Assembly: GCA_003218975.1 (NCBI GenBank)
Contig: QHPD01000113.1
Location: 1-55,596, forward strand
Direction of reading: 5' to 3'
DNA length: 55,596 bases
Origin: Verrucomicrobiota bacterium
Lineage (GTDB): Bacteria; Verrucomicrobiota; Verrucomicrobiia; Chthoniobacterales; UBA10450
Positions 1-55,596 of this stretch are shown in pieces. The translations under genes and the position numbers were made by a program. The stretch's first letter is position 1. The number at the start of each line of letters is the position of its first letter. Below the pieces are notes generated by a model that was given only the letters and a program-made list of their open reading frames with translations, did no database searches and had not been told where the DNA came from.

Positions 1-476
1 ATCAACTGGCGGCAGTTGTCCGCCGCCTCGCGGGACGGCGGAAAAATCTCAAACTTAATGGAATCCTCCGGGTCAAGAAGGAGACGCGCGTAACGTTGCG
101 CTGTTGGGTCTTGCTGCGGGTCGCCCAGTTCATTGACCAAGACGCCGCCCGGATGCGCCGGCAAACTGATCATTTCGCGCAAGAGCCGCGATGCCTCCTC
201 AATTTCATCTTCCTCAATGGCGAGCACTGCATCGCTATAAAAACTGAAGGCGAGAGGCGAGACCGGTCGGCTCTCGAGCTCATTTAGAAACTTTTGAAAC
301 TGTTCCGACGGAACTTGCAGCAGCCCGTTCCCCTGTTCCCAAATGTGCCGGAGGCTGTCGGCCAGCCGGGACCGCATGCGCTGGTCAAGAAAACGAACGC
401 GCTCAGCACTCGGCTCGAAGCTATGCAGGCCTTCGAACCGTGGGCTCTGTACCGGAGTCGTAGCGGTGGAATTCAT
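1..476 (-). CDS. Unrecognised soluble protein, C-terminus outside window
   Basis: An open frame runs from an ATG at 476 to the window edge, giving 158 residues without a stop. The frame looks coding: composition is balanced, with acidic stretches such as AIEEDEIEEAS and a late segment LPAHPGGVLVNELGDP. No signal peptide, membrane segment or catalytic motif that I recognise is visible, so I give no function. There is no strong Shine-Dalgarno before the ATG. It points the same way as the small-protein array upstream of it, about 108 bases away, and may be part of that locus. Plus-strand frames over this interval are shadows. Confidence 0.7.
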   Translation of the reverse strand, partial: MNSTATTPVQSPRFEGLHSFEPSAERVRFLDQRMRSRLADSLRHIWEQGNGLLQVPSEQFQKFLNELESRPVSPLAFSFYSDAVLAIEEDEIEEASRLLREMISLPAHPGGVLVNELGDPQQDPTAQRYARLLLDPEDSIKFEIFPPSREAADNCRQL

Positions 477-584
477 GAAGGAAAGCCTACCTTATCGCTT
501 GGCGATCATTAGAGAGAGAAAGGTTGTGATCAATCGACACAGACCACCACTATCGCTTAGGCAAACGTTCCTGAAGAAAGGAGT

Positions 585-740
585 TTAAAGTCGCTTTTTG
601 GTCCCTGGTTTGCTGCCAATCTTTGCCTCTATCAACGCCTTAGCAGATTTCGATTTTAGGTCGCCCTGAGCGACCTTGACTTGGCTAAACCCCAGCAGTT
701 TGCCCCAATTGAGGTCGATGCGCCTATTTCTAAGTTTCAT
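585..740 (-). CDS. Array small basic protein, copy 1 (type B), 51 aa
   Basis: This is the last member of a four-copy paralogous array. The protein opens MKLRNRRIDL, followed by the family core NWGKLLGFSQVKVAQ and a Lys/Ser-rich tail. It is strongly basic and has no signal peptide or membrane segment. The ATG at 740 is preferred over the upstream frame start at 782 because similarity among the four copies begins exactly at this Met, and because a promoter-like sequence occupies the bases just before it. It is closest to copy 3: both have VKVAQG followed by D/E-LKSK. The function is unknown; a cationic peptide, a nucleic-acid binder or a peptide substrate of the nearby ATP-grasp enzyme are all possible. 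Confidence 0.8.
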   Translation of the reverse strand: MKLRNRRIDLNWGKLLGFSQVKVAQGDLKSKSAKALIEAKIGSKPGTKKRL

Positions 741-748
741 CGAGCGGC

Positions 749-778
749 TTTTTAGCAAGCCACTGCACCGATTGTCAA
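749..778 (-). promoter_or_regulatory. Promoter of array copy 1
   Basis: On the minus strand there is TTGACA (778-773), an 18-base spacer ending TGC, then TAAAAA (754-749), an extended -10-like box. Only 8 bases separate it from the ATG at 740, so transcription should start at or next to the start codon. An AT-rich tract lies just upstream of the -35 box. The same layout precedes all four copies. Confidence 0.65.
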
Positions 779-873
779 GCAATGATGCAAAAATATTTCA
801 AATTTGGATTGTCGCACCAATCCACACAGCATTGAGATCTTGCAGAAGCGAAGTCTTAGCGAAGAAGAGGATA

Positions 874-1029
874 TCAAGTCACGGATTTAAGCCCCTCTTT
901 GACGCCAAGCTTCTGGCCGATCATTGCTCTAGCGGATTTTAATGTTGGGTTGTTCTGAGCGGCTTTGACCTGGCTAAAGCCTAACAGTCTCCCCCAATTG
1001 AGCTTGATACGTTTTTTTGTGGCTTTCAT
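874..1029 (-). CDS. Array small basic protein, copy 2 (type A), 51 aa
   Basis: This member opens MKATKKRIKL and carries the core NWGRLLGFSQVKAAQ, followed by a tail ending in VT. It matches copy 4 best, sharing KSARAMIGQK and the pattern GVK.GLK.VT, and is less like copies 1 and 3. The start at 1029 is set by alignment with the other copies. There is no Shine-Dalgarno; the preceding bases are a promoter-like TTGACA/TAAGAC pair. It has diverged somewhat more than the others (G to R in the core, QNNPTL after it) but remains intact, which suggests selection to keep the frame. No function is recognised. Confidence 0.8.
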   Translation of the reverse strand: MKATKKRIKLNWGRLLGFSQVKAAQNNPTLKSARAMIGQKLGVKEGLKSVT

Positions 1030-1036
1030 TGCGCGC

Positions 1037-1066
1037 GTCTTAGCAATTCGCCGCATCAACTGTCAA
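1037..1066 (-). promoter_or_regulatory. Promoter of array copy 2
   Basis: TTGACA (1066-1061), an 18-base spacer ending TGC, then TAAGAC (1042-1037), with 7 bases to the ATG at 1029. It is the weakest -10 match of the four, but the spacing is the same as in the other copies. Confidence 0.55.
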
Positions 1067-1148
1067 GCACCATCAAGCGTCGTGCAGCGTCGCGCAGAAT
1101 CTACACACCCCGAGTCTCGCAGAGAGATACCTTCGGGAAGAAAAGAAT

Positions 1149-1292
1149 TTACCGTTTGATGATGCCAACCTTCGGGCCGCCGACCATTGCTTTAGCGACC
1201 TTAGATTTTAGTTCGCCCTGAGCGACCTTAACTTGGCTGAACCCCAGCAGTTTCCCCCAATTGAGTTTAATGCGCTTATTTGTAAGTTTCAT
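1149..1292 (-). CDS. Array small basic protein, copy 3 (type B), 47 aa
   Basis: This member opens MKLTNKRIKL with the core NWGKLLGFSQVKVAQ. The tail is shorter than in the other copies and reads KAMVGGPKVGIIKR. Up to about residue 35 it is very close to copy 1. The start at 1292 is chosen by alignment and by the promoter-like sequence directly upstream. It contains a Gly-Gly pair (VGGP), but the other copies lack one, so I do not read it as a conserved leader-cleavage site. It is soluble and basic with no recognised domain. Confidence 0.8.
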   Translation of the reverse strand: MKLTNKRIKLNWGKLLGFSQVKVAQGELKSKVAKAMVGGPKVGIIKR

Positions 1293-1300
1293 ATCGACGC

Positions 1301-1330
1301 CTTTTAGCAATCCGCCGCACCAATTGTCAA
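1301..1330 (-). promoter_or_regulatory. Promoter of array copy 3
   Basis: TTGACA (1330-1325), an 18-base spacer ending TGC, then TAAAAG (1306-1301), with 8 bases to the ATG at 1292. Similarity to copy 1 continues about 30 bases beyond the -35 box into an AT-rich stretch, as expected if the promoter was duplicated together with the gene. Confidence 0.65.
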
Positions 1331-1425
1331 GCAATCGCGGAAAAAAATTTAAATCTGCGGCTTTGCCACAGAAGCTACGACGTCCCTGAGTCCTGGGGAA
1401 CAGTAACTTTCCGCAAAAAAGGATT

Positions 1426-1581
1426 TCAGGTCACCGGTTTGAGACCAGTCTTGACGCCAGCCTTCTGGCCAATCATTGCTCTAGCGGATTTCGATTTTGG
1501 GTCGCCCTGAGCAGCTTTGACCTGGCTAAAGCCCAACAGTTTGCCCCAATTGAGTTTGATGCGCTTATTTGTAGTTTTCAT
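1426..1581 (-). CDS. Array small basic protein, copy 4 (type A), 51 aa
   Basis: This is the first member in the direction of transcription. It opens MKTTNKRIKL, then NWGKLLGFSQVKAAQ, then a tail with KSARAMIGQK. I count ten Lys and two Arg against one Asp, so it is very basic. An N-terminal segment KLNWGKLLGF could form a short amphipathic helix. The start at 1581 aligns with the other copies. The ATP-grasp gene begins 50 bases away on the other strand, so the two share a divergent control region. No family known to me matches. Confidence 0.82.
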   Translation of the reverse strand: MKTTNKRIKLNWGKLLGFSQVKAAQGDPKSKSARAMIGQKAGVKTGLKPVT

Positions 1582-1589
1582 AGAGGTCG

Positions 1590-1619
1590 GTTTTAGAGGA
1601 TTGGCAGCATAATTGTCAA
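1590..1619 (-). promoter_or_regulatory. Promoter of array copy 4
   Basis: TTGACA (1619-1614), an 18-base spacer, TAAAAC (1595-1590), then 8 bases to the ATG at 1581. It lies inside the short region between the array and the divergent ATP-grasp gene, whose possible -10 box CATAAT (1608-1613, plus strand) overlaps it, so the two directions may compete. Confidence 0.6.
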
Positions 1620-1631
1620 GCAAACACTCCG

Positions 1632-2591
1632 ATGATTCGTTTTCTGGTCAGCCGCGGCCATGGTTACACACATGAGTGTTTGCACAAGACCCCTCAAGCA
1701 CCAGCAACGAGCCTGATGACTTATGATCAATTGCTGCGGTCGCGCTGGCTGCGGCGAGCAACGTACGTGTTTGCAGATATCGATCGGCTGAGTTTTTGGG
1801 ACCTCGAGCTTGCGGCCCACGCATACCTTGAGATGCAACGGCTGGGACTGAGCGTCTTGAACAATCCAGCGAAGGTGAAAACGCGCTATGCTCTGCTACG
1901 CGCCTTATACAGAGCGGGTCTCAATGATTTCGACGTTTACCGCGTCGATGAGATCAATTCTTCAATTCGTTTCCCTGTCTTTGTTAGAAGAAACCAGCTC
2001 CATGATGGCCCTATGACCGATTTGCTGCATTCCGGCCGGGAATTGGAAAACGCAATCGCAACTGCGGTAAACGGCGGCACACCGATGGAGAATTTGGTCG
2101 TAATCGAATTCGCAGCCGAACCTGTCCGGCCAGGCCTGTACCGCAAGTTGGGGGCCTATCGTATCGGCGACGTGATCGTGCCAACTGTCAGCGCCCATGA
2201 CACGGTATGGCTTACCAAACATGGGCAACTCGGCATCGCAGGAGAGGATCTCTATCGCGACGAGCTGACTTTGATGCAAACAAACCCCTTCGCTGAGCAT
2301 TTAAAGAAAGTATTCGAGATTGCAGGGATCGAATATGGCCGGGCTGACTTCGGCATCTACAACCGCCGAGTCCAGGTTTACGAAATCAACACGAATCCCA
2401 TGATAAACCAGCCAATGCCTCACCCCTTTGCCGCTCGCCGGGAAAGCATCCGACTTTGCTGGGAGAATTATCTGGAAGCCCTGCGCGCTTTGGATAGCGG
2501 CGGCGGCTGGCCCGTTCGGTTATCCAATGGGACGCTGCAGCCTCGCCGCTTGCGGACGAATCTTTTCGTGCGCACCCGACCGACCGCGTGA
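1632..2591 (+). CDS. ATP-grasp family ligase
   Basis: This 319-residue protein ends its fold with the ATP-grasp signature: RADFGIYNRRVQVYEINTNP at about residues 236-255, in which the Glu and Asn of EINTNP would bind Mg-ATP. Before it come FPVFVRRN (nucleotide-binding strand; Arg where Lys is usual) and VVIEFAAEP. ATP-grasp enzymes join a carboxylate to an amine, hydroxyl or thiol through an acyl-phosphate, often on amino acids or peptides. The length fits RimK-like and RiPP-modifying ATP-grasp enzymes. The substrate cannot be read from sequence. It diverges from the array of small basic proteins, which makes them candidate substrates; that is inference. The start is ATG 1632 with no clear Shine-Dalgarno. 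Confidence 0.75.
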   Translation: MIRFLVSRGHGYTHECLHKTPQAPATSLMTYDQLLRSRWLRRATYVFADIDRLSFWDLELAAHAYLEMQRLGLSVLNNPAKVKTRYALLRALYRAGLNDFDVYRVDEINSSIRFPVFVRRNQLHDGPMTDLLHSGRELENAIATAVNGGTPMENLVVIEFAAEPVRPGLYRKLGAYRIGDVIVPTVSAHDTVWLTKHGQLGIAGEDLYRDELTLMQTNPFAEHLKKVFEIAGIEYGRADFGIYNRRVQVYEINTNPMINQPMPHPFAARRESIRLCWENYLEALRALDSGGGWPVRLSNGTLQPRRLRTNLFVRTRPTA

Positions 2592-2701
2592 AGTTTTAAG
2601 CTTGAGCCTTTGCGTGGGGACGATCTGGTTGCCTGACAAGTACGCTGCAGAAATTTCCTCGGCAATTCGGGCGCTTCGGTGCGGCAAACGATTGCCTCCT
2701 G

Positions 2702-3676
2702 CTACTTCAGATAAAGTGTGCGCGTGCCGAAATCGATAATGCCATGATGCCGCTTGAGGATTTCGGCACCTAGCAGGCCGGCGACCGGCCGCGAACCCTG
2801 CAACAGCCCGCTGTGAATCAGGCCTCCCAAATCAACTACGCCCACTTCCTTGCCAACGATGTCCACGGATCCTACCGATAACTTGCGAATCCGGGCCACG
2901 CCCACACCGCGCTCCTTGAGATTGACTGCGGAAGAACTAAACGGCGTGTCGCGAGTAGGGATTCGCATGCGCCGGACGAAAGAGCGATGCAGCAAAGTGG
3001 CGAACGAACCGGTATCAACCATTAGCCTGGCGGGCTCGCCGTTCACAGATCCGTTCACGTACAAATTAAAACCATCGCTGACCTGAATCGGCACAGCACG
3101 CAATCCGCGATGGTCGATCCCTGGAGCGCTGCCAGTACTATTCTGGTCAATTTTCAAGATGAGCAGTTGCCGTTCGCAATCCAACACGGCTTTCGTTGGG
3201 AAGAGAACATCGGCGCCAATTATGCCGTCGATTTCCTGCTCGTGCCGCGATCGGGCGAGGCGGGTGGTATTCCCAAGATTGATGGTGACAATCGGCTCAT
3301 CCACCAGTCTCAAGGCCCCGAGCCGAAACTCGCGCGCGATCGCCACCTTGCTGAATGCGCCATTGATCTGAACTTGCGCCGGCAGGTTCGATTTGGCCGC
3401 AATTGGCGTGAGCCGAAAATATTCGCGGCGATGCACGGCGATCGCGCTTACCGGCGCGCCAGTATCGACTCCGAGCCACGCTGGTCGGCCATTGATGTAG
3501 GCGCGCACGAGCAGATGGTTTTGTCGCGAACGCATCAACGGCAGCGCTTCGAAACGGAGGGTTGTACGCGCAGCGGCAGCGGGCTGCTGGGCAGCAGGCA
3601 ATTCGGCGACCAGCGCGGCGCCCGCGCATAAGATCGACAAAAACTTCCGCAGCGGAGAGAAAGGATCCGAAAACAT
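2702..3676 (-). CDS. Exported two-lobed retropepsin-like aspartic protease
   Basis: The protein has about 324 residues. An N-terminal hydrophobic segment (FLSILCAGAALVAELPAA) looks like a signal peptide. Two aspartic-protease motifs follow, VDTGAPVSAI near residue 72 and MVDTGSFATLL near residue 220. Each lobe closes with the matching late strand, DGIIGADVL and AGLLGAEIL. Both catalytic Asp residues are present, so one chain could form the pepsin-like pair that retropepsins assemble by dimerising. It is probably periplasmic; the substrate is unknown. The ATG at 3676 is preferred to the GTG immediately before it. It converges on the ATP-grasp gene, and no partner is obvious. Confidence 0.82.
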   Translation of the reverse strand: MFSDPFSPLRKFLSILCAGAALVAELPAAQQPAAAARTTLRFEALPLMRSRQNHLLVRAYINGRPAWLGVDTGAPVSAIAVHRREYFRLTPIAAKSNLPAQVQINGAFSKVAIAREFRLGALRLVDEPIVTINLGNTTRLARSRHEQEIDGIIGADVLFPTKAVLDCERQLLILKIDQNSTGSAPGIDHRGLRAVPIQVSDGFNLYVNGSVNGEPARLMVDTGSFATLLHRSFVRRMRIPTRDTPFSSSAVNLKERGVGVARIRKLSVGSVDIVGKEVGVVDLGGLIHSGLLQGSRPVAGLLGAEILKRHHGIIDFGTRTLYLK

Positions 3677-3824
3677 CACGCGGCGGAGATTAGCATGGTT
3701 CTTTTTGCAGGAAAGCGCTTTCGCGCTTCAAGTGCTTTGAAAGGAAAATGGGGCGAACAAATCTTTGGCGTTGCTTCATCCGCCTGACTGATGATTAACT
3801 CTCCGCCAATCCAAGGGGTTCAAC

Positions 3825-5354
3825 ATGACAAGCGCAACTACCGAAGCACCTGTGGCCGACCAAAAATTCGTTAGGGGACTCGGCTTGCTCGACTCAACCA
3901 TGCTCGTGGCTGGCTCGATGATCGGCTCGGGAATTTTCATTGTCTCCGCAGATATCGCGCGACTCGTTGGCTCTGCCGGGTGGCTGCTTGTCGTGTGGGT
4001 AGTCACCGGCGTGCTCACGATCGTTGCCGCGCTCAGTTACGGTGAGCTCGCCGCGATGATGCCGCGCGCCGGCGGTCAATATGTGTATCTGCGCGAAGCG
4101 TACAGTCCGCTCTGGGGATTTCTTTATGGCTGGACGCTGTTTCTCGTGATTCAGACCGGAACAATCGCCGCAGTGGCGGTGGCGTTTGCGCGTTTTCTCG
4201 GCGTATTTACCGATGGGGTTTCGCCTACTCGCTGGATTGTTCCGCCGATCATGCTCTCGCAGCGCTACGCCGTCAGCCTTTCCACACAGCAGTTGGTCGC
4301 GATCGTGATCATCATATTTCTCACGATCGTAAACACGCGCGGCTTGCAACTCGGTAAGCTCATCCAGAACGTTTTCACGTCCGCGAAAACGCTGTCGCTC
4401 TTCGCACTAGTGGTGCTTGGAATTTTCGTCGGGCGCAACGCCGACGCGCTGCACGTCAACTTCGCGAATTTCTGGACGCCGAGCGCGGCTTCTCCGATCA
4501 CATCGGATCTCCCGTTCGTCGGGGCCGTTTCGGCGACGGCCGGCGCGCTTGGGATGTTGATCGCAATTTGTGTTGGACAAGTGGGCTCGCTGTTTTCCGC
4601 GGACGCTTGGAACAACATCACGTTTACCGCGGGTGAAGTGCGCGAACCGCGGCGAAACATTCCGCTCTCACTTCTGTTCGGCACCGGATTGGTGATCACA
4701 TTGTATCTGCTCGCCAATGTGGCTTATCTCTGCGTGTTGCCGTTGGACAAAATTCAGCATGCGCCCGACGACCGCGTCGGCACCGCGGCGATGCAGGTGA
4801 TGTTCGGCGGCGCAGGCGCTGGGATCATGGCGGTGGCGATCATGATCTCCACGTTCGGTTGTTGCAACGGCCTCATTCTCGCGGGCGCGCGGGTGTATTA
4901 CGCGATGGCGCAGGACGGTTTGTTTTTCAGAGCGACGGCCCGGCTGAACTCGAAACACGTGCCGGCCGTCGCGCTCGTGCTGCAGGGAATCTGGACTGCG
5001 TTGCTGGTGCTCCCGCGCACGCGAAACGTTGATCCAGCAAGCGGCGCCGTCACGTATGGAAATCTCTACAGCAACCTGCTGGATTACATCATCTTCGCCG
5101 CTCTGATTTTTTACGTGTTGACAATTGCAGGGGTGTTCGTGCTCCGTCGAATGCGGCCAGAGGCGGAACGTCCGTACCTCGCATTGGGTTACCCGATTCT
5201 ACCCGCGCTCTACATGGTGGGCGCCACGGCGATCATGGTCGTCCTGCTTGCTTACAGAGCACAAACAACGTGGCCAGGCCTGGTGATCGTACTAACCGGC
5301 GTGCCGATTTATTTTCTCTGGAAATTTTTCGGGAAAAAATCACCGCCAGCTTGA
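3825..5354 (+). CDS. APC-superfamily amino-acid permease
   Basis: This 509-residue inner-membrane protein has about 12 hydrophobic segments. The first carries the APC hallmark GSMIGSGIF at about residues 35-43, the unwound helix that binds substrate. Later segments include the MMPRAGGQYVYLREAY loop and FTAGEVREPRRNIP, typical of amino acid-polyamine-organocation transporters. It would take up or exchange an amino acid across the inner membrane. AAGGGG sits nine bases before the ATG and supports the start. A second permease follows 47 bases downstream on the same strand, so the two may be cotranscribed. Specificity cannot be set. Confidence 0.9.
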   Translation: MTSATTEAPVADQKFVRGLGLLDSTMLVAGSMIGSGIFIVSADIARLVGSAGWLLVVWVVTGVLTIVAALSYGELAAMMPRAGGQYVYLREAYSPLWGFLYGWTLFLVIQTGTIAAVAVAFARFLGVFTDGVSPTRWIVPPIMLSQRYAVSLSTQQLVAIVIIIFLTIVNTRGLQLGKLIQNVFTSAKTLSLFALVVLGIFVGRNADALHVNFANFWTPSAASPITSDLPFVGAVSATAGALGMLIAICVGQVGSLFSADAWNNITFTAGEVREPRRNIPLSLLFGTGLVITLYLLANVAYLCVLPLDKIQHAPDDRVGTAAMQVMFGGAGAGIMAVAIMISTFGCCNGLILAGARVYYAMAQDGLFFRATARLNSKHVPAVALVLQGIWTALLVLPRTRNVDPASGAVTYGNLYSNLLDYIIFAALIFYVLTIAGVFVLRRMRPEAERPYLALGYPILPALYMVGATAIMVVLLAYRAQTTWPGLVIVLTGVPIYFLWKFFGKKSPPA

Positions 5355-5401
5355 CTTACCGGGGCCGTCCCGATTAGCACAGCCCAAAGCAAATTTTGCC
5401 A

Positions 5402-6847
5402 ATGAATCTACTTCGACGAAAAAGTGTCACCCAACTTCAGGCTGACGCGCTGACGGACCATCGATTGAAACGGGCGCTCGGAGCGACAAACCTGACAACG
5501 CTCGGCATCGGCGCGATCATCGGCACGGGGATTTTCGTGCTGACCGGCACCGTTGCTGCGCAGAACGCGGGACCGGCGGTGATTCTGTCATTTGTGCTGG
5601 CAGGCGTGGCTTCGATCTTTGCGGCGCTCTGCTACAGCGAGTTCGCATCCCTGGTGCCGATGGCCGGCAGCGCTTACACCTACGGCTACGCGACGCTCGG
5701 GGAACTTTTCGCGTGGATTATCGGGTGGGACTTGATCCTGGAATACGCGCTCGGTGCGGTCACAGTTTCTATCGGCTGGTCGGGCTACGTCGTTTCATTT
5801 TTGCGCGACATAGGTATTCACATCCCGGCCCAGCTATCGGCGGCGCGCGGGACACTCCTCACGTTGGCGGACGGAACGCAGGTGACGGCGATCTTCAATC
5901 TGCCAGCGGTCATCATCATTGCCGTCGTGACGTTCCTGCTCGTGATCGGCATTCGCGAATCCGCGACGGTCAATAATGTTATTGTATTTGTGAAAGTGGC
6001 GGTGGTGCTGCTGTTCATTTTCGGCGCGGCTCATGCGATCAATTCGGCTAACTGGCATCCGTTCATGCCGCCAAGCACCGGAGTGCGGGGCCACTTCGGC
6101 TGGAGCGGTGTAATGCAGGGTGCTGGGATTGTGTTTTTCGCCTACATCGGTTTCGACGCCGTGAGCACGGCAGCGCAGGAAGCCAAAAATCCGCAGCGCG
6201 ACATGCCAATTGGTATCATTGGCTCGTTGTTGATCTGCACAGTGCTCTACATCGCGGTGTCGGCAGTGGCCACCGGCATCGTGCCTTACCTGCAACTGGA
6301 TGTACCGGATCCGATTGCCGTGGCTGCCGACCACGCAGGCGTGGGCTGGATGTCTTCGGCAATCAAGCTGGGCGCCATCGCCGGTCTCAGCTCGGTCATT
6401 CTGGTAATGCTGCTGGGCCAGTCGCGGATTTTTTGGACGATGGCGGACGACGGATTGCTTCCGAGGTTTGTGAGCAGGGTTCATCCAAAATTCCGCACCC
6501 CATGGATCACGACCATAGTGACTGGAATTTTCGTTGCTTTCTTTGCGGCACTGTTCACGGTGCGCGAGGCGGGCAGCCTTGTTTCCATCGGCACGCTGCT
6601 GGCCTTTGTGATCGTTTCAATCGGCGTGCTGGTGTTGCGGCTGCGCGAGCCAGAGTTGCCGCGCACATTTAAGACGCCCGCGGTGTGGTTCGTTGCCCCC
6701 CTGGGCGCGCTGTCAGCGCTTTACCTAATGATCTCGCTGCCGTGGCGAACCTGGGAACGGCTCATCATTTGGTTCGTCATCGGCATGCTCGTTTACTTCT
6801 TCTATGGCGTTCGCCGCAGTAAACTCGCTCGGCCGCCGCGTACTTAG
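5402..6847 (+). CDS. Cationic amino-acid transporter-type (YfnA-like) permease
   Basis: This protein of about 481 residues resembles the CAT subgroup of the APC superfamily. It has the N-terminal segment MNLLRRKSVTQLQADA, then RALGATNLTTLGIGAIIGTGIFVLTG split over the first membrane helix, and later the conserved FFAYIGFDAVSTAAQEAKNP. It has 12-13 hydrophobic segments. The family imports cationic or other amino acids by proton symport or exchange. ATG 5402 is chosen over the in-frame TTG two codons earlier, since the family begins with this charged N-terminus. It follows the other permease closely and is likely in the same transcript. Confidence 0.9.
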   Translation: MNLLRRKSVTQLQADALTDHRLKRALGATNLTTLGIGAIIGTGIFVLTGTVAAQNAGPAVILSFVLAGVASIFAALCYSEFASLVPMAGSAYTYGYATLGELFAWIIGWDLILEYALGAVTVSIGWSGYVVSFLRDIGIHIPAQLSAARGTLLTLADGTQVTAIFNLPAVIIIAVVTFLLVIGIRESATVNNVIVFVKVAVVLLFIFGAAHAINSANWHPFMPPSTGVRGHFGWSGVMQGAGIVFFAYIGFDAVSTAAQEAKNPQRDMPIGIIGSLLICTVLYIAVSAVATGIVPYLQLDVPDPIAVAADHAGVGWMSSAIKLGAIAGLSSVILVMLLGQSRIFWTMADDGLLPRFVSRVHPKFRTPWITTIVTGIFVAFFAALFTVREAGSLVSIGTLLAFVIVSIGVLVLRLREPELPRTFKTPAVWFVAPLGALSALYLMISLPWRTWERLIIWFVIGMLVYFFYGVRRSKLARPPRT

Positions 6848-6968
6848 GGCGGAACCAAAACGCCCATGCGGGAGGGTAATGCATGACTGGGCAAAGCTAT
6901 TCCAAGCCGAAACGCACACTTTGCGCTAGAAGTTCAGAATCGGGCGGTGAGCTCGAAGCGGAGGCCAA

Positions 6969-7237
6969 ATGACCGAAAAAGTAGTCAGTCCAAAGATCTA
7001 CATTTGGACGTGCGTCGCGCTGCTCGTCCTGCTGGCGGTGACGTGGTCAATTGCATATGTCAATCTTGGCCCATTTAACACCAAAGGGACATCATCGCGC
7101 TATTCTTCATGCAGATCAAGGGAAGCAGCCGGCTTTTGCATTTGGCTGCGGTCGCTGGCGTGATGTGGCTGCTGATCCTGATCTCCCTCACGCTCAGCGA
7201 TTATTTTACCCGCGGCTGGGTTCCGTTGAGTCACTGA
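6969..7237 (+). pseudogene. Broken cytochrome c oxidase subunit IV (CtaF/COX4-like)
   Basis: Frame 1 starts MTEKVVSPKIYIWTC and continues LLVLLAVTWSIAYVNLGPFNT, the usual start of prokaryotic oxidase subunit IV. The frame then turns to non-family sequence. In another frame the family resumes as IIALFFMQIKGSSRLLH and ends LTLSDYFTRGW before a stop at 7235-7237. Translation of both halves needs a one-base shift near 7090-7100, and the middle seems about ten residues short, so a small deletion probably accompanied it. A GGAGG ribosome site still precedes the ATG. The protein would be a small inner-membrane subunit of a haem-copper oxidase. A sequencing error could explain the shift but not the missing residues. 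Confidence 0.75.
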
Positions 7238-7273
7238 GCGTCCTTGCGGTTGTGCTGAGCAGCTTCGCGGAAC

Positions 7274-7726
7274 TCAGCTCTGCTCCGCCTCTCGGCCTGG
7301 AAAGAAACGATGCCAGAGTCGCCCGATGGTGGGTTCTTCCACGTTGCTCCAGGTAAAGTGGCAATCCTGACAGTAAAATTCTTTCGGGATAATTTTTACC
7401 GCGCAGAGAATGCCAACGAGCGCCGGAGTCACGAATTTCCGGGTCATCTGCGGATACTCGATATTGGAAGAGCCACACTGCGGACAGCGAACCAGTGCGG
7501 CGGAAATATCCGGATCGGTCGCCTCCCATTCGACCATGAGACTTTGGGCCCTCTCGAAGTCGTTGTCCTCCACCAAGACTTTCGCGTTTGCCTGCGGCTT
7601 AGACATGAAGCCGACTTGCTGCAAGGGAGCTTCGTTATGGACATCGGCTTTCAGACCAGCATCGTGAAAACGCCGTTTCAACTGCTTCGCCTTTGCCGGT
7701 TCATTAAACGTGGCGATGGTCACCAT
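7274..7726 (-). CDS. DUF2007-type protein with C-terminal zinc ribbon
   Basis: This 150-residue soluble protein has an N-terminal half (MVTIATFNEPAKAKQLKRRF, ending in ...VLVEDNDFERAQSLM) that fits the small DUF2007 'putative signal transducing' fold. The C-terminal half has CPQCGSSN and, about 37 residues on, CQDCHFTW: two CxxC pairs that should hold a zinc ion. It has been duplicated or recruited in many bacteria without a settled function. It lies on the opposite strand immediately after the broken oxidase subunit and may be cotranscribed with the DUF420 gene, which ends 47 bases before this start. Confidence 0.75.
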   Translation of the reverse strand: MVTIATFNEPAKAKQLKRRFHDAGLKADVHNEAPLQQVGFMSKPQANAKVLVEDNDFERAQSLMVEWEATDPDISAALVRCPQCGSSNIEYPQMTRKFVTPALVGILCAVKIIPKEFYCQDCHFTWSNVEEPTIGRLWHRFFPGREAEQS

Positions 7727-7773
7727 AAGTTTCTCGTCTCCGCGTGGCCGCGCGTCCTCAGATCAAACATCAA

Positions 7774-8220
7774 CTACTGCCCGAGTGCAAGATGTGACGG
7801 CGGAAACCATTTGTAGAGCATCAAATAGATAAAAACGCCGGTGACTGAGACGTAAAGCCAGATGGGGAGCGTCCAACGGGCAATACGCCGATGCTGGTCC
7901 CAACGCCGACGAAAGACCTGAACGAGCGTGACGACCACCAATGGCACCGTCACAAATGCGAGCAGAACGTGGGACGCCAATATCGGGAAATAAACGGCAG
8001 CAAGCCACCCAGTGTAACCGGATGATTTCTCGCCCGCGTGCACATGATAAACAATGTAGCCGGCGAGAAAAAATGTCGATGAAATCACCGCCGTAATCAT
8101 GCACGCCATGTGCCGGCGCCACGCGCCGTGCCGGATGAAATACCAGCCCGTTAAAATGAAAACGGTGCTGACGAAATTGAGACAGGCGTTTAAAGCCGGG
8201 AGATCAGAAATCGAAAACAC
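7774..8220 (-). CDS. DUF420 membrane protein (oxidase-assembly associated)
   Basis: This 148-residue protein has four or five hydrophobic helices. It shows the DUF420/YozB pattern: an N-terminal LPALNACLNFVSTVFIL, then GWYFIRHGAWRRHMAC, YIVYHVHAGEKSS, and a last helix YVSVTGVFIYLMLYKW. The conserved His residues fall in helices 2 and 3. In other bacteria this family lies next to cytochrome oxidase genes and CtaM-type members help assemble the oxidase. Here only the broken subunit IV is near, which fits the remains of an oxidase locus. The start is a GTG at 8220, 18 bases after the TPM gene, so operon linkage is likely. Confidence 0.85.
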   Translation of the reverse strand: MFSISDLPALNACLNFVSTVFILTGWYFIRHGAWRRHMACMITAVISSTFFLAGYIVYHVHAGEKSSGYTGWLAAVYFPILASHVLLAFVTVPLVVVTLVQVFRRRWDQHRRIARWTLPIWLYVSVTGVFIYLMLYKWFPPSHLALGQ

Positions 8221-8238
8221 GTTTGAAGCATTGAAGGG

Positions 8239-8637
8239 TTACGATGTTTTCGGAAAATGCGCGGCCAGCAGTTTGCCGGTCTCAGCGATCGCTTCCACGA
8301 TGGCGTCGCTGAATTTCTCGTTTTGAAAATGGGCGCGCATTTGATCGACAACTCGCTGCCAGAATGTTTCACCGCATTTTTCGTGAATCATCTTGTCGCC
8401 TACCACAGCAAACTTATGTGCACGAGGCGCCACGAAAATGAGCACGGAGTTGCGCTCGCGCGCCTTGTGCATACGCAGCCTGTGAAATTTTTTTTGCGCT
8501 GCAATAAGAGGATCGACATTTAACTTGCCGCGCTGAATATGAACGCGAATCTCGCCGGAAGTTTTCGATTCAGCTTCACGAATCGCGGTTAGAATCCGGT
8601 CATGCTCAAGCTTGCCAAGAAACTCTCTCGTTCGCAT
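8239..8637 (-). CDS. TPM-domain protein, soluble
   Basis: The product has about 132 residues. The domain begins LEHDRILTAIREAESKTSGEIRVHI, split over one helix and strand, and goes on to NSVLIFVAPRAHKFAVVGD, the usual TPM_phosphatase core. It lacks a signal peptide and membrane segment and so appears cytoplasmic or membrane-associated through partners. The Met at 8637 is chosen because the frame upstream of it is only an antisense copy of the Gly-rich tail of the preceding gene. It starts 4 bases after that gene stops, so the two TPM genes are surely cotranscribed. The domain's role is not settled. Confidence 0.85.
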   Translation of the reverse strand: MRTREFLGKLEHDRILTAIREAESKTSGEIRVHIQRGKLNVDPLIAAQKKFHRLRMHKARERNSVLIFVAPRAHKFAVVGDKMIHEKCGETFWQRVVDQMRAHFQNEKFSDAIVEAIAETGKLLAAHFPKTS

Positions 8638-8641
8638 CGTG

Positions 8642-9409
8642 CTACCAAGTCGATCCTGCGCCTCCGCCGCCGAAACTGCCGCCGCCGCCGCTGAACCCGC
8701 CTCCTCCTCCATCTCCCGAAGACCAACCTCCACCGCCGCCACCTACCGGGAAGAATATGGGACCGCCACGGCGCGAAGAATAACCATAACCACCCAGCGG
8801 CCGTATCATTGCTGAAATCACGATTAGCGCCACAACAAATACGAGAAAGAAAAAGACGAAGTAAAAGAGGCTTAGAGCGCCACCACCACGGTGTTCTTCT
8901 GCAACGGTTTTTCCTGACCCTTTGTACTCGCCCCGAATCGCCTTAAGGGTCGAATCGATTCCGGCCGCGATCCCGCCTTCGTAATCGCTATTGCGAAAAT
9001 GCGGCTTAATTTTGTATTCGGTGATGTTGAACGCGGTGATGTCGGGCAGCGCGCCTTCCAAGCCATAACCGACCTGAATAAACATTTTGCGGTCCCGAAC
9101 GAACACGAAAAGGACGACGCCATTGCGACGCTCCCTTTGACCAACGCCCCACGCCTGGGCCACGCGCTGCGTGTAATCTGCAATATCCGAGTCGCTCTGC
9201 ATCTTCGGGAAGACGGCGACCACGACCTGGTCCGACGTTTCGCGCTCAAATTGGGCAAGCTCTTCATTGAAACGCAGGGCCGCGGATTTGGAAACAACGC
9301 CAGCGTAATCGTTGAAATACCGGTCCGGTTTCGGCGGAATAACTTCCGCGCCTTGCGAGCTGATCGCGAAGAGAATTGCGATGGCGAGCGGCACTGCCGG
9401 GGAGCGCAC
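8642..9409 (-). CDS. TPM-domain protein with Gly-rich tail (YgcG-like)
   Basis: From the GTG at 9409 the product has about 255 residues. It has a signal-like stretch (VPLAIAILFAISSQGAEV), a TPM domain (YFNDYAGVVSKSAALRFNEE, then FPKMQSDSDIADY and RERRNGVVLFVFV), one strong membrane helix (LFYFVFFFLVFVVALIVI), and a Gly/Ser-rich end. This is the plan of YgcG-like proteins found beside LemA. The natural start is unclear: the first possible codons, GTG at 9409 or 9394, lie within or just beside a palindromic element that separates the gene from lemA. The longer frame upstream reads through the element and is not believable. Confidence 0.78.
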   Translation of the reverse strand: MRSPAVPLAIAILFAISSQGAEVIPPKPDRYFNDYAGVVSKSAALRFNEELAQFERETSDQVVVAVFPKMQSDSDIADYTQRVAQAWGVGQRERRNGVVLFVFVRDRKMFIQVGYGLEGALPDITAFNITEYKIKPHFRNSDYEGGIAAGIDSTLKAIRGEYKGSGKTVAEEHRGGGALSLFYFVFFFLVFVVALIVISAMIRPLGGYGYSSRRGGPIFFPVGGGGGGWSSGDGGGGGFSGGGGSFGGGGAGSTW

Positions 9410-9551
9410 GCGCCCTCGCGTGCACCGTTCGGCGCCTCGCCGAACGGACCGAACGAACCCAGACTTGTTCAACGCGCATTCTCGTTTGCCCTGCCAAAGG
9501 GAGTTTGCGGCGAGGGCACCGCAAACAACACGCGAGGCGCGTGTGCTCCCC
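9399..9551. repeat. REPIN-like element, four hairpins
   Basis: The left half begins GGGGAGCGCACGCGCC and folds as a GCACGCG/CGCGTGC hairpin followed by a GTTCGGCG/CGCCGAAC hairpin. The right half is its inverted counterpart: on the minus strand it begins GGGGAGCACACGCG, then TTTGCGG/CCGCAAA. It fills the lemA-TPM gap and overlaps the TPM start. Confidence 0.8.
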
Positions 9552-9575
9552 AGAATCATCGTGTGCGATATACCG

Positions 9576-10229
9576 TTACGGCGATGCCGCCGCTGCAGGT
9601 GATGGAGCCGGCGTGCCAAAATTAAACTGCACCGGTGGCGGCCTCTCCGCGCCGATTTGCGCTGTGAAAAACGGCCGCGGCGGAAAACCGAGCATTCCCG
9701 CAATCAAATTGGTCGGGAAACTGCGCACGGCCACGTTGTAGTTCTGCACAGCGGTGTTGAAGTTTCCGCGTTCGACCGAGATCCGGTTCTCCGTGCCTTC
9801 CAGTTGCGCTTGCAAGCTGAGAAAATTCTGATTCGCGCGCAATTCCGGATAACGCTCCACCACGACCAGCAAACGCGAGAGCGCGTTGCTCAACTGCCCC
9901 TGAGCAGCTTGAAATTGCTCAAGCTGTGCCGCATCGGTCGGCGCCTTGTTTGGATCAAGCTGGACACGCCCCACGCTGGCCCGGGCATTTGTCACTTCGA
10001 CGAGCGTTGATTTCTCGAAATTGGCCGCGCCAGAAACCGTGTTCACAACATTTGGAATCAGATCGGCGCGTCGCTGATAGACGTTTTGCACCTGCGCCCA
10101 GCTTTGATCGACAGTTTGCTGCGAGCGGACGAGGCGATTGTAACTCCCGCCCAGTGCGAGGGCGGCAATAACGACAATAAAAAGCAGGATTGCGAGCAAC
10201 ACGCCGCAACCCATCGCGAATTTGTTCAT
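9576..10229 (-). CDS. LemA family protein
   Basis: This 217-residue protein has an N-terminal membrane helix (VLLAILLFIVVIAALALGG) followed by the LemA helical bundle. Recognisable motifs are SYNRLVRSQQTVDQSWAQVQ, RRADLIPNVVNTV and ELRANQNFLSLQAQLEGTEN, then ISVERGNFNTAVQNYN. The tail is Pro/Ala-rich. LemA proteins anchor in the membrane with the bundle outside. They are often encoded with TPM proteins, as here, where two follow on the same strand. Their molecular task is unknown. A four-hairpin repeat separates this gene from the next and could affect mRNA stability between them. Confidence 0.9.
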   Translation of the reverse strand: MNKFAMGCGVLLAILLFIVVIAALALGGSYNRLVRSQQTVDQSWAQVQNVYQRRADLIPNVVNTVSGAANFEKSTLVEVTNARASVGRVQLDPNKAPTDAAQLEQFQAAQGQLSNALSRLLVVVERYPELRANQNFLSLQAQLEGTENRISVERGNFNTAVQNYNVAVRSFPTNLIAGMLGFPPRPFFTAQIGAERPPPVQFNFGTPAPSPAAAASP

Positions 10230-10253
10230 AAGAATATCGACGGCCGTTAACGT

Positions 10254-10640
10254 TTATTTCTTTAAGACCGGGGTTACTTGTGATGCGACCACCTTCCAAG
10301 CGCCACGCTCTTTTACAAATGTATCCGTCCAGACGAATTTGCCGCCTAGAAGATTTTGTTTTCCCTCGTGCGCCCTGATCGTGCCCTGGACCACGACGAT
10401 TCCAGTGTCTCCATATAAGCGCACTTGTACATCATCGATTTTGAATTCGGTGAAAACGATGTCGCCGGTCATGCTTTTCAAGTCTTCCCGCTTGTTCACG
10501 ATGCTGCCGTCAGGCCAGACAACCGTGCAATTTTCGGCCTCCAGACGGCGCGTATATGAGCTGTCGCCTTTCATGCGCGCTTCCGCCCATTCATGCTGGA
10601 TCTTAATGAGCGCCTGCTCGTCCTCGGAATTCTGTTTCAC
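10254..10640 (-). CDS. NTF2-like (SnoaL/DUF4440-type) protein
   Basis: This 128-residue protein opens with a helix (EDEQALIKIQHEWAEARMKG), then YTRRLEAENCTVVWPDG, and strands ending TDTFVKERGAWKVVASQ, the pattern of a DUF4440-type NTF2-like cone. Such domains are small ligand-binding or enzyme folds; no signal peptide or catalytic set points to a role. The start is a GTG at 10640. It ends 24 bases before lemA on the same strand and may be the first gene of that operon. Confidence 0.75.
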   Translation of the reverse strand: MKQNSEDEQALIKIQHEWAEARMKGDSSYTRRLEAENCTVVWPDGSIVNKREDLKSMTGDIVFTEFKIDDVQVRLYGDTGIVVVQGTIRAHEGKQNLLGGKFVWTDTFVKERGAWKVVASQVTPVLKK

Positions 10641-10690
10641 AATGCGTGATCGTTTGCCAGACGCACGAGCAAGTCAACCCTACGCATAAG

Positions 10691-11749
10691 TTATTCGATA
10701 TGGCCGAGCAGCAGCCGGAGGAAGTGCGGATCGGAAAACTTCGCGTTTGATCCTTGCCGCACGATGATTGCCTTCAGCGATGGAATAACGAACAAGCGCT
10801 GATAGCCTGAGCCAAGCGCCACGACCATATCGGCCGACGCATCCTTGCAGATGCAAACGCCCGTCCATTGCGCGTTCTGCCATAGTAGGTCGAGCATTCG
10901 TTCCATGTCCGCCTCGCGCCCGTTCGGCGCCTCCTGATTCAACCAAAATGTGAGGCCGTATGACGGATTTGCCTGCGAGCCGGCAAATGCCTCCCGCAAC
11001 AGAGCTGCTGGAACAATTTGTCGCCCATGATAACTACCTTGCCCGAGGACCAGCTCGCCCAGCCGCGCCCATTCCCGGGCAGTCAGCTCAAACCCCGTTG
11101 CGGGCAGCGGATTGCCGCGCGCATCCTTCTTATAGTTGAGACGACCGAGTCCAAGCCGGTTGGACACATGTCCTTCGAAGTAGCCGATCGCGCTGCGACC
11201 CCTTAGTTTTCGGCGCAGCAGCTCGGAAAAAATCTGAAGATGACTCGGGCCATAAATGAAAGCCGAGCCGGGTTCAGCAACGGCTGGCAATCGAATCGCC
11301 ATGGCATTGCGGTCCCGGATCGACGCGCGTTGAAGACGCGAAGCGCCTTCAATTCCATCAGTCTGGTTGAGCAACTGTCGGATGGTAACCTGTGATTTGC
11401 GCGGATCGCTCTTCCATTCCGTGATCGTGTCCGAAACAAGATCGTCGAGCTTGAACAGTCCGTCGCGCACCGCAGCGAGCGCGGCGATCCCCCAAAAACT
11501 CTTTGTTCCGCTAAAGATTGGCCATCTTCCGCGCGCCGATCCACCCTTGGCATAGTGCTCAAAAATCGTCCGGCTATTTTGCATGACCAGCATGGAAACG
11601 CCGCGTTTGCTCTCAGAATATTTTGCGGCGCGGGCGCAATCAGTGGCGCGAATTTCCGCTTGTGCAGACGTTGATGTTGCAAGCGTAAGAATCAAGAATC
11701 CGCTGCAGCCGCTTCGCTGCGCGAAGCGTAACCATGACGAACCATTCAT
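10691..11749 (-). CDS. Exported serine hydrolase (class C beta-lactamase family)
   Basis: This 352-residue protein has a signal-like N-terminus (CSGFLILTLATSTSAQA). The family SxxK motif is SGTK at about residues 80-83 (IFSGTKSFWG). The Tyr motif appears as IYGPSHLQ rather than the usual YSN. A further Gly-rich segment, VALGSGYQRLFV, stands where a late strand is expected. Members include penicillin-binding proteins, D-aminopeptidases and esterases, so the substrate is open. It is probably periplasmic. It stands 30 bases from scpB on the same strand, though the functions are unrelated. Confidence 0.82.
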   Translation of the reverse strand: MNGSSWLRFAQRSGCSGFLILTLATSTSAQAEIRATDCARAAKYSESKRGVSMLVMQNSRTIFEHYAKGGSARGRWPIFSGTKSFWGIAALAAVRDGLFKLDDLVSDTITEWKSDPRKSQVTIRQLLNQTDGIEGASRLQRASIRDRNAMAIRLPAVAEPGSAFIYGPSHLQIFSELLRRKLRGRSAIGYFEGHVSNRLGLGRLNYKKDARGNPLPATGFELTAREWARLGELVLGQGSYHGRQIVPAALLREAFAGSQANPSYGLTFWLNQEAPNGREADMERMLDLLWQNAQWTGVCICKDASADMVVALGSGYQRLFVIPSLKAIIVRQGSNAKFSDPHFLRLLLGHIE

Positions 11750-11779
11750 GCGTGGATCGTGCCGCCGACAGGCCGACGG

Positions 11780-12427
11780 CTATGATTCCGGCGTTGTAGC
11801 CGGGGTCGATGACCCCGGCCCGTCGGCATCACCTCGATGTATCGGGGCTACAGGGCGCGCCTTCGGCAGATTCCGTTTCCGCAACTCTTCCACGTTGGGC
11901 AATTCATCGAGACTGCGAAGGCCGAAGTGATCGAGAAAAAAATGTGTCGTTTCGTAAAGTAGCGGACGGCCAGGGACTTCGGCGCGTCCGGCAATTTTCA
12001 CGAGTCCGCGCTCCATTAATGTTTGCAGCACGCCGTCAATATTCACGCCGCGCACCGCTTCGACATCGGCGCGCGTGATGGGCTGGCGATAGGCAATGAT
12101 TGCGAGCGTCTCCAGCGCGGGCGCGCTCAGGCGTGCAGGCTTGGGCACGGGAAAAAGCTGGCGCACCCATTTCGCAAACGCGGGATCGCTGGCGAGCTGC
12201 CAGCCATCTGCTTTTTCGATCAGTTGAAAGGCGCGCTGCTGTTGGACGTACTCCATTTTGAGTTGCTCGAGCGCCGCAGCAATCTCCGCTTCACTCACGC
12301 GGGCAAGTTCACTGGACGGAGGTTCGCTTTCAGCTTCTCCGCCCTTTATAACCGCCGAGATTTCGCGGATCGAGAGCGACTTTTGCGCGCTGAAGAGGAG
12401 CGCTTCGATTATCTTCTCCAAGATCAT
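11780..12427 (-). CDS. scpB: Segregation and condensation protein B
   Basis: This protein of about 215 residues has the two winged-helix domains of ScpB: MILEKIIEALLFSAQKSLSI at the start, then SAPALETLAIIAYRQPITRADVEAVRG spread over the second domain, and RPLLYETTHFFLDHFGL near the end. ScpB works with ScpA and SMC to condense and separate chromosomes. The Met at 12427 is chosen because the frame upstream translates a dispersed repeat. The last 20 or so residues (HRGDADGPGSSTPATTPES) are encoded by a palindromic element and are unlike the family, so they are probably a late addition. No scpA is next to it here. Confidence 0.88.
   Translation of the reverse strand: MILEKIIEALLFSAQKSLSIREISAVIKGGEAESEPPSSELARVSEAEIAAALEQLKMEYVQQQRAFQLIEKADGWQLASDPAFAKWVRQLFPVPKPARLSAPALETLAIIAYRQPITRADVEAVRGVNIDGVLQTLMERGLVKIAGRAEVPGRPLLYETTHFFLDHFGLRSLDELPNVEELRKRNLPKARPVAPIHRGDADGPGSSTPATTPES
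11796..11853. repeat. Two-hairpin REP-like element in the 3' end of scpB
   Basis: GTAG followed by CCGGGGTC-GAT-GACCCCGG forms a perfect hairpin. The other end, read on the minus strand, begins GTAGCCCCGATACATCGAGG, a weaker hairpin. It lies within the scpB frame and adds residues before the stop. Confidence 0.6.
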
Positions 12428-12442
12428 AAACACAAAAACGGA

Positions 12443-12549
12443 TGTCATCCTGAGCCGAGTGAAAAATCTCACGCTCGAAGTTTTCGATACGCAGACTTCA
12501 TTGCGTGACCCACGATCATTTGAGGTCCCTCACTTCGTTCGGGATGACA
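12443..12549. repeat. Imperfect inverted repeat with TGTCATCC ends
   Basis: The left arm is TGTCATCCTGAGCCGAGTGA; the right arm, read on the minus strand, is TGTCATCCCGAACGAAGTGA. It fills most of the gap between glmM and scpB. Repeats with such TGTCATCC ends are dispersed in several soil phyla as I recall them. Confidence 0.65.
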
Positions 12550-12564
12550 GCGCGTTTTTAGGCA

Positions 12565-13956
12565 TTATGTTGAATCCATTCCGATGGCGCTTTGAATCGC
12601 CTCCGCGATTCGGTCCGCGTGTTTGTCGATCTTGTCGAACTCGCGCCCTTCAATCAGCAGCCGGAGCTTAGGTTCAGTGCCGGAATAACGCAGAAGCACA
12701 CGACCCTGACCCGCCAGGTCGCGTTCGACTTCATCGCGTAGTTTCATGACGTCGCGCAGTTGCTCAAGAGGAGGCTTTGATTTGACCGCTAAATTGCGCT
12801 GAGCCTGCGGATATTTCTTCAAACAGGTTTTCAGCTTGCTCAACGGCTGCCCGCTCTGGTGCATGATGCGCAAAATCTGAAGCGCGCTGATGATGCCGTC
12901 ACCCGTGGTGGTGAAATCGCGGAAGATGACGTGACCGCTTTGCTCGCCGCCTAGGTTGAGATTTTTTTTCATCATTTCTTCGATCACGTAGCGATCGCCC
13001 ACCTTCGTCCGGATCACTTTGCCGCCGTGCGCAGCAACGGTCTCATCCAGACCAAAATTGCTCATTACCGTCGCCACGACCGTGTTCTGCGTGAGCCGGC
13101 CCGCGGGCAAAAGATCGAGAGCCGCTATGGCGAGAACCTCGTCGCCATCGACAATTTCGGCGTTCTCGTCGCAAAGCAAGACGCGGTCAGCGTCGCCGTC
13201 ATGAGTAATTCCAACATCTGCGCCGCTCAGCTTAACGATGCGCTGAATTTCTTCCGGATGTACGCTGCCGCAGCCATCGTTGATGTTCATGCCATTCGGC
13301 TGGTTGTGCGCGAGAGCCACATCCGCACCTAGTTCGCGCAAAACGCACGGCGTCGATTTATAAGCCGCGCCATTTGCCACATCGACAGCGACGCGCATCT
13401 CCTCCAGCGACATCCCGCGGGGGAAACTTGCTTTTGCAAACTCGACATAACGGCCGAGCGCGTCATCGATACGCGTGGCGCGTCCTATTTTGTTTGCCGT
13501 CGGCCGGATGGAATCGATCTCGCCGTTAAAAACGAGCTGCTCGATTTTTTCCTCGATCTGATCGTCCAGCTTGTAACCGTCGTGCCGGAAAAATTTGATG
13601 CCGTTGTCCTGATAAGGATTGTGCGAAGCGGAAAGGACGATGCCGGCGTCCGCGCGCAGCGAGCGCGTGATATATGCAACGCCGGGCGTCGGCAACGGTC
13701 CGATGACAAGAACATCCACTCCGAGTGAGGTGATTCCCGCCACGAGCGCGTTCTCGAGCATGTAACCGGAAAGACGCGTATCTTTCCCGAGCACGATTTT
13801 CGGGCGTGCGCCTGCTGGCGTTCTGCGCGGATTCAGTTGGGCGAAGACATACGCCGCGGCGCGACCTAATTTCAATGCCGTCTCAGCCGTCACCGGCTCG
13901 ACATTCGCGGTGCCGCGAACGCCGTCCGTCCCGAAAATTCTTTTCTGCTGAGTCAC
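12565..13956 (-). CDS. glmM: Phosphoglucosamine mutase
   Basis: This protein of about 463 residues converts glucosamine-6-phosphate to glucosamine-1-phosphate for UDP-GlcNAc and cell-wall synthesis in the cytoplasm. It starts RIFGTDGVRGTAN, has the phosphoserine loop LSASHNPYQDNG near residue 100, the metal-binding THDGDADRVL, the sugar loop GGEQSGHVIF, and the phosphate-binding RYSGTEPKLRLL near the end. All four active-site loops are present. The GTG at 13956 is preferred to the TTG upstream, as family members begin a few residues before RIFGTDG, and AGGG lies just before it. It faces the same way as scpB. Confidence 0.95.
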   Translation of the reverse strand: MTQQKRIFGTDGVRGTANVEPVTAETALKLGRAAAYVFAQLNPRRTPAGARPKIVLGKDTRLSGYMLENALVAGITSLGVDVLVIGPLPTPGVAYITRSLRADAGIVLSASHNPYQDNGIKFFRHDGYKLDDQIEEKIEQLVFNGEIDSIRPTANKIGRATRIDDALGRYVEFAKASFPRGMSLEEMRVAVDVANGAAYKSTPCVLRELGADVALAHNQPNGMNINDGCGSVHPEEIQRIVKLSGADVGITHDGDADRVLLCDENAEIVDGDEVLAIAALDLLPAGRLTQNTVVATVMSNFGLDETVAAHGGKVIRTKVGDRYVIEEMMKKNLNLGGEQSGHVIFRDFTTTGDGIISALQILRIMHQSGQPLSKLKTCLKKYPQAQRNLAVKSKPPLEQLRDVMKLRDEVERDLAGQGRVLLRYSGTEPKLRLLIEGREFDKIDKHADRIAEAIQSAIGMDST

Positions 13957-14045
13957 GGCCCTAATTGAAACGCGCAAACGCAGTTCGTAAACGGGAAACT
14001 TTTCTGTCGGACGCCATCGCAGAGATGGAACATTCTCTAATAACT

Positions 14046-15476
<1,431 letters not shown>

Positions 15477-15750
15477 TGAGCGATGCGGGACGCTAGATGC
15501 TAGATGCTAACTTTTCATCCAGGATCAAGTATCCACATCTGCGGTGTTGCAATGACGAAGCACGAATGACGAAGGAGGAAACAAGCACGAAGGCCAGATG
15601 ACAAAGAAAATAGTACAAGTCGTCACCATTTGATCATTCATCATTCCTTGGAGCTTCATAATTCGGATTTTGTCATTCAAAGTTGGCGTCCTCTTCGAAG
15701 TGCGCACAGATGAACCATGGTCAAAAGAAAATAGCGATGTAGGGGAAATG
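15477..15750. other. Gene-free gap with short repeats
   Basis: This is 274 bases between two divergent genes. It holds a short tandem GCTAGATGCTAGATGCTAAC and several AATGACGAA/CATTCATCATTC words in both orientations, like degraded dispersed repeats. I see no coding frame or structured RNA. The promoters of both neighbours must lie here, but I cannot place them with confidence. Confidence 0.45.
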
Positions 15751-16437
15751 ATGTATCATCGCGCCATGCACTGCCGAACGCTTGCTGGGTTTGTGTTGGC
15801 CCTTCTCCTGGCTGGAGCGATCCCGAACGCGTTCGGGGCTGAATTGACCGGTTCTGTCAATCCCAATGAAGCTTGGCGACTGGCGAGCGGAAATGGTGAT
15901 ATCGCCATCTACAGCCGCCCGCACCCGGGGTCACCGCTAAACGAGTTCAAGGCGATCGGCGCGATTGATGCGCCCACTTATGCCGTTCACGCGGTGATTG
16001 ATGACTTCCTAAATTATCCAAAGTTTATGCCTTGCACGACCGAGTGCCGACTGATCAAACGTGAGGACGATTCAATCGTTGGGTACCAGCGGCTCTCGCC
16101 AAAAATTTGCGCGGACCGCGATTACACGCTGCGCGTCTGGAAGAAAGCGTGGCCTGCCTCCGATGGTTTCGTTTTTATGAGCTATTGGACGACGGCTAAT
16201 GAACTCGGACCGTCAGAAAAGAAAGGCATAGTGCGCGTAAAAATTTGCAACGGCGGATGGCTGCTCGAGCCCGATGGCGCGACCAAAACGCGCGCGAGTT
16301 ACTCCGTTTACACCGACGCTGGCGGAATGATTCCGGCATTCATCGCCAATCGCACCAGCCAGGTGGGAATAAGCAGGCTCTTCGCAGCGATCCGCAAGCA
16401 GGTCAAAAATCCAAAATACGCCGCCCGCCAATTCTAG
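15751..16437 (+). CDS. Exported START/SRPBCC-domain protein
   Basis: This protein of about 228 residues has a signal peptide (RTLAGFVLALLLAGAIPNAFG) and one START-like lipid-binding domain. In it FKAIGAIDAPTYAVHAVI, LNYPKFMPCTTECRL and a Cys-containing SPKICADRDYTLRV resemble bacterial START proteins. The family holds a hydrophobic ligand in a deep cavity; the ligand here is unknown. The start is set by AGGGG five bases before ATG 15751; the frame open from 15670 would bury the signal peptide. A two-hairpin repeat follows right after the stop. Confidence 0.82.
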   Translation: MYHRAMHCRTLAGFVLALLLAGAIPNAFGAELTGSVNPNEAWRLASGNGDIAIYSRPHPGSPLNEFKAIGAIDAPTYAVHAVIDDFLNYPKFMPCTTECRLIKREDDSIVGYQRLSPKICADRDYTLRVWKKAWPASDGFVFMSYWTTANELGPSEKKGIVRVKICNGGWLLEPDGATKTRASYSVYTDAGGMIPAFIANRTSQVGISRLFAAIRKQVKNPKYAARQF

Positions 16438-16442
16438 AATCT

Positions 16443-16496
16443 GTAGGGGACGCTGGTAGCGTCCCAACGAAAATGGGAAGCTGCCAGCTTCCCCTC
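16443..16496. repeat. Two-hairpin REP-like element after START gene
   Basis: GTAG stands before GGGACGCT-GGT-AGCGTCCC, followed by GGGAAGCT-GCC-AGCTTCCC. Both stems are perfect. It lies between the START gene stop and the tRNA gene. Confidence 0.75.
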
Positions 16497-16529
16497 CAGC
16501 AGCTTTGCGGTTACAATGTCGTTCTTTGA

Positions 16530-16616
16530 GGATGGGTGACAGAGTGGTTGATTGTGCACGCCTGGAGAGCGTGTGTGCCAAATGGTATCGCGGGGTTCGA
16601 ATTCCCCCATCCGCCA
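16530..16616 (+). tRNA. tRNA-Ser (anticodon GGA)
   Basis: The acceptor stem GGATGGG pairs with CCCATCC, followed by discriminator G and an encoded CCA. The anticodon stem-loop is CACGC-CTGGAGA-GCGTG, giving anticodon GGA (reads UCC/UCU). A long variable arm, typical of tRNA-Ser, precedes the T loop TTCGAAT. Length is 87 bases. Confidence 0.93.
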
Positions 16617-16771
16617 GCCTTCGATTGGAGTGAAGCGCAAGCGAAAGGCTGCCACGCCGGAGTTCAACGAAGGCGGGCTCAACGCTTCAACGATCGGGGT
16701 CTCGCTCAAAGCCTACCGGTTGGCGGGCCATTGATCTCTTGCTCTTATAATCGCGCTCTTGCTCGCCCCGA

Positions 16772-17452
16772 TTAACTTTCGCGCCTCTCAATTACCTGCA
16801 GCTCCTGCCGCAGCTTGACCATGCTGCCGTTAGGCAGGACGCCGCGGAAATTCACGCTTGGATAAATCATGCAGTCGCGGCCGATGACCGAGCCTGGGTT
16901 GATCACAGCGTTACAACCGATTTCCGTCCGATCGCCGACGATCGCGCCAAATTTTCTGAGCCCGGTGGGGATGTTGCCATCAGGTGTCACGACCGCGATT
17001 TCGCTATGATCGAGTTTCACATTTGAAAGAATCACGCCCGCGCCGAGGTGAGCGTGATGACCGAGGATGGAGTCGCCCACGTAATTAAAATGCGGCACCT
17101 GCACGGCGTCGAACAGAATGCAATTTTTGAATTCGCACGAGTTCCCCATCACCACGCCATTGCCGACGATCACGTTTTCCCGCACGTAACAGCCACTGCG
17201 GATCCGACAATTCTCGCCGATCCATGCCGGTCCTTTTAACACAGCGCTCTGCTCGATAACCGTTCCTCTGCCGACGAAAACATGATTACTGATGAACGGT
17301 TTGCCCATCAGCTCACCCAACACCACGGGCTTCAAACGGAATTGCAGGTAACTCGCAATCTGTTTGAGCGCGTCCCAAACGTGAGTCTGATTCTCAAACA
17401 ATTTCGGATGTGCCGTGTGTTCGAGGTCAAGAAAATCGGCGGGCGCAAACAT
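16772..17452 (-). CDS. Left-handed beta-helix acyl/nucleotidyltransferase-like protein
   Basis: This protein of about 226 residues carries hexapeptide repeats of a left-handed beta-helix (ENCRIRSGCYVRENVIVGNG, then SILGHHAHLGAGVIL and GDRTEIGCNAVINPGSVIG). The N-terminal 50 residues are helical. It resembles the C-terminal half of GlmU and related sugar-phosphate nucleotidyltransferases but has no nucleotidyltransferase domain, so it may be an acetyltransferase or a stand-alone partner. The Met at 17452 starts the conserved part; the frame upstream of it reads through a palindromic repeat and the end of cysS. The substrate is unknown. Confidence 0.8.
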   Translation of the reverse strand: MFAPADFLDLEHTAHPKLFENQTHVWDALKQIASYLQFRLKPVVLGELMGKPFISNHVFVGRGTVIEQSAVLKGPAWIGENCRIRSGCYVRENVIVGNGVVMGNSCEFKNCILFDAVQVPHFNYVGDSILGHHAHLGAGVILSNVKLDHSEIAVVTPDGNIPTGLRKFGAIVGDRTEIGCNAVINPGSVIGRDCMIYPSVNFRGVLPNGSMVKLRQELQVIERRES

Positions 17453-17501
17453 TTTCAGGCTCAAGATGACGAATCGCCCCGACCGTTGCGAGCGCATTTT
17501 T

Positions 17502-17650
17502 CTGGGTAGCGCGCGTCTCGCATGCTGGCGATGGCGTCCTCGCTGTCGCGAACTTTTTCTAGTGCAGCAATTCAAGATCGAATCCGACAAAAGGAAAGTT
17601 CGTTTCGGCGCGACGCCGAAACCAGCACGCGAGACGCGTGCGCTACCCAG
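17502..17650. repeat. REPIN-like element, four hairpins, at the cysS stop
   Basis: Both ends read CTGGGTAGCGC inward. The right half has GCACGCG/CGCGTGC and GTTTCGGCG/CGCCGAAAC stems; the left half matches it with a small deletion in its first stem. The last eight bases overlap cysS and provide its TAG stop. Confidence 0.8.
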
Positions 17651-19070
17651 AGCTCGCTGCGCCGTGTCGCGTGAGCTTCGGACCATCTTTCGTGTCGCGC
17701 ACTTCCCAGCCGAACGCGGAGATTCGATCGCGCAGTTGATCGCTTCGTTTCCAATTCTTTTCGCGTCTTGCGTTCTCGCGCTCTTCTGCGAGCTCCGCCA
17801 CTTCCGCTGGCACCACGACTTCGATTTCAGTTTCGAGGTCAAGAACAGTATTGATTCGTTTCCACCAATCCAGCCATGCGCTTGCCGAAGCAGCATCCAG
17901 TTTGTTTTCATCCATTGCGCGATTCGTTTCGCGAATTGATTCAAACAAAAATCCGAGCGCTGCGGAAATGTTCAGATCGTCATCGAGCGCCTCTTCAAAT
18001 TGTATGGCAGGGTCGGCGCGCTGCGCCGATCGGACGCCCCGGCGAGGCGTCCCTACCATTTTCTGCAAGCGTTCCAGCCACTCATCAATTCGGCCTAACG
18101 ACTCGCGCGCTTCATTCATTCCCTCCCAGGTGAAATTGAGCGGCACGCGATAGTGCACTCGCATCAGCGCGTAACGGAGCTCGCGGCCGGTATAACCTTT
18201 AGCCAGAATGTCAGGCACGGAGTAAAAATTGCCTAACGACTTCGCCATTTTCTGTCCATCGACGAGCAGATGCGCGCAATGCAACCAGTAGCGCACGAAT
18301 TTTTTTCCAGTGACGCCTTCGCTCTGCGCGATCTCCGCCTCGTGATGCGGGAAAATGTTATCGACACCACCACAGTGAATGTCGATCTGGTTGCCTAACA
18401 ACCTCGTCGCCATCGCGCTGCATTCAATGTGCCAGCCGGGGCGACCGGGTCCCCACGGCGAATCCCATTTCACATCGCCATCTTCTTCATCCCACGCTTT
18501 CCAGAGCGCGAAATCGCCGATGTGTTCCTTGTCGTATTCGTCGTGCTTCACCCGCCCGGTTGATTGCAATTGGGCGAGATCAAAGTGCGCAAGCTTTCCG
18601 TAGTTGGGGAATTCATTGATGCGAAAATAAACTGACTTGTCGTCCGCCTGATAAGCGAGCCCGCGCGAAATGAGCATCGCGATCATCTGGATCATCCTGT
18701 CGATGTAACGGTGATCCGTAGCGGCGGGAAATTCATTCGCGCGTTTGATCCGCAATATCTCGACATCTTCGAAGAACGCTTCTTTGAATTGCGCGGTAAA
18801 TTTTGCCAGGGGCACCTTTGCCTCGCGTGCGCCGCGGATCGTTTTGTCATCCACGTCGGTGATGTTCATAACGCGATGCACCTTGTAACCGCGCAGTTCG
18901 AGATGACGCTGAAGCAAATCTTCGAAGATATAGGCGCGGAAATTTCCAATGTGCGCGCGGCTGTAAACGGTCGGTCCGCAAGTGTAGATGCCGATTCTGC
19001 GCGCGGCTGGATCGCGCGGCTCGAATTCTTCGAGTTCGCGCGAGTAAGTGTTAAAGAAACGCAGCGCCAT
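17643..19070 (-). CDS. cysS: Cysteinyl-tRNA synthetase
   Basis: This 475-residue class I synthetase attaches cysteine to tRNA-Cys. It shows the zinc-site YTCGPTVYSRAHIGN with a HIGH-like HIGN, the second zinc ligands GWHIECSAM and FPHHEAEIAQSE, and KMAKSLGN for KMSKS. Near residue 345 it contains a 16-residue insert (GTPRRGVRSAQRADPA) encoded by a palindromic element and lying just before FEEALDDDLN; this lies between domains, so the enzyme is probably still active. The stop codon comes from another palindromic element. The start is ATG 19070. ispF lies upstream on the same strand, with a hairpin repeat between. Confidence 0.95.
   Translation of the reverse strand: MALRFFNTYSRELEEFEPRDPAARRIGIYTCGPTVYSRAHIGNFRAYIFEDLLQRHLELRGYKVHRVMNITDVDDKTIRGAREAKVPLAKFTAQFKEAFFEDVEILRIKRANEFPAATDHRYIDRMIQMIAMLISRGLAYQADDKSVYFRINEFPNYGKLAHFDLAQLQSTGRVKHDEYDKEHIGDFALWKAWDEEDGDVKWDSPWGPGRPGWHIECSAMATRLLGNQIDIHCGGVDNIFPHHEAEIAQSEGVTGKKFVRYWLHCAHLLVDGQKMAKSLGNFYSVPDILAKGYTGRELRYALMRVHYRVPLNFTWEGMNEARESLGRIDEWLERLQKMVGTPRRGVRSAQRADPAIQFEEALDDDLNISAALGFLFESIRETNRAMDENKLDAASASAWLDWWKRINTVLDLETEIEVVVPAEVAELAEERENARREKNWKRSDQLRDRISAFGWEVRDTKDGPKLTRHGAASSG
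18010..18057. repeat. In-frame two-hairpin REP-like element inside cysS
   Basis: On the minus strand GGTAGGGACGCCTCGCCGGG starts a GGACGCC/GGCGTCC hairpin, followed by TCGGCGC-AGC-GCGCCGA. The 48 bases equal 16 codons, so the cysS frame is kept. Confidence 0.75.
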
Positions 19071-19080
19071 ACGTTTTTAT

Positions 19081-19107
19081 GGTAGCGGCGGTTCATTGAA
19101 CCGCCAT
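19081..19107. repeat. Single REP-like hairpin between ispF and cysS
   Basis: GGTAGC is followed by the near-perfect palindrome GGCGGTTCATTGAACCGCC (19087-19105). It stands directly before the cysS start in the ispF-cysS spacer. Confidence 0.6.
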
Positions 19108-19128
19108 GGCGATTGAGGTCAATCGCAG

Positions 19129-19608
19129 CTACCCTTTTATCTCCACCATTGCCACGGCCATCGCGGCGATGCCTTCACTGCGGCCGATCGCACCGAGGCT
19201 TTCGTTTGTTGTCGCTTTAATGCCAATGCGCGACTCGTCCACGCCGATCGCTTCTGCGATTTTCTTTCGCATCGCCGGAATGTGCGGCGCAAGTTTTGGT
19301 GCCTCGGTGATAATGCTTGCATCGACGTTGATCACGCGCGCTTTTTTATCGGCAAGCAATTTGGTCACGCGCTTCAAAATCTCGAGACTGCTCATGCCGC
19401 GAATTGATTCATCCGTGTTTGAAAAATGTTGACCGATGTCGCCTGCTGCGATTGCACCGAGCAGAGCATCCGCGATAGCGTGCGACAAAACGTCGGCGTC
19501 TGAGTGTCCTTCCAACCCGCGCGAGTGTGCGATCTCGACGCCGCCGAGAATCAGTTTTCGTCCCTGCGCGAGCCGATGCACGTCGTAGCCGATTCCACAT
19601 CGAATCAT
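19129..19608 (-). CDS. ispF: 2-C-methyl-D-erythritol 2,4-cyclodiphosphate synthase
   Basis: This 159-residue enzyme, the usual size, makes the cyclic diphosphate intermediate of the MEP isoprenoid pathway. The metal ligands are in GYDVHRL (Asp, His) and in LEGHSDADVLSHAIADAL; the later TTNESLGAIGRSEG helps bind the cytidine. Five bases before its ATG the inositol-monophosphatase family gene ends, so the two are cotranscribed and perhaps translationally coupled. ispD is not adjacent. Confidence 0.96.
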   Translation of the reverse strand: MIRCGIGYDVHRLAQGRKLILGGVEIAHSRGLEGHSDADVLSHAIADALLGAIAAGDIGQHFSNTDESIRGMSSLEILKRVTKLLADKKARVINVDASIITEAPKLAPHIPAMRKKIAEAIGVDESRIGIKATTNESLGAIGRSEGIAAMAVAMVEIKG

Positions 19609-19612
19609 CCGA

Positions 19613-20371
19613 TCAGAGTTTCAAATCGATAACGCCGTTGGTCGCGACAATGCTGTATTTGTCCTTCATGTCCGGGCGCGGCCGAAGATCGACAGTTCCG
19701 CCGGCGTTTTCAATCAATAGCCAGCCTGCGGCAATGTCCCACAAACTGATTCCCCGTTCAATGTACGCATCGAAACGTCCGCATGCGACGTAAGCCATGT
19801 CGAGCGCGGCGCTGCCGAGCACGCGGCATTTGCGGACGTGATGAATCATTTGCTGAAGCAGAGGAAAATTCGAATCGATCATCTCACTCGTCTTTGAAAG
19901 GCCCACTGAGATCACAGCTTCAGACAAATCGGCGCGGTCGCTCACATGAAATGGGCGGCAATTTAATTTGGGAATCTCGCCTTTTTGTCCTGACCACATT
20001 TCATCACGGATCGGATCGTAGATAACGCCGACCATGATCTCGTTCCGCAGACGCAATGCGATCGAAACGCAAAAATGCGGAATGCCGTAGAAATAATTCA
20101 CCGTGCCATCGAGCGGATCGACGACCCATTGATGCTCGCTGGATTGATCGCCGACAACTCCTTCTTCTCCGTAAAGCGCGTGGCCCGGAAATTCTTCGAG
20201 AAGCAGTTTGGCGATTAACTCCTGCGCTGAGACATCGATTTCCAGTTTGAGATCGTGCGCTTGAACAGAATTAACCCGCAGCACAGAATGCTTCTGGGGT
20301 TGAAAATTTTTACGAAGCAGCTCGCCGGCAACGCGTGCAGCGTTTTCCGCCGTCTCGAGATAGTGCTTCAT
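19613..20371 (-). CDS. Inositol monophosphatase family protein
   Basis: This protein of about 252 residues has the metal and phosphate motifs GEEGVVG, VVDPLDGTVNYFYG and ISLWDIAAGWLLIENAGG, all in the proper order; the Asp, Glu and Thr ligands are present. The family hydrolyses inositol monophosphate and related sugar phosphates, and SuhB members also act on rRNA maturation. The ATG at 20371 (MKHYLETAENAAR) fits the family N-terminus better than the upstream frame. It leads a pair with ispF on the same strand. Confidence 0.9.
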   Translation of the reverse strand: MKHYLETAENAARVAGELLRKNFQPQKHSVLRVNSVQAHDLKLEIDVSAQELIAKLLLEEFPGHALYGEEGVVGDQSSEHQWVVDPLDGTVNYFYGIPHFCVSIALRLRNEIMVGVIYDPIRDEMWSGQKGEIPKLNCRPFHVSDRADLSEAVISVGLSKTSEMIDSNFPLLQQMIHHVRKCRVLGSAALDMAYVACGRFDAYIERGISLWDIAAGWLLIENAGGTVDLRPRPDMKDKYSIVATNGVIDLKL

Positions 20372-20448
20372 GATAAGACTACCTCGCACGGAGGGCACGG
20401 AGTGCGCAACGGAAATCGAAGTGGCGCAGGCAGGATTGCTTGGATCGC

Positions 20449-20484
20449 AAAAAAAACCGGGAGGAAAATAAATTCTCCTCCCGG
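20449..20484 (-). terminator. Strong intrinsic terminator after the 18-codon gene
   Basis: On the minus strand the stem CCGGGAGGA/TCCTCCCGG (9 perfect pairs, 10-base loop) is followed by eight T. It lies about 58 bases after the stop of the tiny Lys-rich gene and before the monophosphatase gene. Confidence 0.88.
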
Positions 20485-20541
20485 GTTGAAGTTAGGGGTT
20501 GTGACCCTGAAGGAATTCAGGGTCGTTATCAAGCGTTGGGC

Positions 20542-20598
20542 TTAGTGCCTTTTTCTCTTCGCTGATTTTTTCTTTGCTGCTTTCTTTTTCTTTGCCAT
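20542..20598 (-). CDS. Tiny Lys/Arg-rich protein, 18 aa
   Basis: The frame reads MAKKKKAAKKKSAKRKRH, stop. Fourteen of the 18 residues are not hydrophobic, and twelve are Lys or Arg. It is too short for usual gene callers. It is supported by a strong Shine-Dalgarno with 7-base spacing and by an intrinsic terminator shortly downstream. It lies 67 bases after coaB on the same strand, so it could share that transcript or have its own promoter. The composition resembles histone-H1-like or ribosomal-protein tails and suggests binding to RNA or DNA; that is inference. It could instead act only as a leader or as part of a small RNA. Confidence 0.6.
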   Translation of the reverse strand: MAKKKKAAKKKSAKRKRH

Positions 20599-20605
20599 CG
20601 ACTAA

Positions 20606-20616
20606 CTCCCCCCTTT
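20606..20616 (-). promoter_or_regulatory. Strong ribosome binding site of the tiny gene
   Basis: On the minus strand AAAGGGGGGAG stands 7 bases before the ATG at 20598. It is one of the strongest Shine-Dalgarno sequences in the window and is the main argument that the 18-codon frame is translated. Confidence 0.7.
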
Positions 20617-20664
20617 CAATCCGCTGCGTGCGGAGGTTCGTGAAGAGTTGGGAATGAACTTCAC

Positions 20665-21339
20665 TTAATTGCGTTCAGTAATCGTCACATTTTTTTTGTC
20701 AAACATTTTTCTCGCGAATTTTACCAATTTTTTTTCGAGGTCGCGCGCGATAATTTTTTTTGGAGCGCGCGAAATTTTCTCGCTTTCGCCGGTACGAAAG
20801 AAAAGTGTGACTTCATTTTCGTCGCTTTCCATTCCCGAAGTTGCGCTGCTCACGTCGTTGGCCACGATGACGTCGCAATTTTTTGCGCGCAGTTTTTTTT
20901 GCGCGTTTTCTTCTATGTCATTCGTATCCGCGGCGAAGCCAACAACGAGGAATTGTCGGTTTTTCGGTGGCAGGGATGTGAGAATATCGCGCGTGGGAAC
21001 CAGATCGAGCGCGAGATGTTCGTTGTCCTTTTTAATTTTCGTCGGAGAAACCGTTTGCGGTTTGTAATCGGCGACTGCGGCGCACATCACGAGAACATCG
21101 CATTCGTGAACATGTCGATGAACTGTTTCAAACATTTCATCGCTGGTCAAGATCTGTACGAACTGTGCGCCGCGCGGCGGATGGAGATTCACCGGGCCGG
21201 AAATCAAAGTGACGTCATGTCCGGCTGCGAGCGCGGCCTCGGCGATGGCGTAGCCCATTTTTCCCGAAGAGCGATTGGAGATGTAACGGATCGGATCAAT
21301 CGGCTCGCGCGTCGGGCCGGCCGTGACGAGAAATCTCAC
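20665..21339 (-). CDS. coaB: Phosphopantothenate-cysteine ligase
   Basis: This protein of about 224 residues, from the GTG at 21339, begins VRFLVTAGPTREPIDPIRY. It carries the CoaB pattern NRSSGKMGYAIAEAA, VMCAAVADYKP for CTP use and NRQFLVVGFAAD. It joins cysteine to 4'-phosphopantothenate in coenzyme A synthesis. In most bacteria it is fused to CoaC; here it is a separate frame whose GTG overlaps the coaC stop by four bases, which should couple translation. The tail is Lys/Phe-rich. The longer upstream frame reads antisense to coaC and is rejected. Confidence 0.92.
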   Translation of the reverse strand: MRFLVTAGPTREPIDPIRYISNRSSGKMGYAIAEAALAAGHDVTLISGPVNLHPPRGAQFVQILTSDEMFETVHRHVHECDVLVMCAAVADYKPQTVSPTKIKKDNEHLALDLVPTRDILTSLPPKNRQFLVVGFAADTNDIEENAQKKLRAKNCDVIVANDVSSATSGMESDENEVTLFFRTGESEKISRAPKKIIARDLEKKLVKFARKMFDKKNVTITERN

Positions 21340-21959
21340 GCGATCAAATTCTCCTGGCGCGCGAGGAGGAACTCGGTGCGAAATGCGATGTCGTTCACTT
21401 TCCAAAGCCGGCCAAGGCCTTCGTAACCGCACGCCAGCATTCCTTCTTCCGGTCCGATAAATTCGACACCGCGCGCTTTGAGTTTTTCAACGTTCTCCTG
21501 GGTCGTCGGATGCTGCCACATTTTTCCATTCATGGCGGGCGCGATCAGAATCGGCGCGCGCGTGGCGAGCGCGATAGCGGCGAGCGGGTGACCAGCGAGA
21601 CCGTGCGCAAGTTCGGCGATGATGTGCGCGGTCGCGGGCGCGATGAGGAGCAGGTTCGCGCGATCAGCTAGGTCGATGTGACCAGGTCGCCAGTTTTCTT
21701 TTTCATCGTAGAAGCTCGTCGTCACCGGATTTTTAGAAAGCGTCTGCAACGTGAGCGGCGGAATGAATTCGGTCGCGTCCTTTGTCATGACAACAAACAC
21801 TTCGTGGCCTTGTTTGACGAGGAGACTGGCGAGCTCGGCAGATTTATACGCGGCGATCGATCCCGTGACGCCGAGCACGACCGATTTTTTTCCAGCCGAA
21901 ATGCGCACCACTTTTCGTGCGCTGATTTTTTCGCGTCTGCGCTTGAAATTTTTTTCCAT
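21336..21959 (-). CDS. coaC: Phosphopantothenoylcysteine decarboxylase
   Basis: This 207-residue flavoprotein decarboxylates phosphopantothenoylcysteine to phosphopantetheine. The flavin-binding GVTGSIAAYKSAEL, the active-site His in GHIDLADRAN, the PAMNGKMW loop and the Cys in EGMLACGYEGLGRLW are all present. The first 25 residues are a basic, poorly conserved extension (KNFKRRREKISARK). It ends in a four-base overlap with coaB and starts 12 bases after the gmk remnant, so these form one transcript. Confidence 0.92.
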   Translation of the reverse strand: MEKNFKRRREKISARKVVRISAGKKSVVLGVTGSIAAYKSAELASLLVKQGHEVFVVMTKDATEFIPPLTLQTLSKNPVTTSFYDEKENWRPGHIDLADRANLLLIAPATAHIIAELAHGLAGHPLAAIALATRAPILIAPAMNGKMWQHPTTQENVEKLKARGVEFIGPEEGMLACGYEGLGRLWKVNDIAFRTEFLLARQENLIA

Positions 21960-21971
21960 CTAAGATTGAAG

Positions 21972-22512
21972 TTAATCGTGAATAGTTTGCCCATCACTCG
22001 GCCGTAAACGCCGGGTCAAGTAACTCTCTGCAGCCATGATGTGGCGGAATTTTTCCAGATCTTCTTCGACCGAACCGCTGATAATAGTGTAGCGGTAATC
22101 GCGCCATAATTCCATTTCTCGCACGGCGGTCTCCAACCGGCGTTCGATCTGCTCCTCGGTCTCGGTGCCGCGTTTGCGCAATCGTCGCCGCAATTCGTCG
22201 AGATCGGGCGGCATGATAAAAACATCCGTCAGGGCCTGGCGAATTACTGGATCAGCGCAGTTGCGGATGGTGGCGGCGCCTTGTGTGTCGATGTCGATCA
22301 AGACATCAACGCCGTTCTTCACGTTCGTCAGCACCGGTTCGCGTAAGGTGCCGTAAAAATCTCCGTGCACCTGCGCGTGCTCCAAAAAATCGCCGGCTCC
22401 GACTTTCCCGCGGAAATCTGCATCCGAAAGAAATTGATAATCTTCGGCGTCAGTTTCACCGCTGCGCGGCGCGCGCGTCGTGCAGGAAATGGAATAGAAA
22501 AGATCGGAAGTT
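21972..22512 (-). pseudogene. gmk: Guanylate kinase lacking its P-loop
   Basis: From about codon 22508 on, the sequence is guanylate kinase: SDLFYSISCTTRAPRSGE, then EDYQFLSDADF, DFLEHAQVHGDFYGT, VLIDIDTQGA and RLRKRGTETEEQI. The normal first 30 residues with GPSGAGKS are missing. Upstream in this frame there is only antisense-like sequence from yicC. The kinase could not bind the phosphates of ATP and should be dead unless another start exists, and I see none. The 3' end of yicC joins directly to it, so a deletion of roughly 100-150 bases is implied. GMP kinase is normally essential, hence another copy elsewhere or an assembly error. Confidence 0.75.
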
Positions 22513-23364
22513 TCGCACCTTTTCCAGTTCGGCTTTGCAGGCGATGATGCGTTGTGAAATGGCGGCATCATTCGCTTTTGCACCGAGCGTGTTGAGTTCA
22601 CGAAAAATTTCCTGAGTGATGAATTCCAATGTGCGCCCGACCGGCTCTTTGCTGCGCAAATGATGAGCGAATTGAGAGAGGTGACTCTCGAGGCGCGTCA
22701 ACTCCTCCGACACGTCGGCGCGATCGGCAAAGAAGGAAATTTCCTTGAGCACGCGTTCATCGTCGCTGGCGATCGGCAGCCCAGTTTTTTGAATCCGATC
22801 AAGGAGCGCGGCGCGATATCGTTTCACCACATCGGGATGAAGCGCGCGAACTTCCTTGAGTTTTTTCCGGATCGCTTTGAGACGATGAATCAAATCCTTC
22901 GCCAGATGTTTGCCTTCGCGCTCCCGCATTTTGATTAAATCGGCGAGTGCGGCGCGCAGCGCCCGTTCGATTGCCGGCCATGCTTCTTCCGCGTTCACGG
23001 CTTCTTCCGGGAACCGCATCACGCCGGGCGCTTGCAGGATTGTGCTTATGGTGATCTCGCCCGGCGCGTTTAATTCTTTTTGCAATGCGCGCATGGCTTC
23101 ATGGTACGAACGAGCGAGTTCTTTATTGAGGGCCAGGTTGCGCGCGCCGTTTGCGCCGCTGTGAAGCGTGATGGTAGCATTGGTTCGGCCGCGCGAAATG
23201 TTTTCATTTATCGTCTGGCGGATGCGCGGTTCGAGCTCGGCCAGATCGCGCGGGAGATTGATCACGATATCGCTCTGCTTCCGGTTAACTGAATTAAGCT
23301 CAACACTAAATTTCGTCCCGGCGTAATCGGTCTCGGCGCGACCGTATCCAGTCATGCTTCGCAT
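22456..23364 (-). CDS. yicC: YicC family endoribonuclease, C-terminus replaced
   Basis: The frame has about 302 residues from ATG 23364 (MRSMTGYGRAE). It shows the YicC N-terminal domain and the C-terminal DUF1732 part ETIS/DLIKMREREGKHLAKD and DERVLKEISFFADRADVSEEL, then GRTLEFITQEIFRELNTLGAKAND. YicC proteins are stress-related RNases, often encoded next to gmk. The expected ending soon after AELEKVR is lost; instead 18 residues (NFRSFLFHFLHDARAAQR) come from the gmk region in the wrong frame. Since the DUF1732 domain is nearly complete it may still work. Confidence 0.85.
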   Translation of the reverse strand: MRSMTGYGRAETDYAGTKFSVELNSVNRKQSDIVINLPRDLAELEPRIRQTINENISRGRTNATITLHSGANGARNLALNKELARSYHEAMRALQKELNAPGEITISTILQAPGVMRFPEEAVNAEEAWPAIERALRAALADLIKMREREGKHLAKDLIHRLKAIRKKLKEVRALHPDVVKRYRAALLDRIQKTGLPIASDDERVLKEISFFADRADVSEELTRLESHLSQFAHHLRSKEPVGRTLEFITQEIFRELNTLGAKANDAAISQRIIACKAELEKVRNFRSFLFHFLHDARAAQR

Positions 23365-23441
23365 ATCTCGCTGCAAGAGCTTATCGCAGAGAAACACACA
23401 GCGATCAACGCTCAACCCTCAACGTTCAATTCCTTCGATGA

Positions 23442-23585
23442 CATTGTATCCATGAGTGGCAAACCGTGGTGGAATTCGCGCGCGAACATTTGCAAGTCGG
23501 CTTCTGGGATTACGCGCGCTTCGGTATCCCCATCACGATTTTGACCATTGTTGCCGGCGTGATCGTATTGATGTTGCTTCGTTGA
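23442..23585 (+). pseudogene. Tail of an ion-transporter gene (ArsB/NhaD-like)
   Basis: The open frame ends VVEFAREHLQVGFWDYARFG followed by IPITILTIVAGVIVLMLLR and a stop at 23583-23585. This looks like the last cytoplasmic loop and helix of SLC13/ArsB-type antiporters. No ATG or Shine-Dalgarno precedes it, and the rest of the gene is absent. It overlaps the 3' end of mutY on the other strand. I read it as a gene remnant; chance similarity is possible. Confidence 0.45.
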
Positions 23586-24642
23586 GAAGGTATCGCATCG
23601 CCCTTCGGTGTGGGGAAGGGATCGGGATCGAGTCGAGTGAATCGATTCTAATCCAGCGCTGCGAATGTTTGTTCGCCACGGCGAATCCGTCCTTGTGCGG
23701 ATCGATCTTTCGCCAGCGTTGCGCGTAAACGTTCAGCGCAACACGATGATTTGTGAACGGAAAAATCGATTTGTAGATCGGCGGCCGATTTATCGGTCTG
23801 GTTTGGAGCCGTGGCAAGATCCACATTCCGCGCCAGCGACTGCCGGCTTTCTGAAGCAAAATCCGGCCCGATCTAACAATGAGCGCATGATTTTCGGTCA
23901 ATCGTTCCATTCGAGAGCCCTTTTTCTTTATCGGGAGCATTTCCGGATTTTTGGCGCGGCAAAATTTTTTAACTGGACAGACCGCGCATTTCGGCCGCGG
24001 CAAACAAATCACAGCGCCCAGATCGATGAGTGCGGAATTGTAACCGCGGGTGGAACTTCTCGGTATCAAGGAAGCCGCGTGATTCCACAAGGCTGCGCGA
24101 CCAGTGGTTTGGTCGATCGGCGTTTGCAAATTGAAGAGCCGCGCCAAAACGCGCGCAGTATTCGCTTCGACAATCGGTACTGGTTGATCAAACGCGAAGC
24201 TGGCAATAGCGTGCGCAGTATATTTTCCCACTCCCGGGAGCTGCTGCATTTGCTCGATTGCTCGCGGAAGACGTGTGCCATGTTGATCTAGCGCGGCTTT
24301 CGCCGTGGCGTGAAGGTTTCGCGAGCGAGCGTAGTAGCCCAGGCCTTGCCACGCGTGGAGGACGTCTTCTTCGGAAGCGCGGGCGAGTGTGGCCAAATCG
24401 GGGAACCGGCGCAGCCACTCACTGTAATAAGGGATCACGGTGGCAACCTGAGTTTGCTGGAGCATGAACTCAGAAACGAGGATGGCGTAAGGGTCGCGCG
24501 TGCGACGCCATGGCAGGTCGCGGCCGTTTTTGCGAAACCACCTGATCAGGGCGCGACGGAACTCAGCTTTTGGAACGGCCACAGATGGACACGGATTAAC
24601 ACAGATGAATGACAATGTCTCGCCAGTTAATTCGGCATGCAT
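23533..24642 (-). CDS. mutY: A/G-specific adenine glycosylase
   Basis: The frame has up to 369 residues. The DNA-glycosylase core has the catalytic-Glu helix SEFMLQQTQVATVIP and the hairpin LPGVGKYTAHAIASF; the iron-sulphur ligands are in CLPRPKCAVCPVKKFC (C-X6-C-X2-C-X5-C). A C-terminal NUDIX-like domain (ENHALIVRSGRILLQ) recognises 8-oxoG. It removes A mispaired with 8-oxoG. The residue after the hairpin, where MutY normally has Asp in LDGN, reads VEAN. The N-terminal 20 residues come from a dispersed repeat, so the true start may be the GTG at 24582. Confidence 0.92.
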   Translation of the reverse strand: MHAELTGETLSFICVNPCPSVAVPKAEFRRALIRWFRKNGRDLPWRRTRDPYAILVSEFMLQQTQVATVIPYYSEWLRRFPDLATLARASEEDVLHAWQGLGYYARSRNLHATAKAALDQHGTRLPRAIEQMQQLPGVGKYTAHAIASFAFDQPVPIVEANTARVLARLFNLQTPIDQTTGRAALWNHAASLIPRSSTRGYNSALIDLGAVICLPRPKCAVCPVKKFCRAKNPEMLPIKKKGSRMERLTENHALIVRSGRILLQKAGSRWRGMWILPRLQTRPINRPPIYKSIFPFTNHRVALNVYAQRWRKIDPHKDGFAVANKHSQRWIRIDSLDSIPIPSPHRRAMRYLLNEATSIRSRRQQWSKS

Positions 24643-24675
24643 GCAAACAGTGTTCCATCTGTGTTAATCTGTGGC
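24578..24675. repeat. CACAGAT-type inverted repeat between mutY and rnhC
   Basis: The left arm is GCCACAGATGGACACGGATT continuing AACACAGATG; the right arm is its inverse, CCATCTGTGTTAATCTGTGG. It encodes the questionable mutY N-terminus and ends four bases before the rnhC start. Words of this type recur near 43601 and 44463. Confidence 0.65.
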
Positions 24676-24678
24676 TGA

Positions 24679-25626
24679 ATGAATTCGTACACCCATCCGC
24701 TCACGAATGAACAGGCGGCAAAGCTTCGAGCGTTGCTCAAAGAGCTCGGATTCGAATTTTCGCCGAAGGAATACACGCTGTTTTTCGCGCGGAAAAACAA
24801 GTTGAGCGTGGCGGTTTATGAGAAGGGGCCGAAGGTGCTAGTCCAAGGCAAGGGCGTGGGAGAATTCGTTCAATTTGAGCTGGAGCCCAAGATTCTCGGT
24901 GAAGCAAAACTGGGCTACGAAGAAGTGCATTTGCCGGAAATGTTCGAGCCGCACTTCGGCGTGGACGAGAGCGGGAAAGGAGATTTTTTCGGACCGCTGG
25001 TGATTTCCGGTGTGTATGTCGATCGTGGAATTGCCCACAACCTTCTCGATGCAGGTGTACAGGACAGCAAGCGAATCGGCTCAGATGCGCGGATTCGGGC
25101 GCTGGCTCAAGTCATTCGCAAAACGCCCGGCGGTTTGGTCGAGACGGTGCTCATCGGTCCACGGCGGTACAACGAGCTTTACGAAAAGTTCGGCAATTTG
25201 AACAAACTGCTCGGATGGGGACATGCGCGCGTGATCGAAAATCTGCTGGAGAAAAAACCCGACTGTCCGCGGTCGTTGTCGGATCAGTTCGCCGATGCGC
25301 GGGTGATCGAGCAATCGCTGTTGCGGCACGGGCGCAAGATCGACATCGAACAACGACTGCGAGCGGAATCGGATATCGCGGTGGCGGCGGCATCGATTCT
25401 GGCGCGCGAAGCTTTTATCAATTGGCTGGAGCGCCGCGGAAGGGAGCTGGGATTGCGACTTGAGCGGGGCGTGTCTGCGAACGTAAAAGAAACCGCGAAA
25501 AAGCTGGCCCAAATCAATGGATCGCAGGCACTGCGCGAGGTCGCCAAAGTGCATTTCCGCACGGCGCACGAGATTGCGCCAAATGATTATCCGGCCCCGC
25601 CGCCCCGCGAGAATTGGCGAAGGTGA
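24679..25626 (+). CDS. rnhC: Ribonuclease HIII
   Basis: This 315-residue protein has an N-terminal TBP-like domain (LLKELGFEFSPKEYTLFF) that binds the hybrid, then the RNase H fold beginning GVDESGKGDFFGPLV (Asp and Glu of the active site), with DSKRIGSD and ESDIAVAAASILAREAF holding the other acidic residues. It cuts RNA in RNA-DNA hybrids, resolving R-loops and primers. The HIII type rather than HII fits Verrucomicrobiota and some Firmicutes. The start is ATG 24679, right after a dispersed repeat. The HU gene follows 126 bases downstream. Confidence 0.94.
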   Translation: MNSYTHPLTNEQAAKLRALLKELGFEFSPKEYTLFFARKNKLSVAVYEKGPKVLVQGKGVGEFVQFELEPKILGEAKLGYEEVHLPEMFEPHFGVDESGKGDFFGPLVISGVYVDRGIAHNLLDAGVQDSKRIGSDARIRALAQVIRKTPGGLVETVLIGPRRYNELYEKFGNLNKLLGWGHARVIENLLEKKPDCPRSLSDQFADARVIEQSLLRHGRKIDIEQRLRAESDIAVAAASILAREAFINWLERRGRELGLRLERGVSANVKETAKKLAQINGSQALREVAKVHFRTAHEIAPNDYPAPPPRENWRR

Positions 25627-25752
25627 GCCTGCACAGCAAAAACAGTCACACCATCTTGCGCTTCTGGCCGAAGACGTTAGCCGCTAAAAAATGATTCTTT
25701 TGTGCTTAATTTGGCCACCGCTACGGCAACGCGGAGCGAATAGTAAATAGAT

Positions 25753-26103
25753 ATGGCTAAGTTAACCAAGCGCGACATCGTTGTGTCGATCAGCAATCAA
25801 ACCGGGATGGTCCAGCATCAGGTCTTCGACGTAGTCCAGCGGACGCTCGATAAAATCACCGAAAGTTTAGCCAACAATATTCCTGTTGAGCTACGCAATT
25901 TCGGCGTGTTCCAACCTAAGCTGACGAAGGCGCGGGTTGGCCGAAATCCAAATCAGCCCGGCAGCAGTTTTGTGATTCCACCGCGGGCGACAGTGAAATT
26001 TAAAGCGGGCAAGGTCATGCGCCAGCGCGTGGAAAAGCTTTCGCGCGAATTGAAAGAAGCCTCTGAGCGCAAGAACAAGGCGGCAGCGGACGGCAGCGGC
26101 TAG
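25753..26103 (+). CDS. HU/IHF-family DNA-bending protein
   Basis: This 116-residue protein opens MAKLTKRDIVVSISNQTGM, and has the HU core VELRNFGVFQPKLTKARVGRNP and the arm ending with the intercalating Pro region (VIPPRATVKFKAGKVMRQRV). It binds and bends double-stranded DNA as a dimer in the nucleoid. It is about 25 residues longer than HU, with a charged helical tail (ELKEASERKNKAAADGSG) that may add nonspecific binding. It follows rnhC on the same strand. Confidence 0.92.
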   Translation: MAKLTKRDIVVSISNQTGMVQHQVFDVVQRTLDKITESLANNIPVELRNFGVFQPKLTKARVGRNPNQPGSSFVIPPRATVKFKAGKVMRQRVEKLSRELKEASERKNKAAADGSG

Positions 26104-26155
26104 CGTTCGTGTCTGGAGTGCCCGAACAAGTTCGCGCGAATATAGCGCGGAGATC

Positions 26156-26177
26156 GCAAGCGAGACGCATGTGCTAC
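26156..26177 (-). repeat. Degenerate half of a REP-like element
   Basis: On the minus strand GTAGCACATGCGTCTCGCTT resembles the half-element at 17624-17650 (GTAGCGCACGCGTCTCGC). The stem has decayed. It lies between the HU gene and the hybrid kinase. Confidence 0.4.
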
Positions 26178-26207
26178 TGTGACGACGTGTCGCCGCAGTC
26201 CAAATTA

Positions 26208-28691
26208 TTACGCGAGCAAGTTTTGAATTGCTTTTTCCAGCTGTTCGAAGTTGATCGGTTTCGTGAGGTGCTCGGAGAAACCGGCGTCGCGAGCTTCGTT
26301 CACGTCTTGTTCGGTTCCAAAACCACTGAGCGCAATTCCGGGCAACGGTTTGGTGCTGCGCACTTCACGCATTAAATCGTAGCCGCTGCGATCCGGCAAC
26401 CCGATATCGCTGATGAGCAGATCGAAATCCTCGCTGCGCACCTTTTCCGCGGCCTGCTCGGCCGAATACGCCACGGTAATTTCGTAGCCGCGGCGCTCCA
26501 GCATCCGTTTCATCCCGATGCAAGTATCCTGGTGATCATCCACTATAAGGACGCGCCGATGCCGCGGCAGGGCAGCGCCTCTTTCTAGCTTGCCAGCGTG
26601 ACCTTCCCCGGCCCGTTCGCCATCGCCACCTGCCGGAGTTGATACCGTCTTCAATTCCACCGAAAATGTGGCGCCTCGATCTTTGCCGGCGCTCTCGACG
26701 CGGATTTGCCCGCCGTGCGCATCGATCAGCGCCTGCGAAATCGCCAACCCGAGCCCAAGGCCTCCGAAACGGCGAGTGATTGAAATCTGTCCCTGCTCGA
26801 AAGCGTTGAAGATTTTGTCGATCTTTTCCGGCTCAATGCCGATTCCCGTATCCGTGATCCTGATCAGAATTCTTTCCGGAGCGGGATTGAGGGTCTCGAT
26901 AATGGTGCGGCCTTTCTCCGGCGTAAATTTCACGCCGTTCTTGATCAGATTCCAAAAGACTTGCTGCAGACGCGCGGGATCGCCTTCCACGTAACTGTCC
27001 GCGGCGCGCAGACGGAATTCTACTTCCAAGGACTTTGCTGCAATATCCTCCCGGCAAATTTCGTAAGCGCGGTGGAGGATTTCGTGCACGCAAACGGTCT
27101 CGAAACTCAACTGGAGTTTGCCTTTTGCGATGCGGGTGACATCGAGCAGATCGTCAATCAAACGCGCTTCCAACTCGACGTTGCGCCGGATGACTTCGAG
27201 GGCCTCTCGGACTTGCGCCGAATCGGGCACGTTCGCTTCCAGCTCGCCGACCATCGCAATCACCGGCGAAAGGGGATTGCGCAACTCATGTGAGAGCAAC
27301 GCCAGGAACTGGTCCTTTGCGGCATTGGCGCCGATGAGTTCCTGACGCAGCCTGACGTCGCGCGTTTTGTCTTCGACGAGATAAAGCACGCCTTGAATCC
27401 TTTCGTGCGGGCCTTGCAGCCGGAGCAGGTTGATGTCTAAAAAATGCGTCATACCGCTTTTGTCTTTCAACGGATGCTCGACGAGCTGAAAGGGCGTTCC
27501 AAAAGAGAGCACTCTGTCGATTGCCGTCCGGGGTGCGATTTTCACGTCGTCGTAAGTGGCTTCGGTGATTTCTTGGCCGGGCGGCAAATCTCCAAAACGC
27601 TGCGCCATCTGCGCGAACGCATCGTTTGCCTGGCGAAAACGGCGCGACGTCGGATCAACGAAGGCAATACCGCTGGGCATGTTGGCCAGGATTTTTTCAT
27701 TGAAGATGACCTCGCGCTCAATGCGTCGCGTGGATTCTAACTGGCGCTGGTAAAACCGGCTGCCAAGCCACGCAACCACAGCCGTGAGAACGATCAGCCA
27801 GGCCGCCAATACAGTCATTCGCCCGAGGAGATCGTGGACCGGTTTGTAGGCGAGGCTTTTCGGCTGCTCCACTACCGCGACCCAACCGGTGGGCTCGATC
27901 GGACTGAAAGAATAGAGGTTCCCGTGCTCCTCGAAATGCCCGATCTTGTTTTGGCGGATCTCCTTGATCAACACGCCACCTTCGGGGGAAGTCGCGCTGG
28001 GGTTTGGCTTAAAATCATTCGCGAAAAGCGCAACGCCGTTTTGATCGAGCACCTCGAACAGGAACCGATCGGAGAATTCGATCGCGGACAAGCGTCGGCC
28101 AATTCTTTCCACGAGGACCGAGTTACCAATGTAGCCGAGGATCGTCCGGTCGGGCGTGCGCACTGCGGCCACGATATCGGTGACCAGACGCTTGTCAGAC
28201 AGTCGTGGATGCACTGGCGAAACAACTGCTTCGTCCGAAGCGGCCGCTTGCTCGCGCCAGTGACTGGCCCCGAAGTCCTTACCAATCATCTCTGGCGCGG
28301 TCGGGATTGATGCAATCAAGGTGCCATCCGGTGCAGTGAAAAACATTCCGTCGATATTCGGGTGCGAATAAAATGCTGAGCTGAGCCATGCCTGTGGGGC
28401 CGGCGTGGGATTCGGCGCGCTCAGAATTTTCGCAACTTCGGGAAGCGTCTGATAATAATTAATGATGCCACTGCTGCGGCTCAAATCGTGACCGACCAGA
28501 TGGCCCACCAGTTGGATCAAGGTTTGCCGGTCCCGCAGGATTCGCGATTCGAGAGTGTCGCGCAAAATCGTGTAAGAAACGATCAGCGTTAAGATGGAGG
28601 GAATCCATCCCGCAAGAAGGATCGGGAAGACGATCTTAAACCCTTCGAAACGATGTTGCCTTCGTTTCTCAAATGTGCCTCGAAATTGCAT
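26208..28691 (-). CDS. Hybrid sensor histidine kinase
   Basis: This 827-residue protein is anchored by an N-terminal helix (FPILLAGWIPSILTLIVSY) and a second one (MTVLAAWLIVLTAVVAWLG) that bracket a periplasmic dCACHE-type sensor. A PAS domain follows, then HisKA with LLSHELRNPLSPV, then the ATPase with NGVKFTPEKG, RITDTGIGIEPEKI and GGLGLGLAISQ. A C-terminal receiver has VDDHQDTC, phospho-Asp in LLISDIGLPDRSG, and Lys in LTKPINF. It autophosphorylates on His in answer to an outside signal and passes phosphate to its own receiver. The cognate output is not encoded nearby. Confidence 0.95.
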   Translation of the reverse strand: MQFRGTFEKRRQHRFEGFKIVFPILLAGWIPSILTLIVSYTILRDTLESRILRDRQTLIQLVGHLVGHDLSRSSGIINYYQTLPEVAKILSAPNPTPAPQAWLSSAFYSHPNIDGMFFTAPDGTLIASIPTAPEMIGKDFGASHWREQAAASDEAVVSPVHPRLSDKRLVTDIVAAVRTPDRTILGYIGNSVLVERIGRRLSAIEFSDRFLFEVLDQNGVALFANDFKPNPSATSPEGGVLIKEIRQNKIGHFEEHGNLYSFSPIEPTGWVAVVEQPKSLAYKPVHDLLGRMTVLAAWLIVLTAVVAWLGSRFYQRQLESTRRIEREVIFNEKILANMPSGIAFVDPTSRRFRQANDAFAQMAQRFGDLPPGQEITEATYDDVKIAPRTAIDRVLSFGTPFQLVEHPLKDKSGMTHFLDINLLRLQGPHERIQGVLYLVEDKTRDVRLRQELIGANAAKDQFLALLSHELRNPLSPVIAMVGELEANVPDSAQVREALEVIRRNVELEARLIDDLLDVTRIAKGKLQLSFETVCVHEILHRAYEICREDIAAKSLEVEFRLRAADSYVEGDPARLQQVFWNLIKNGVKFTPEKGRTIIETLNPAPERILIRITDTGIGIEPEKIDKIFNAFEQGQISITRRFGGLGLGLAISQALIDAHGGQIRVESAGKDRGATFSVELKTVSTPAGGDGERAGEGHAGKLERGAALPRHRRVLIVDDHQDTCIGMKRMLERRGYEITVAYSAEQAAEKVRSEDFDLLISDIGLPDRSGYDLMREVRSTKPLPGIALSGFGTEQDVNEARDAGFSEHLTKPINFEQLEKAIQNLLA

Positions 28692-28769
28692 TTCCCGTGG
28701 CTGCGAAAAATTGGCTTCTCATCCTTAACCGGCTCAGTGCTTCAGGCAAGGCGAATGTGGCCGTTCCGC

Positions 28770-29597
28770 TTAGTCGCTTTCGCGAATCGCCAGGTTTAGC
28801 TCACGCGCTCGGGTGCGGATTGCTTTTACATCGTCCAGTTTGAATCCCGCCTCCGCTGCTTTGCTGAGAGAAACGCTAATGGCGCTTACGCCAGCCCGAA
28901 TTTTTTCAAAGAACGGTGTGCGGGCCTGCGCTGGCGGCAGCGTCTTCAATTCTCCGACGAAGTAATCGACCAAGTCCTGTTGCGCGAGAACGTTTGCCCG
29001 TTGCGGTGAGAAATTTAATTCGATTGCCGCCGCGCTGATCTCCAATCCGCGCAACCAGCCGCCGAGGCTGATTAAGTGCGCCATTTTCTGATCGCGCAGC
29101 TCGATCATCGCCTGCTCAACGTCAGCTTGCGTGGCGATAAGTTCCTTGCGTACAGCGAGCCACTTGCCTCGGCGCGCCAGATCCGTCAGACTCGCACTAT
29201 GGCGCGTCACCCGATCGGCCACTCCCAGCCCACGCGCTTCTCTCAATAATACACGCCCTAGATCATCGACTGCGCTCTTTCTCGCCGCTTCGACAACCAA
29301 AAATCCATCGGCCACCAATCCTCCAAAGATCAGCCCCTTTTGCTCGCGACTGGCGGGACTTGCTTTGGGAAATTCTCGTTGCAATTGCTCGAACGGCAAT
29401 GGTCTTAGCGCATCGAGCTGCTGGAAAATGCGCTCGATGGATGGTGCCGTGTAAATGTTCACGCCCAGCTCCTCGCGCTCGTATTTTTCCGGCGTAAGCG
29501 GTTCTTCTTGAGCGATCAACGGAATTGCGAGATTGGCCGCCACGGCACACAAGATCGACAATGAGCGGAGCAATCGCCTTCGTGGTGCCGGCTTCAT
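28770..29597 (-). CDS. Exported helical protein, unrecognised
   Basis: From ATG 29597 this protein of about 275 residues has a basic N-terminus and a signal-like segment (SLSILCAVAANLAIPLIAQ). The rest is mostly helical, with QQLDALRPLPFEQLQREFP, GGLVADGFLVVEAARKSAV and GDKLTRHSA-like runs of charged residues but no catalytic motif known to me. It probably acts in the periplasm. The start could also be ATG 29624. It diverges from the GT2 gene with 130 bases between starts, so they may share control. I give no function. Confidence 0.7.
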   Translation of the reverse strand: MKPAPRRRLLRSLSILCAVAANLAIPLIAQEEPLTPEKYEREELGVNIYTAPSIERIFQQLDALRPLPFEQLQREFPKASPASREQKGLIFGGLVADGFLVVEAARKSAVDDLGRVLLREARGLGVADRVTRHSASLTDLARRGKWLAVRKELIATQADVEQAMIELRDQKMAHLISLGGWLRGLEISAAAIELNFSPQRANVLAQQDLVDYFVGELKTLPPAQARTPFFEKIRAGVSAISVSLSKAAEAGFKLDDVKAIRTRARELNLAIRESD

Positions 29598-29727
29598 AGG
29601 CGTTAGTCGCGGTGGGAGCGGCATTTTTACAGGCAAAGGTACGAATTTTTTGATTTGACGCACCGGTTGGAAATTGCATGATGTCGCCCTTGCTGCCTTA
29701 ACAATTCGCAGCAAGGCGGAAACTGCC

Positions 29728-31233
29728 ATGCACGGAAGCCTCGGACACATTATCTGGACGGTCTGCTACCTGGGCGTGCTGATTGGGTTGTCGGCTTATG
29801 GCATTCATCGCTATTTCATCATCTATCTATTTTTGAAAAACAGAAAGCGCGGCCCGGTGCCGGCCCGGTATTTTGAGCAGCTGCCAAAGGTGACCGTGCA
29901 GTTGCCGATCTTCAACGAAATCTATGTGGTCGAACGCCTGCTGCGCTCGGTCAGCCAGTTGGACTATCCGCGGGAGCTTCTTCAGATTCAGGTACTGGAC
30001 GATTCCACGGATGAAACGTGCGAGGTCGTTGCCGCGTGTGCAGAGGAACTGCGCCAGAAAGGTTTCAATGTTCAACGCATTCATCGTGTCGATCGCACCG
30101 GTTTCAAAGCCGGCGCGCTGGCGGCGGGGTTGGAGGCGGCAGAGGGCGAGTTTATGTGCATTTTGGATGCGGATTTTGTGCCGCAGCCGGACTTACTAAA
30201 GCGTACCATCCACTTCTTTACCGATCCGAAAATCGGAATGATTCAAACACGATGGGGGCATTTGAATCGCGGTTATTCACTGCTGACGCGAATGCAGGCG
30301 ATTTTTCTGGATGGACATTTGCTGTTGGAACAGACCGCGCGCAGCAGAAGCGGCCGATTTTTCAACTTCAATGGAACCGCTGGGCTGTGGCGACGCTCTT
30401 GTATTGAAAGCAGCGGCGGCTGGCAGCACGACACGCTATGTGAAGATCTCGATCTAAGCTATCGCGCTCAGCTCGCCGGCTGGAAGTTTATTTATCTTTC
30501 CGATGTTGTTACGCCGGCGGAATTGCCGGTAGATATGAACGGTTTCAAGTCTCAACAGCATCGCTGGACCAAGGGTTCGATCCAAACGTGCAAGAAATTG
30601 TTGCCCACAATCTGGGCCAGCCGGCTCCCATTGTGGATCAAACTTGAGGCCACGGCGCATTTGATGTCGAACTTCGCCTATTTGCTGCTGGCCTTTCTCT
30701 GCGTCCTTTTGCATCCCTCCTCCGGCGCCCCTGCGGGAGGCTGGCTGCGCACATTGCTCATCGACGTTCCTGTTTTCCTCGCGGCATCTGTCTCGGTGGC
30801 GGTTTTTTATATTGGGGCGCAGCGGGAGCTGCATCCGCGCACATGGATTAAGGAAATTCTTTATCTGCCGTGTTTGCTAGCTCTTGGGATTGGCCTTTCG
30901 CTTAATAATGCGCGGGCTGTGCTGGAAGCGCTGATCAATCACAAATCCGATTTCACACGCACGCCCAAGTACGGCATTGAACGCAAATCGCAATCGTGGC
31001 GCAGTTGCAGGTACCGCCCCGTCAAGCCGATGCTCCCGTTGGCGGAATTGGGCTTTGCGATTTATTTCACCTACTTCCTCTGGTTCGCAATCACGCATGG
31101 CCAGTTCCTGTCTGTGCCGTTCCTGCTCATGTTCCAATGTGGTTTCTTCTATGTCTTTCTCGCCTCGCTCGCGAGCCGTTGGCCAAAAATTACTTTTGGC
31201 GGCTCACGCGCCGCCGCTGCAATTCCTGCGTGA
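29728..31233 (+). CDS. Processive family-2 glycosyltransferase (cellulose-synthase-like)
   Basis: This membrane protein of about 501 residues has one helix at the start and four or more after residue 320. The catalytic domain holds the D,D,D,QxxRW set: DDSTDETCEV, LDADFVPQPD, CEDLDLSYRAQLAGW and QQHRWTKG. Such enzymes add sugars from a nucleotide sugar to a growing beta-glycan and pass it through the membrane; mannan/glucomannan synthase-like or cellulose-synthase-like action is likely, but the sugar cannot be told. No PilZ domain is seen. ATG 29728 follows AAGGCGG and is chosen over the frame start at 29674. The L,D-transpeptidase gene follows. Confidence 0.9.
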   Translation: MHGSLGHIIWTVCYLGVLIGLSAYGIHRYFIIYLFLKNRKRGPVPARYFEQLPKVTVQLPIFNEIYVVERLLRSVSQLDYPRELLQIQVLDDSTDETCEVVAACAEELRQKGFNVQRIHRVDRTGFKAGALAAGLEAAEGEFMCILDADFVPQPDLLKRTIHFFTDPKIGMIQTRWGHLNRGYSLLTRMQAIFLDGHLLLEQTARSRSGRFFNFNGTAGLWRRSCIESSGGWQHDTLCEDLDLSYRAQLAGWKFIYLSDVVTPAELPVDMNGFKSQQHRWTKGSIQTCKKLLPTIWASRLPLWIKLEATAHLMSNFAYLLLAFLCVLLHPSSGAPAGGWLRTLLIDVPVFLAASVSVAVFYIGAQRELHPRTWIKEILYLPCLLALGIGLSLNNARAVLEALINHKSDFTRTPKYGIERKSQSWRSCRYRPVKPMLPLAELGFAIYFTYFLWFAITHGQFLSVPFLLMFQCGFFYVFLASLASRWPKITFGGSRAAAAIPA

Positions 31234-31265
31234 CAAAACCCAAATTATCGGCTAAGAAGTTGCGC

Positions 31266-32033
31266 ATGTTTCGGCCATTGGCTGTGATTTTCAGTCTGGT
31301 TTCGATCGCGCCGGCATTTTCTGCCACACAGCTCGATACATCGCCTCGTCTTATAATCAGTATCCGCGAGCAGAAGCTGATGCTTCTGGAGAATGGGGGG
31401 AGAGTGGCAACTTACCCGGTTTCAACGTCCAAGTACGGCCTAGGGGATTTTCGAGGGAGAATGACGACGCCGCTCGGCTACCTTATGGTCGCGCAAAAAA
31501 TCGGCGACTACGCGCCAGTCGGCGCCGTCTTCCACAATCGGCGGTTGACCGGCGAAATTCTCCAACCAAATGCTCCTGGCCGCGATCCGGTGACTACGCG
31601 GATCATTTGGTTGAGCGGACTTGAAACCCAAAACGCGCAGGCTTTTCACCGCTGCATCTACATCCACGGCACGCCGGAAGAAAAGACAATCGGGCGTCCG
31701 GCGAGCTACGGTTGCATCAGAATGAAAGCCGCCGACATTGCCGTGCTTTATGGTCAAGTTCCACTGGGGGCGCTGGTGCAAATCATTCCCGATCGATTGC
31801 CTAAGGTTCCAAAAGCGCGTCCGATGCCGACTAGTAATACGTTGGTTGTGCAGAATGAAAAACCGAACAGTCAGGAGCGACCTGAGCCTGCATCGACTTC
31901 AGGCACGCTCAGCGCCGAGCAAATGCGAATGGCGGGAGCGCTTGCTGCAGAACGACGAAAAGCGCAGGAGCGTAAGGGCACACCGGTGCTGAACAAGGGC
32001 ACGGTGGCCGCTCAAAATATTCCGCGCGCGTAA
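31266..32033 (+). CDS. L,D-transpeptidase (YkuD family)
   Basis: This protein of about 255 residues has a signal peptide (PLAVIFSLVSIAPAFSA). The YkuD domain has a lead strand PRLIISIREQKLMLLENG, the catalytic His in YIHGTPEE and the catalytic Cys in SYGCIRMKAADI. It cross-links or anchors peptidoglycan peptides in the periplasm. The C-terminal 90 residues are low-complexity and charged (RPMPTSNTL, AGALAAERRKAQERKG). The Met at 31266 is the only start that exposes the signal peptide. It follows the GT2 gene by 32 bases and may be cotranscribed. Confidence 0.92.
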   Translation: MFRPLAVIFSLVSIAPAFSATQLDTSPRLIISIREQKLMLLENGGRVATYPVSTSKYGLGDFRGRMTTPLGYLMVAQKIGDYAPVGAVFHNRRLTGEILQPNAPGRDPVTTRIIWLSGLETQNAQAFHRCIYIHGTPEEKTIGRPASYGCIRMKAADIAVLYGQVPLGALVQIIPDRLPKVPKARPMPTSNTLVVQNEKPNSQERPEPASTSGTLSAEQMRMAGALAAERRKAQERKGTPVLNKGTVAAQNIPRA

Positions 32034-32125
32034 CGGTCGCGCCCGTGCATTCGGGTGCGCTCTCTTTCGGAGTTGACAATCGCGATTGCGTCGCCAGCGT
32101 CCACCCGCGAAGTTTTAACTTAACC

Positions 32126-32374
32126 ATGGCCAATACGAGATCAGCCGCCAAACGCGCTCGCCAGACCTTGAAACGATCGGTACGTAATCGCAGCGTCGTC
32201 ACTCGACTGCGCACAATGCAGAGGCAGCTGCGTTCTTCAGAAAGACCGAGCGCAGAGCAAATCCGCGCCGCGATCGCGGCGGTCGACAAAGCTGCCAAGC
32301 GTGGGATCATTCATCGAAACGCCGCCGATCGGCGCAAAGCACGGTTAAATAGAGTACTGACGGCGGCGAAATAA
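32126..32374 (+). CDS. rpsT: 30S ribosomal protein S20
   Basis: This 82-residue protein matches S20 in size, starting MANTRSAAKRARQTLKRSVR and ending with the helix RGIIHRNAADRRKARLNRVL. It binds 16S rRNA early in 30S assembly. The ATG at 32126 is set by the conserved MANT start; the frame upstream is untranslated leader. A palindromic repeat follows downstream. Confidence 0.96.
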   Translation: MANTRSAAKRARQTLKRSVRNRSVVTRLRTMQRQLRSSERPSAEQIRAAIAAVDKAAKRGIIHRNAADRRKARLNRVLTAAK

Positions 32375-32408
32375 TCCGTTGCAGCCGCTTTCCTGTTGAG
32401 CAGCGCGG

Positions 32409-32463
32409 AGTCGAGGTGCTTGCAGTGCGTGCACCGGGCGCGTCTCATAGAGACTCGACTACA
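32409..32463. repeat. Possible REP-like element after rpsT
   Basis: The right end on the minus strand is GTAGTCGAGTCTCTATGAGA with a GTCTC/GAGAC hairpin; the left end has an inverted GAGTCGAG. Arms are weaker than in the other elements. Confidence 0.4.
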
Positions 32464-32508
32464 GTAAATGCCCTTTGCATATCTCGCCGGCCGGATAGAT
32501 TCTGTGGA

Positions 32509-33105
32509 ATGATTCCCGCTCTTCTTCTCGTTTTTTCGGCTGTCGTTTATCGGGTCACGACGGGACTCTTGATTCATTCTGGCGCGAGCTGGCTTTCGAA
32601 CTTCGCGCCGTTGGCAGCAATCGCGCTCTGCAGCGCCGCGTACCTCCCAAAGAAATATAAGTTCTCAGTACCGTTGGTGACGCTGTTTATTTCGGATGCG
32701 GTGATTAATTTTCGCTACGGCGCGCCGCTGATCGATCCGCAGATTCTCGTCCGATATGCGGCGCTCGCGGTCGTCGGATGCATTGGAGTTCTCTTGCAGA
32801 ATCGGGTATCGCTGAAGACACTGTTACCGGCTTCCGTTTTTGGATCGACAATTTTCTACGCAGTCACCAACGCGTTTTCCTGGTTGAGCGATCCGGGTTA
32901 CACGAAAAATTTCGCAGGACTCGTTCAATCGCTCACGGTGGGATTGCCTCAATACAGCGCGACGCCCAGCTGGATGTTTTTCCGCAATTCGCTCGTCAGC
33001 GATCTTGTTTTCACTTTGCTGTTTGTTGTTTGCATGAATGTGGGGCGAAGCACGGAGAGATCGCGAGCCCGCGCCGCGCGGTTCCGTCCCGCCGCTGCGG
33101 GATGA
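32509..33105 (+). CDS. Integral membrane protein, DUF6580-like
   Basis: This protein of about 198 residues has five or six membrane helices (for example PALLLVFSAVVYRVTTGLL and LAAIALCSAAYLPKKYKF). The loop SDAVINFRYGAPLIDP and the SWLSDPGYTKNFAGL part match a family of small bacterial membrane proteins of unknown role. Its stop TGA overlaps the pdhA start (ATGA), so it is cotranslated with the pyruvate dehydrogenase genes. That linkage is visible; its meaning is unknown. A substrate-specific subunit of an importer is one possibility. Confidence 0.75.
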   Translation: MIPALLLVFSAVVYRVTTGLLIHSGASWLSNFAPLAAIALCSAAYLPKKYKFSVPLVTLFISDAVINFRYGAPLIDPQILVRYAALAVVGCIGVLLQNRVSLKTLLPASVFGSTIFYAVTNAFSWLSDPGYTKNFAGLVQSLTVGLPQYSATPSWMFFRNSLVSDLVFTLLFVVCMNVGRSTERSRARAARFRPAAAG

Positions 33106-34157
33106 CCGCCATGCAGCCGGGAGAGCAGCGCGACGAGGTCGAGATGCTCTCGCTGATGCTGTTGATCCGGCGTTTCGAGGAGCGCGCCAGTCAGCAGTAT
33201 CAAGCGCAGAAGATCGGCGGATTTTGTCATCTTTACATCGGTCAGGAAGCAGTGGTGGCCGGCGCAGTGGCCGCGGTGCGCGACGACGACTACATCATCA
33301 CCGCTTATCGTGATCACGCTCACGCGCTGGCGCGCGGTACTAGCGCGAACGCCTGCATAGCTGAGCTTTTTGGGAAAGAGACCGGCTGCTCGCGGGGCCT
33401 CGGCGGCTCGATGCATTTTTTCGACCGGAAAAATCACATGTATGGCGGTCACGCGATCGTCGGCGCGCACGTTCCGCTGGCCGTGGGGATGGCCTTTGCC
33501 ACGAAGTACCGTGCCGAAGATCGTGTGACCCTTTGCTTCTTCGGCGACGGCGCAATTAATCAAGGCGCGTTCCACGAGGCGTTAAATCTTGCCGCTCTTT
33601 TTAAATTGCCGATCGTTTTCATTTGCGAAAACAACCTTTTCGCCATGGGCACGTCGGTGAAAAGGTCGACCTCGCTCAAGCAAATTGTCGATCGCGCGGA
33701 GGGCTATGACATCCCCGGAGAAATTGTCGATGGAATGAACTTTCGCGAAGTGCGCGACAAGATCGCTGAGATTGTCGATTCGATTCGGAAAGAACCCCAT
33801 CCGGCGTTTCTGGAAGTGCGCACATATCGCTACCGCGGCCACTCGATGTCTGATCCGGCAAGTTATCGGACCAAGGAGGAGCTGGAAAAATATCGCCTGG
33901 ACGACCCAATCACGCGTTTGCGCGCGCAGCTTACGCGCGAGGGAAAATTGACCAACGAGCAATTCGATATGCTCGACAAGAGTGCGAAGGAAACCGTGCT
34001 GGCTGCGGTGAAGTTTGCTGAGAAAAGTCCCGAACCGCCGCTTGATAAACTCTACGATTATACCTATGCCGACGGGGCTATAGCGGCAGCCGTGCCGCCT
34101 GCGGGGTCCGATGAGTCTGCAGCCGACACGACTGCCACTGCAGGGAAGAGACGATGA
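33102..34157 (+). CDS. pdhA: Pyruvate dehydrogenase E1 component, alpha subunit
   Basis: This 351-residue protein decarboxylates pyruvate with thiamine diphosphate, together with PdhB. It has FEERASQQYQAQKIGGFCHL at the start, the TPP/Mg motif FFGDGAINQGAFHEALNLAA, CENNLFAMGT and the phosphorylation-loop-like YRYRGHSMSDPASYR. The family normally ends a little after KFAEKSPEPPLDKLYDYTY; the last 26 residues (GAIAAAVPPAGSDE and onward) come from a palindromic element. The start overlaps the membrane gene, and the end overlaps pdhB by four bases. These genes form an operon with pdhC. Confidence 0.95.
   Translation: MTAMQPGEQRDEVEMLSLMLLIRRFEERASQQYQAQKIGGFCHLYIGQEAVVAGAVAAVRDDDYIITAYRDHAHALARGTSANACIAELFGKETGCSRGLGGSMHFFDRKNHMYGGHAIVGAHVPLAVGMAFATKYRAEDRVTLCFFGDGAINQGAFHEALNLAALFKLPIVFICENNLFAMGTSVKRSTSLKQIVDRAEGYDIPGEIVDGMNFREVRDKIAEIVDSIRKEPHPAFLEVRTYRYRGHSMSDPASYRTKEELEKYRLDDPITRLRAQLTREGKLTNEQFDMLDKSAKETVLAAVKFAEKSPEPPLDKLYDYTYADGAIAAAVPPAGSDESAADTTATAGKRR
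34077..34142. repeat. REPIN-like element in the 3' end of pdhA
   Basis: The left arm TAGCGGCAGCCGTGCCGCCT and the right arm, on the minus strand CAGTGGCAGTCGTGTCGGCT, are alike and each folds (GCGGCA/TGCCGC; GCAGTC/GGCTGC with one GT pair). It lies in the pdhA frame. Confidence 0.65.
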
Positions 34158-35137
34158 GAGAAATCACATATCGTCAGGCACTCAACGAAGCGCTCGCGGA
34201 AGAACTGGAGCGCGACCCCAACGTCTTCCTGATGGGCGAGGAAGTCGCCGAATACCAGGGCGCATACAAAGTGAGCCACGGATTGCTTCAGCGCTTTGGG
34301 CCGAGACGCATCATCGATACGCCAATCAGCGAAAACGGATTTGCAGGCCTCGGAGTCGGCGCGGCGATGGTTGGTTTGCGTCCCATCATTGAGTTCATGA
34401 CGTTCAGTTTTTCGCTAGTCGCTTTCGATCAGGTCGTGAACAACGCCCCAAACATGTTCACGATGTCGGGTGGTCAATTCAATATTCCGATCACATTCCG
34501 CGGTCCGAACGGCCCAGCGCATCAGCTGGGCGCCACGCATTCGCACGCGACGGAAAACTTTTACGCCAGCGTGCCCGGTCTGAAAGTGTGCACGCCGGCC
34601 ACACCGCGCGATGCGAAAGGGTTGTTGAAGACCGCCGTGCGCGACGACAATCCGGTGCTCGTTTTGGAAGCGGAACTACTCTACAGCTCGAAAGGAATGG
34701 TCGAGCCGCCCGATGAAGAGTTGCTGATTCCGCTCGGCAAAGCGGACGTGAAACGCGAAGGCGGCGATGTGTCAATTATCTGTTACGCGCAGACCGTTCC
34801 GCTCGCGCTCAAAGTTGCGTCCCAACTCGAAGAGGAAGACATCTCTGCGGAGGTTGTCGATCTTCGTTCGATCAAGCCCCTCGATGAAAAAGCGATCTTC
34901 GATTCGGTTGAAAAGACGCATCGCGTGGTGATTGTCGAACAAGATCATCCGTTTTGCGGCGTCGGCGCGGAGGTTTGCTATCGTATTCAAAAAAACATTT
35001 TCGATGCGCTCGATGCGCCCGTTCTGCGCGTATCACAAGAAGATGTACCGATGCCCTACAACGAACGCCTCGAGAAAGCCGTCCTGCCTAATGCGGACAA
35101 AATCATGGCCGCTGTAAAAAAGGTCTGCTACGCGTAA
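34154..35137 (+). CDS. pdhB: Pyruvate dehydrogenase E1 component, beta subunit
   Basis: This 327-residue protein of the usual length starts REITYRQALNEALAEELERD, has VFLMGEEVAEYQGAYKV with the Glu that activates thiamine, then DTPISENGFAGLGVGAAM and VEQDHPFCGVGAEV near the end. With PdhA it forms the E1 heterotetramer. It starts in a four-base overlap with pdhA, and pdhC begins 42 bases after its stop, in a spacer holding a short tandem GTCAC repeat. It belongs to the branched type shared with 2-oxoisovalerate enzymes; the E2 and gene order suit pyruvate. Confidence 0.95.
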   Translation: MREITYRQALNEALAEELERDPNVFLMGEEVAEYQGAYKVSHGLLQRFGPRRIIDTPISENGFAGLGVGAAMVGLRPIIEFMTFSFSLVAFDQVVNNAPNMFTMSGGQFNIPITFRGPNGPAHQLGATHSHATENFYASVPGLKVCTPATPRDAKGLLKTAVRDDNPVLVLEAELLYSSKGMVEPPDEELLIPLGKADVKREGGDVSIICYAQTVPLALKVASQLEEEDISAEVVDLRSIKPLDEKAIFDSVEKTHRVVIVEQDHPFCGVGAEVCYRIQKNIFDALDAPVLRVSQEDVPMPYNERLEKAVLPNADKIMAAVKKVCYA

Positions 35138-35179
35138 GAAAACTCGTCACCCGTCACTTGTCACCCACCACTTCTATTT

Positions 35180-36514
35180 ATGCCTGAAATCCAGATGCCC
35201 AAGTTGAGTGACACGATGACCGAGGGCACGCTCGTCGCGTGGAAGAAAAAGAAGGGCGATCAAGTTTCCGCCGGCGAAGTGCTCGCCGAAATCGAGACTG
35301 ACAAGGCGACCATGGAATGGGAATCGCCCGAAGACGGCACACTCTCCGAAATTTATGTGGAAGAAGGCGGCAAGGTAAACGTCGGTGGCAGGATCGCCTT
35401 TATCGGTGGCGAAGGCGAGGAAGCGCCAAGAGAGAAGGAGAAGGAAGAAAAAGAGAAAGAGCCGGAAGCCAAAGAAGAGGAAAAGAAAAAAGAGAAGCCG
35501 AAGGAAGAGGAAGTAAAAAAGGAAGAAAAGCCGGAGGAACCGAAAGCGGAAGAAAAAGAAAAGAAAAAGGCGCCGCCACCGAAGGTGGAAAAAAAAGAAC
35601 CTGAAGCTGAAAAGCGGATACCGGCAATCGAAAAGCCTGAAGAAGCGCGCGTGAAAGCGTCGCCCGTTGCGCGTCGAATCGCGGCTGAGCTTGGCGTCGA
35701 TATTTCGAGCGTGAAGGGCACAGGCCCGGAAGGTCGTGTCACCGAAACCGACGTGCGCGCCGCGGCAAAATCAAAGCCCACCGCTCCAACCCCTTCCGTC
35801 CCAGCGGCCATTAAGGCTGGCGAAAGTGCGCGCATTCAACTTTCCGGGATGCGCAAAATCATTGCGCAACGGCTAGTGGAAAGTCTCGGACCAGTTCCAC
35901 ATTTTTATCTCACCATCGACGTCGATGCTGGGCCGCTTATGGAAGCGCGTGAGGAATTGAAATCCGCTGGCGAAAGCGCAGACGCCGCGAAAATCACAGT
36001 GAACGACTTCGTTTTAAAAGCTGCGGTAATGGCTGCGGTGAAGGTCCCGCGTGTGAATTCCTCTTTCGATGGCGATGCGTTTGTCCAATATGCCGATGTC
36101 GATCTTGGCATTGCGGTCGCGATCGAAGATGGACTATTGACGCCGGTCATTCGCGCTGCGCAAGACAAATCGCTACGCGAGATCAGCGAACTCGCCAAGG
36201 ACTTGGCACATCGCGCCCGCAACAAGCGGATGAAGCCGGAAGAATTTCAAGGCGGCACGTTCACCGTTTCAAATCTCGGTGGCATGGAGATCGACAGTTT
36301 CTCTGCCGTGATTAATCCGCCACAGGGATTCATTCTGGCTGTCGGCAAGATGACAAAAGTTCCCGTGATCGACGATTGCGACCAAATCGGTGTCGGCCAT
36401 CGAATGTCGATCACCATGAGCTGCGACCATCGCGTCATCGACGGCGCGCTCGGCGCTGAGTATCTGAAGGAACTGCGCCATCTGCTGGAGAATCCGGCAT
36501 TGCTAATGGTTTAA
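35180..36514 (+). CDS. pdhC: Dihydrolipoamide acetyltransferase (E2) with charged linker
   Basis: This 444-residue protein is the E2 core. A single lipoyl domain (MPEIQMPKLSDTMTEGTLV) carries the lipoyl Lys in EIETDKATMEWESP. A linker of about 75 residues, nearly all Glu, Lys, Pro and Ala, follows. The peripheral-subunit domain (ASPVARRIAAELGVDISSV) binds E1/E3; the catalytic domain ends with SCDHRVIDGALGAEYLKEL, containing the His and Asp. It takes the acetyl group from E1 to CoA. E3 (lpd) is not here. The linker is unusual: E2 linkers are typically Ala/Pro-rich. Confidence 0.95.
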   Translation: MPEIQMPKLSDTMTEGTLVAWKKKKGDQVSAGEVLAEIETDKATMEWESPEDGTLSEIYVEEGGKVNVGGRIAFIGGEGEEAPREKEKEEKEKEPEAKEEEKKKEKPKEEEVKKEEKPEEPKAEEKEKKKAPPPKVEKKEPEAEKRIPAIEKPEEARVKASPVARRIAAELGVDISSVKGTGPEGRVTETDVRAAAKSKPTAPTPSVPAAIKAGESARIQLSGMRKIIAQRLVESLGPVPHFYLTIDVDAGPLMEAREELKSAGESADAAKITVNDFVLKAAVMAAVKVPRVNSSFDGDAFVQYADVDLGIAVAIEDGLLTPVIRAAQDKSLREISELAKDLAHRARNKRMKPEEFQGGTFTVSNLGGMEIDSFSAVINPPQGFILAVGKMTKVPVIDDCDQIGVGHRMSITMSCDHRVIDGALGAEYLKELRHLLENPALLMV

Positions 36515-36522
36515 GGCGGATT

Positions 36523-36664
36523 CTGGGGAGCGCAGGCTGCTAGCCTGCAGTCCTCGGCAGCCTGCCGATGACCCCATGGGGTGGTAACACTACGCGGGTC
36601 GAATGTTCGAAGAGCTTTTCGGCAAGCTGCCGAAAAGAACAGGCTAGCAGCCTGTGCTCCCCAG
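36523..36664. repeat. REPIN-like element, four hairpins, after pdhC
   Basis: The ends read CTGGGGAGCGCAGGCTGCTA and, on the minus strand, CTGGGGAGCACAGGCTGCTA. Stems from outside in are GCAGGCT/AGCCTGC, TCGGCAG/GCCGA, then CTTTTCGGCA/TGCCGAAAAG and ACAGGCT/AGCCTGT. It fills the gap between convergent pdhC and the DUF1232 gene. Confidence 0.85.
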
Positions 36665-36668
36665 ATAT

Positions 36669-37145
36669 CTACCGCACCGCTGTTTCCCATGTCATAAAAT
36701 CGTCGAGCGTTTGCTGGGTTTTAGCTACCGCAAATTCGACAACAGTGGCGTCATCGACGAAGCCAAGAAACGGTGTCTTGTCGGGAATCAAATCGAATGG
36801 ATCGATCAGGTAATTGAGAGCAGCAATGATCCACAAGAGCGCATCGTTGGAAACCTGCGTGTATTCGCCGCGATGGTGCGCGCGGATCAAACGCAGCATG
36901 GTCTGAAGATAAGGCCAGTTCTCTTTGAAGGGTTCCTTTGACACGGCGGCTGCCTTTCTCGCTGCTTCGATGAAAAGCGCTTGCAGACTCTCGCGATCAT
37001 GAACGCACGATTTTGCATCGGTAAGCGCTCTGGCAAACGCTTCGCTGCGGAGGGCAGGTTTGCGGTAAGGATCGTTCGCCTTGAGATTCTTGGAGACCGG
37101 CCGCGCCTTGATCTTAGTTGGAGATTTTGTTTTCTGTTTTCTCAT
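36669..37145 (-). CDS. DUF1232 (YkvA-like) protein
   Basis: This 158-residue protein has a basic N-terminus (MRKQKTKSPTKIKARPVSK), a helical middle, and the DUF1232 signature NYLIDPFDLIPDKTPFLGF followed by VDDATVVEFAV. The family is small and may associate with membranes; its role is unknown. It ends just at the edge of the four-hairpin element that follows pdhC on the opposite strand. Confidence 0.85.
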   Translation of the reverse strand: MRKQKTKSPTKIKARPVSKNLKANDPYRKPALRSEAFARALTDAKSCVHDRESLQALFIEAARKAAAVSKEPFKENWPYLQTMLRLIRAHHRGEYTQVSNDALLWIIAALNYLIDPFDLIPDKTPFLGFVDDATVVEFAVAKTQQTLDDFMTWETAVR

Positions 37146-37211
37146 CTTGCGCTATGAAAGCACTTCGGTGCGCCGATGAGAAGCCGATTCGAAGACGCTG
37201 GTAATCGACAA

Positions 37212-38237
37212 CTAAGGTTTTGTCGCGAGAATGAGCGGCGACGGCCCGGGCGCGTCCAGCTTGCGCACTTTCTTGAAGCCGGCTTCTTCAAGCCAGGTTT
37301 TGATTTCGTTAAAACTGAAGGTGTCGCCTTTCTCTGTGTTGACCAGCATTTGCACGGCAAACATCAGCGAGGGTAGCGGTTCGGTGCGATCGTCTTTCAC
37401 CAGCCATTCTGCAATGGCGACAGTGCCACCGGATTTTAGCGCGCGGAACGTTTTCTTGAGCAACTGGCGGCTGCGATCTTCGCCTTCGCTATGCAAAATA
37501 TGGCCGAGCGTCGCGATGTCGTAACCGCTCCCAAAATTTGCTACCAACAAATCGCCTCCGACGAATTCGAATCGATCGCCAACGCCAAATTTTTGCGTGA
37601 TTCGTTTGGTGGTCGGAATCATTCCCGCCCAATCGACAGCGGCCACGCGCACGCGCGGCGATTTTTCCGCCAGCGCGATGCCCCAAATGCCGGAGCCTGC
37701 GCCGAGATCGAGAACGCGCAATTCATTTTTTGCTTTCCCGACTTTCAAGTGATCCCCAAGTTTGTGTGCGCAGCCGTAGCTCATCGGGATGATGTTCTCG
37801 ACGAGTTGGCTGAAGAACTCGGTGCCCTCCGTTTCTTCATTCACGGCCGTTACTGGTCGGCCAGTGCGCGCCACTTCAGTTAGCTGCAGCCATCTGGAGA
37901 CAAGCTGCGGGAGGATCGTCCGGAAAAATCCCGCGAGCGTACCGGGCTTGTTGGTCACGAGAAAGGAAGCGCTCTCCGGCGTGAGCGAATATTTTCCTTG
38001 TCGATCCTTTTTCAAAAGTTCGAGTCCGATGAGCGCATTCATGATCGCGCGAAGACCGCGCGTCGACGCGCCGGTTTCCTTACTCACCTGTTCGACGGTT
38101 TTCGCTCCGGTCGCGAGGGTGTCGAAAACTTTATTCGAGACCGCTGCGCTGATGATGAGCGGGGGCGCGTAGGCAAAGCCAAGTTGCTGCAGGCGTTCGG
38201 GCGTGACTTGTTTTTTCCTGTGAGTTTTCTTCGACAT
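37212..38237 (-). CDS. SAM-dependent O-methyltransferase with dimerisation domain
   Basis: This 341-residue protein has an N-terminal winged-helix-like dimerisation part (VFDTLATGAKTVEQVSKETG, GLRAIMNALIGLELL). The Rossmann domain has the SAM motif LDLGAGSGIWGIALAEKSP, the acidic DWAG near its second strand, and GGDLLVANFGSGYDIATLGH. This layout is that of hydroxyneurosporene, acetylserotonin and polyketide O-methyltransferases, so the acceptor is probably a small hydroxylated molecule; I cannot name it. It ends 66 bases before the DUF1232 gene on the same strand. Confidence 0.88.
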   Translation of the reverse strand: MSKKTHRKKQVTPERLQQLGFAYAPPLIISAAVSNKVFDTLATGAKTVEQVSKETGASTRGLRAIMNALIGLELLKKDRQGKYSLTPESASFLVTNKPGTLAGFFRTILPQLVSRWLQLTEVARTGRPVTAVNEETEGTEFFSQLVENIIPMSYGCAHKLGDHLKVGKAKNELRVLDLGAGSGIWGIALAEKSPRVRVAAVDWAGMIPTTKRITQKFGVGDRFEFVGGDLLVANFGSGYDIATLGHILHSEGEDRSRQLLKKTFRALKSGGTVAIAEWLVKDDRTEPLPSLMFAVQMLVNTEKGDTFSFNEIKTWLEEAGFKKVRKLDAPGPSPLILATKP

Positions 38238-38310
38238 GGTTGCTTCGGATTTCTTGGATTGTAAGATTGATAAGTAGCAAGCGCGCGAGCGCAGGCAAAT
38301 TCAGTCTATC

Positions 38311-38655
38311 GTGTCAAACAATTCGTCTGAGGAAAAGGCACAGGGCGCGACTTCCTTTATTATTGGCGTGACGCGCGGAATCATCCGCGAGCGGAACGCT
38401 CGGCGGAAAACAATGTTCGTCCTGATTGTAGTTGCAGTCATTCTTTTGGCGTCCGGATCCACGTTTCTGCAATCGGTCCTCAACTCGCCCGAGCATGCGG
38501 CCTGGTTCATCTTGTTCTGGCTGATTTGTGCATGGCTGACGCTAACGGCGATGTTACTGGCCATTTTCGATTTGTTAGTCGTGAAACTGGAAGCACGCCG
38601 GACGCAGCGGTCACTACGCGAGAAATTGGCGACGGAAAAAACAAACCACGAATGA
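38311..38655 (+). CDS. Small two-helix membrane protein, unrecognised
   Basis: From the GTG at 38311 the 114-residue product has a polar N-terminus, two helices (MFVLIVVAVILLASGSTFL and AAWFILFWLICAWLTLTAML), and a charged tail (EARRTQRSLREKLATEKTN). I do not recognise it. A start elsewhere is possible because no strong ribosome site precedes the GTG. The dGTPase-like gene follows in 40 bases on the same strand. Confidence 0.6.
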   Translation: MSNNSSEEKAQGATSFIIGVTRGIIRERNARRKTMFVLIVVAVILLASGSTFLQSVLNSPEHAAWFILFWLICAWLTLTAMLLAIFDLLVVKLEARRTQRSLREKLATEKTNHE

Positions 38656-38695
38656 CGATGTTAACCACTGTCGTTTCGCCACATATGGCCTTGCA

Positions 38696-39841
38696 ATGAG
38701 CGAAAATTGGAAGACGCGCGAGCAAATGGAGGAGGCAGAGCGCGCGATGCTCGCACCGTTTGCTCAAAAATCGGGTGATTCACGCGGGCGGCAACATTCC
38801 GAGCCCAGCCACTCTTATCGAACTGAATTTCAGCGCGATCGCGCACGCATCATTCATTCACGCGCCTTTCGCCGCATGGAATATAAGACCCAAGTCTTTT
38901 TAAATGGGACAGGCGACCATTTACGCACTCGCTTAACACATTCCATCGAAGTGGCCTCGATCAGCCGTACCATCGCACGCGCGTTAGGCCTCAACGAAGA
39001 TCTCGCGGAAGCAATCGCGCTTGCGCACGATCTGGGACACGCGCCTTTTGGACATTCGGGCGAGGAGATGCTGGCCGAATGCATGCGCGAGCACGGCGGG
39101 TTCGATCACAATCGGCAGAGTATGCGCGTGGTGGATCTGCTCGAAAATCCGTATCCGAATTTTCCAGGTCTGAACCTGACGTTCGAAGTGTTCGAGGGTT
39201 TGCAGAAGCACGCACCTCTTTACGATTTCCCTACGCGAAGGCGAGAAAAGTATCGCTGTCCATCGTTAGAGGCGCAGGTCGCGGATCTCGCGGACGAGAT
39301 CACGTATTACAGTCATGATCTTGATGATGCCGTCGATTTTGAAATTTTGAGCGCAGCGCAATTGAAAGAGAACGAAGTCTGGCGGCGAAGCTATGATGCC
39401 GTGTTCGCGCGTTACCCGGGTTCGCGGGAACCCGAGCTTCAAAAGTTGATTATTCGCGACATCATCGACAAGGAGGTGCACGACCTAGTTGCGACGAGCG
39501 CAAAATCGATTGCTGAATCCGGCGTGCAAAGTGCGGATGAGGTGCGCGCACAGCCCGTGCCGCTCATTCGCTATAGCGATGAATTAGCCGAAGCGAATCG
39601 CGCGCTCCGGAAATTTTTGTATCAAAATGTTTATTATCATCCGCGCGTATCCGAAGTGAACCGGCGCGCGTGCGAGATGCTGCGACGCGTTTTTGAAGCA
39701 TACGTTGTCGATCCTGACAGGCTCGGTGATGACGCGACGAGACGGATTGAGAAGGAGGGATTGCATCGCACCGTGTGCGATTACCTTGCGGGAATGACCG
39801 ACCGATATTTGATGGAAGAATACGCGCGGATTGTTGGATAG
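38696..39841 (+). CDS. Deoxyguanosinetriphosphate triphosphohydrolase-like protein
   Basis: This 381-residue HD-domain phosphohydrolase has the metal ligands in RLTHSIEVASISR and LAHDLGHAPFGHSGEEML, and Asp later in DLADEITYYSHDLDD. The N-terminal SHSYRTEFQRDRARIIHSRA is typical. It removes triphosphate from dNTPs; the short type, without the long Dgt insertion, often acts on all dNTPs. ATG 38696 is used. It converges on the LON-domain gene, 13 bases away. Confidence 0.93.
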   Translation: MSENWKTREQMEEAERAMLAPFAQKSGDSRGRQHSEPSHSYRTEFQRDRARIIHSRAFRRMEYKTQVFLNGTGDHLRTRLTHSIEVASISRTIARALGLNEDLAEAIALAHDLGHAPFGHSGEEMLAECMREHGGFDHNRQSMRVVDLLENPYPNFPGLNLTFEVFEGLQKHAPLYDFPTRRREKYRCPSLEAQVADLADEITYYSHDLDDAVDFEILSAAQLKENEVWRRSYDAVFARYPGSREPELQKLIIRDIIDKEVHDLVATSAKSIAESGVQSADEVRAQPVPLIRYSDELAEANRALRKFLYQNVYYHPRVSEVNRRACEMLRRVFEAYVVDPDRLGDDATRRIEKEGLHRTVCDYLAGMTDRYLMEEYARIVG

Positions 39842-39854
39842 GGACGCCGCCCCG

Positions 39855-40484
39855 TTATACAGTCGCGTTACCGATCTCGTCGCGCAGATATCTGATAAGG
39901 AAACGGAGGCGTTGATTGAGAGAGCGTTCTTCAAGCATGTGTTGCCGTCGCAGCGGATCGTTGACGAATGTCGAAGCCATCAGATCCGCCAGCATTTCCA
40001 AGTCGTGCAATTCTGCAAGATATCGATCAACCTTCGCCGGCAGCTGGCGGCCGTCGTGTTTCAGGTTCGCGTAAAGCTCGAGCACTTTCGCGCCGAGCGC
40101 TTCGGTCTCGACAGTGGTTGCGTCGCGCGACTCGACGATGTCGATCTTGGCGATTGGGAACGGCGTTTCCTGTTCGAAACCGGCGAAGCGCACACGTTGC
40201 AGACCTTGCAGGATTAAATTCGATGTCCCATCGCCCCGCCCGACACAGGCGCGAATCAATCCGACGGTAGCAAGATGGAAGAAATCTTCCGGTGCGTGCC
40301 ACTCGGGGCAACTCGGTTTGATGAGGGTCACGCAAAACATGCGATGTTGATAAAGCGCGTGTTCCAGCATGTTGCGATATCGTGGCTCGAAAATGTAGAG
40401 GGGGAGCAATGCGTGTGGAAAGAGCACCGCGTCCGGCAGCGGCATCACCGGCAGTTGCTTGGGCAAAACTACGGACGAAGACAT
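39855..40484 (-). CDS. LON substrate-binding-domain protein
   Basis: This protein of about 209 residues consists of the N-terminal domain of Lon protease alone: PLPDAVLFPHALLPLYIFEP, then FFHLATVGLIRACVGRGDGT and LQGLQRVRF. The ATPase and protease parts are absent and there is no sign of loss, so this is the common stand-alone form that may bind peptides. The start at 40484 matches the family; the frame upstream adds unlikely residues. Confidence 0.9.
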   Translation of the reverse strand: MSSSVVLPKQLPVMPLPDAVLFPHALLPLYIFEPRYRNMLEHALYQHRMFCVTLIKPSCPEWHAPEDFFHLATVGLIRACVGRGDGTSNLILQGLQRVRFAGFEQETPFPIAKIDIVESRDATTVETEALGAKVLELYANLKHDGRQLPAKVDRYLAELHDLEMLADLMASTFVNDPLRRQHMLEERSLNQRLRFLIRYLRDEIGNATV

Positions 40485-40561
40485 GGCAGCAGCGTTACTG
40501 TGTAAAGATATACGCATCGCGGGAAGGGCAAACGGCAGCGACGATTTAACAATTCAACGAA

Positions 40562-41257
40562 TCACGTCGTCATGATTCCGAAAGCGCGAAGTTGTTCGAG
40601 CGAAAGTTGCCCTTCGATGTTGGCCGTCGCGGCGAGCGATGCATAAACCAAAGCCGAGCCGCCGCGTGCCAGCAGGACGCGCGAAATTGCCCCAAGTTTG
40701 CCGATGCCCATCGCGGTCACGGGAAGATCGACGTCCTTCTTTGTGATGAAATCGAGTAAACGCGCGAGTTCGGCCGGCGTGTCTGTGTGTGTCGCGACCT
40801 TGAAGAAATTTGCTCCATGCGCTTGGGCCGCGCGCGCTTTGGCCGCGAGAATCCGTGGAGCGGGTGTCGATTTGAAATTGTGGAATGAAATGATACGCCG
40901 CACTTTTTTCTTCTTCGCTAATGTGAGCAACGAACGCAGAGCGTACGCCGAGCGCAGTTCAACATCGATGTAGTCGGCGTAATTTAAGAATCTAGCGAGC
41001 AAGGCGCGTCGTTGCCGCACTGACAATTTGTTCGCACCGCCCTCCTGGGGATGTCGTGCAGTGATGATGAGCGGCGCGCATAACCTCGGCAATTTACTTT
41101 CCAATTGATCGACAAGACGCACGAGACAATCCAGCCGCAATTCGAATAAGTCCGGCGGCTTGCGCATTCGCACAGCGCGATCCAGATCCACCTGCGATGT
41201 GATTATGCCGACTATGCGAGAGCGCGGACCCCCTGTGGCCGAGCTACGCGCTGTCAT
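40562..41257 (-). CDS. aroD: Type I 3-dehydroquinate dehydratase
   Basis: This 231-residue protein dehydrates 3-dehydroquinate in the shikimate pathway through a Schiff base. The active-site set is visible: FELRLDCLV, ITARHPQEGG, YIDVELR, the His in IISFHNF and the Lys in NFFKVATHTDTPAEL; the end has GALSRVLL-like GAISRVLLARGGSALVY. It is somewhat shorter than E. coli AroD. It stands alone between the LON-domain gene and a dispersed repeat. Confidence 0.9.
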   Translation of the reverse strand: MTARSSATGGPRSRIVGIITSQVDLDRAVRMRKPPDLFELRLDCLVRLVDQLESKLPRLCAPLIITARHPQEGGANKLSVRQRRALLARFLNYADYIDVELRSAYALRSLLTLAKKKKVRRIISFHNFKSTPAPRILAAKARAAQAHGANFFKVATHTDTPAELARLLDFITKKDVDLPVTAMGIGKLGAISRVLLARGGSALVYASLAATANIEGQLSLEQLRAFGIMTT

Positions 41258-41317
41258 CGTAATTGTAACCGACGAATGGACACCAATGAATGCGAACGGG
41301 AGACAAAACAGATTTGC

Positions 41318-41445
41318 CCGCGAATGACGCGAATAGACCTAAAAGAAGAATAAGAATAACAGAGCGGATTTTTTCGCGTGAATTCGCGTGATTAGCGGGC
41401 AGGCTCTCTATCAATTTGTGCACATTCGTGTTCATTAGTGGTTAG
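41318..41445. repeat. Dispersed repeat, first copy, at the riboflavin synthase stop
   Basis: It starts CCGCGAATGACGCGAATAG, contains GCGTGAATTCGCGTGATTAG and ends ATTCGTGTTCATTAGTGGTT. A second copy in the same orientation is at 42136-42250. Its last bases supply the TAA stop of riboflavin synthase. Confidence 0.75.
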
Positions 41446-42041
41446 ATTTTAGGGTAGCGCGAAAGCATTCTCTCGACGTACTTGGCCAGAATGTCGAACT
41501 CGACATTCACCAGGTCACCAGGCTGCACGTGATTGAGATTGGTGTGGCGTTTCGTGTACGGAATGATCCAAACGACGAAGCTTTTCGGAAATACATCAGC
41601 AACCGTTAGGCTGATTCCGTTGAGGGCGATCGAACCTTTGCAAGCCACATAGTGTGCGAACTCGCTGGGTAACTCGATTTCCAATCGAAAATCTGCGCCT
41701 TCTTTGTCGAAGGCGAAGATTGGCGACTCGCAATCGATGTGGCCTTGCACGAAATGTCCGCCGAGGCGCCCTCGTGCCTGCAAGGCCCGCTCCAGATTTA
41801 CCGACTCCTTCTGTCGCAATTTTTTCAGATTCGTTCGAGCGATTGTTTCCTCGAGGAGATCGAAAGTGAGGCGATCGCCGGCCCGCGAAGTTAATGTAAG
41901 GCAACACCCATTCACGGTTATGCTGTCGCCGCCGCGTGTTTTCTTCGCAATGCGCGGCGCGGCAATTTGCAATTGAGCGCCGTGATTACTTTCGCGCACC
42001 GCAACAACCTTGCCGACCTCTTCGATCAGACCCGTGAACAC
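41442..42041 (-). CDS. ribE: Riboflavin synthase, alpha subunit
   Basis: This 199-residue protein has the usual two homologous barrels. It starts VFTGLIEEVGKVVAVRES (from GTG 42041), with the first-half motif GDSITVNGCCLTLTS and the second-half KGSIALNGISLTVADV, and LGGHFVQGHIDC. It dismutates two lumazines to riboflavin. The frame that extends further upstream translates a repeat and is not believed. I see no FMN riboswitch before it; the leader holds a simple hairpin and a dispersed repeat. Confidence 0.93.
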   Translation of the reverse strand: MFTGLIEEVGKVVAVRESNHGAQLQIAAPRIAKKTRGGDSITVNGCCLTLTSRAGDRLTFDLLEETIARTNLKKLRQKESVNLERALQARGRLGGHFVQGHIDCESPIFAFDKEGADFRLEIELPSEFAHYVACKGSIALNGISLTVADVFPKSFVVWIIPYTKRHTNLNHVQPGDLVNVEFDILAKYVERMLSRYPKI

Positions 42042-42098
42042 CAAACTAGCGTATGAATGTTGTTCTGTGATGTCCAGGCCCCGAGGTTTTGGAAAGTG

Positions 42099-42116
42099 CG
42101 GCGACGCTTCGCCGCT
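42099..42116. repeat. Short perfect hairpin upstream of ribE
   Basis: GCGGCGA-CGCT-TCGCCGC, 58 bases before the ribE start. It could be a leader hairpin or the remains of a palindromic repeat. Confidence 0.5.
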
Positions 42117-42135
42117 TTTCGCATAGCACATTTCG

Positions 42136-42250
42136 CCGCGAATGACGCGAATAGAAGAATGACCAAAACGGATTTTTTTGCGTGAATTCGCGTGATTAGG
42201 GGGCAACCTCTTTATGAGTTCGTGTCCATTCGTGTCTATTCGTGGTTAGA
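42136..42250. repeat. Dispersed repeat, second copy, at the nhaA start
   Basis: It starts CCGCGAATGACGCGAATAG and ends ATTCGTGTCTATTCGTGGTT, matching the copy at 41318. The GTG of its final CGTGGTTAG is the nhaA start. Confidence 0.75.
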
Positions 42251-43537
42251 ATCCAGCCAACCACATTTCAACGCTTTTTCCGGACCGAGACGGTCGGCGG
42301 ATGGATTCTGCTGCTGTTCGCAATTGCCGCGCTTGTACTTGCGAATTCGCCGCTGGCCAAAGCGTACGAGCAGCTTTGGGAAATACCGCTCACAATTGGA
42401 ATCGTTGATCACTCGCTCTCGCTGACGCTGCACCAGTGGATCAACGATGCGTTGATGGCGGTCTTTTTCTTGTTGGTCGGTCTCGAAATCAAGCGCGAGC
42501 TGCTGGTCGGCGAGCTGGCATCTGCAAAAAAGGCTGCGCTGCCGATCGCCTGCGCGATCGGGGGAATGATCGTGCCGGCGGCGATTTATTGGATGTTCAA
42601 TAGAACTGGATCGGGCGCGCGAGGATGGGGGATCCCGATGGCGACCGACATCGCCTTCGCCTTGGGTGCGCTCGCTTTGATCGCGCCGCGCGCGCCAACT
42701 GGGGCCAAAGTGTTTTTAACCGCGTTAGCCATCGTTGATGATATGGGAGCGGTAATTGTGATTGCGCTGTTTTACTCAAGCGCAATCGCATGGGGCGCGC
42801 TCGGCGCCGCGGCGGTGTTACTGGTGATGGTGATTGGATTCAACGCGATCGGGGTCCGCCATTTGTGGCTCTATTTATTGGTGGGAGTCGTGTTTTGGTA
42901 TTTCGTGCACGAATCTGGAATCCACGCCGCTGTGGCAGGAGTCATGCTCGCGTTTACGATCCCCACGCACACCCGAATTAACGCAACGCAGTTTTCCCGC
43001 CGGGCGCGTGCCCTCCTCGATCAATTCGATCGCACCGAGACCGGCGATTTTCTTGTGCTGACCAGTAAGGGACAACAAGAAACGCTTTTCGCGCTCGAAC
43101 ATACGAGCGAAGGCGTGACTGCTCCGACCCTCAGGCTCGAGCATGCATTGCACAATTTCTCAGCATTTGTGGTAATGCCGCTATTTGCATTTGCCAATGC
43201 GGGAGTCAGGATCGGCGGGCCAATCGAGCACGCCGGAATCGTGTTCGGGGTGTTGGCGGGGCTGCTGATCGGCAAACCGCTCGGAATTACCGCGGCAGCG
43301 TGGGCTGCGGTGAAATCCGGAATTGCAAAACTTCCAGACGGCATCGGCTGGCGATCTCTGCTCGGCTACGCATGGCTAGCGGGAATCGGTTTTACCATGT
43401 CTCTGTTCATAGCGATGCTCGCGTTCGACGAAGCCGCGCCGGTGGATGCAGCAAAGCTAGGCATTCTCGCCGGCTCACTTCTCGCCGGTGTGATCGCTAC
43501 GATCATTCTCAGAACAATCGAGCGAGGGAAAATCTAG
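42242..43537 (+). CDS. nhaA: Na+/H+ antiporter NhaA
   Basis: This 431-residue inner-membrane protein exchanges sodium for protons. About 11 helices are present; the ion-binding Asp pair is in LAIVDDMGAVIVIAL, with ATDIAFALGALAL before it and LAGIGFTMSLFIAMLAFD late. The loop at about residues 240-295 (RRARALLDQFDRTETGD) is longer than in E. coli. The only start is the GTG at 42242, provided by the end of a dispersed repeat, so the N-terminus MVRIQPTT may have been changed by that insertion. Confidence 0.95.
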   Translation: MVRIQPTTFQRFFRTETVGGWILLLFAIAALVLANSPLAKAYEQLWEIPLTIGIVDHSLSLTLHQWINDALMAVFFLLVGLEIKRELLVGELASAKKAALPIACAIGGMIVPAAIYWMFNRTGSGARGWGIPMATDIAFALGALALIAPRAPTGAKVFLTALAIVDDMGAVIVIALFYSSAIAWGALGAAAVLLVMVIGFNAIGVRHLWLYLLVGVVFWYFVHESGIHAAVAGVMLAFTIPTHTRINATQFSRRARALLDQFDRTETGDFLVLTSKGQQETLFALEHTSEGVTAPTLRLEHALHNFSAFVVMPLFAFANAGVRIGGPIEHAGIVFGVLAGLLIGKPLGITAAAWAAVKSGIAKLPDGIGWRSLLGYAWLAGIGFTMSLFIAMLAFDEAAPVDAAKLGILAGSLLAGVIATIILRTIERGKI

Positions 43538-43674
43538 CCCGGATTGTGCGGACAATTCCGATGGCTCCTTGCGCAATGAAGTTTCAACTTTGAAATTCCA
43601 GCATCTGTGTACATCGGCGTTTGTCTGTGGCTGGATCGACGCCATTCGTACCTGGGAATGCAGATCTTGTTCGC

Positions 43675-44481
43675 ATGCGCGGATTGCCATATTACTTGAT
43701 TTCTGAAATGAAACTCCCGCACAAAATCCGCAAACTGGCAGAGCCGCTAACCTATCGGCGCGCGTGGCGGAGAGTACGGCGCTCCTTTTTTCCGCTGCCA
43801 CTGGCGCCACTGCGGGCGAAAATCGATCAGGAACGGTTGCGCGAAATCCAGCAACGCTACGCCGGTTCGCCTGAGGGATTCTCCAAATACGCGGATGTTG
43901 ATCGTTACTTGAGGGTGAATCGCGAACGCGTGCAAGATCTAAAACTCCATCGTTCAACGCCCAAACGCGTGCTCGACCTTGGCTGCGGAGGCGGATTTTT
44001 CCTGTTCATCCTCAAAAAACTCGGCCATTCCGTCGTGGGCCTCGACGTCGGACACATCGACCTGTATACCGAGTTGGTCGAGCTTTTCGATGTTCCACGT
44101 GTTCTTTGGAAGATTAGCGCATTCGAGCCACTGCCCGACCTTGGTCAAAAATTTGATTGGATCACCGCGTTTTCGGTCGGGTTTACCCTTTACCAGCCGT
44201 CAAAACGAAGCTGGGGATCGGCGGAATGGGATTTTTTGCTGCGCGATTTGCAGCGACACCTCACGCCCGGCGGCAAAATCTTTTTTGAGCTCAACCCCCC
44301 TGATTACCACGCGTCCGAGCTGCGCGACTTTTTTGTAAGCCGGGGCGCAACTGTCGAGCGTGAACGAATCTTTTTCGAGACGGGGCTCCGTTTTTCATCC
44401 GTTTCGTACGCACCATTCAGCTCGAAAGAGAGCGAACTCACTTCCGTCGCGGAAGCCGATAACCACAAATTACACGGATAG
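43675..44481 (+). CDS. Class I SAM-dependent methyltransferase
   Basis: From ATG 43675 this protein of about 268 residues has the SAM motif RVLDLGCGGGFFLFIL, GLDVGHIDLY, WITAFSVGF and HLTPGGKIFFELNPPD. The basic N-terminus (LTYRRAWRRVRRSFFP) is unusual. The acceptor is unknown; as it precedes the sulfatase-sulfotransferase cluster it may act on the same glycan, though the evidence is only position. The start could also be ATG 43708. The C-terminal residues (ADNHKLHG) come from a dispersed repeat at 44461. Confidence 0.82.
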   Translation: MRGLPYYLISEMKLPHKIRKLAEPLTYRRAWRRVRRSFFPLPLAPLRAKIDQERLREIQQRYAGSPEGFSKYADVDRYLRVNRERVQDLKLHRSTPKRVLDLGCGGGFFLFILKKLGHSVVGLDVGHIDLYTELVELFDVPRVLWKISAFEPLPDLGQKFDWITAFSVGFTLYQPSKRSWGSAEWDFLLRDLQRHLTPGGKIFFELNPPDYHASELRDFFVSRGATVERERIFFETGLRFSSVSYAPFSSKESELTSVAEADNHKLHG

Positions 44482-44560
44482 GACGAATGAGAATATGATT
44501 CACGAAGAGTTAGGCGGCGAGATCATCGGTGCGGCCAGAGATGTTTTTTTGCAATGGTAA
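44461..44560 (+). pseudogene. Repeat plus stub of a GxxExxY-type gene
   Basis: ACCACAAATTACACGGATAG, a repeat word often found before GxxExxY genes, leads to an ATG at 44495. The 21-codon frame MIHEELGGEIIGAARDVFLQ matches only the N-terminus of GxxExxY proteins (PD-(D/E)XK-like) before stopping. The rest is absent. I read this as a gene remnant. Confidence 0.45.
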
Positions 44561-44734
44561 TAGATCGGCGTCTTAACGCTGGGCTATTTGTGATATAAAC
44601 GCGCGAGTCCCGACAGAGACGAAAGAAAGTATGCATTCCTTCAGCAGCATTCTCGTTCATCGCGTTTGGAGCACAAAAACCGCGAGCCGATTGCAAGAAC
44701 GGCGAGGGCTGATTTAGCGCGTGACCTGAAAACT

Positions 44735-46156
44735 ATGGCTGCAGAGCGAAAGCCAAATTTGATTCTTTTCCTGCCGGACCAACAGAGAGCGGACACCGTC
44801 TCTTGCTACCGAGGCGTCAAGGTGCACGCGCCCAATCTGAACAAAGTTGCATCTGAATCTGTAGTCTTCGAGCGCGCGTACGTCACTCATCCGGTTTGCA
44901 CGCCTTCGCGTTCTTCGCTTATGACGGGTACTTGGCCGCACATTAACGGTTGCACTAAGAACAACGTTCCACTCGATCCACGGTTTCGTGTTTTCCCCGA
45001 GCTGATGGAGGACAGAGATTATCGCACTGCGTACATCGGGAAGTGGCATCTCGGCGAGGAAGGACCTGCCGGGCGCGGATTCCAACAATGGATTTCCACT
45101 GACGATCACGGCGACTACATAAGCTTCCTTGTTTCTGCCGGCGTTGCGCCCGATAAGCCGAATGGACGATTCTCAAAATTGGCCATCAGCAACCTGCCGC
45201 TCGAACTCTCGCGTCCAAAGTTTCTCGAAAAACACGCCTGCGAATTCATCGAAAAACATCACCGCGATCCTTTCATTCTCGTTGTTGGCTTTGTAGAACC
45301 GCACTCACCCTACAACGGCCCGCTCAACGATGAACATCCGCTCCATCAAGTGGACCTCGATCTGACCGCCACTCTTCCCGAGAGTGAAAACATTCCGCTG
45401 CGCTATCGTTTGATGCGCGAATGGCAGCAAGCCGAAGCGGCCCTGGATCGCCAGCGATTGCCGGCTCAATTGTTTTTTGGCATCACCCCTGAAGAATATC
45501 GAAGTATTAAGCAGCGCTATCTCGGCCTAATCACGCTGGTGGATCAAAGCATTGGCGCCATCCTTGGATGCCTGGAGCGATTTGGCTTAAGTGGCAACAC
45601 GATCGTGGTGCACACCAGCGACCACGGCGACAGCCTAGGCGCACATCGTTTGTTCGGCAAAGAGGTGATGTTCGAGGAAGCCGCGCGTGTGCCGTTATTG
45701 ATTCGGCTGCCTGATCAGAAACGGGGCAAAGTCGTGTTACAACCGGTCAGTCATATCGATTTTGTGCCGACGTTGCTTGATCTTCTCGGCCACCCGAACC
45801 ATCCCCAGTGCGCCGGCAAGAGTCTGCTGCCGCTAATTAACGAAGAAGCAGTGCCACCAGAGAACGTATTTCTGGAGTGGGCGCCAAACCGGACGAAAGT
45901 AAAAAAGGGCACATCGCTAGCTCGGCGACGCATGATCAAGCGTGCCGTCGAAGAGTCTACTCGCGCTGTTGTTTCCTTCGACGGGTGGAAGCTTTGTCTG
46001 CGCGACAAGGATTTGAATGAGTTATACAATCTGAGCGAAGATCCGCTGGAGACGCGCAATCTTTACGAGAATCGACAATATGCGCCAGTTATTTCGCGCC
46101 TCACCGGCGAGATTCATCGGTGGCAGGAATCTGCAAACGACAAGCTCAGATTGTGA
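44735..46156 (+). CDS. Type I sulfatase
   Basis: From ATG 44735 this is a 473-residue sulfatase. PNLILFLPDQQRADTVSC holds the first metal Asp, and HPVCTPSRSSLMTG has Cys55 in CTPSR, which would be converted to formylglycine; TSDHGDSLGAH gives the other metal ligands. No signal peptide is visible from this start, though a Sec or other route cannot be ruled out. It removes sulfate from a carbohydrate or similar ester. It needs a formylglycine-forming enzyme, which is not in the window. Three sulfotransferase genes lie just downstream. Confidence 0.92.
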   Translation: MAAERKPNLILFLPDQQRADTVSCYRGVKVHAPNLNKVASESVVFERAYVTHPVCTPSRSSLMTGTWPHINGCTKNNVPLDPRFRVFPELMEDRDYRTAYIGKWHLGEEGPAGRGFQQWISTDDHGDYISFLVSAGVAPDKPNGRFSKLAISNLPLELSRPKFLEKHACEFIEKHHRDPFILVVGFVEPHSPYNGPLNDEHPLHQVDLDLTATLPESENIPLRYRLMREWQQAEAALDRQRLPAQLFFGITPEEYRSIKQRYLGLITLVDQSIGAILGCLERFGLSGNTIVVHTSDHGDSLGAHRLFGKEVMFEEAARVPLLIRLPDQKRGKVVLQPVSHIDFVPTLLDLLGHPNHPQCAGKSLLPLINEEAVPPENVFLEWAPNRTKVKKGTSLARRRMIKRAVEESTRAVVSFDGWKLCLRDKDLNELYNLSEDPLETRNLYENRQYAPVISRLTGEIHRWQESANDKLRL

Positions 46157-46180
46157 GTGATCCCTGGGCCCGCCTGAGAC

Positions 46181-46870
46181 TCAAAACTGATAGCCATGCA
46201 GTTCGATTTCTTTAGCAAAAGCTTTTTCCACGATTCGTCGTTGTTCGTCGTTGAATACCTGCCGGTACGGCCTCCGATCGGTCCGATATTCGGATTTTGC
46301 TGCGACGCCAAGGGTTCCATCGAAAGGGACGTTTAATTGCGAGAAGACTTCACCAAGTTCGGCCATCAGGTCCTCGTAGCGGAGAACGCGATCCACGATG
46401 ATTTTCGTGCCGCCGCGATCGGTGTACCGGAAATAGTTAATCGGGAACCGGCCACGAGCGAGATACTCATCCAGGGAAAGCGAACCGCCTTCGCGGGCGG
46501 CGTGCATATGGTAGTGAGACAAAACTTTGTCCCAGGGATTTCGTTCCGCGCAAAATTTGAAATAGCTGTTCCAAACTTCGGCAGGAATACGCTTCTGCAC
46601 CTCAGAAGCCGGCATGTGACGGTAAAATTTCTCGCGACTGATGATTGAATGTCGCATTGCCGACAAAAATTTGCCTGGTCTCTCAAGAATTTCAGGGATC
46701 GGGTTAATAAATCCCTCGTAATTGCGCGGTTGATGTCCTTCGATCGGCGGCGTGACCGGGGTCAGGACATCGGCGGGACCGCAATACTTGGAAAGAAAGA
46801 CTTCGATGCTCGTGCCAGCGGTCTTTGCCGTCTTAATAAAGATGAATTTGTATTTGTGAGAGAGGATCAT
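46181..46870 (-). CDS. Sulfotransferase family protein 1
   Basis: This protein of about 229 residues has the PAPS 5'-phosphate loop in FIFIKTAKTAGTSIEVFL and the 3'-phosphate site in FCAERNPWDKVLSHYH. It moves sulfate from PAPS to an acceptor, probably a sugar. It has no signal or membrane part. The start at 46870 (MILSHKYKFIFI) aligns with its relatives. It lies on the minus strand, 24 bases past the sulfatase stop, facing it, with a divergent second sulfotransferase 109 bases away. Confidence 0.9.
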   Translation of the reverse strand: MILSHKYKFIFIKTAKTAGTSIEVFLSKYCGPADVLTPVTPPIEGHQPRNYEGFINPIPEILERPGKFLSAMRHSIISREKFYRHMPASEVQKRIPAEVWNSYFKFCAERNPWDKVLSHYHMHAAREGGSLSLDEYLARGRFPINYFRYTDRGGTKIIVDRVLRYEDLMAELGEVFSQLNVPFDGTLGVAAKSEYRTDRRPYRQVFNDEQRRIVEKAFAKEIELHGYQF

Positions 46871-46979
46871 GGAGCGCCCTCGCCTCCAGCCACCAACAGG
46901 TCGCACGACTGATAAATAACCGCCAGTATTCGCCTAATTCGGCAACGCGCCGTAAAATAATCCCCACAATTGCGCGCTG

Positions 46980-47591
46980 ATGATTTCTTTTCAGAAACGT
47001 TTTCTCTTTATTCACATTCCAAAGACAGCTGGTAATTCGATTCAAAGCGTCCTCCGCGATTATTCTGAGGATGAGCTTGTGCCTTTACGGCGAGAACAGG
47101 ACGGGGTCGAGCGTTTTGGGCTGCGCAATCCGAACTACAAGATCAAGAAACACTCTACGCTTGCCGAGTACCAGGCCGCCCTCGGCGAGGCTCACTTTGG
47201 CGACCTCTACAAGTTTACATGCGTACGAAATCCGTGGGACAGGATGGTGTCTTATTATTTCACGCCTACACAAAGTCCGGAGACCTGGAATCGGAAAAAA
47301 TTCAGGAAGGTCATTTCAAAGGCCGTGTCAGTCGCAGATTACCTGCGGCTGGATAAAGGCGAAGAGGACCCGTTCGAAAACGTCGATTACATCATGCGCT
47401 TCGAAAACCTGGCCAGCGACTTTCGCATCGTTTGCGAGGCACTAAGCATTTCGTCACCGACGCTGCCGCAGTACAACCGCTCCAACCGTGAACATTATTC
47501 GAAATATTACGACGACGAGCTTCGCGAATTCGTGCGCGCACGATTTGTCGCGGAGATCGAACGTTTTGGTTATACGTTCGAGGAGAAATAA
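46980..47591 (+). CDS. Sulfotransferase family protein 2
   Basis: This 203-residue protein begins ISFQKRFLFIHIPKTAGNSI, the PAPS loop, and has TCVRNPWDRMVSYYF for the 3'-phosphate, then NRSNREHYSKYYDDELREF, a common late motif of bacterial carbohydrate sulfotransferases. It is a separate relative of the first and third genes. It diverges from sulfotransferase 1 and converges on the glycosyltransferase-like gene, with only two bases between stops. Confidence 0.92.
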   Translation: MISFQKRFLFIHIPKTAGNSIQSVLRDYSEDELVPLRREQDGVERFGLRNPNYKIKKHSTLAEYQAALGEAHFGDLYKFTCVRNPWDRMVSYYFTPTQSPETWNRKKFRKVISKAVSVADYLRLDKGEEDPFENVDYIMRFENLASDFRIVCEALSISSPTLPQYNRSNREHYSKYYDDELREFVRARFVAEIERFGYTFEEK

Positions 47592-47593
47592 AG

Positions 47594-48331
47594 CTAAAGT
47601 TTCCCGAGCGTTATATATTCACCGTTCGGATGGCGAAACCATTCGGGCAGTTCAATTCCTGCCGCGATCATGCTCTCGTAACAATTTTGCGTGATCACGC
47701 CGCGGCGGGTGCTTTCTCCAAAGATCGCCAAATTTTCCTTCGTCACAAATAAGCGGTGCTCGGCCAACTTGGGTACATCGTCTTTGAGCTCATCCATCGC
47801 CTTTGCACTGGGAATGTGGTCCGGCAAATGGGTGAAAAGGTATCGGAGCACTTTGGCGCGGAGGATCTGATGAATCCATATTTGAAACCAAGCTTTTCGC
47901 TCGAAGTAAACATCACCAAATGGATTCTTAACTTTGCGCGGGTAAAGAGTCAGTTTGGGATTATTCAGGGTCGCCCTGCATCGGCAGAACAAAAGACCAT
48001 CTACTTCCGGTGAACGCATGGCGTGGGAAATCAGGCTCGCGATTTTGTCGGTGACAAGTTGGATCGGGTACTTGTCGTCCACGCACCAGTAAATCCATTC
48101 TTCATCATCGATCTCCGCCAGCAAATGCAAGACGGTCCCCTTAATATCTGAGGGCGAGGTTAGGTACCTGACTCGTTCGGTGTCCACTCCGCCAAGCTCT
48201 TGGTAAGGAACGTGAAAAACGAACGGGTGATCCGGCCACAACCGGTCGTATTGAAAGATCACGTGCTCTGTTGTTGCTCGATACCGATCGCACGTGAGAA
48301 CAATCGCTTTAATTTTATCCGGCGAACTCAT
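47594..48331 (-). CDS. Glycosyltransferase-like protein
   Basis: This protein of about 245 residues has an opening strand KIKAIVLTCDRYRATTEHVI and, after WIYWCVDDKYPIQLVTDKI, an acidic CVDDKY that may be a DxD-like metal site. The rest has NPKLTLYPRKVKNPFGDV. I do not place it in a numbered family. The start at 48331 overlaps the end of the third sulfotransferase by 17 bases, so the two are translated together, which suggests it helps make the glycan that is sulfated. Confidence 0.7.
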   Translation of the reverse strand: MSSPDKIKAIVLTCDRYRATTEHVIFQYDRLWPDHPFVFHVPYQELGGVDTERVRYLTSPSDIKGTVLHLLAEIDDEEWIYWCVDDKYPIQLVTDKIASLISHAMRSPEVDGLLFCRCRATLNNPKLTLYPRKVKNPFGDVYFERKAWFQIWIHQILRAKVLRYLFTHLPDHIPSAKAMDELKDDVPKLAEHRLFVTKENLAIFGESTRRGVITQNCYESMIAAGIELPEWFRHPNGEYITLGKL

Positions 48332-48974
48332 AGCCAAAATGCTCGATGTCCACTCTGAACTTGTTCGCGATTATATCCCTGGTCCGTGACGTGTAGTATT
48401 CACTGTAATGCCGCACCCGCGGATTTTCCCTTCGATGGGGCAACTTCTCGCTCACGCCCAGCTTCTGTGCTACAAAGGCCCAATCCTCGTCGAGTCGTTC
48501 AAATTTCCCAATGAAATCTGTAAGCACATTCCCGTTGGGATCGACAAACCAATCCAATTGGTACCGATGTGGGGATGAGTGAACGCAGGTGGCGCTGCTG
48601 TATTGAATCCAATCGACAAATTCGTCGAACGTCATTTTGTCTCTGAGTTGTAACGCCTCTGTGCGCTCGTAAAGAGAAACGACGCGGTCCCACGGGTTGC
48701 GAACGAATCCGAACTTGAAATAGGTCTCGAATTGTTTGCGTCCGATTTCTCTGCGGCGCTCTTCCGGAAGCAACAAATACAAAGACGCAAGAATCCGGTT
48801 CTTTCTCCCCCCGTAACGCGTCCAATACGTCTCCATCTGTTTTTTGATCTGCCACAAATTCAGATGCGGCTTCCAAGCCTTACCCAGGATGGCGCGGATG
48901 CTGGTTGAACCGGTCTTAGGCACCTCAACGAAAATGCATTTGTACTTGTGCGAAATCACGTTTGCGGCGCTCAT
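48315..48974 (-). CDS. Sulfotransferase family protein 3
   Basis: This protein of about 219 residues has the PAPS loop CIFVEVPKTGSTSIRAIL and FGFVRNPWDRVVSLYERTE. The end has NPRVRHYSEYYTSRTRDII. The start at 48974 (MSAANVISHKYK) is set by similarity to the first member and the SHKYK start. Its stop overlaps the glycosyltransferase-like gene. It is a distinct paralogue, so different acceptor sites on a glycan are likely. Confidence 0.9.
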   Translation of the reverse strand: MSAANVISHKYKCIFVEVPKTGSTSIRAILGKAWKPHLNLWQIKKQMETYWTRYGGRKNRILASLYLLLPEERRREIGRKQFETYFKFGFVRNPWDRVVSLYERTEALQLRDKMTFDEFVDWIQYSSATCVHSSPHRYQLDWFVDPNGNVLTDFIGKFERLDEDWAFVAQKLGVSEKLPHRRENPRVRHYSEYYTSRTRDIIANKFRVDIEHFGYEFAG

Positions 48975-49037
48975 TGTACATCGAAAAATCTCGCAGGCAT
49001 CAGAAAGTGAGCCTTTCCCCCCGCGTCGTAACGCCAT

Positions 49038-49530
49038 CGGCTCAATCCGCAGTCAAATCCACGGTGCGTCGCAAGTCGCCCCGAAAACTGCGCGTTCGCT
49101 TGCAGCGTCGAAGCGCAAGATGTGCTCAATTTTGGTAAAGTTGAATCGAGATTCGAACGCTTGGTCTGGCGCCGGCCAATTGCGCCCATCGTAATTCCAG
49201 TGAGGCATGGCATTTTGAAAGCGGGAATGTGTCCACGCATTCCAAACTACGCACTTCGGCGCTATCGAAATTTGTGACGCCGCTTGCTCACAGATTCGTC
49301 TCAAATAAGGGGCGCACTCAAACCGAGGCAAACGCGGCCGCAAAAGCCGCTCAAAAAAAATGAAAAAAATTTGAAAAAAAGCTTGCCACCGCTGTGGGGA
49401 TTCGTTTAGACCAGGCGCTGGGAGACAAATGGGCCTCTCAAGCGTTCAAAAAAAAATGAAAAAAAAGCTTGTCAGGCTTCAAAAAGTTTCATAAACGCAC
49501 CTAAACCTAACCAAACCAATGGAGAAACTA
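49038..49530. other. Gap before the TonB receptor: doubtful frame, A-tract promoter region
   Basis: A minus-strand frame, 49053-49343 (96 codons, containing MPHWNYDGRNW), has a plausible composition but no known domain, and I am not sure it is real. From 49356 to 49467 there are two A-rich tracts, each followed by GCTTG(C/T)CA, which read as a pair of promoter-like copies. Confidence 0.4.
49469..49497 (+). promoter_or_regulatory. Candidate promoter of the TonB receptor gene
   Basis: TTGTCA (49469-49474), 17 bases, then TAAACG (49492-49497), preceded by an A-tract. It resembles the small-gene array promoters (GCTTGACA...TAAAA). A second weaker pair, TTGCCA/TTTAGA, lies at 49383-49410. The leader would be about 27 bases. 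Confidence 0.5.
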
Positions 49531-52500
49531 ATGATTAAAAACGTGCTAAATAAGTTCGGATTCGCGCGCATCGCACTTGTGGCGAGCGTCGGATTTCCAT
49601 TCATTGTAGCATCCAACGCATTTGCTCAGCGCGCGGCCGCGCCGCCGCCGCCGCCGCCAGGGGCTGCGGCACCCGCCCCGGCTGCGGAGGTCGAGCGCGT
49701 GATCGTGACCGGTTCGAACATTCCGACCGCAGAAGAGGTGGGTCCAAACCCGGTGTTCAATCTCAACCGCGACCTGATTAACAAGTCGGGTCAAGGCACC
49801 ACCACGGAACAGCTCCTCAAGACCCAGCCGGTAATGAGCGCGAGCAGTGTTCCGGTGCAGAACAACGGCACCAGCCAGGCAGGCCCTGCCGGATCGGCTT
49901 CGGTCTCGCTACGCGGTTTTGACCCCGGTGCAACGCTGGTTTTGCTCGATGGCCGTCGTGTGGCTCCATTCCCAGGGTCCGCCAACTCCGGATTCGCCTT
50001 CGTCGATTTAACCGCGATTCCCGTTCCAGCTATTCAGAGCGTAGAGATTCTGAAGGATGGCGCTTCGACCACGTACGGCGCGGATGCGGTTGCTGGCGTG
50101 GTAAACCTAAAGCTCTATAAAGACTATCGTGGCGCGCAGGTGACTATTGGATATGGCGACACGCTGGATAAAGACGCAGCCGAATATTACGGCGACATTC
50201 TCTTCGGAGTGGGCGACGACAAGACCAGTATTACTGGAGACATCTTTTATTACAAGCATCACGACATGTTCAACCACGACCGGGGTAACTCGCTTACCCC
50301 GTTTTTCTTGAGTTCAAACTCCAGCCCGTACAATCTTCAGGTGAGCGTCGCGGTGGCTGCAGCCGCTGGCGCACCGGCTACACCAACGACGAATGGGCTT
50401 GAATTTATTACTCCGCCGACTGGTACCAACGGATTAGCCCCGACAAGCACCTATATCCCCGGTCCCATTAGTTCCAGCACCGGGAACAGCCGCCGCCCTA
50501 GAGGCTTTGGGGGTGTACTTCCTGGCTTTGACTTTAACCTCTTCTCGAGTTCGTTTCCGAAACAGGAACGCTGGGGAGGCTATGGGGCGTTCGAGCACAA
50601 GATCTGCGATGATCAGCTGCGGATTTACGGCGACTTTTATTATGTGGATGCAAAAACCCATGATGAACTTGCCCCAGTCGCCACGGGCAGCTTTGAGACG
50701 CCTGGCTCCCCTACGCTGTTCATCCCGCCCAATCATCCCTTTGCGGTTGATGCCAATGGTGTTGCAATAACCCCGCCGAATACTCCGACTGCGGCGGAAG
50801 TCGGGCTGCCCTTCGGTGCCTTTAACCCGTTCAACCCGTTTCAACAGATCATCTCGGGCGGCACGCGTGCGCGTTTTGCTGATTTCGGCAACCGTTTGAT
50901 CGATAACGAAAACGTAGCCGAACGGTTCGTGGTCGGCGTAAAGGGTGACAAGCTGTTTAACGGAACCTGGGGCTATGACGGAGGGTTCATGTACAGCCAG
51001 GAAGTACAGTATTCGAAGTTCCAAGGCGTCAATGCCCCGCGCTACGAGCGAATTCTCAACGCGAACGACTCGCTCTTTAATCCAACCTCCTCGGACTTTA
51101 TCGGACAGACGATCCCGTACAATCCGTTCAATGATTTTCGGGTGCCGATCGCGGCCAATCAGCCATTGATCGAATTCGCGACGCTGAGATCGAGGGACAT
51201 TTTTACGTCGAAACTGGCCACATTGGACTTGAATTTTTACACGACCGATCTGTTTGATTTGCCCGCAGGCGGCGTGGGACTCGCCTTTGGCGGCGCATGG
51301 GAGCGGCAAACTTTCAGGGTTGATCCAGATGACCAAAACCGCCTCCAAGAGAACGCCGGCGTCGGCAGGATAGAGACCGTTCAGGGTGGGCGCAAAACGT
51401 GGTCGATTTATGCGGAAACGCTCATTCCAATCTTTAGCCCCAAGTGGCACATACCTTTCTTCTACTCATTGGAGTTTTCCGCCGGAGTGCGGTACGAGGA
51501 GTGGTTAAATAACGATTCGAATGCAGCGGTGCCCAAAGTTGGGGTGCGCTGGCAGCCCTTTGACGAACAACTTACGCTTCGCAGCACCTGGGGTGAAGGC
51601 TATCTTCAGCCGTCCCTGGTCCAGTTGTTTGGCCCGAGAAGGTTCCTTCTTGGACCAGTGCACTTCGTCGGGTTTCCGCCTCCAGGGTTGCCCCAGTCGG
51701 GCTCAGAACAGGACGTAGCGGATCCAGAAACAACGATCGAGCAAATCCCGAACCCAAACCTCCATCCGGAACATGATCGTGCCTGGACCGGCGGCTTGGT
51801 TTACACGCCCAAATGGATTCCGCCCAGATGGGGAACGCTAACGTTGACGGTTGACTTCTGGGACGTCGAGCGAAGTGGAGTTGCCATGTTCCTTTCGCCT
51901 TCGGTGATAGTTAACGGGTATAATGCGGGCATTTTCGGGTCTGTCGTGAGTCCTAATGAGCCGACTCTGGCGACTGGGCCGGCAGTTCTATTCGACCCGA
52001 CAGGCGGTTACGCCGGCGTCACAAGCCCCTACTTGAACGGTGGTCGCATGAGAGCGAACGGTGTTGACCTCGGAGCTCAGTATCAGGTCGAGACCGGTGT
52101 CGGGACATTTACACTCTTAAGCCGGTGGACTTATCTGAACGAATTCGTCTTCAATTACCCTGGGGACAGGCCGTGGCAGGTAGCTGGCCGCACCAATAAC
52201 GACTGGTTTGCGGGCAGCTTCTTCGGCGACGTGACCAGTGGCGATGCCTGGTTCAAATGGAAGGGAGTTACCAACCTTGACTGGACCTGGCACAACTGGG
52301 ACTTGAACTGGACCCTCCATACCGTAGACGGGTTCTGGGAACAGACCTTTGCCAAGCAATTTGATGGCAAGTTCAGGAAGCACTGGGTGAATGCGACTTG
52401 GTTCACAGACGCGCAACTTTCCTATAGCCTGATCTTCACGCCTCCGGTGGAAGCGGCGCCGGTGCCGGGGTATTCCAAGGGTGGCAAGGAAGTGGTGGGC

Positions 52501-52713
52501 AAGGAAAAGGAAGCGCCGCCGGTTCCTTATGCCATGCCATGCTGGAAGAATATCCTGAACAACACCACTCTCACTGTGGGTGTGAACAATATCTGGGGTC
52601 AAGACCCGCCAACGATGTTTGGATTCGAGCTTGGCAACTCCGTTGCTTATCCGGGCAGCACCTATGATAACCTTGGACGGTTCTGGTACGTGAGAATGAT
52701 TAAGAAGTTCTAA
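49531..52713 (+). CDS. TonB-dependent outer-membrane receptor
   Basis: This receptor of about 1060 residues has a signal peptide (RIALVASVGFPFIVASNAFA), a Pro-rich spacer, then VERVIVTGSNIPTAEEV at the plug start. The plug has ASVSLRGFDPGATLVLLDGRR and IQSVEILKDGASTTYGADAVAGVVNL; the barrel fills the rest and ends FWYVRMIKKF, with the terminal Phe of outer-membrane barrels. It imports a large substrate with energy from TonB. The group is large and rich in Gly/Pro, and the substrate (sugar or metal chelate) cannot be told. GGAG six bases before ATG 49531 fixes this start, not the ATG 49519 that contains it. A terminator follows. Confidence 0.93.
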   Translation: MIKNVLNKFGFARIALVASVGFPFIVASNAFAQRAAAPPPPPPGAAAPAPAAEVERVIVTGSNIPTAEEVGPNPVFNLNRDLINKSGQGTTTEQLLKTQPVMSASSVPVQNNGTSQAGPAGSASVSLRGFDPGATLVLLDGRRVAPFPGSANSGFAFVDLTAIPVPAIQSVEILKDGASTTYGADAVAGVVNLKLYKDYRGAQVTIGYGDTLDKDAAEYYGDILFGVGDDKTSITGDIFYYKHHDMFNHDRGNSLTPFFLSSNSSPYNLQVSVAVAAAAGAPATPTTNGLEFITPPTGTNGLAPTSTYIPGPISSSTGNSRRPRGFGGVLPGFDFNLFSSSFPKQERWGGYGAFEHKICDDQLRIYGDFYYVDAKTHDELAPVATGSFETPGSPTLFIPPNHPFAVDANGVAITPPNTPTAAEVGLPFGAFNPFNPFQQIISGGTRARFADFGNRLIDNENVAERFVVGVKGDKLFNGTWGYDGGFMYSQEVQYSKFQGVNAPRYERILNANDSLFNPTSSDFIGQTIPYNPFNDFRVPIAANQPLIEFATLRSRDIFTSKLATLDLNFYTTDLFDLPAGGVGLAFGGAWERQTFRVDPDDQNRLQENAGVGRIETVQGGRKTWSIYAETLIPIFSPKWHIPFFYSLEFSAGVRYEEWLNNDSNAAVPKVGVRWQPFDEQLTLRSTWGEGYLQPSLVQLFGPRRFLLGPVHFVGFPPPGLPQSGSEQDVADPETTIEQIPNPNLHPEHDRAWTGGLVYTPKWIPPRWGTLTLTVDFWDVERSGVAMFLSPSVIVNGYNAGIFGSVVSPNEPTLATGPAVLFDPTGGYAGVTSPYLNGGRMRANGVDLGAQYQVETGVGTFTLLSRWTYLNEFVFNYPGDRPWQVAGRTNNDWFAGSFFGDVTSGDAWFKWKGVTNLDWTWHNWDLNWTLHTVDGFWEQTFAKQFDGKFRKHWVNATWFTDAQLSYSLIFTPPVEAAPVPGYSKGGKEVVGKEKEAPPVPYAMPCWKNILNNTTLTVGVNNIWGQDPPTMFGFELGNSVAYPGSTYDNLGRFWYVRMIKKF

Positions 52714-52736
52714 GCATCGAAGAGCGCAGTTTACAA

Positions 52737-52768
52737 AGAGGCAGTCCCGATTCGGGGCTGCCTCTTTT
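52737..52768 (+). terminator. Intrinsic terminator of the TonB receptor gene
   Basis: AGAGGCAGTCCCGA pairs with TCGGGGCTGCCTCT (one GT pair), followed by TTTT. It lies 24 bases after the receptor stop and seems able to work in both directions. Confidence 0.8.
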
Positions 52769-53208
52769 ACTGTACTGCGCCACGCCAGACCTATTTCACA
52801 GAAGGAAACAAAGGAAACCAAGGGCAGCCGGCGATCCTGTTTGCAGTAAACAAGGATCGTATTGGCAAGGAGTTTTCTTTTCGTTTCTGATTCTGTTTCA
52901 TAGCCTTCGCTGATGCAACGCGCTCTAGGAAAAGGCGGATAACCTGAGGACGGTCCTTCATCCGGTCAGATCTTTGTTCTCCTTCGTTGCCTTCTGTTTA
53001 GAGTGTCTTTGGATTTGCTGAAAAAATCCGGCATCCTGCCCGCAAGAACTTCTTTTTTCCTTCTGTTCAGTTTCCAGCAGGTGCTCCTCTTTAGGTAATC
53101 GCAATGAGCATTGCCTCTTGTGTAAAGGATTTCGGTGAAATCTTTTGCGAAACTCACCCTTGTGTTCAGGGTTGAATAGGGTGAAGTTCAAGGAGAGGTT
53201 TTTAAGCT
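52769..53208. other. Gene-free gap with short repeats
   Basis: This is 440 bases with GAAACAAAGGAAACC-type words and no frame I trust; the 77-codon minus frame at 52958-53191 is low in normal composition. AGGAGAGG at 53191-53198 serves the next gene. Confidence 0.4.
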
Positions 53209-53538
53209 ATGAAAATATCAAGCATGATAAAGTCTGCGGCTGTGTTGCTGATACTGTCGGTTGCGGCAAGCACTGCGTTCGCGGGCCCGCAGAGGGTTGA
53301 GCAGGTGGTGGTGCCACCGCCAGCTGGTGAGCATTATGCGTACGTTTGGGTGACGGGTTCCAGGTTACCGCAAAGAGTGAAAATTAGCCCAGTCGGGACG
53401 CTAACCTTTAATTCGCTAACGGTTTGGGATCGCCGTCAAATCAACCAGGTAGGCCCAGGCCGGTTTACCGCTGAGGGCGTGCTGAGACTGGATCCGGCTG
53501 TAACTGTAAGAATGGGCCGCGCAGGAGGAGGGTTCTAA
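53209..53538 (+). CDS. Small secreted plug-like protein
   Basis: This 109-residue protein has a signal peptide (SAAVLLILSVAASTAFAG). Its mature part has VWVTGSRLPQRVKISPVG, then WDRRQINQVGPGRFTAEGVL and RLDPAVTVR, a sequence like the start of a receptor plug (VTGSNIP, LNRDLINKSGQGTTTEQLL and KTQPV in the neighbouring receptor). It then stops, with no barrel. It could bind TonB or regulate receptors, or be a decayed receptor gene kept as a small frame; that is inference. AGGAGAGG ten bases before the ATG and the kept signal peptide favour a live gene. Confidence 0.7.
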   Translation: MKISSMIKSAAVLLILSVAASTAFAGPQRVEQVVVPPPAGEHYAYVWVTGSRLPQRVKISPVGTLTFNSLTVWDRRQINQVGPGRFTAEGVLRLDPAVTVRMGRAGGGF

Positions 53539-53628
53539 GCTCAGCCCTTCATTTTTGCTGGCTCGATAGTATTCGTCGCGAGCGACGGTGGCGTTCGTGT
53601 TTCATTTGAAACCAGGGATGATGAGATT

Positions 53629-55560
53629 TCAGCGCGGTGTTGAACCACTGCGCGTTTCTGTGGCTAACACAAAACGAAGGTTTTCCGCTGCCTCTGTATC
53701 ATCCGGACGCAAACGCAGCGCTTCTTTGAACTGAGCGATTGCCTCGGAAGTTTGTCCCAGTCGGGCATAAACCACACCGAGACCGCTGTGGACTGGCGCC
53801 TTGGGATCGAGCCGCGCGGTCTCGAGGTAATGGATTTTCGCACCTTCAAGGTCGCCTTTCACAAAAAGTGCTCTGCCAAGGTGATAGTGCGCTTCGGGGT
53901 GCTTCGGGTTATGTGTTAGCGCCGCCTCAAATTCGGGGATGGCCTCATCTAGCTTTTCTTGCCGGAAGAGAAACATTGCATACTCGTAATGATTCTGCCC
54001 GGATTTCGGTGCCAGGCGGATAGCGGTTAGGTGCTCGGCGCTGGCTTGGTCTTTCTGGCCCAGCCGTTCCAAGACGCAAGCATATTCGGAATGATATTCG
54101 CCATTGCGTGGATCGCTGCGCAAAACCTCCTCCAGTTCGCTGCGTGCTTCACTCAGTTGTGATTGAGAAGCGAGAACCTGACCGAGCCAGAAGTGCATTT
54201 CCTTGTCATTGGGATTGAGGCGTAGCGCAATGCGGTACTGTTCAGCTGCTTCATCGAGACGATCGGTTGTATGCAAGCTGTAGGCGTATTTCCGATGGGC
54301 GCGAGCGCTGTCAGGTAAATCTGACGCGATTCGCGACATTTGTTCTACCTCGGGCGTTTTGTTTCGCGCTTGCCCAATCCAGAGAGTGCCAAGCGGAATC
54401 ACGAAGACTCCAACCCATTTTAACCCATGTAAGAGCCCGGTGGGCAAAACTTCGCGTGATCCCGCAGGAGCATTTCCAGCGGCCAGACCGAGATTCTCGC
54501 GCGTCGAGCGGTCGCGCACCTTCCAGATAAATCCGTCGTAATAAAAGTGAAGAAGACCTGACGCCGCAACTACTCCGGTTAGTACGCGCTTCACCGTTTC
54601 GATCTCAAGATGGGCAGTGAAATAGGCGAGCGAACCATAGGCAAAAACAAGGCCGACATACAGTCCGACCAGCGAACCGCTTCTTCGAAAAACAAAGCGC
54701 ATAAAGCCACCGATGGAAGTGTCCTTTTCCACACGGCTGCGATTGTAAATCCAAACCAGTGAGAGGTACTGGACATCGTGATACACTTCAAAGAGAGCGA
54801 TGCCCGCCAGAATGTTGGTGACGCCATTATTGCAATACCACCAGAAGGCTATCGTCGTGACCAGTAGTGCCAACTTCACCGGGTTCGGGCGTTTTCCTTC
54901 CGCCCACATCCTGGAAAAATTGAAGAGGAATAAAATGCCGACCACGATGGCAACGGCCAGGACGACTTGCTGCCCATTACGCAGAAGCGACGGCGGAATG
55001 AACGGTCCACCGCTGGCGTAATACGTCTCAAGGGTATCGGTCATGCGCTGCGGTGAAAGAAGCACCGCCGCGGCAAACCAGGTGGCACAGGTCGCGAAGT
55101 CGAGCCGGCGCGTCAGCGCGGCGAATGAACCTCTTTTCGCGTCGTAAATTCGACAAAAACCGTACGTCTGCATCATCCCATGCCAGACACCCCAGAAGAA
55201 GACGATGAGAATAATTCCTTTTAGGTCCCACCAGTAAAAAGCGAGGCAAACTGAGAGCAGAAAAATCGGCGCGAAAATAAAACGCCACCGAAAGCGTCTG
55301 AACAGAGCGCGATCGCCGTACGCTCGGATCATTCCCGGGAGATGGTGGCCCATTGCGCCAAACGCGGCGACAAAAACGTAAATGTCTTGTGCGCTCCAGC
55401 GCGCCTGCGCCAGTAGAAACATCGGCACCAAAAAAAGCGGCGTCCCGACGTAAAGAATCAGGTCGCGCCAACTATTGAGAATCCACAGCGCCTTTTTCGG
55501 CGCGGCCTTGGGCACAGCAGGAACAGTCTGCGGTCGTGAAAATGCGCTTGCGAGCTGCAT
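53629..55560 (-). CDS. Polytopic membrane protein with C-terminal TPR repeats
   Basis: This protein of about 643 residues has roughly ten membrane helices in its first 400 residues (LILYVGTPLFLVPMFLLAQ, FIFAPIFLLSVCLAFYWW, LALLVTTIAFWWYCNNG), including His-rich loops such as AFGAMGHHLPGM, FFWGVWHGMM and LFEVYHDVQYL. About six tetratricopeptide repeats follow (AAEQYRIALRLNPNDKEMHF, GDLEGAKIHYLETARLDP). The His-rich membrane part is of a kind I cannot name; the TPR part should bind a protein. The TTG start at the frame edge is less likely than ATG 55560. Confidence 0.8.
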   Translation of the reverse strand: MQLASAFSRPQTVPAVPKAAPKKALWILNSWRDLILYVGTPLFLVPMFLLAQARWSAQDIYVFVAAFGAMGHHLPGMIRAYGDRALFRRFRWRFIFAPIFLLSVCLAFYWWDLKGIILIVFFWGVWHGMMQTYGFCRIYDAKRGSFAALTRRLDFATCATWFAAAVLLSPQRMTDTLETYYASGGPFIPPSLLRNGQQVVLAVAIVVGILFLFNFSRMWAEGKRPNPVKLALLVTTIAFWWYCNNGVTNILAGIALFEVYHDVQYLSLVWIYNRSRVEKDTSIGGFMRFVFRRSGSLVGLYVGLVFAYGSLAYFTAHLEIETVKRVLTGVVAASGLLHFYYDGFIWKVRDRSTRENLGLAAGNAPAGSREVLPTGLLHGLKWVGVFVIPLGTLWIGQARNKTPEVEQMSRIASDLPDSARAHRKYAYSLHTTDRLDEAAEQYRIALRLNPNDKEMHFWLGQVLASQSQLSEARSELEEVLRSDPRNGEYHSEYACVLERLGQKDQASAEHLTAIRLAPKSGQNHYEYAMFLFRQEKLDEAIPEFEAALTHNPKHPEAHYHLGRALFVKGDLEGAKIHYLETARLDPKAPVHSGLGVVYARLGQTSEAIAQFKEALRLRPDDTEAAENLRFVLATETRSGSTPR

Positions 55561-55596
55561 CGGTCTGGGTCGCAAGTGTCTCTTAACTCGGCGAGA

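Follow-up and report, generated by a model that had tools for sequence, protein, structure and literature searches.

Tandem genes for small lysine-rich peptides in a Verrucomicrobiota genomic island, best read as an aKG-HExxH locus of RiPP type, unusual in its precursor array and its partner ligase

The stretch of DNA analysed here (the window, 55,596 nucleotides), from a soil bacterium of the Verrucomicrobiota, corresponds to contig C73 in an assembly of 3.06 Mb, in which the four small peptide genes described below are the only copies of their family. These genes and their neighbours are as follows.

3 to 476, minus strand: aKG-HExxH peptide beta-hydroxylase gene, N-terminal 158 codons, assigned by homology and cut by the contig end
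585 to 740, minus strand: candidate precursor peptide copy 1, 51 aa, subtype B (ORF, alignment, dN/dS)
741 to 778, minus strand: predicted promoter of copy 1, TTGACA-18-TAAAAA-8-ATG, 0 expected by chance
874 to 1029, minus strand: candidate precursor peptide copy 2, 51 aa, subtype A (ORF, alignment, dN/dS)
1030 to 1066, minus strand: predicted promoter of copy 2, TTGACA-18-TAAGAC-7-ATG
1149 to 1292, minus strand: candidate precursor peptide copy 3, 47 aa, subtype B (ORF, alignment, dN/dS)
1293 to 1330, minus strand: predicted promoter of copy 3, from the upstream sequence pattern
1426 to 1581, minus strand: candidate precursor peptide copy 4, 51 aa, subtype A (ORF, alignment, dN/dS)
1582 to 1619, minus strand: predicted promoter of copy 4, from the upstream sequence pattern
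1632 to 2591, plus strand: probable divergent ATP-grasp-like ligase, 319 aa (co-occurrence, motif, weak structural match)
2702 to 3679, minus strand: retropepsin-like aspartyl protease (PF13650, E 4e-19), island-edge neighbour

A preliminary description of this DNA had reported four frames of 47-51 codons with a common motif, and both the open reading frames and their alignment confirm them. All four peptides have MKxxNKRIKLNWGKLLGFSQVKxAQ in common. They were said to be strongly basic with one Trp, and the composition is as described: each of the four has a net charge of +11, one Trp and no Cys, and copy 4 contains 12 Lys/Arg and one Asp. Net charge ranges from +7 to +12 among the array peptides. 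The proposal that an A-B-A-B order arose by duplication of a pair also holds. Copy 4 lies exactly 552 nt from copy 2, as copy 3 does from copy 1, and a single gapped alignment spans the whole pair, spacers included, from which it follows that a two-gene unit was duplicated. Coding identity is 82% for copies 4/2 and 78% for copies 3/1, compared with 65-77% for the other pairs. In a tree that includes the copies from AV68, a metagenome-assembled genome of the same genus, copies 4/2 and 3/1 fall into separate groups, each of which also has AV68 members; support is 87 for the main split and low elsewhere. This topology suggests that the two subtypes predate the split of the window genome and AV68.

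The frames had been described as kept open while the spacers diverged, and this as implying selection. At the 552-nt offset, identity is mostly 0.67-0.9 in bins within the frames and 0.33-0.6 in the spacer. An open frame is by itself weak evidence for selection, as 6-8% of shuffled copies keep theirs open by chance; the coding status of the peptides is instead based on codon pattern, homologues and promoters. Among the four window copies dN/dS is 0.20-0.40, well below 1, and differences by codon position are 0.20, 0.23 and 0.35, highest at third positions. Equal rates of synonymous and nonsynonymous change combined with frame breaks in relatives were not found: one of the eight AV68 relatives is frame-broken (L018:3141-3298), as expected from birth and death of copies. 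The four array genes are real and under purifying selection.

Every copy for which upstream sequence is available has TTGACA or a near match at a near-constant distance 5' of its ATG, the commonest layout being TTGACA-18-TARRAN-8-ATG. Exact matches to this pattern number three in the window and another three in the AV68 locus L018, against 0 expected by chance. An upstream TTG start was considered and rejected, since several copies have in-frame stops shortly 5' of the ATG, which is therefore taken as the start. With so short a predicted 5' end, the messages may be nearly leaderless, each carrying a single peptide gene.

The peptides had been described as belonging to no recognisable family. 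No match was found in Pfam, NCBIfam or the PDB, none above noise in PHROGs, and no ribosomal or phage family was matched. A viral origin was rejected because no relative is present among IMG/VR viral contigs, and a defence system because there was no PADLOC match.

Directly downstream of the array, on the same strand, lies the truncated gene at 3-476, whose product shares 51% identity with the beginning of the AV68 protein encoded at L019:448-1362 and 45% with its relative at L080, a locus of another family of the order. The AV68 gene adjoins the same array and is a full-length relative of the window gene. Its product matches TIGR04267 (E 8e-24; 84.6 bits against a curated cut-off of 40), a profile that likewise identifies the L080 relative as an aKG-HExxH peptide beta-hydroxylase; the window contains the homologous N-terminal part only. 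Aligned to ChlH (8s5f), the AV68 enzyme retains both HExxH and PSPxRxDxRPxxGxxHA. The catalytic half was found nowhere in the window genome assembly (G000); we infer that the domain is intact in the strain itself. A same-strand aKG-HExxH gene stands directly 3' of all three array loci (window 3-476, L018 from 3967, and L019 448-1362).

Published members of this family add hydroxyls to Asp, His, Gln, Pro and Phe of RiPP precursors (PMC12636437, PMC13060819). That aKG-HExxH enzymes are hydroxylases is a recent finding. Because the gene on this side of the array belongs to that family, we place the locus with RiPP-type peptide modification. It had been suggested that the peptides are substrates of the nearby ATP-grasp enzyme, which comes near to our best reading but misses the key partner, the HExxH enzyme, encoded on the other side.

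The peptide family is present in two of the 213 genomes of the order, namely the window genome and AV68, whose loci L018 and L019 are on QHNV contigs and hold seven intact copies and one broken copy. Weak matches in two further genomes (G019, G056) were lost when the profile was improved. The same two genomes, out of 35 in the genus and 213 in the order, also have the ATP-grasp-like ligase. The AV68 island shows birth and death of genes: its ligase gene is duplicated with one copy broken (L018:472-1234), and the beginning of a second HExxH gene is present (L018:3967-4187). Between the HExxH and NTP-transferase genes of AV68 there is in addition an HTTM-domain membrane protein gene (L019:1787-2701; PF05090, E 3e-7), for which the corresponding gap in island-free genomes is too short.

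The retropepsin gene is matched in 33 of the 35 genomes of the genus. In the island-free genomes examined it lies about 70-900 nt from the NTP-transferase gene; in AV68 the array, ligase and HExxH genes are found between the two (over two contigs), and in the window the array and ligase are on one and the same side of the retropepsin gene. This arrangement of neighbours across genomes identifies the array, ligase and HExxH genes as an accessory insertion in a conserved setting. Unrelated small frames occupy the same spot in other genomes, and since the cargo of the gap differs within the genus it looks like an insertion hot spot. Frames seen in the retropepsin/NTP-transferase gap at L062-L073 include GFA-like, PH-like and 'GALAIGA' repeat proteins. 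The retropepsin was considered as a dedicated leader protease and set aside as genus-wide and so not specific; it is probably not part of the peptide pathway. The part of the island that can be seen yielded neither a dedicated protease nor a dedicated transporter.

An insertion site with varied cargo, together with the basic composition of the peptides, would fit small intracellular proteins, for example binders of nucleic acid or the ribosome, that sit in a variable island with the HExxH and ligase genes as passengers. We regard this as very unlikely: the same neighbours recur in both genomes and in the duplicated arrangement of AV68, and presence in 2 of 213 genomes makes a core cellular role unlikely. 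Nothing beyond charge supports the nucleic-acid binder that had been put forward earlier.

Surveying the order with TIGR04267 gave four genomes above the cut-off. L080 and L081 come from two further families of the order, and at both loci the ORF immediately 5' of the HExxH gene contains D/N-x-x-K/R-L-L-G-F-x-Q. These ORFs open with RIELDASRLLGFKQSKEARAG or KKMDRAKLFGFAQVEKVK, and their tails are unlike those of the array peptides. The peptide profile scores 17.5 bits on the L080 ORF, against 7.1 bits for the best of 2,000 shuffles, and 9.8 bits on the L081 ORF, against a shuffle maximum of 6.8. When 2,943 stop-to-stop frames were scanned blind, the L080 ORF was the sole outside match with E<0.01; the L081 frame, at E 0.33, is weak by score alone and is counted because of its position before an HExxH gene. 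A common enzyme family and N-terminal motif combined with a different C-terminus is, on this comparison, the behaviour of a RiPP leader. The plasmid HExxH loci of Pantoea and Xenorhabdus have no ORF with the motif, which is therefore not general to the enzyme family.

Two of the outside loci have features of their own. The L080 leader-motif ORF (L080:2448-2699, G078 contig C20) has a PEP-CTERM-like tail (PEPSTWVELLLGF; NF035944 E 3e-4, below cut-off), and its product is possibly a membrane-sorted HExxH substrate. At L093:7947-10529 (G119 contig C159), directly 3' of a leader-motif peptide and an HExxH gene, an 860-aa gene encodes a protein that by eye resembles an NRPS-like adenylation - carrier - thioesterase arrangement, a different possible partner enzyme.

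Within the array family itself the N-terminus is conserved and the tail variable, as in leader/core precursors. Pooled dN/dS is 0.18 for the N-terminal 25 residues and 0.54 for the remaining tail, and entropy is 0.65 bits over those 25 residues versus 1.1-1.3 bits over the rest. This division bears on whether the peptides are instead unmodified, bacteriocin-like cationic antibacterials whose charge acts on competitors while the enzymes serve some other purpose. Their net charge, short length, multiple copies and diversified tails are what such peptides would have, but the conserved part is the N-terminus, common to peptides preceding other HExxH genes, charge leaves the strict tie to a peptide-modifying enzyme unexplained, and no export signal was noticed; we consider it an improbable account.

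On the other side of the array, and transcribed away from it, is the ligase gene (1632-2591), whose product is 80% identical between the window genome and AV68. It has no Pfam or NCBIfam match, and none at E<=10 was obtained for any of 10 relatives, a negative to be read knowing that superfamilies so divergent may escape profiles. Assignment to ATP-grasp by sequence failed, with no significant match in Pfam, a PDB profile search or hhalign against RimK. Foldseek alone on the model gave nothing significant. In a second structural look, made with a poor model (pLDDT 39), nearly all of the best 50 rows were ATP-grasp proteins (Z 5.5-6.8), among them Ddl, RimK, LysX, PsnB (Z 6.3) and cyanophycin synthetase; the model gained nothing from a deeper alignment. 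A C-terminal D-x11-E-x-N motif is kept. The fold comparison and motif make it likely that the gene encodes an ATP-grasp enzyme. Distant relatives occur on Deinococcus and Paracoccus plasmids and on IMG/VR contigs, so the ligase family is wider than the peptide pathway. The IMG/VR relatives (L026, L027, L084, L089, L090, L091) are about 31-35% identical, and at L026 and L027 they adjoin apparent phage structural genes, as an enzyme of putative phages would.

An ATP-grasp-like gene beside multi-copy precursors of leader/core layout recalls the graspetides (microviridin, plesiocin/PsnB, corallotide). Read strictly in that way, the ATP-grasp enzyme would form side-chain macrolactone or macrolactam rings within the core, with secondary hydroxyls coming from the HExxH enzyme; PsnB is among the structural rows, and corallotide is a hydroxylated graspetide (PMC13097080). 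The cores do not follow the graspetide pattern of several Asp/Glu acceptors with Ser/Thr/Lys donors. Tails have 0-2 acidic residues, most copies one; from column 26 onward one copy has none, and position 27 is acidic (D/E) in 9 of 11 peptides and not in the other two. With no acidic acceptor set conserved, side-chain rings of this type are unlikely, and the ligase is not detectably related in sequence to those of graspetides or to other known ATP-grasp families, leaving a strict graspetide highly improbable.

We think it probable that the array encodes RiPP precursors, each a conserved leader joined to a diversified, lysine-rich core, which the HExxH enzyme hydroxylates and the ATP-grasp-like one modifies; the substrates, the order of the steps and the ligase reaction are inferred. 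Raw material for modified peptides is the most likely role because genes with the same front end directly precede HExxH genes in relatives. No more than two genomes have the complete set. The first ~25 residues would be the leader, whose D/N-x-x-K/R-L-L-G-F-x-Q block would recruit the modifying enzymes, and the variable lysine-rich tail of ~22-28 residues the core. The HExxH enzyme, whose gene begins at 476 (minus strand), would hydroxylate residues of the peptide, and the ATP-grasp-like enzyme (1632-2591) would activate a carboxylate to give an ester or amide. With no acidic side chain common to all cores, the ligase would most likely target the C-terminal carboxylate. A predicted strong promoter precedes each precursor gene, and divergence of the tails after duplication would yield a family of related products. 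Export and leader removal may be carried out by genes elsewhere or in the unseen part of the island.

The locus resembles characterised aKG-HExxH RiPP systems (ChlH, PflC/PosC, BpmH, PesO; TIGR04267) insofar as the enzyme is of the same family, by profile and ChlH active-site block, and a small precursor with conserved leader and variable tail adjoins its gene. It differs in that no radical SAM, MNIO or YcaO partner was noticed, an ATP-grasp-like ligase being present instead, and in that the precursors, Cys-free and rich in Lys, lie in tandem, each copy with a promoter-like site of its own, and have no curated-profile match. RimK/LysX-type ATP-grasp ligases add residues to the carboxylate of a protein or carrier protein. 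The ligase described here is similar to them in predicted core and C-terminal D-E-N motif, but has no detectable sequence similarity, and no LysW-like carrier was noticed. We found no paper in the open-licence literature describing the pairing of HExxH and ATP-grasp enzymes; an earlier account elsewhere is possible.

Our best reading is thus a locus of the aKG-HExxH RiPP type that is unusual in its precursor array and its partner ligase. We suggest, more tentatively, that it may stand for a RiPP class without a description in the open-licence literature searched, in which individually promoted, tandem, Lys-rich and Cys-free LLGFxQ precursors are acted on by an HExxH enzyme and by a hitherto unassigned ATP-grasp subfamily working on the C-terminus; the leader would be shared across families, with cores exchanged and the partner enzyme being an ATP-grasp-like ligase, an NRPS-like module or neither.

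The peptide natural products of Verrucomicrobiota have been little explored. What was an orphan array of basic micro-genes becomes a testable pathway, with precursors, a recognition motif, two enzymes and a genome island. AV68 provides a complete HExxH gene and a ligase for cloning, and the leader motif is a handle for mining the Verrucomicrobiota.
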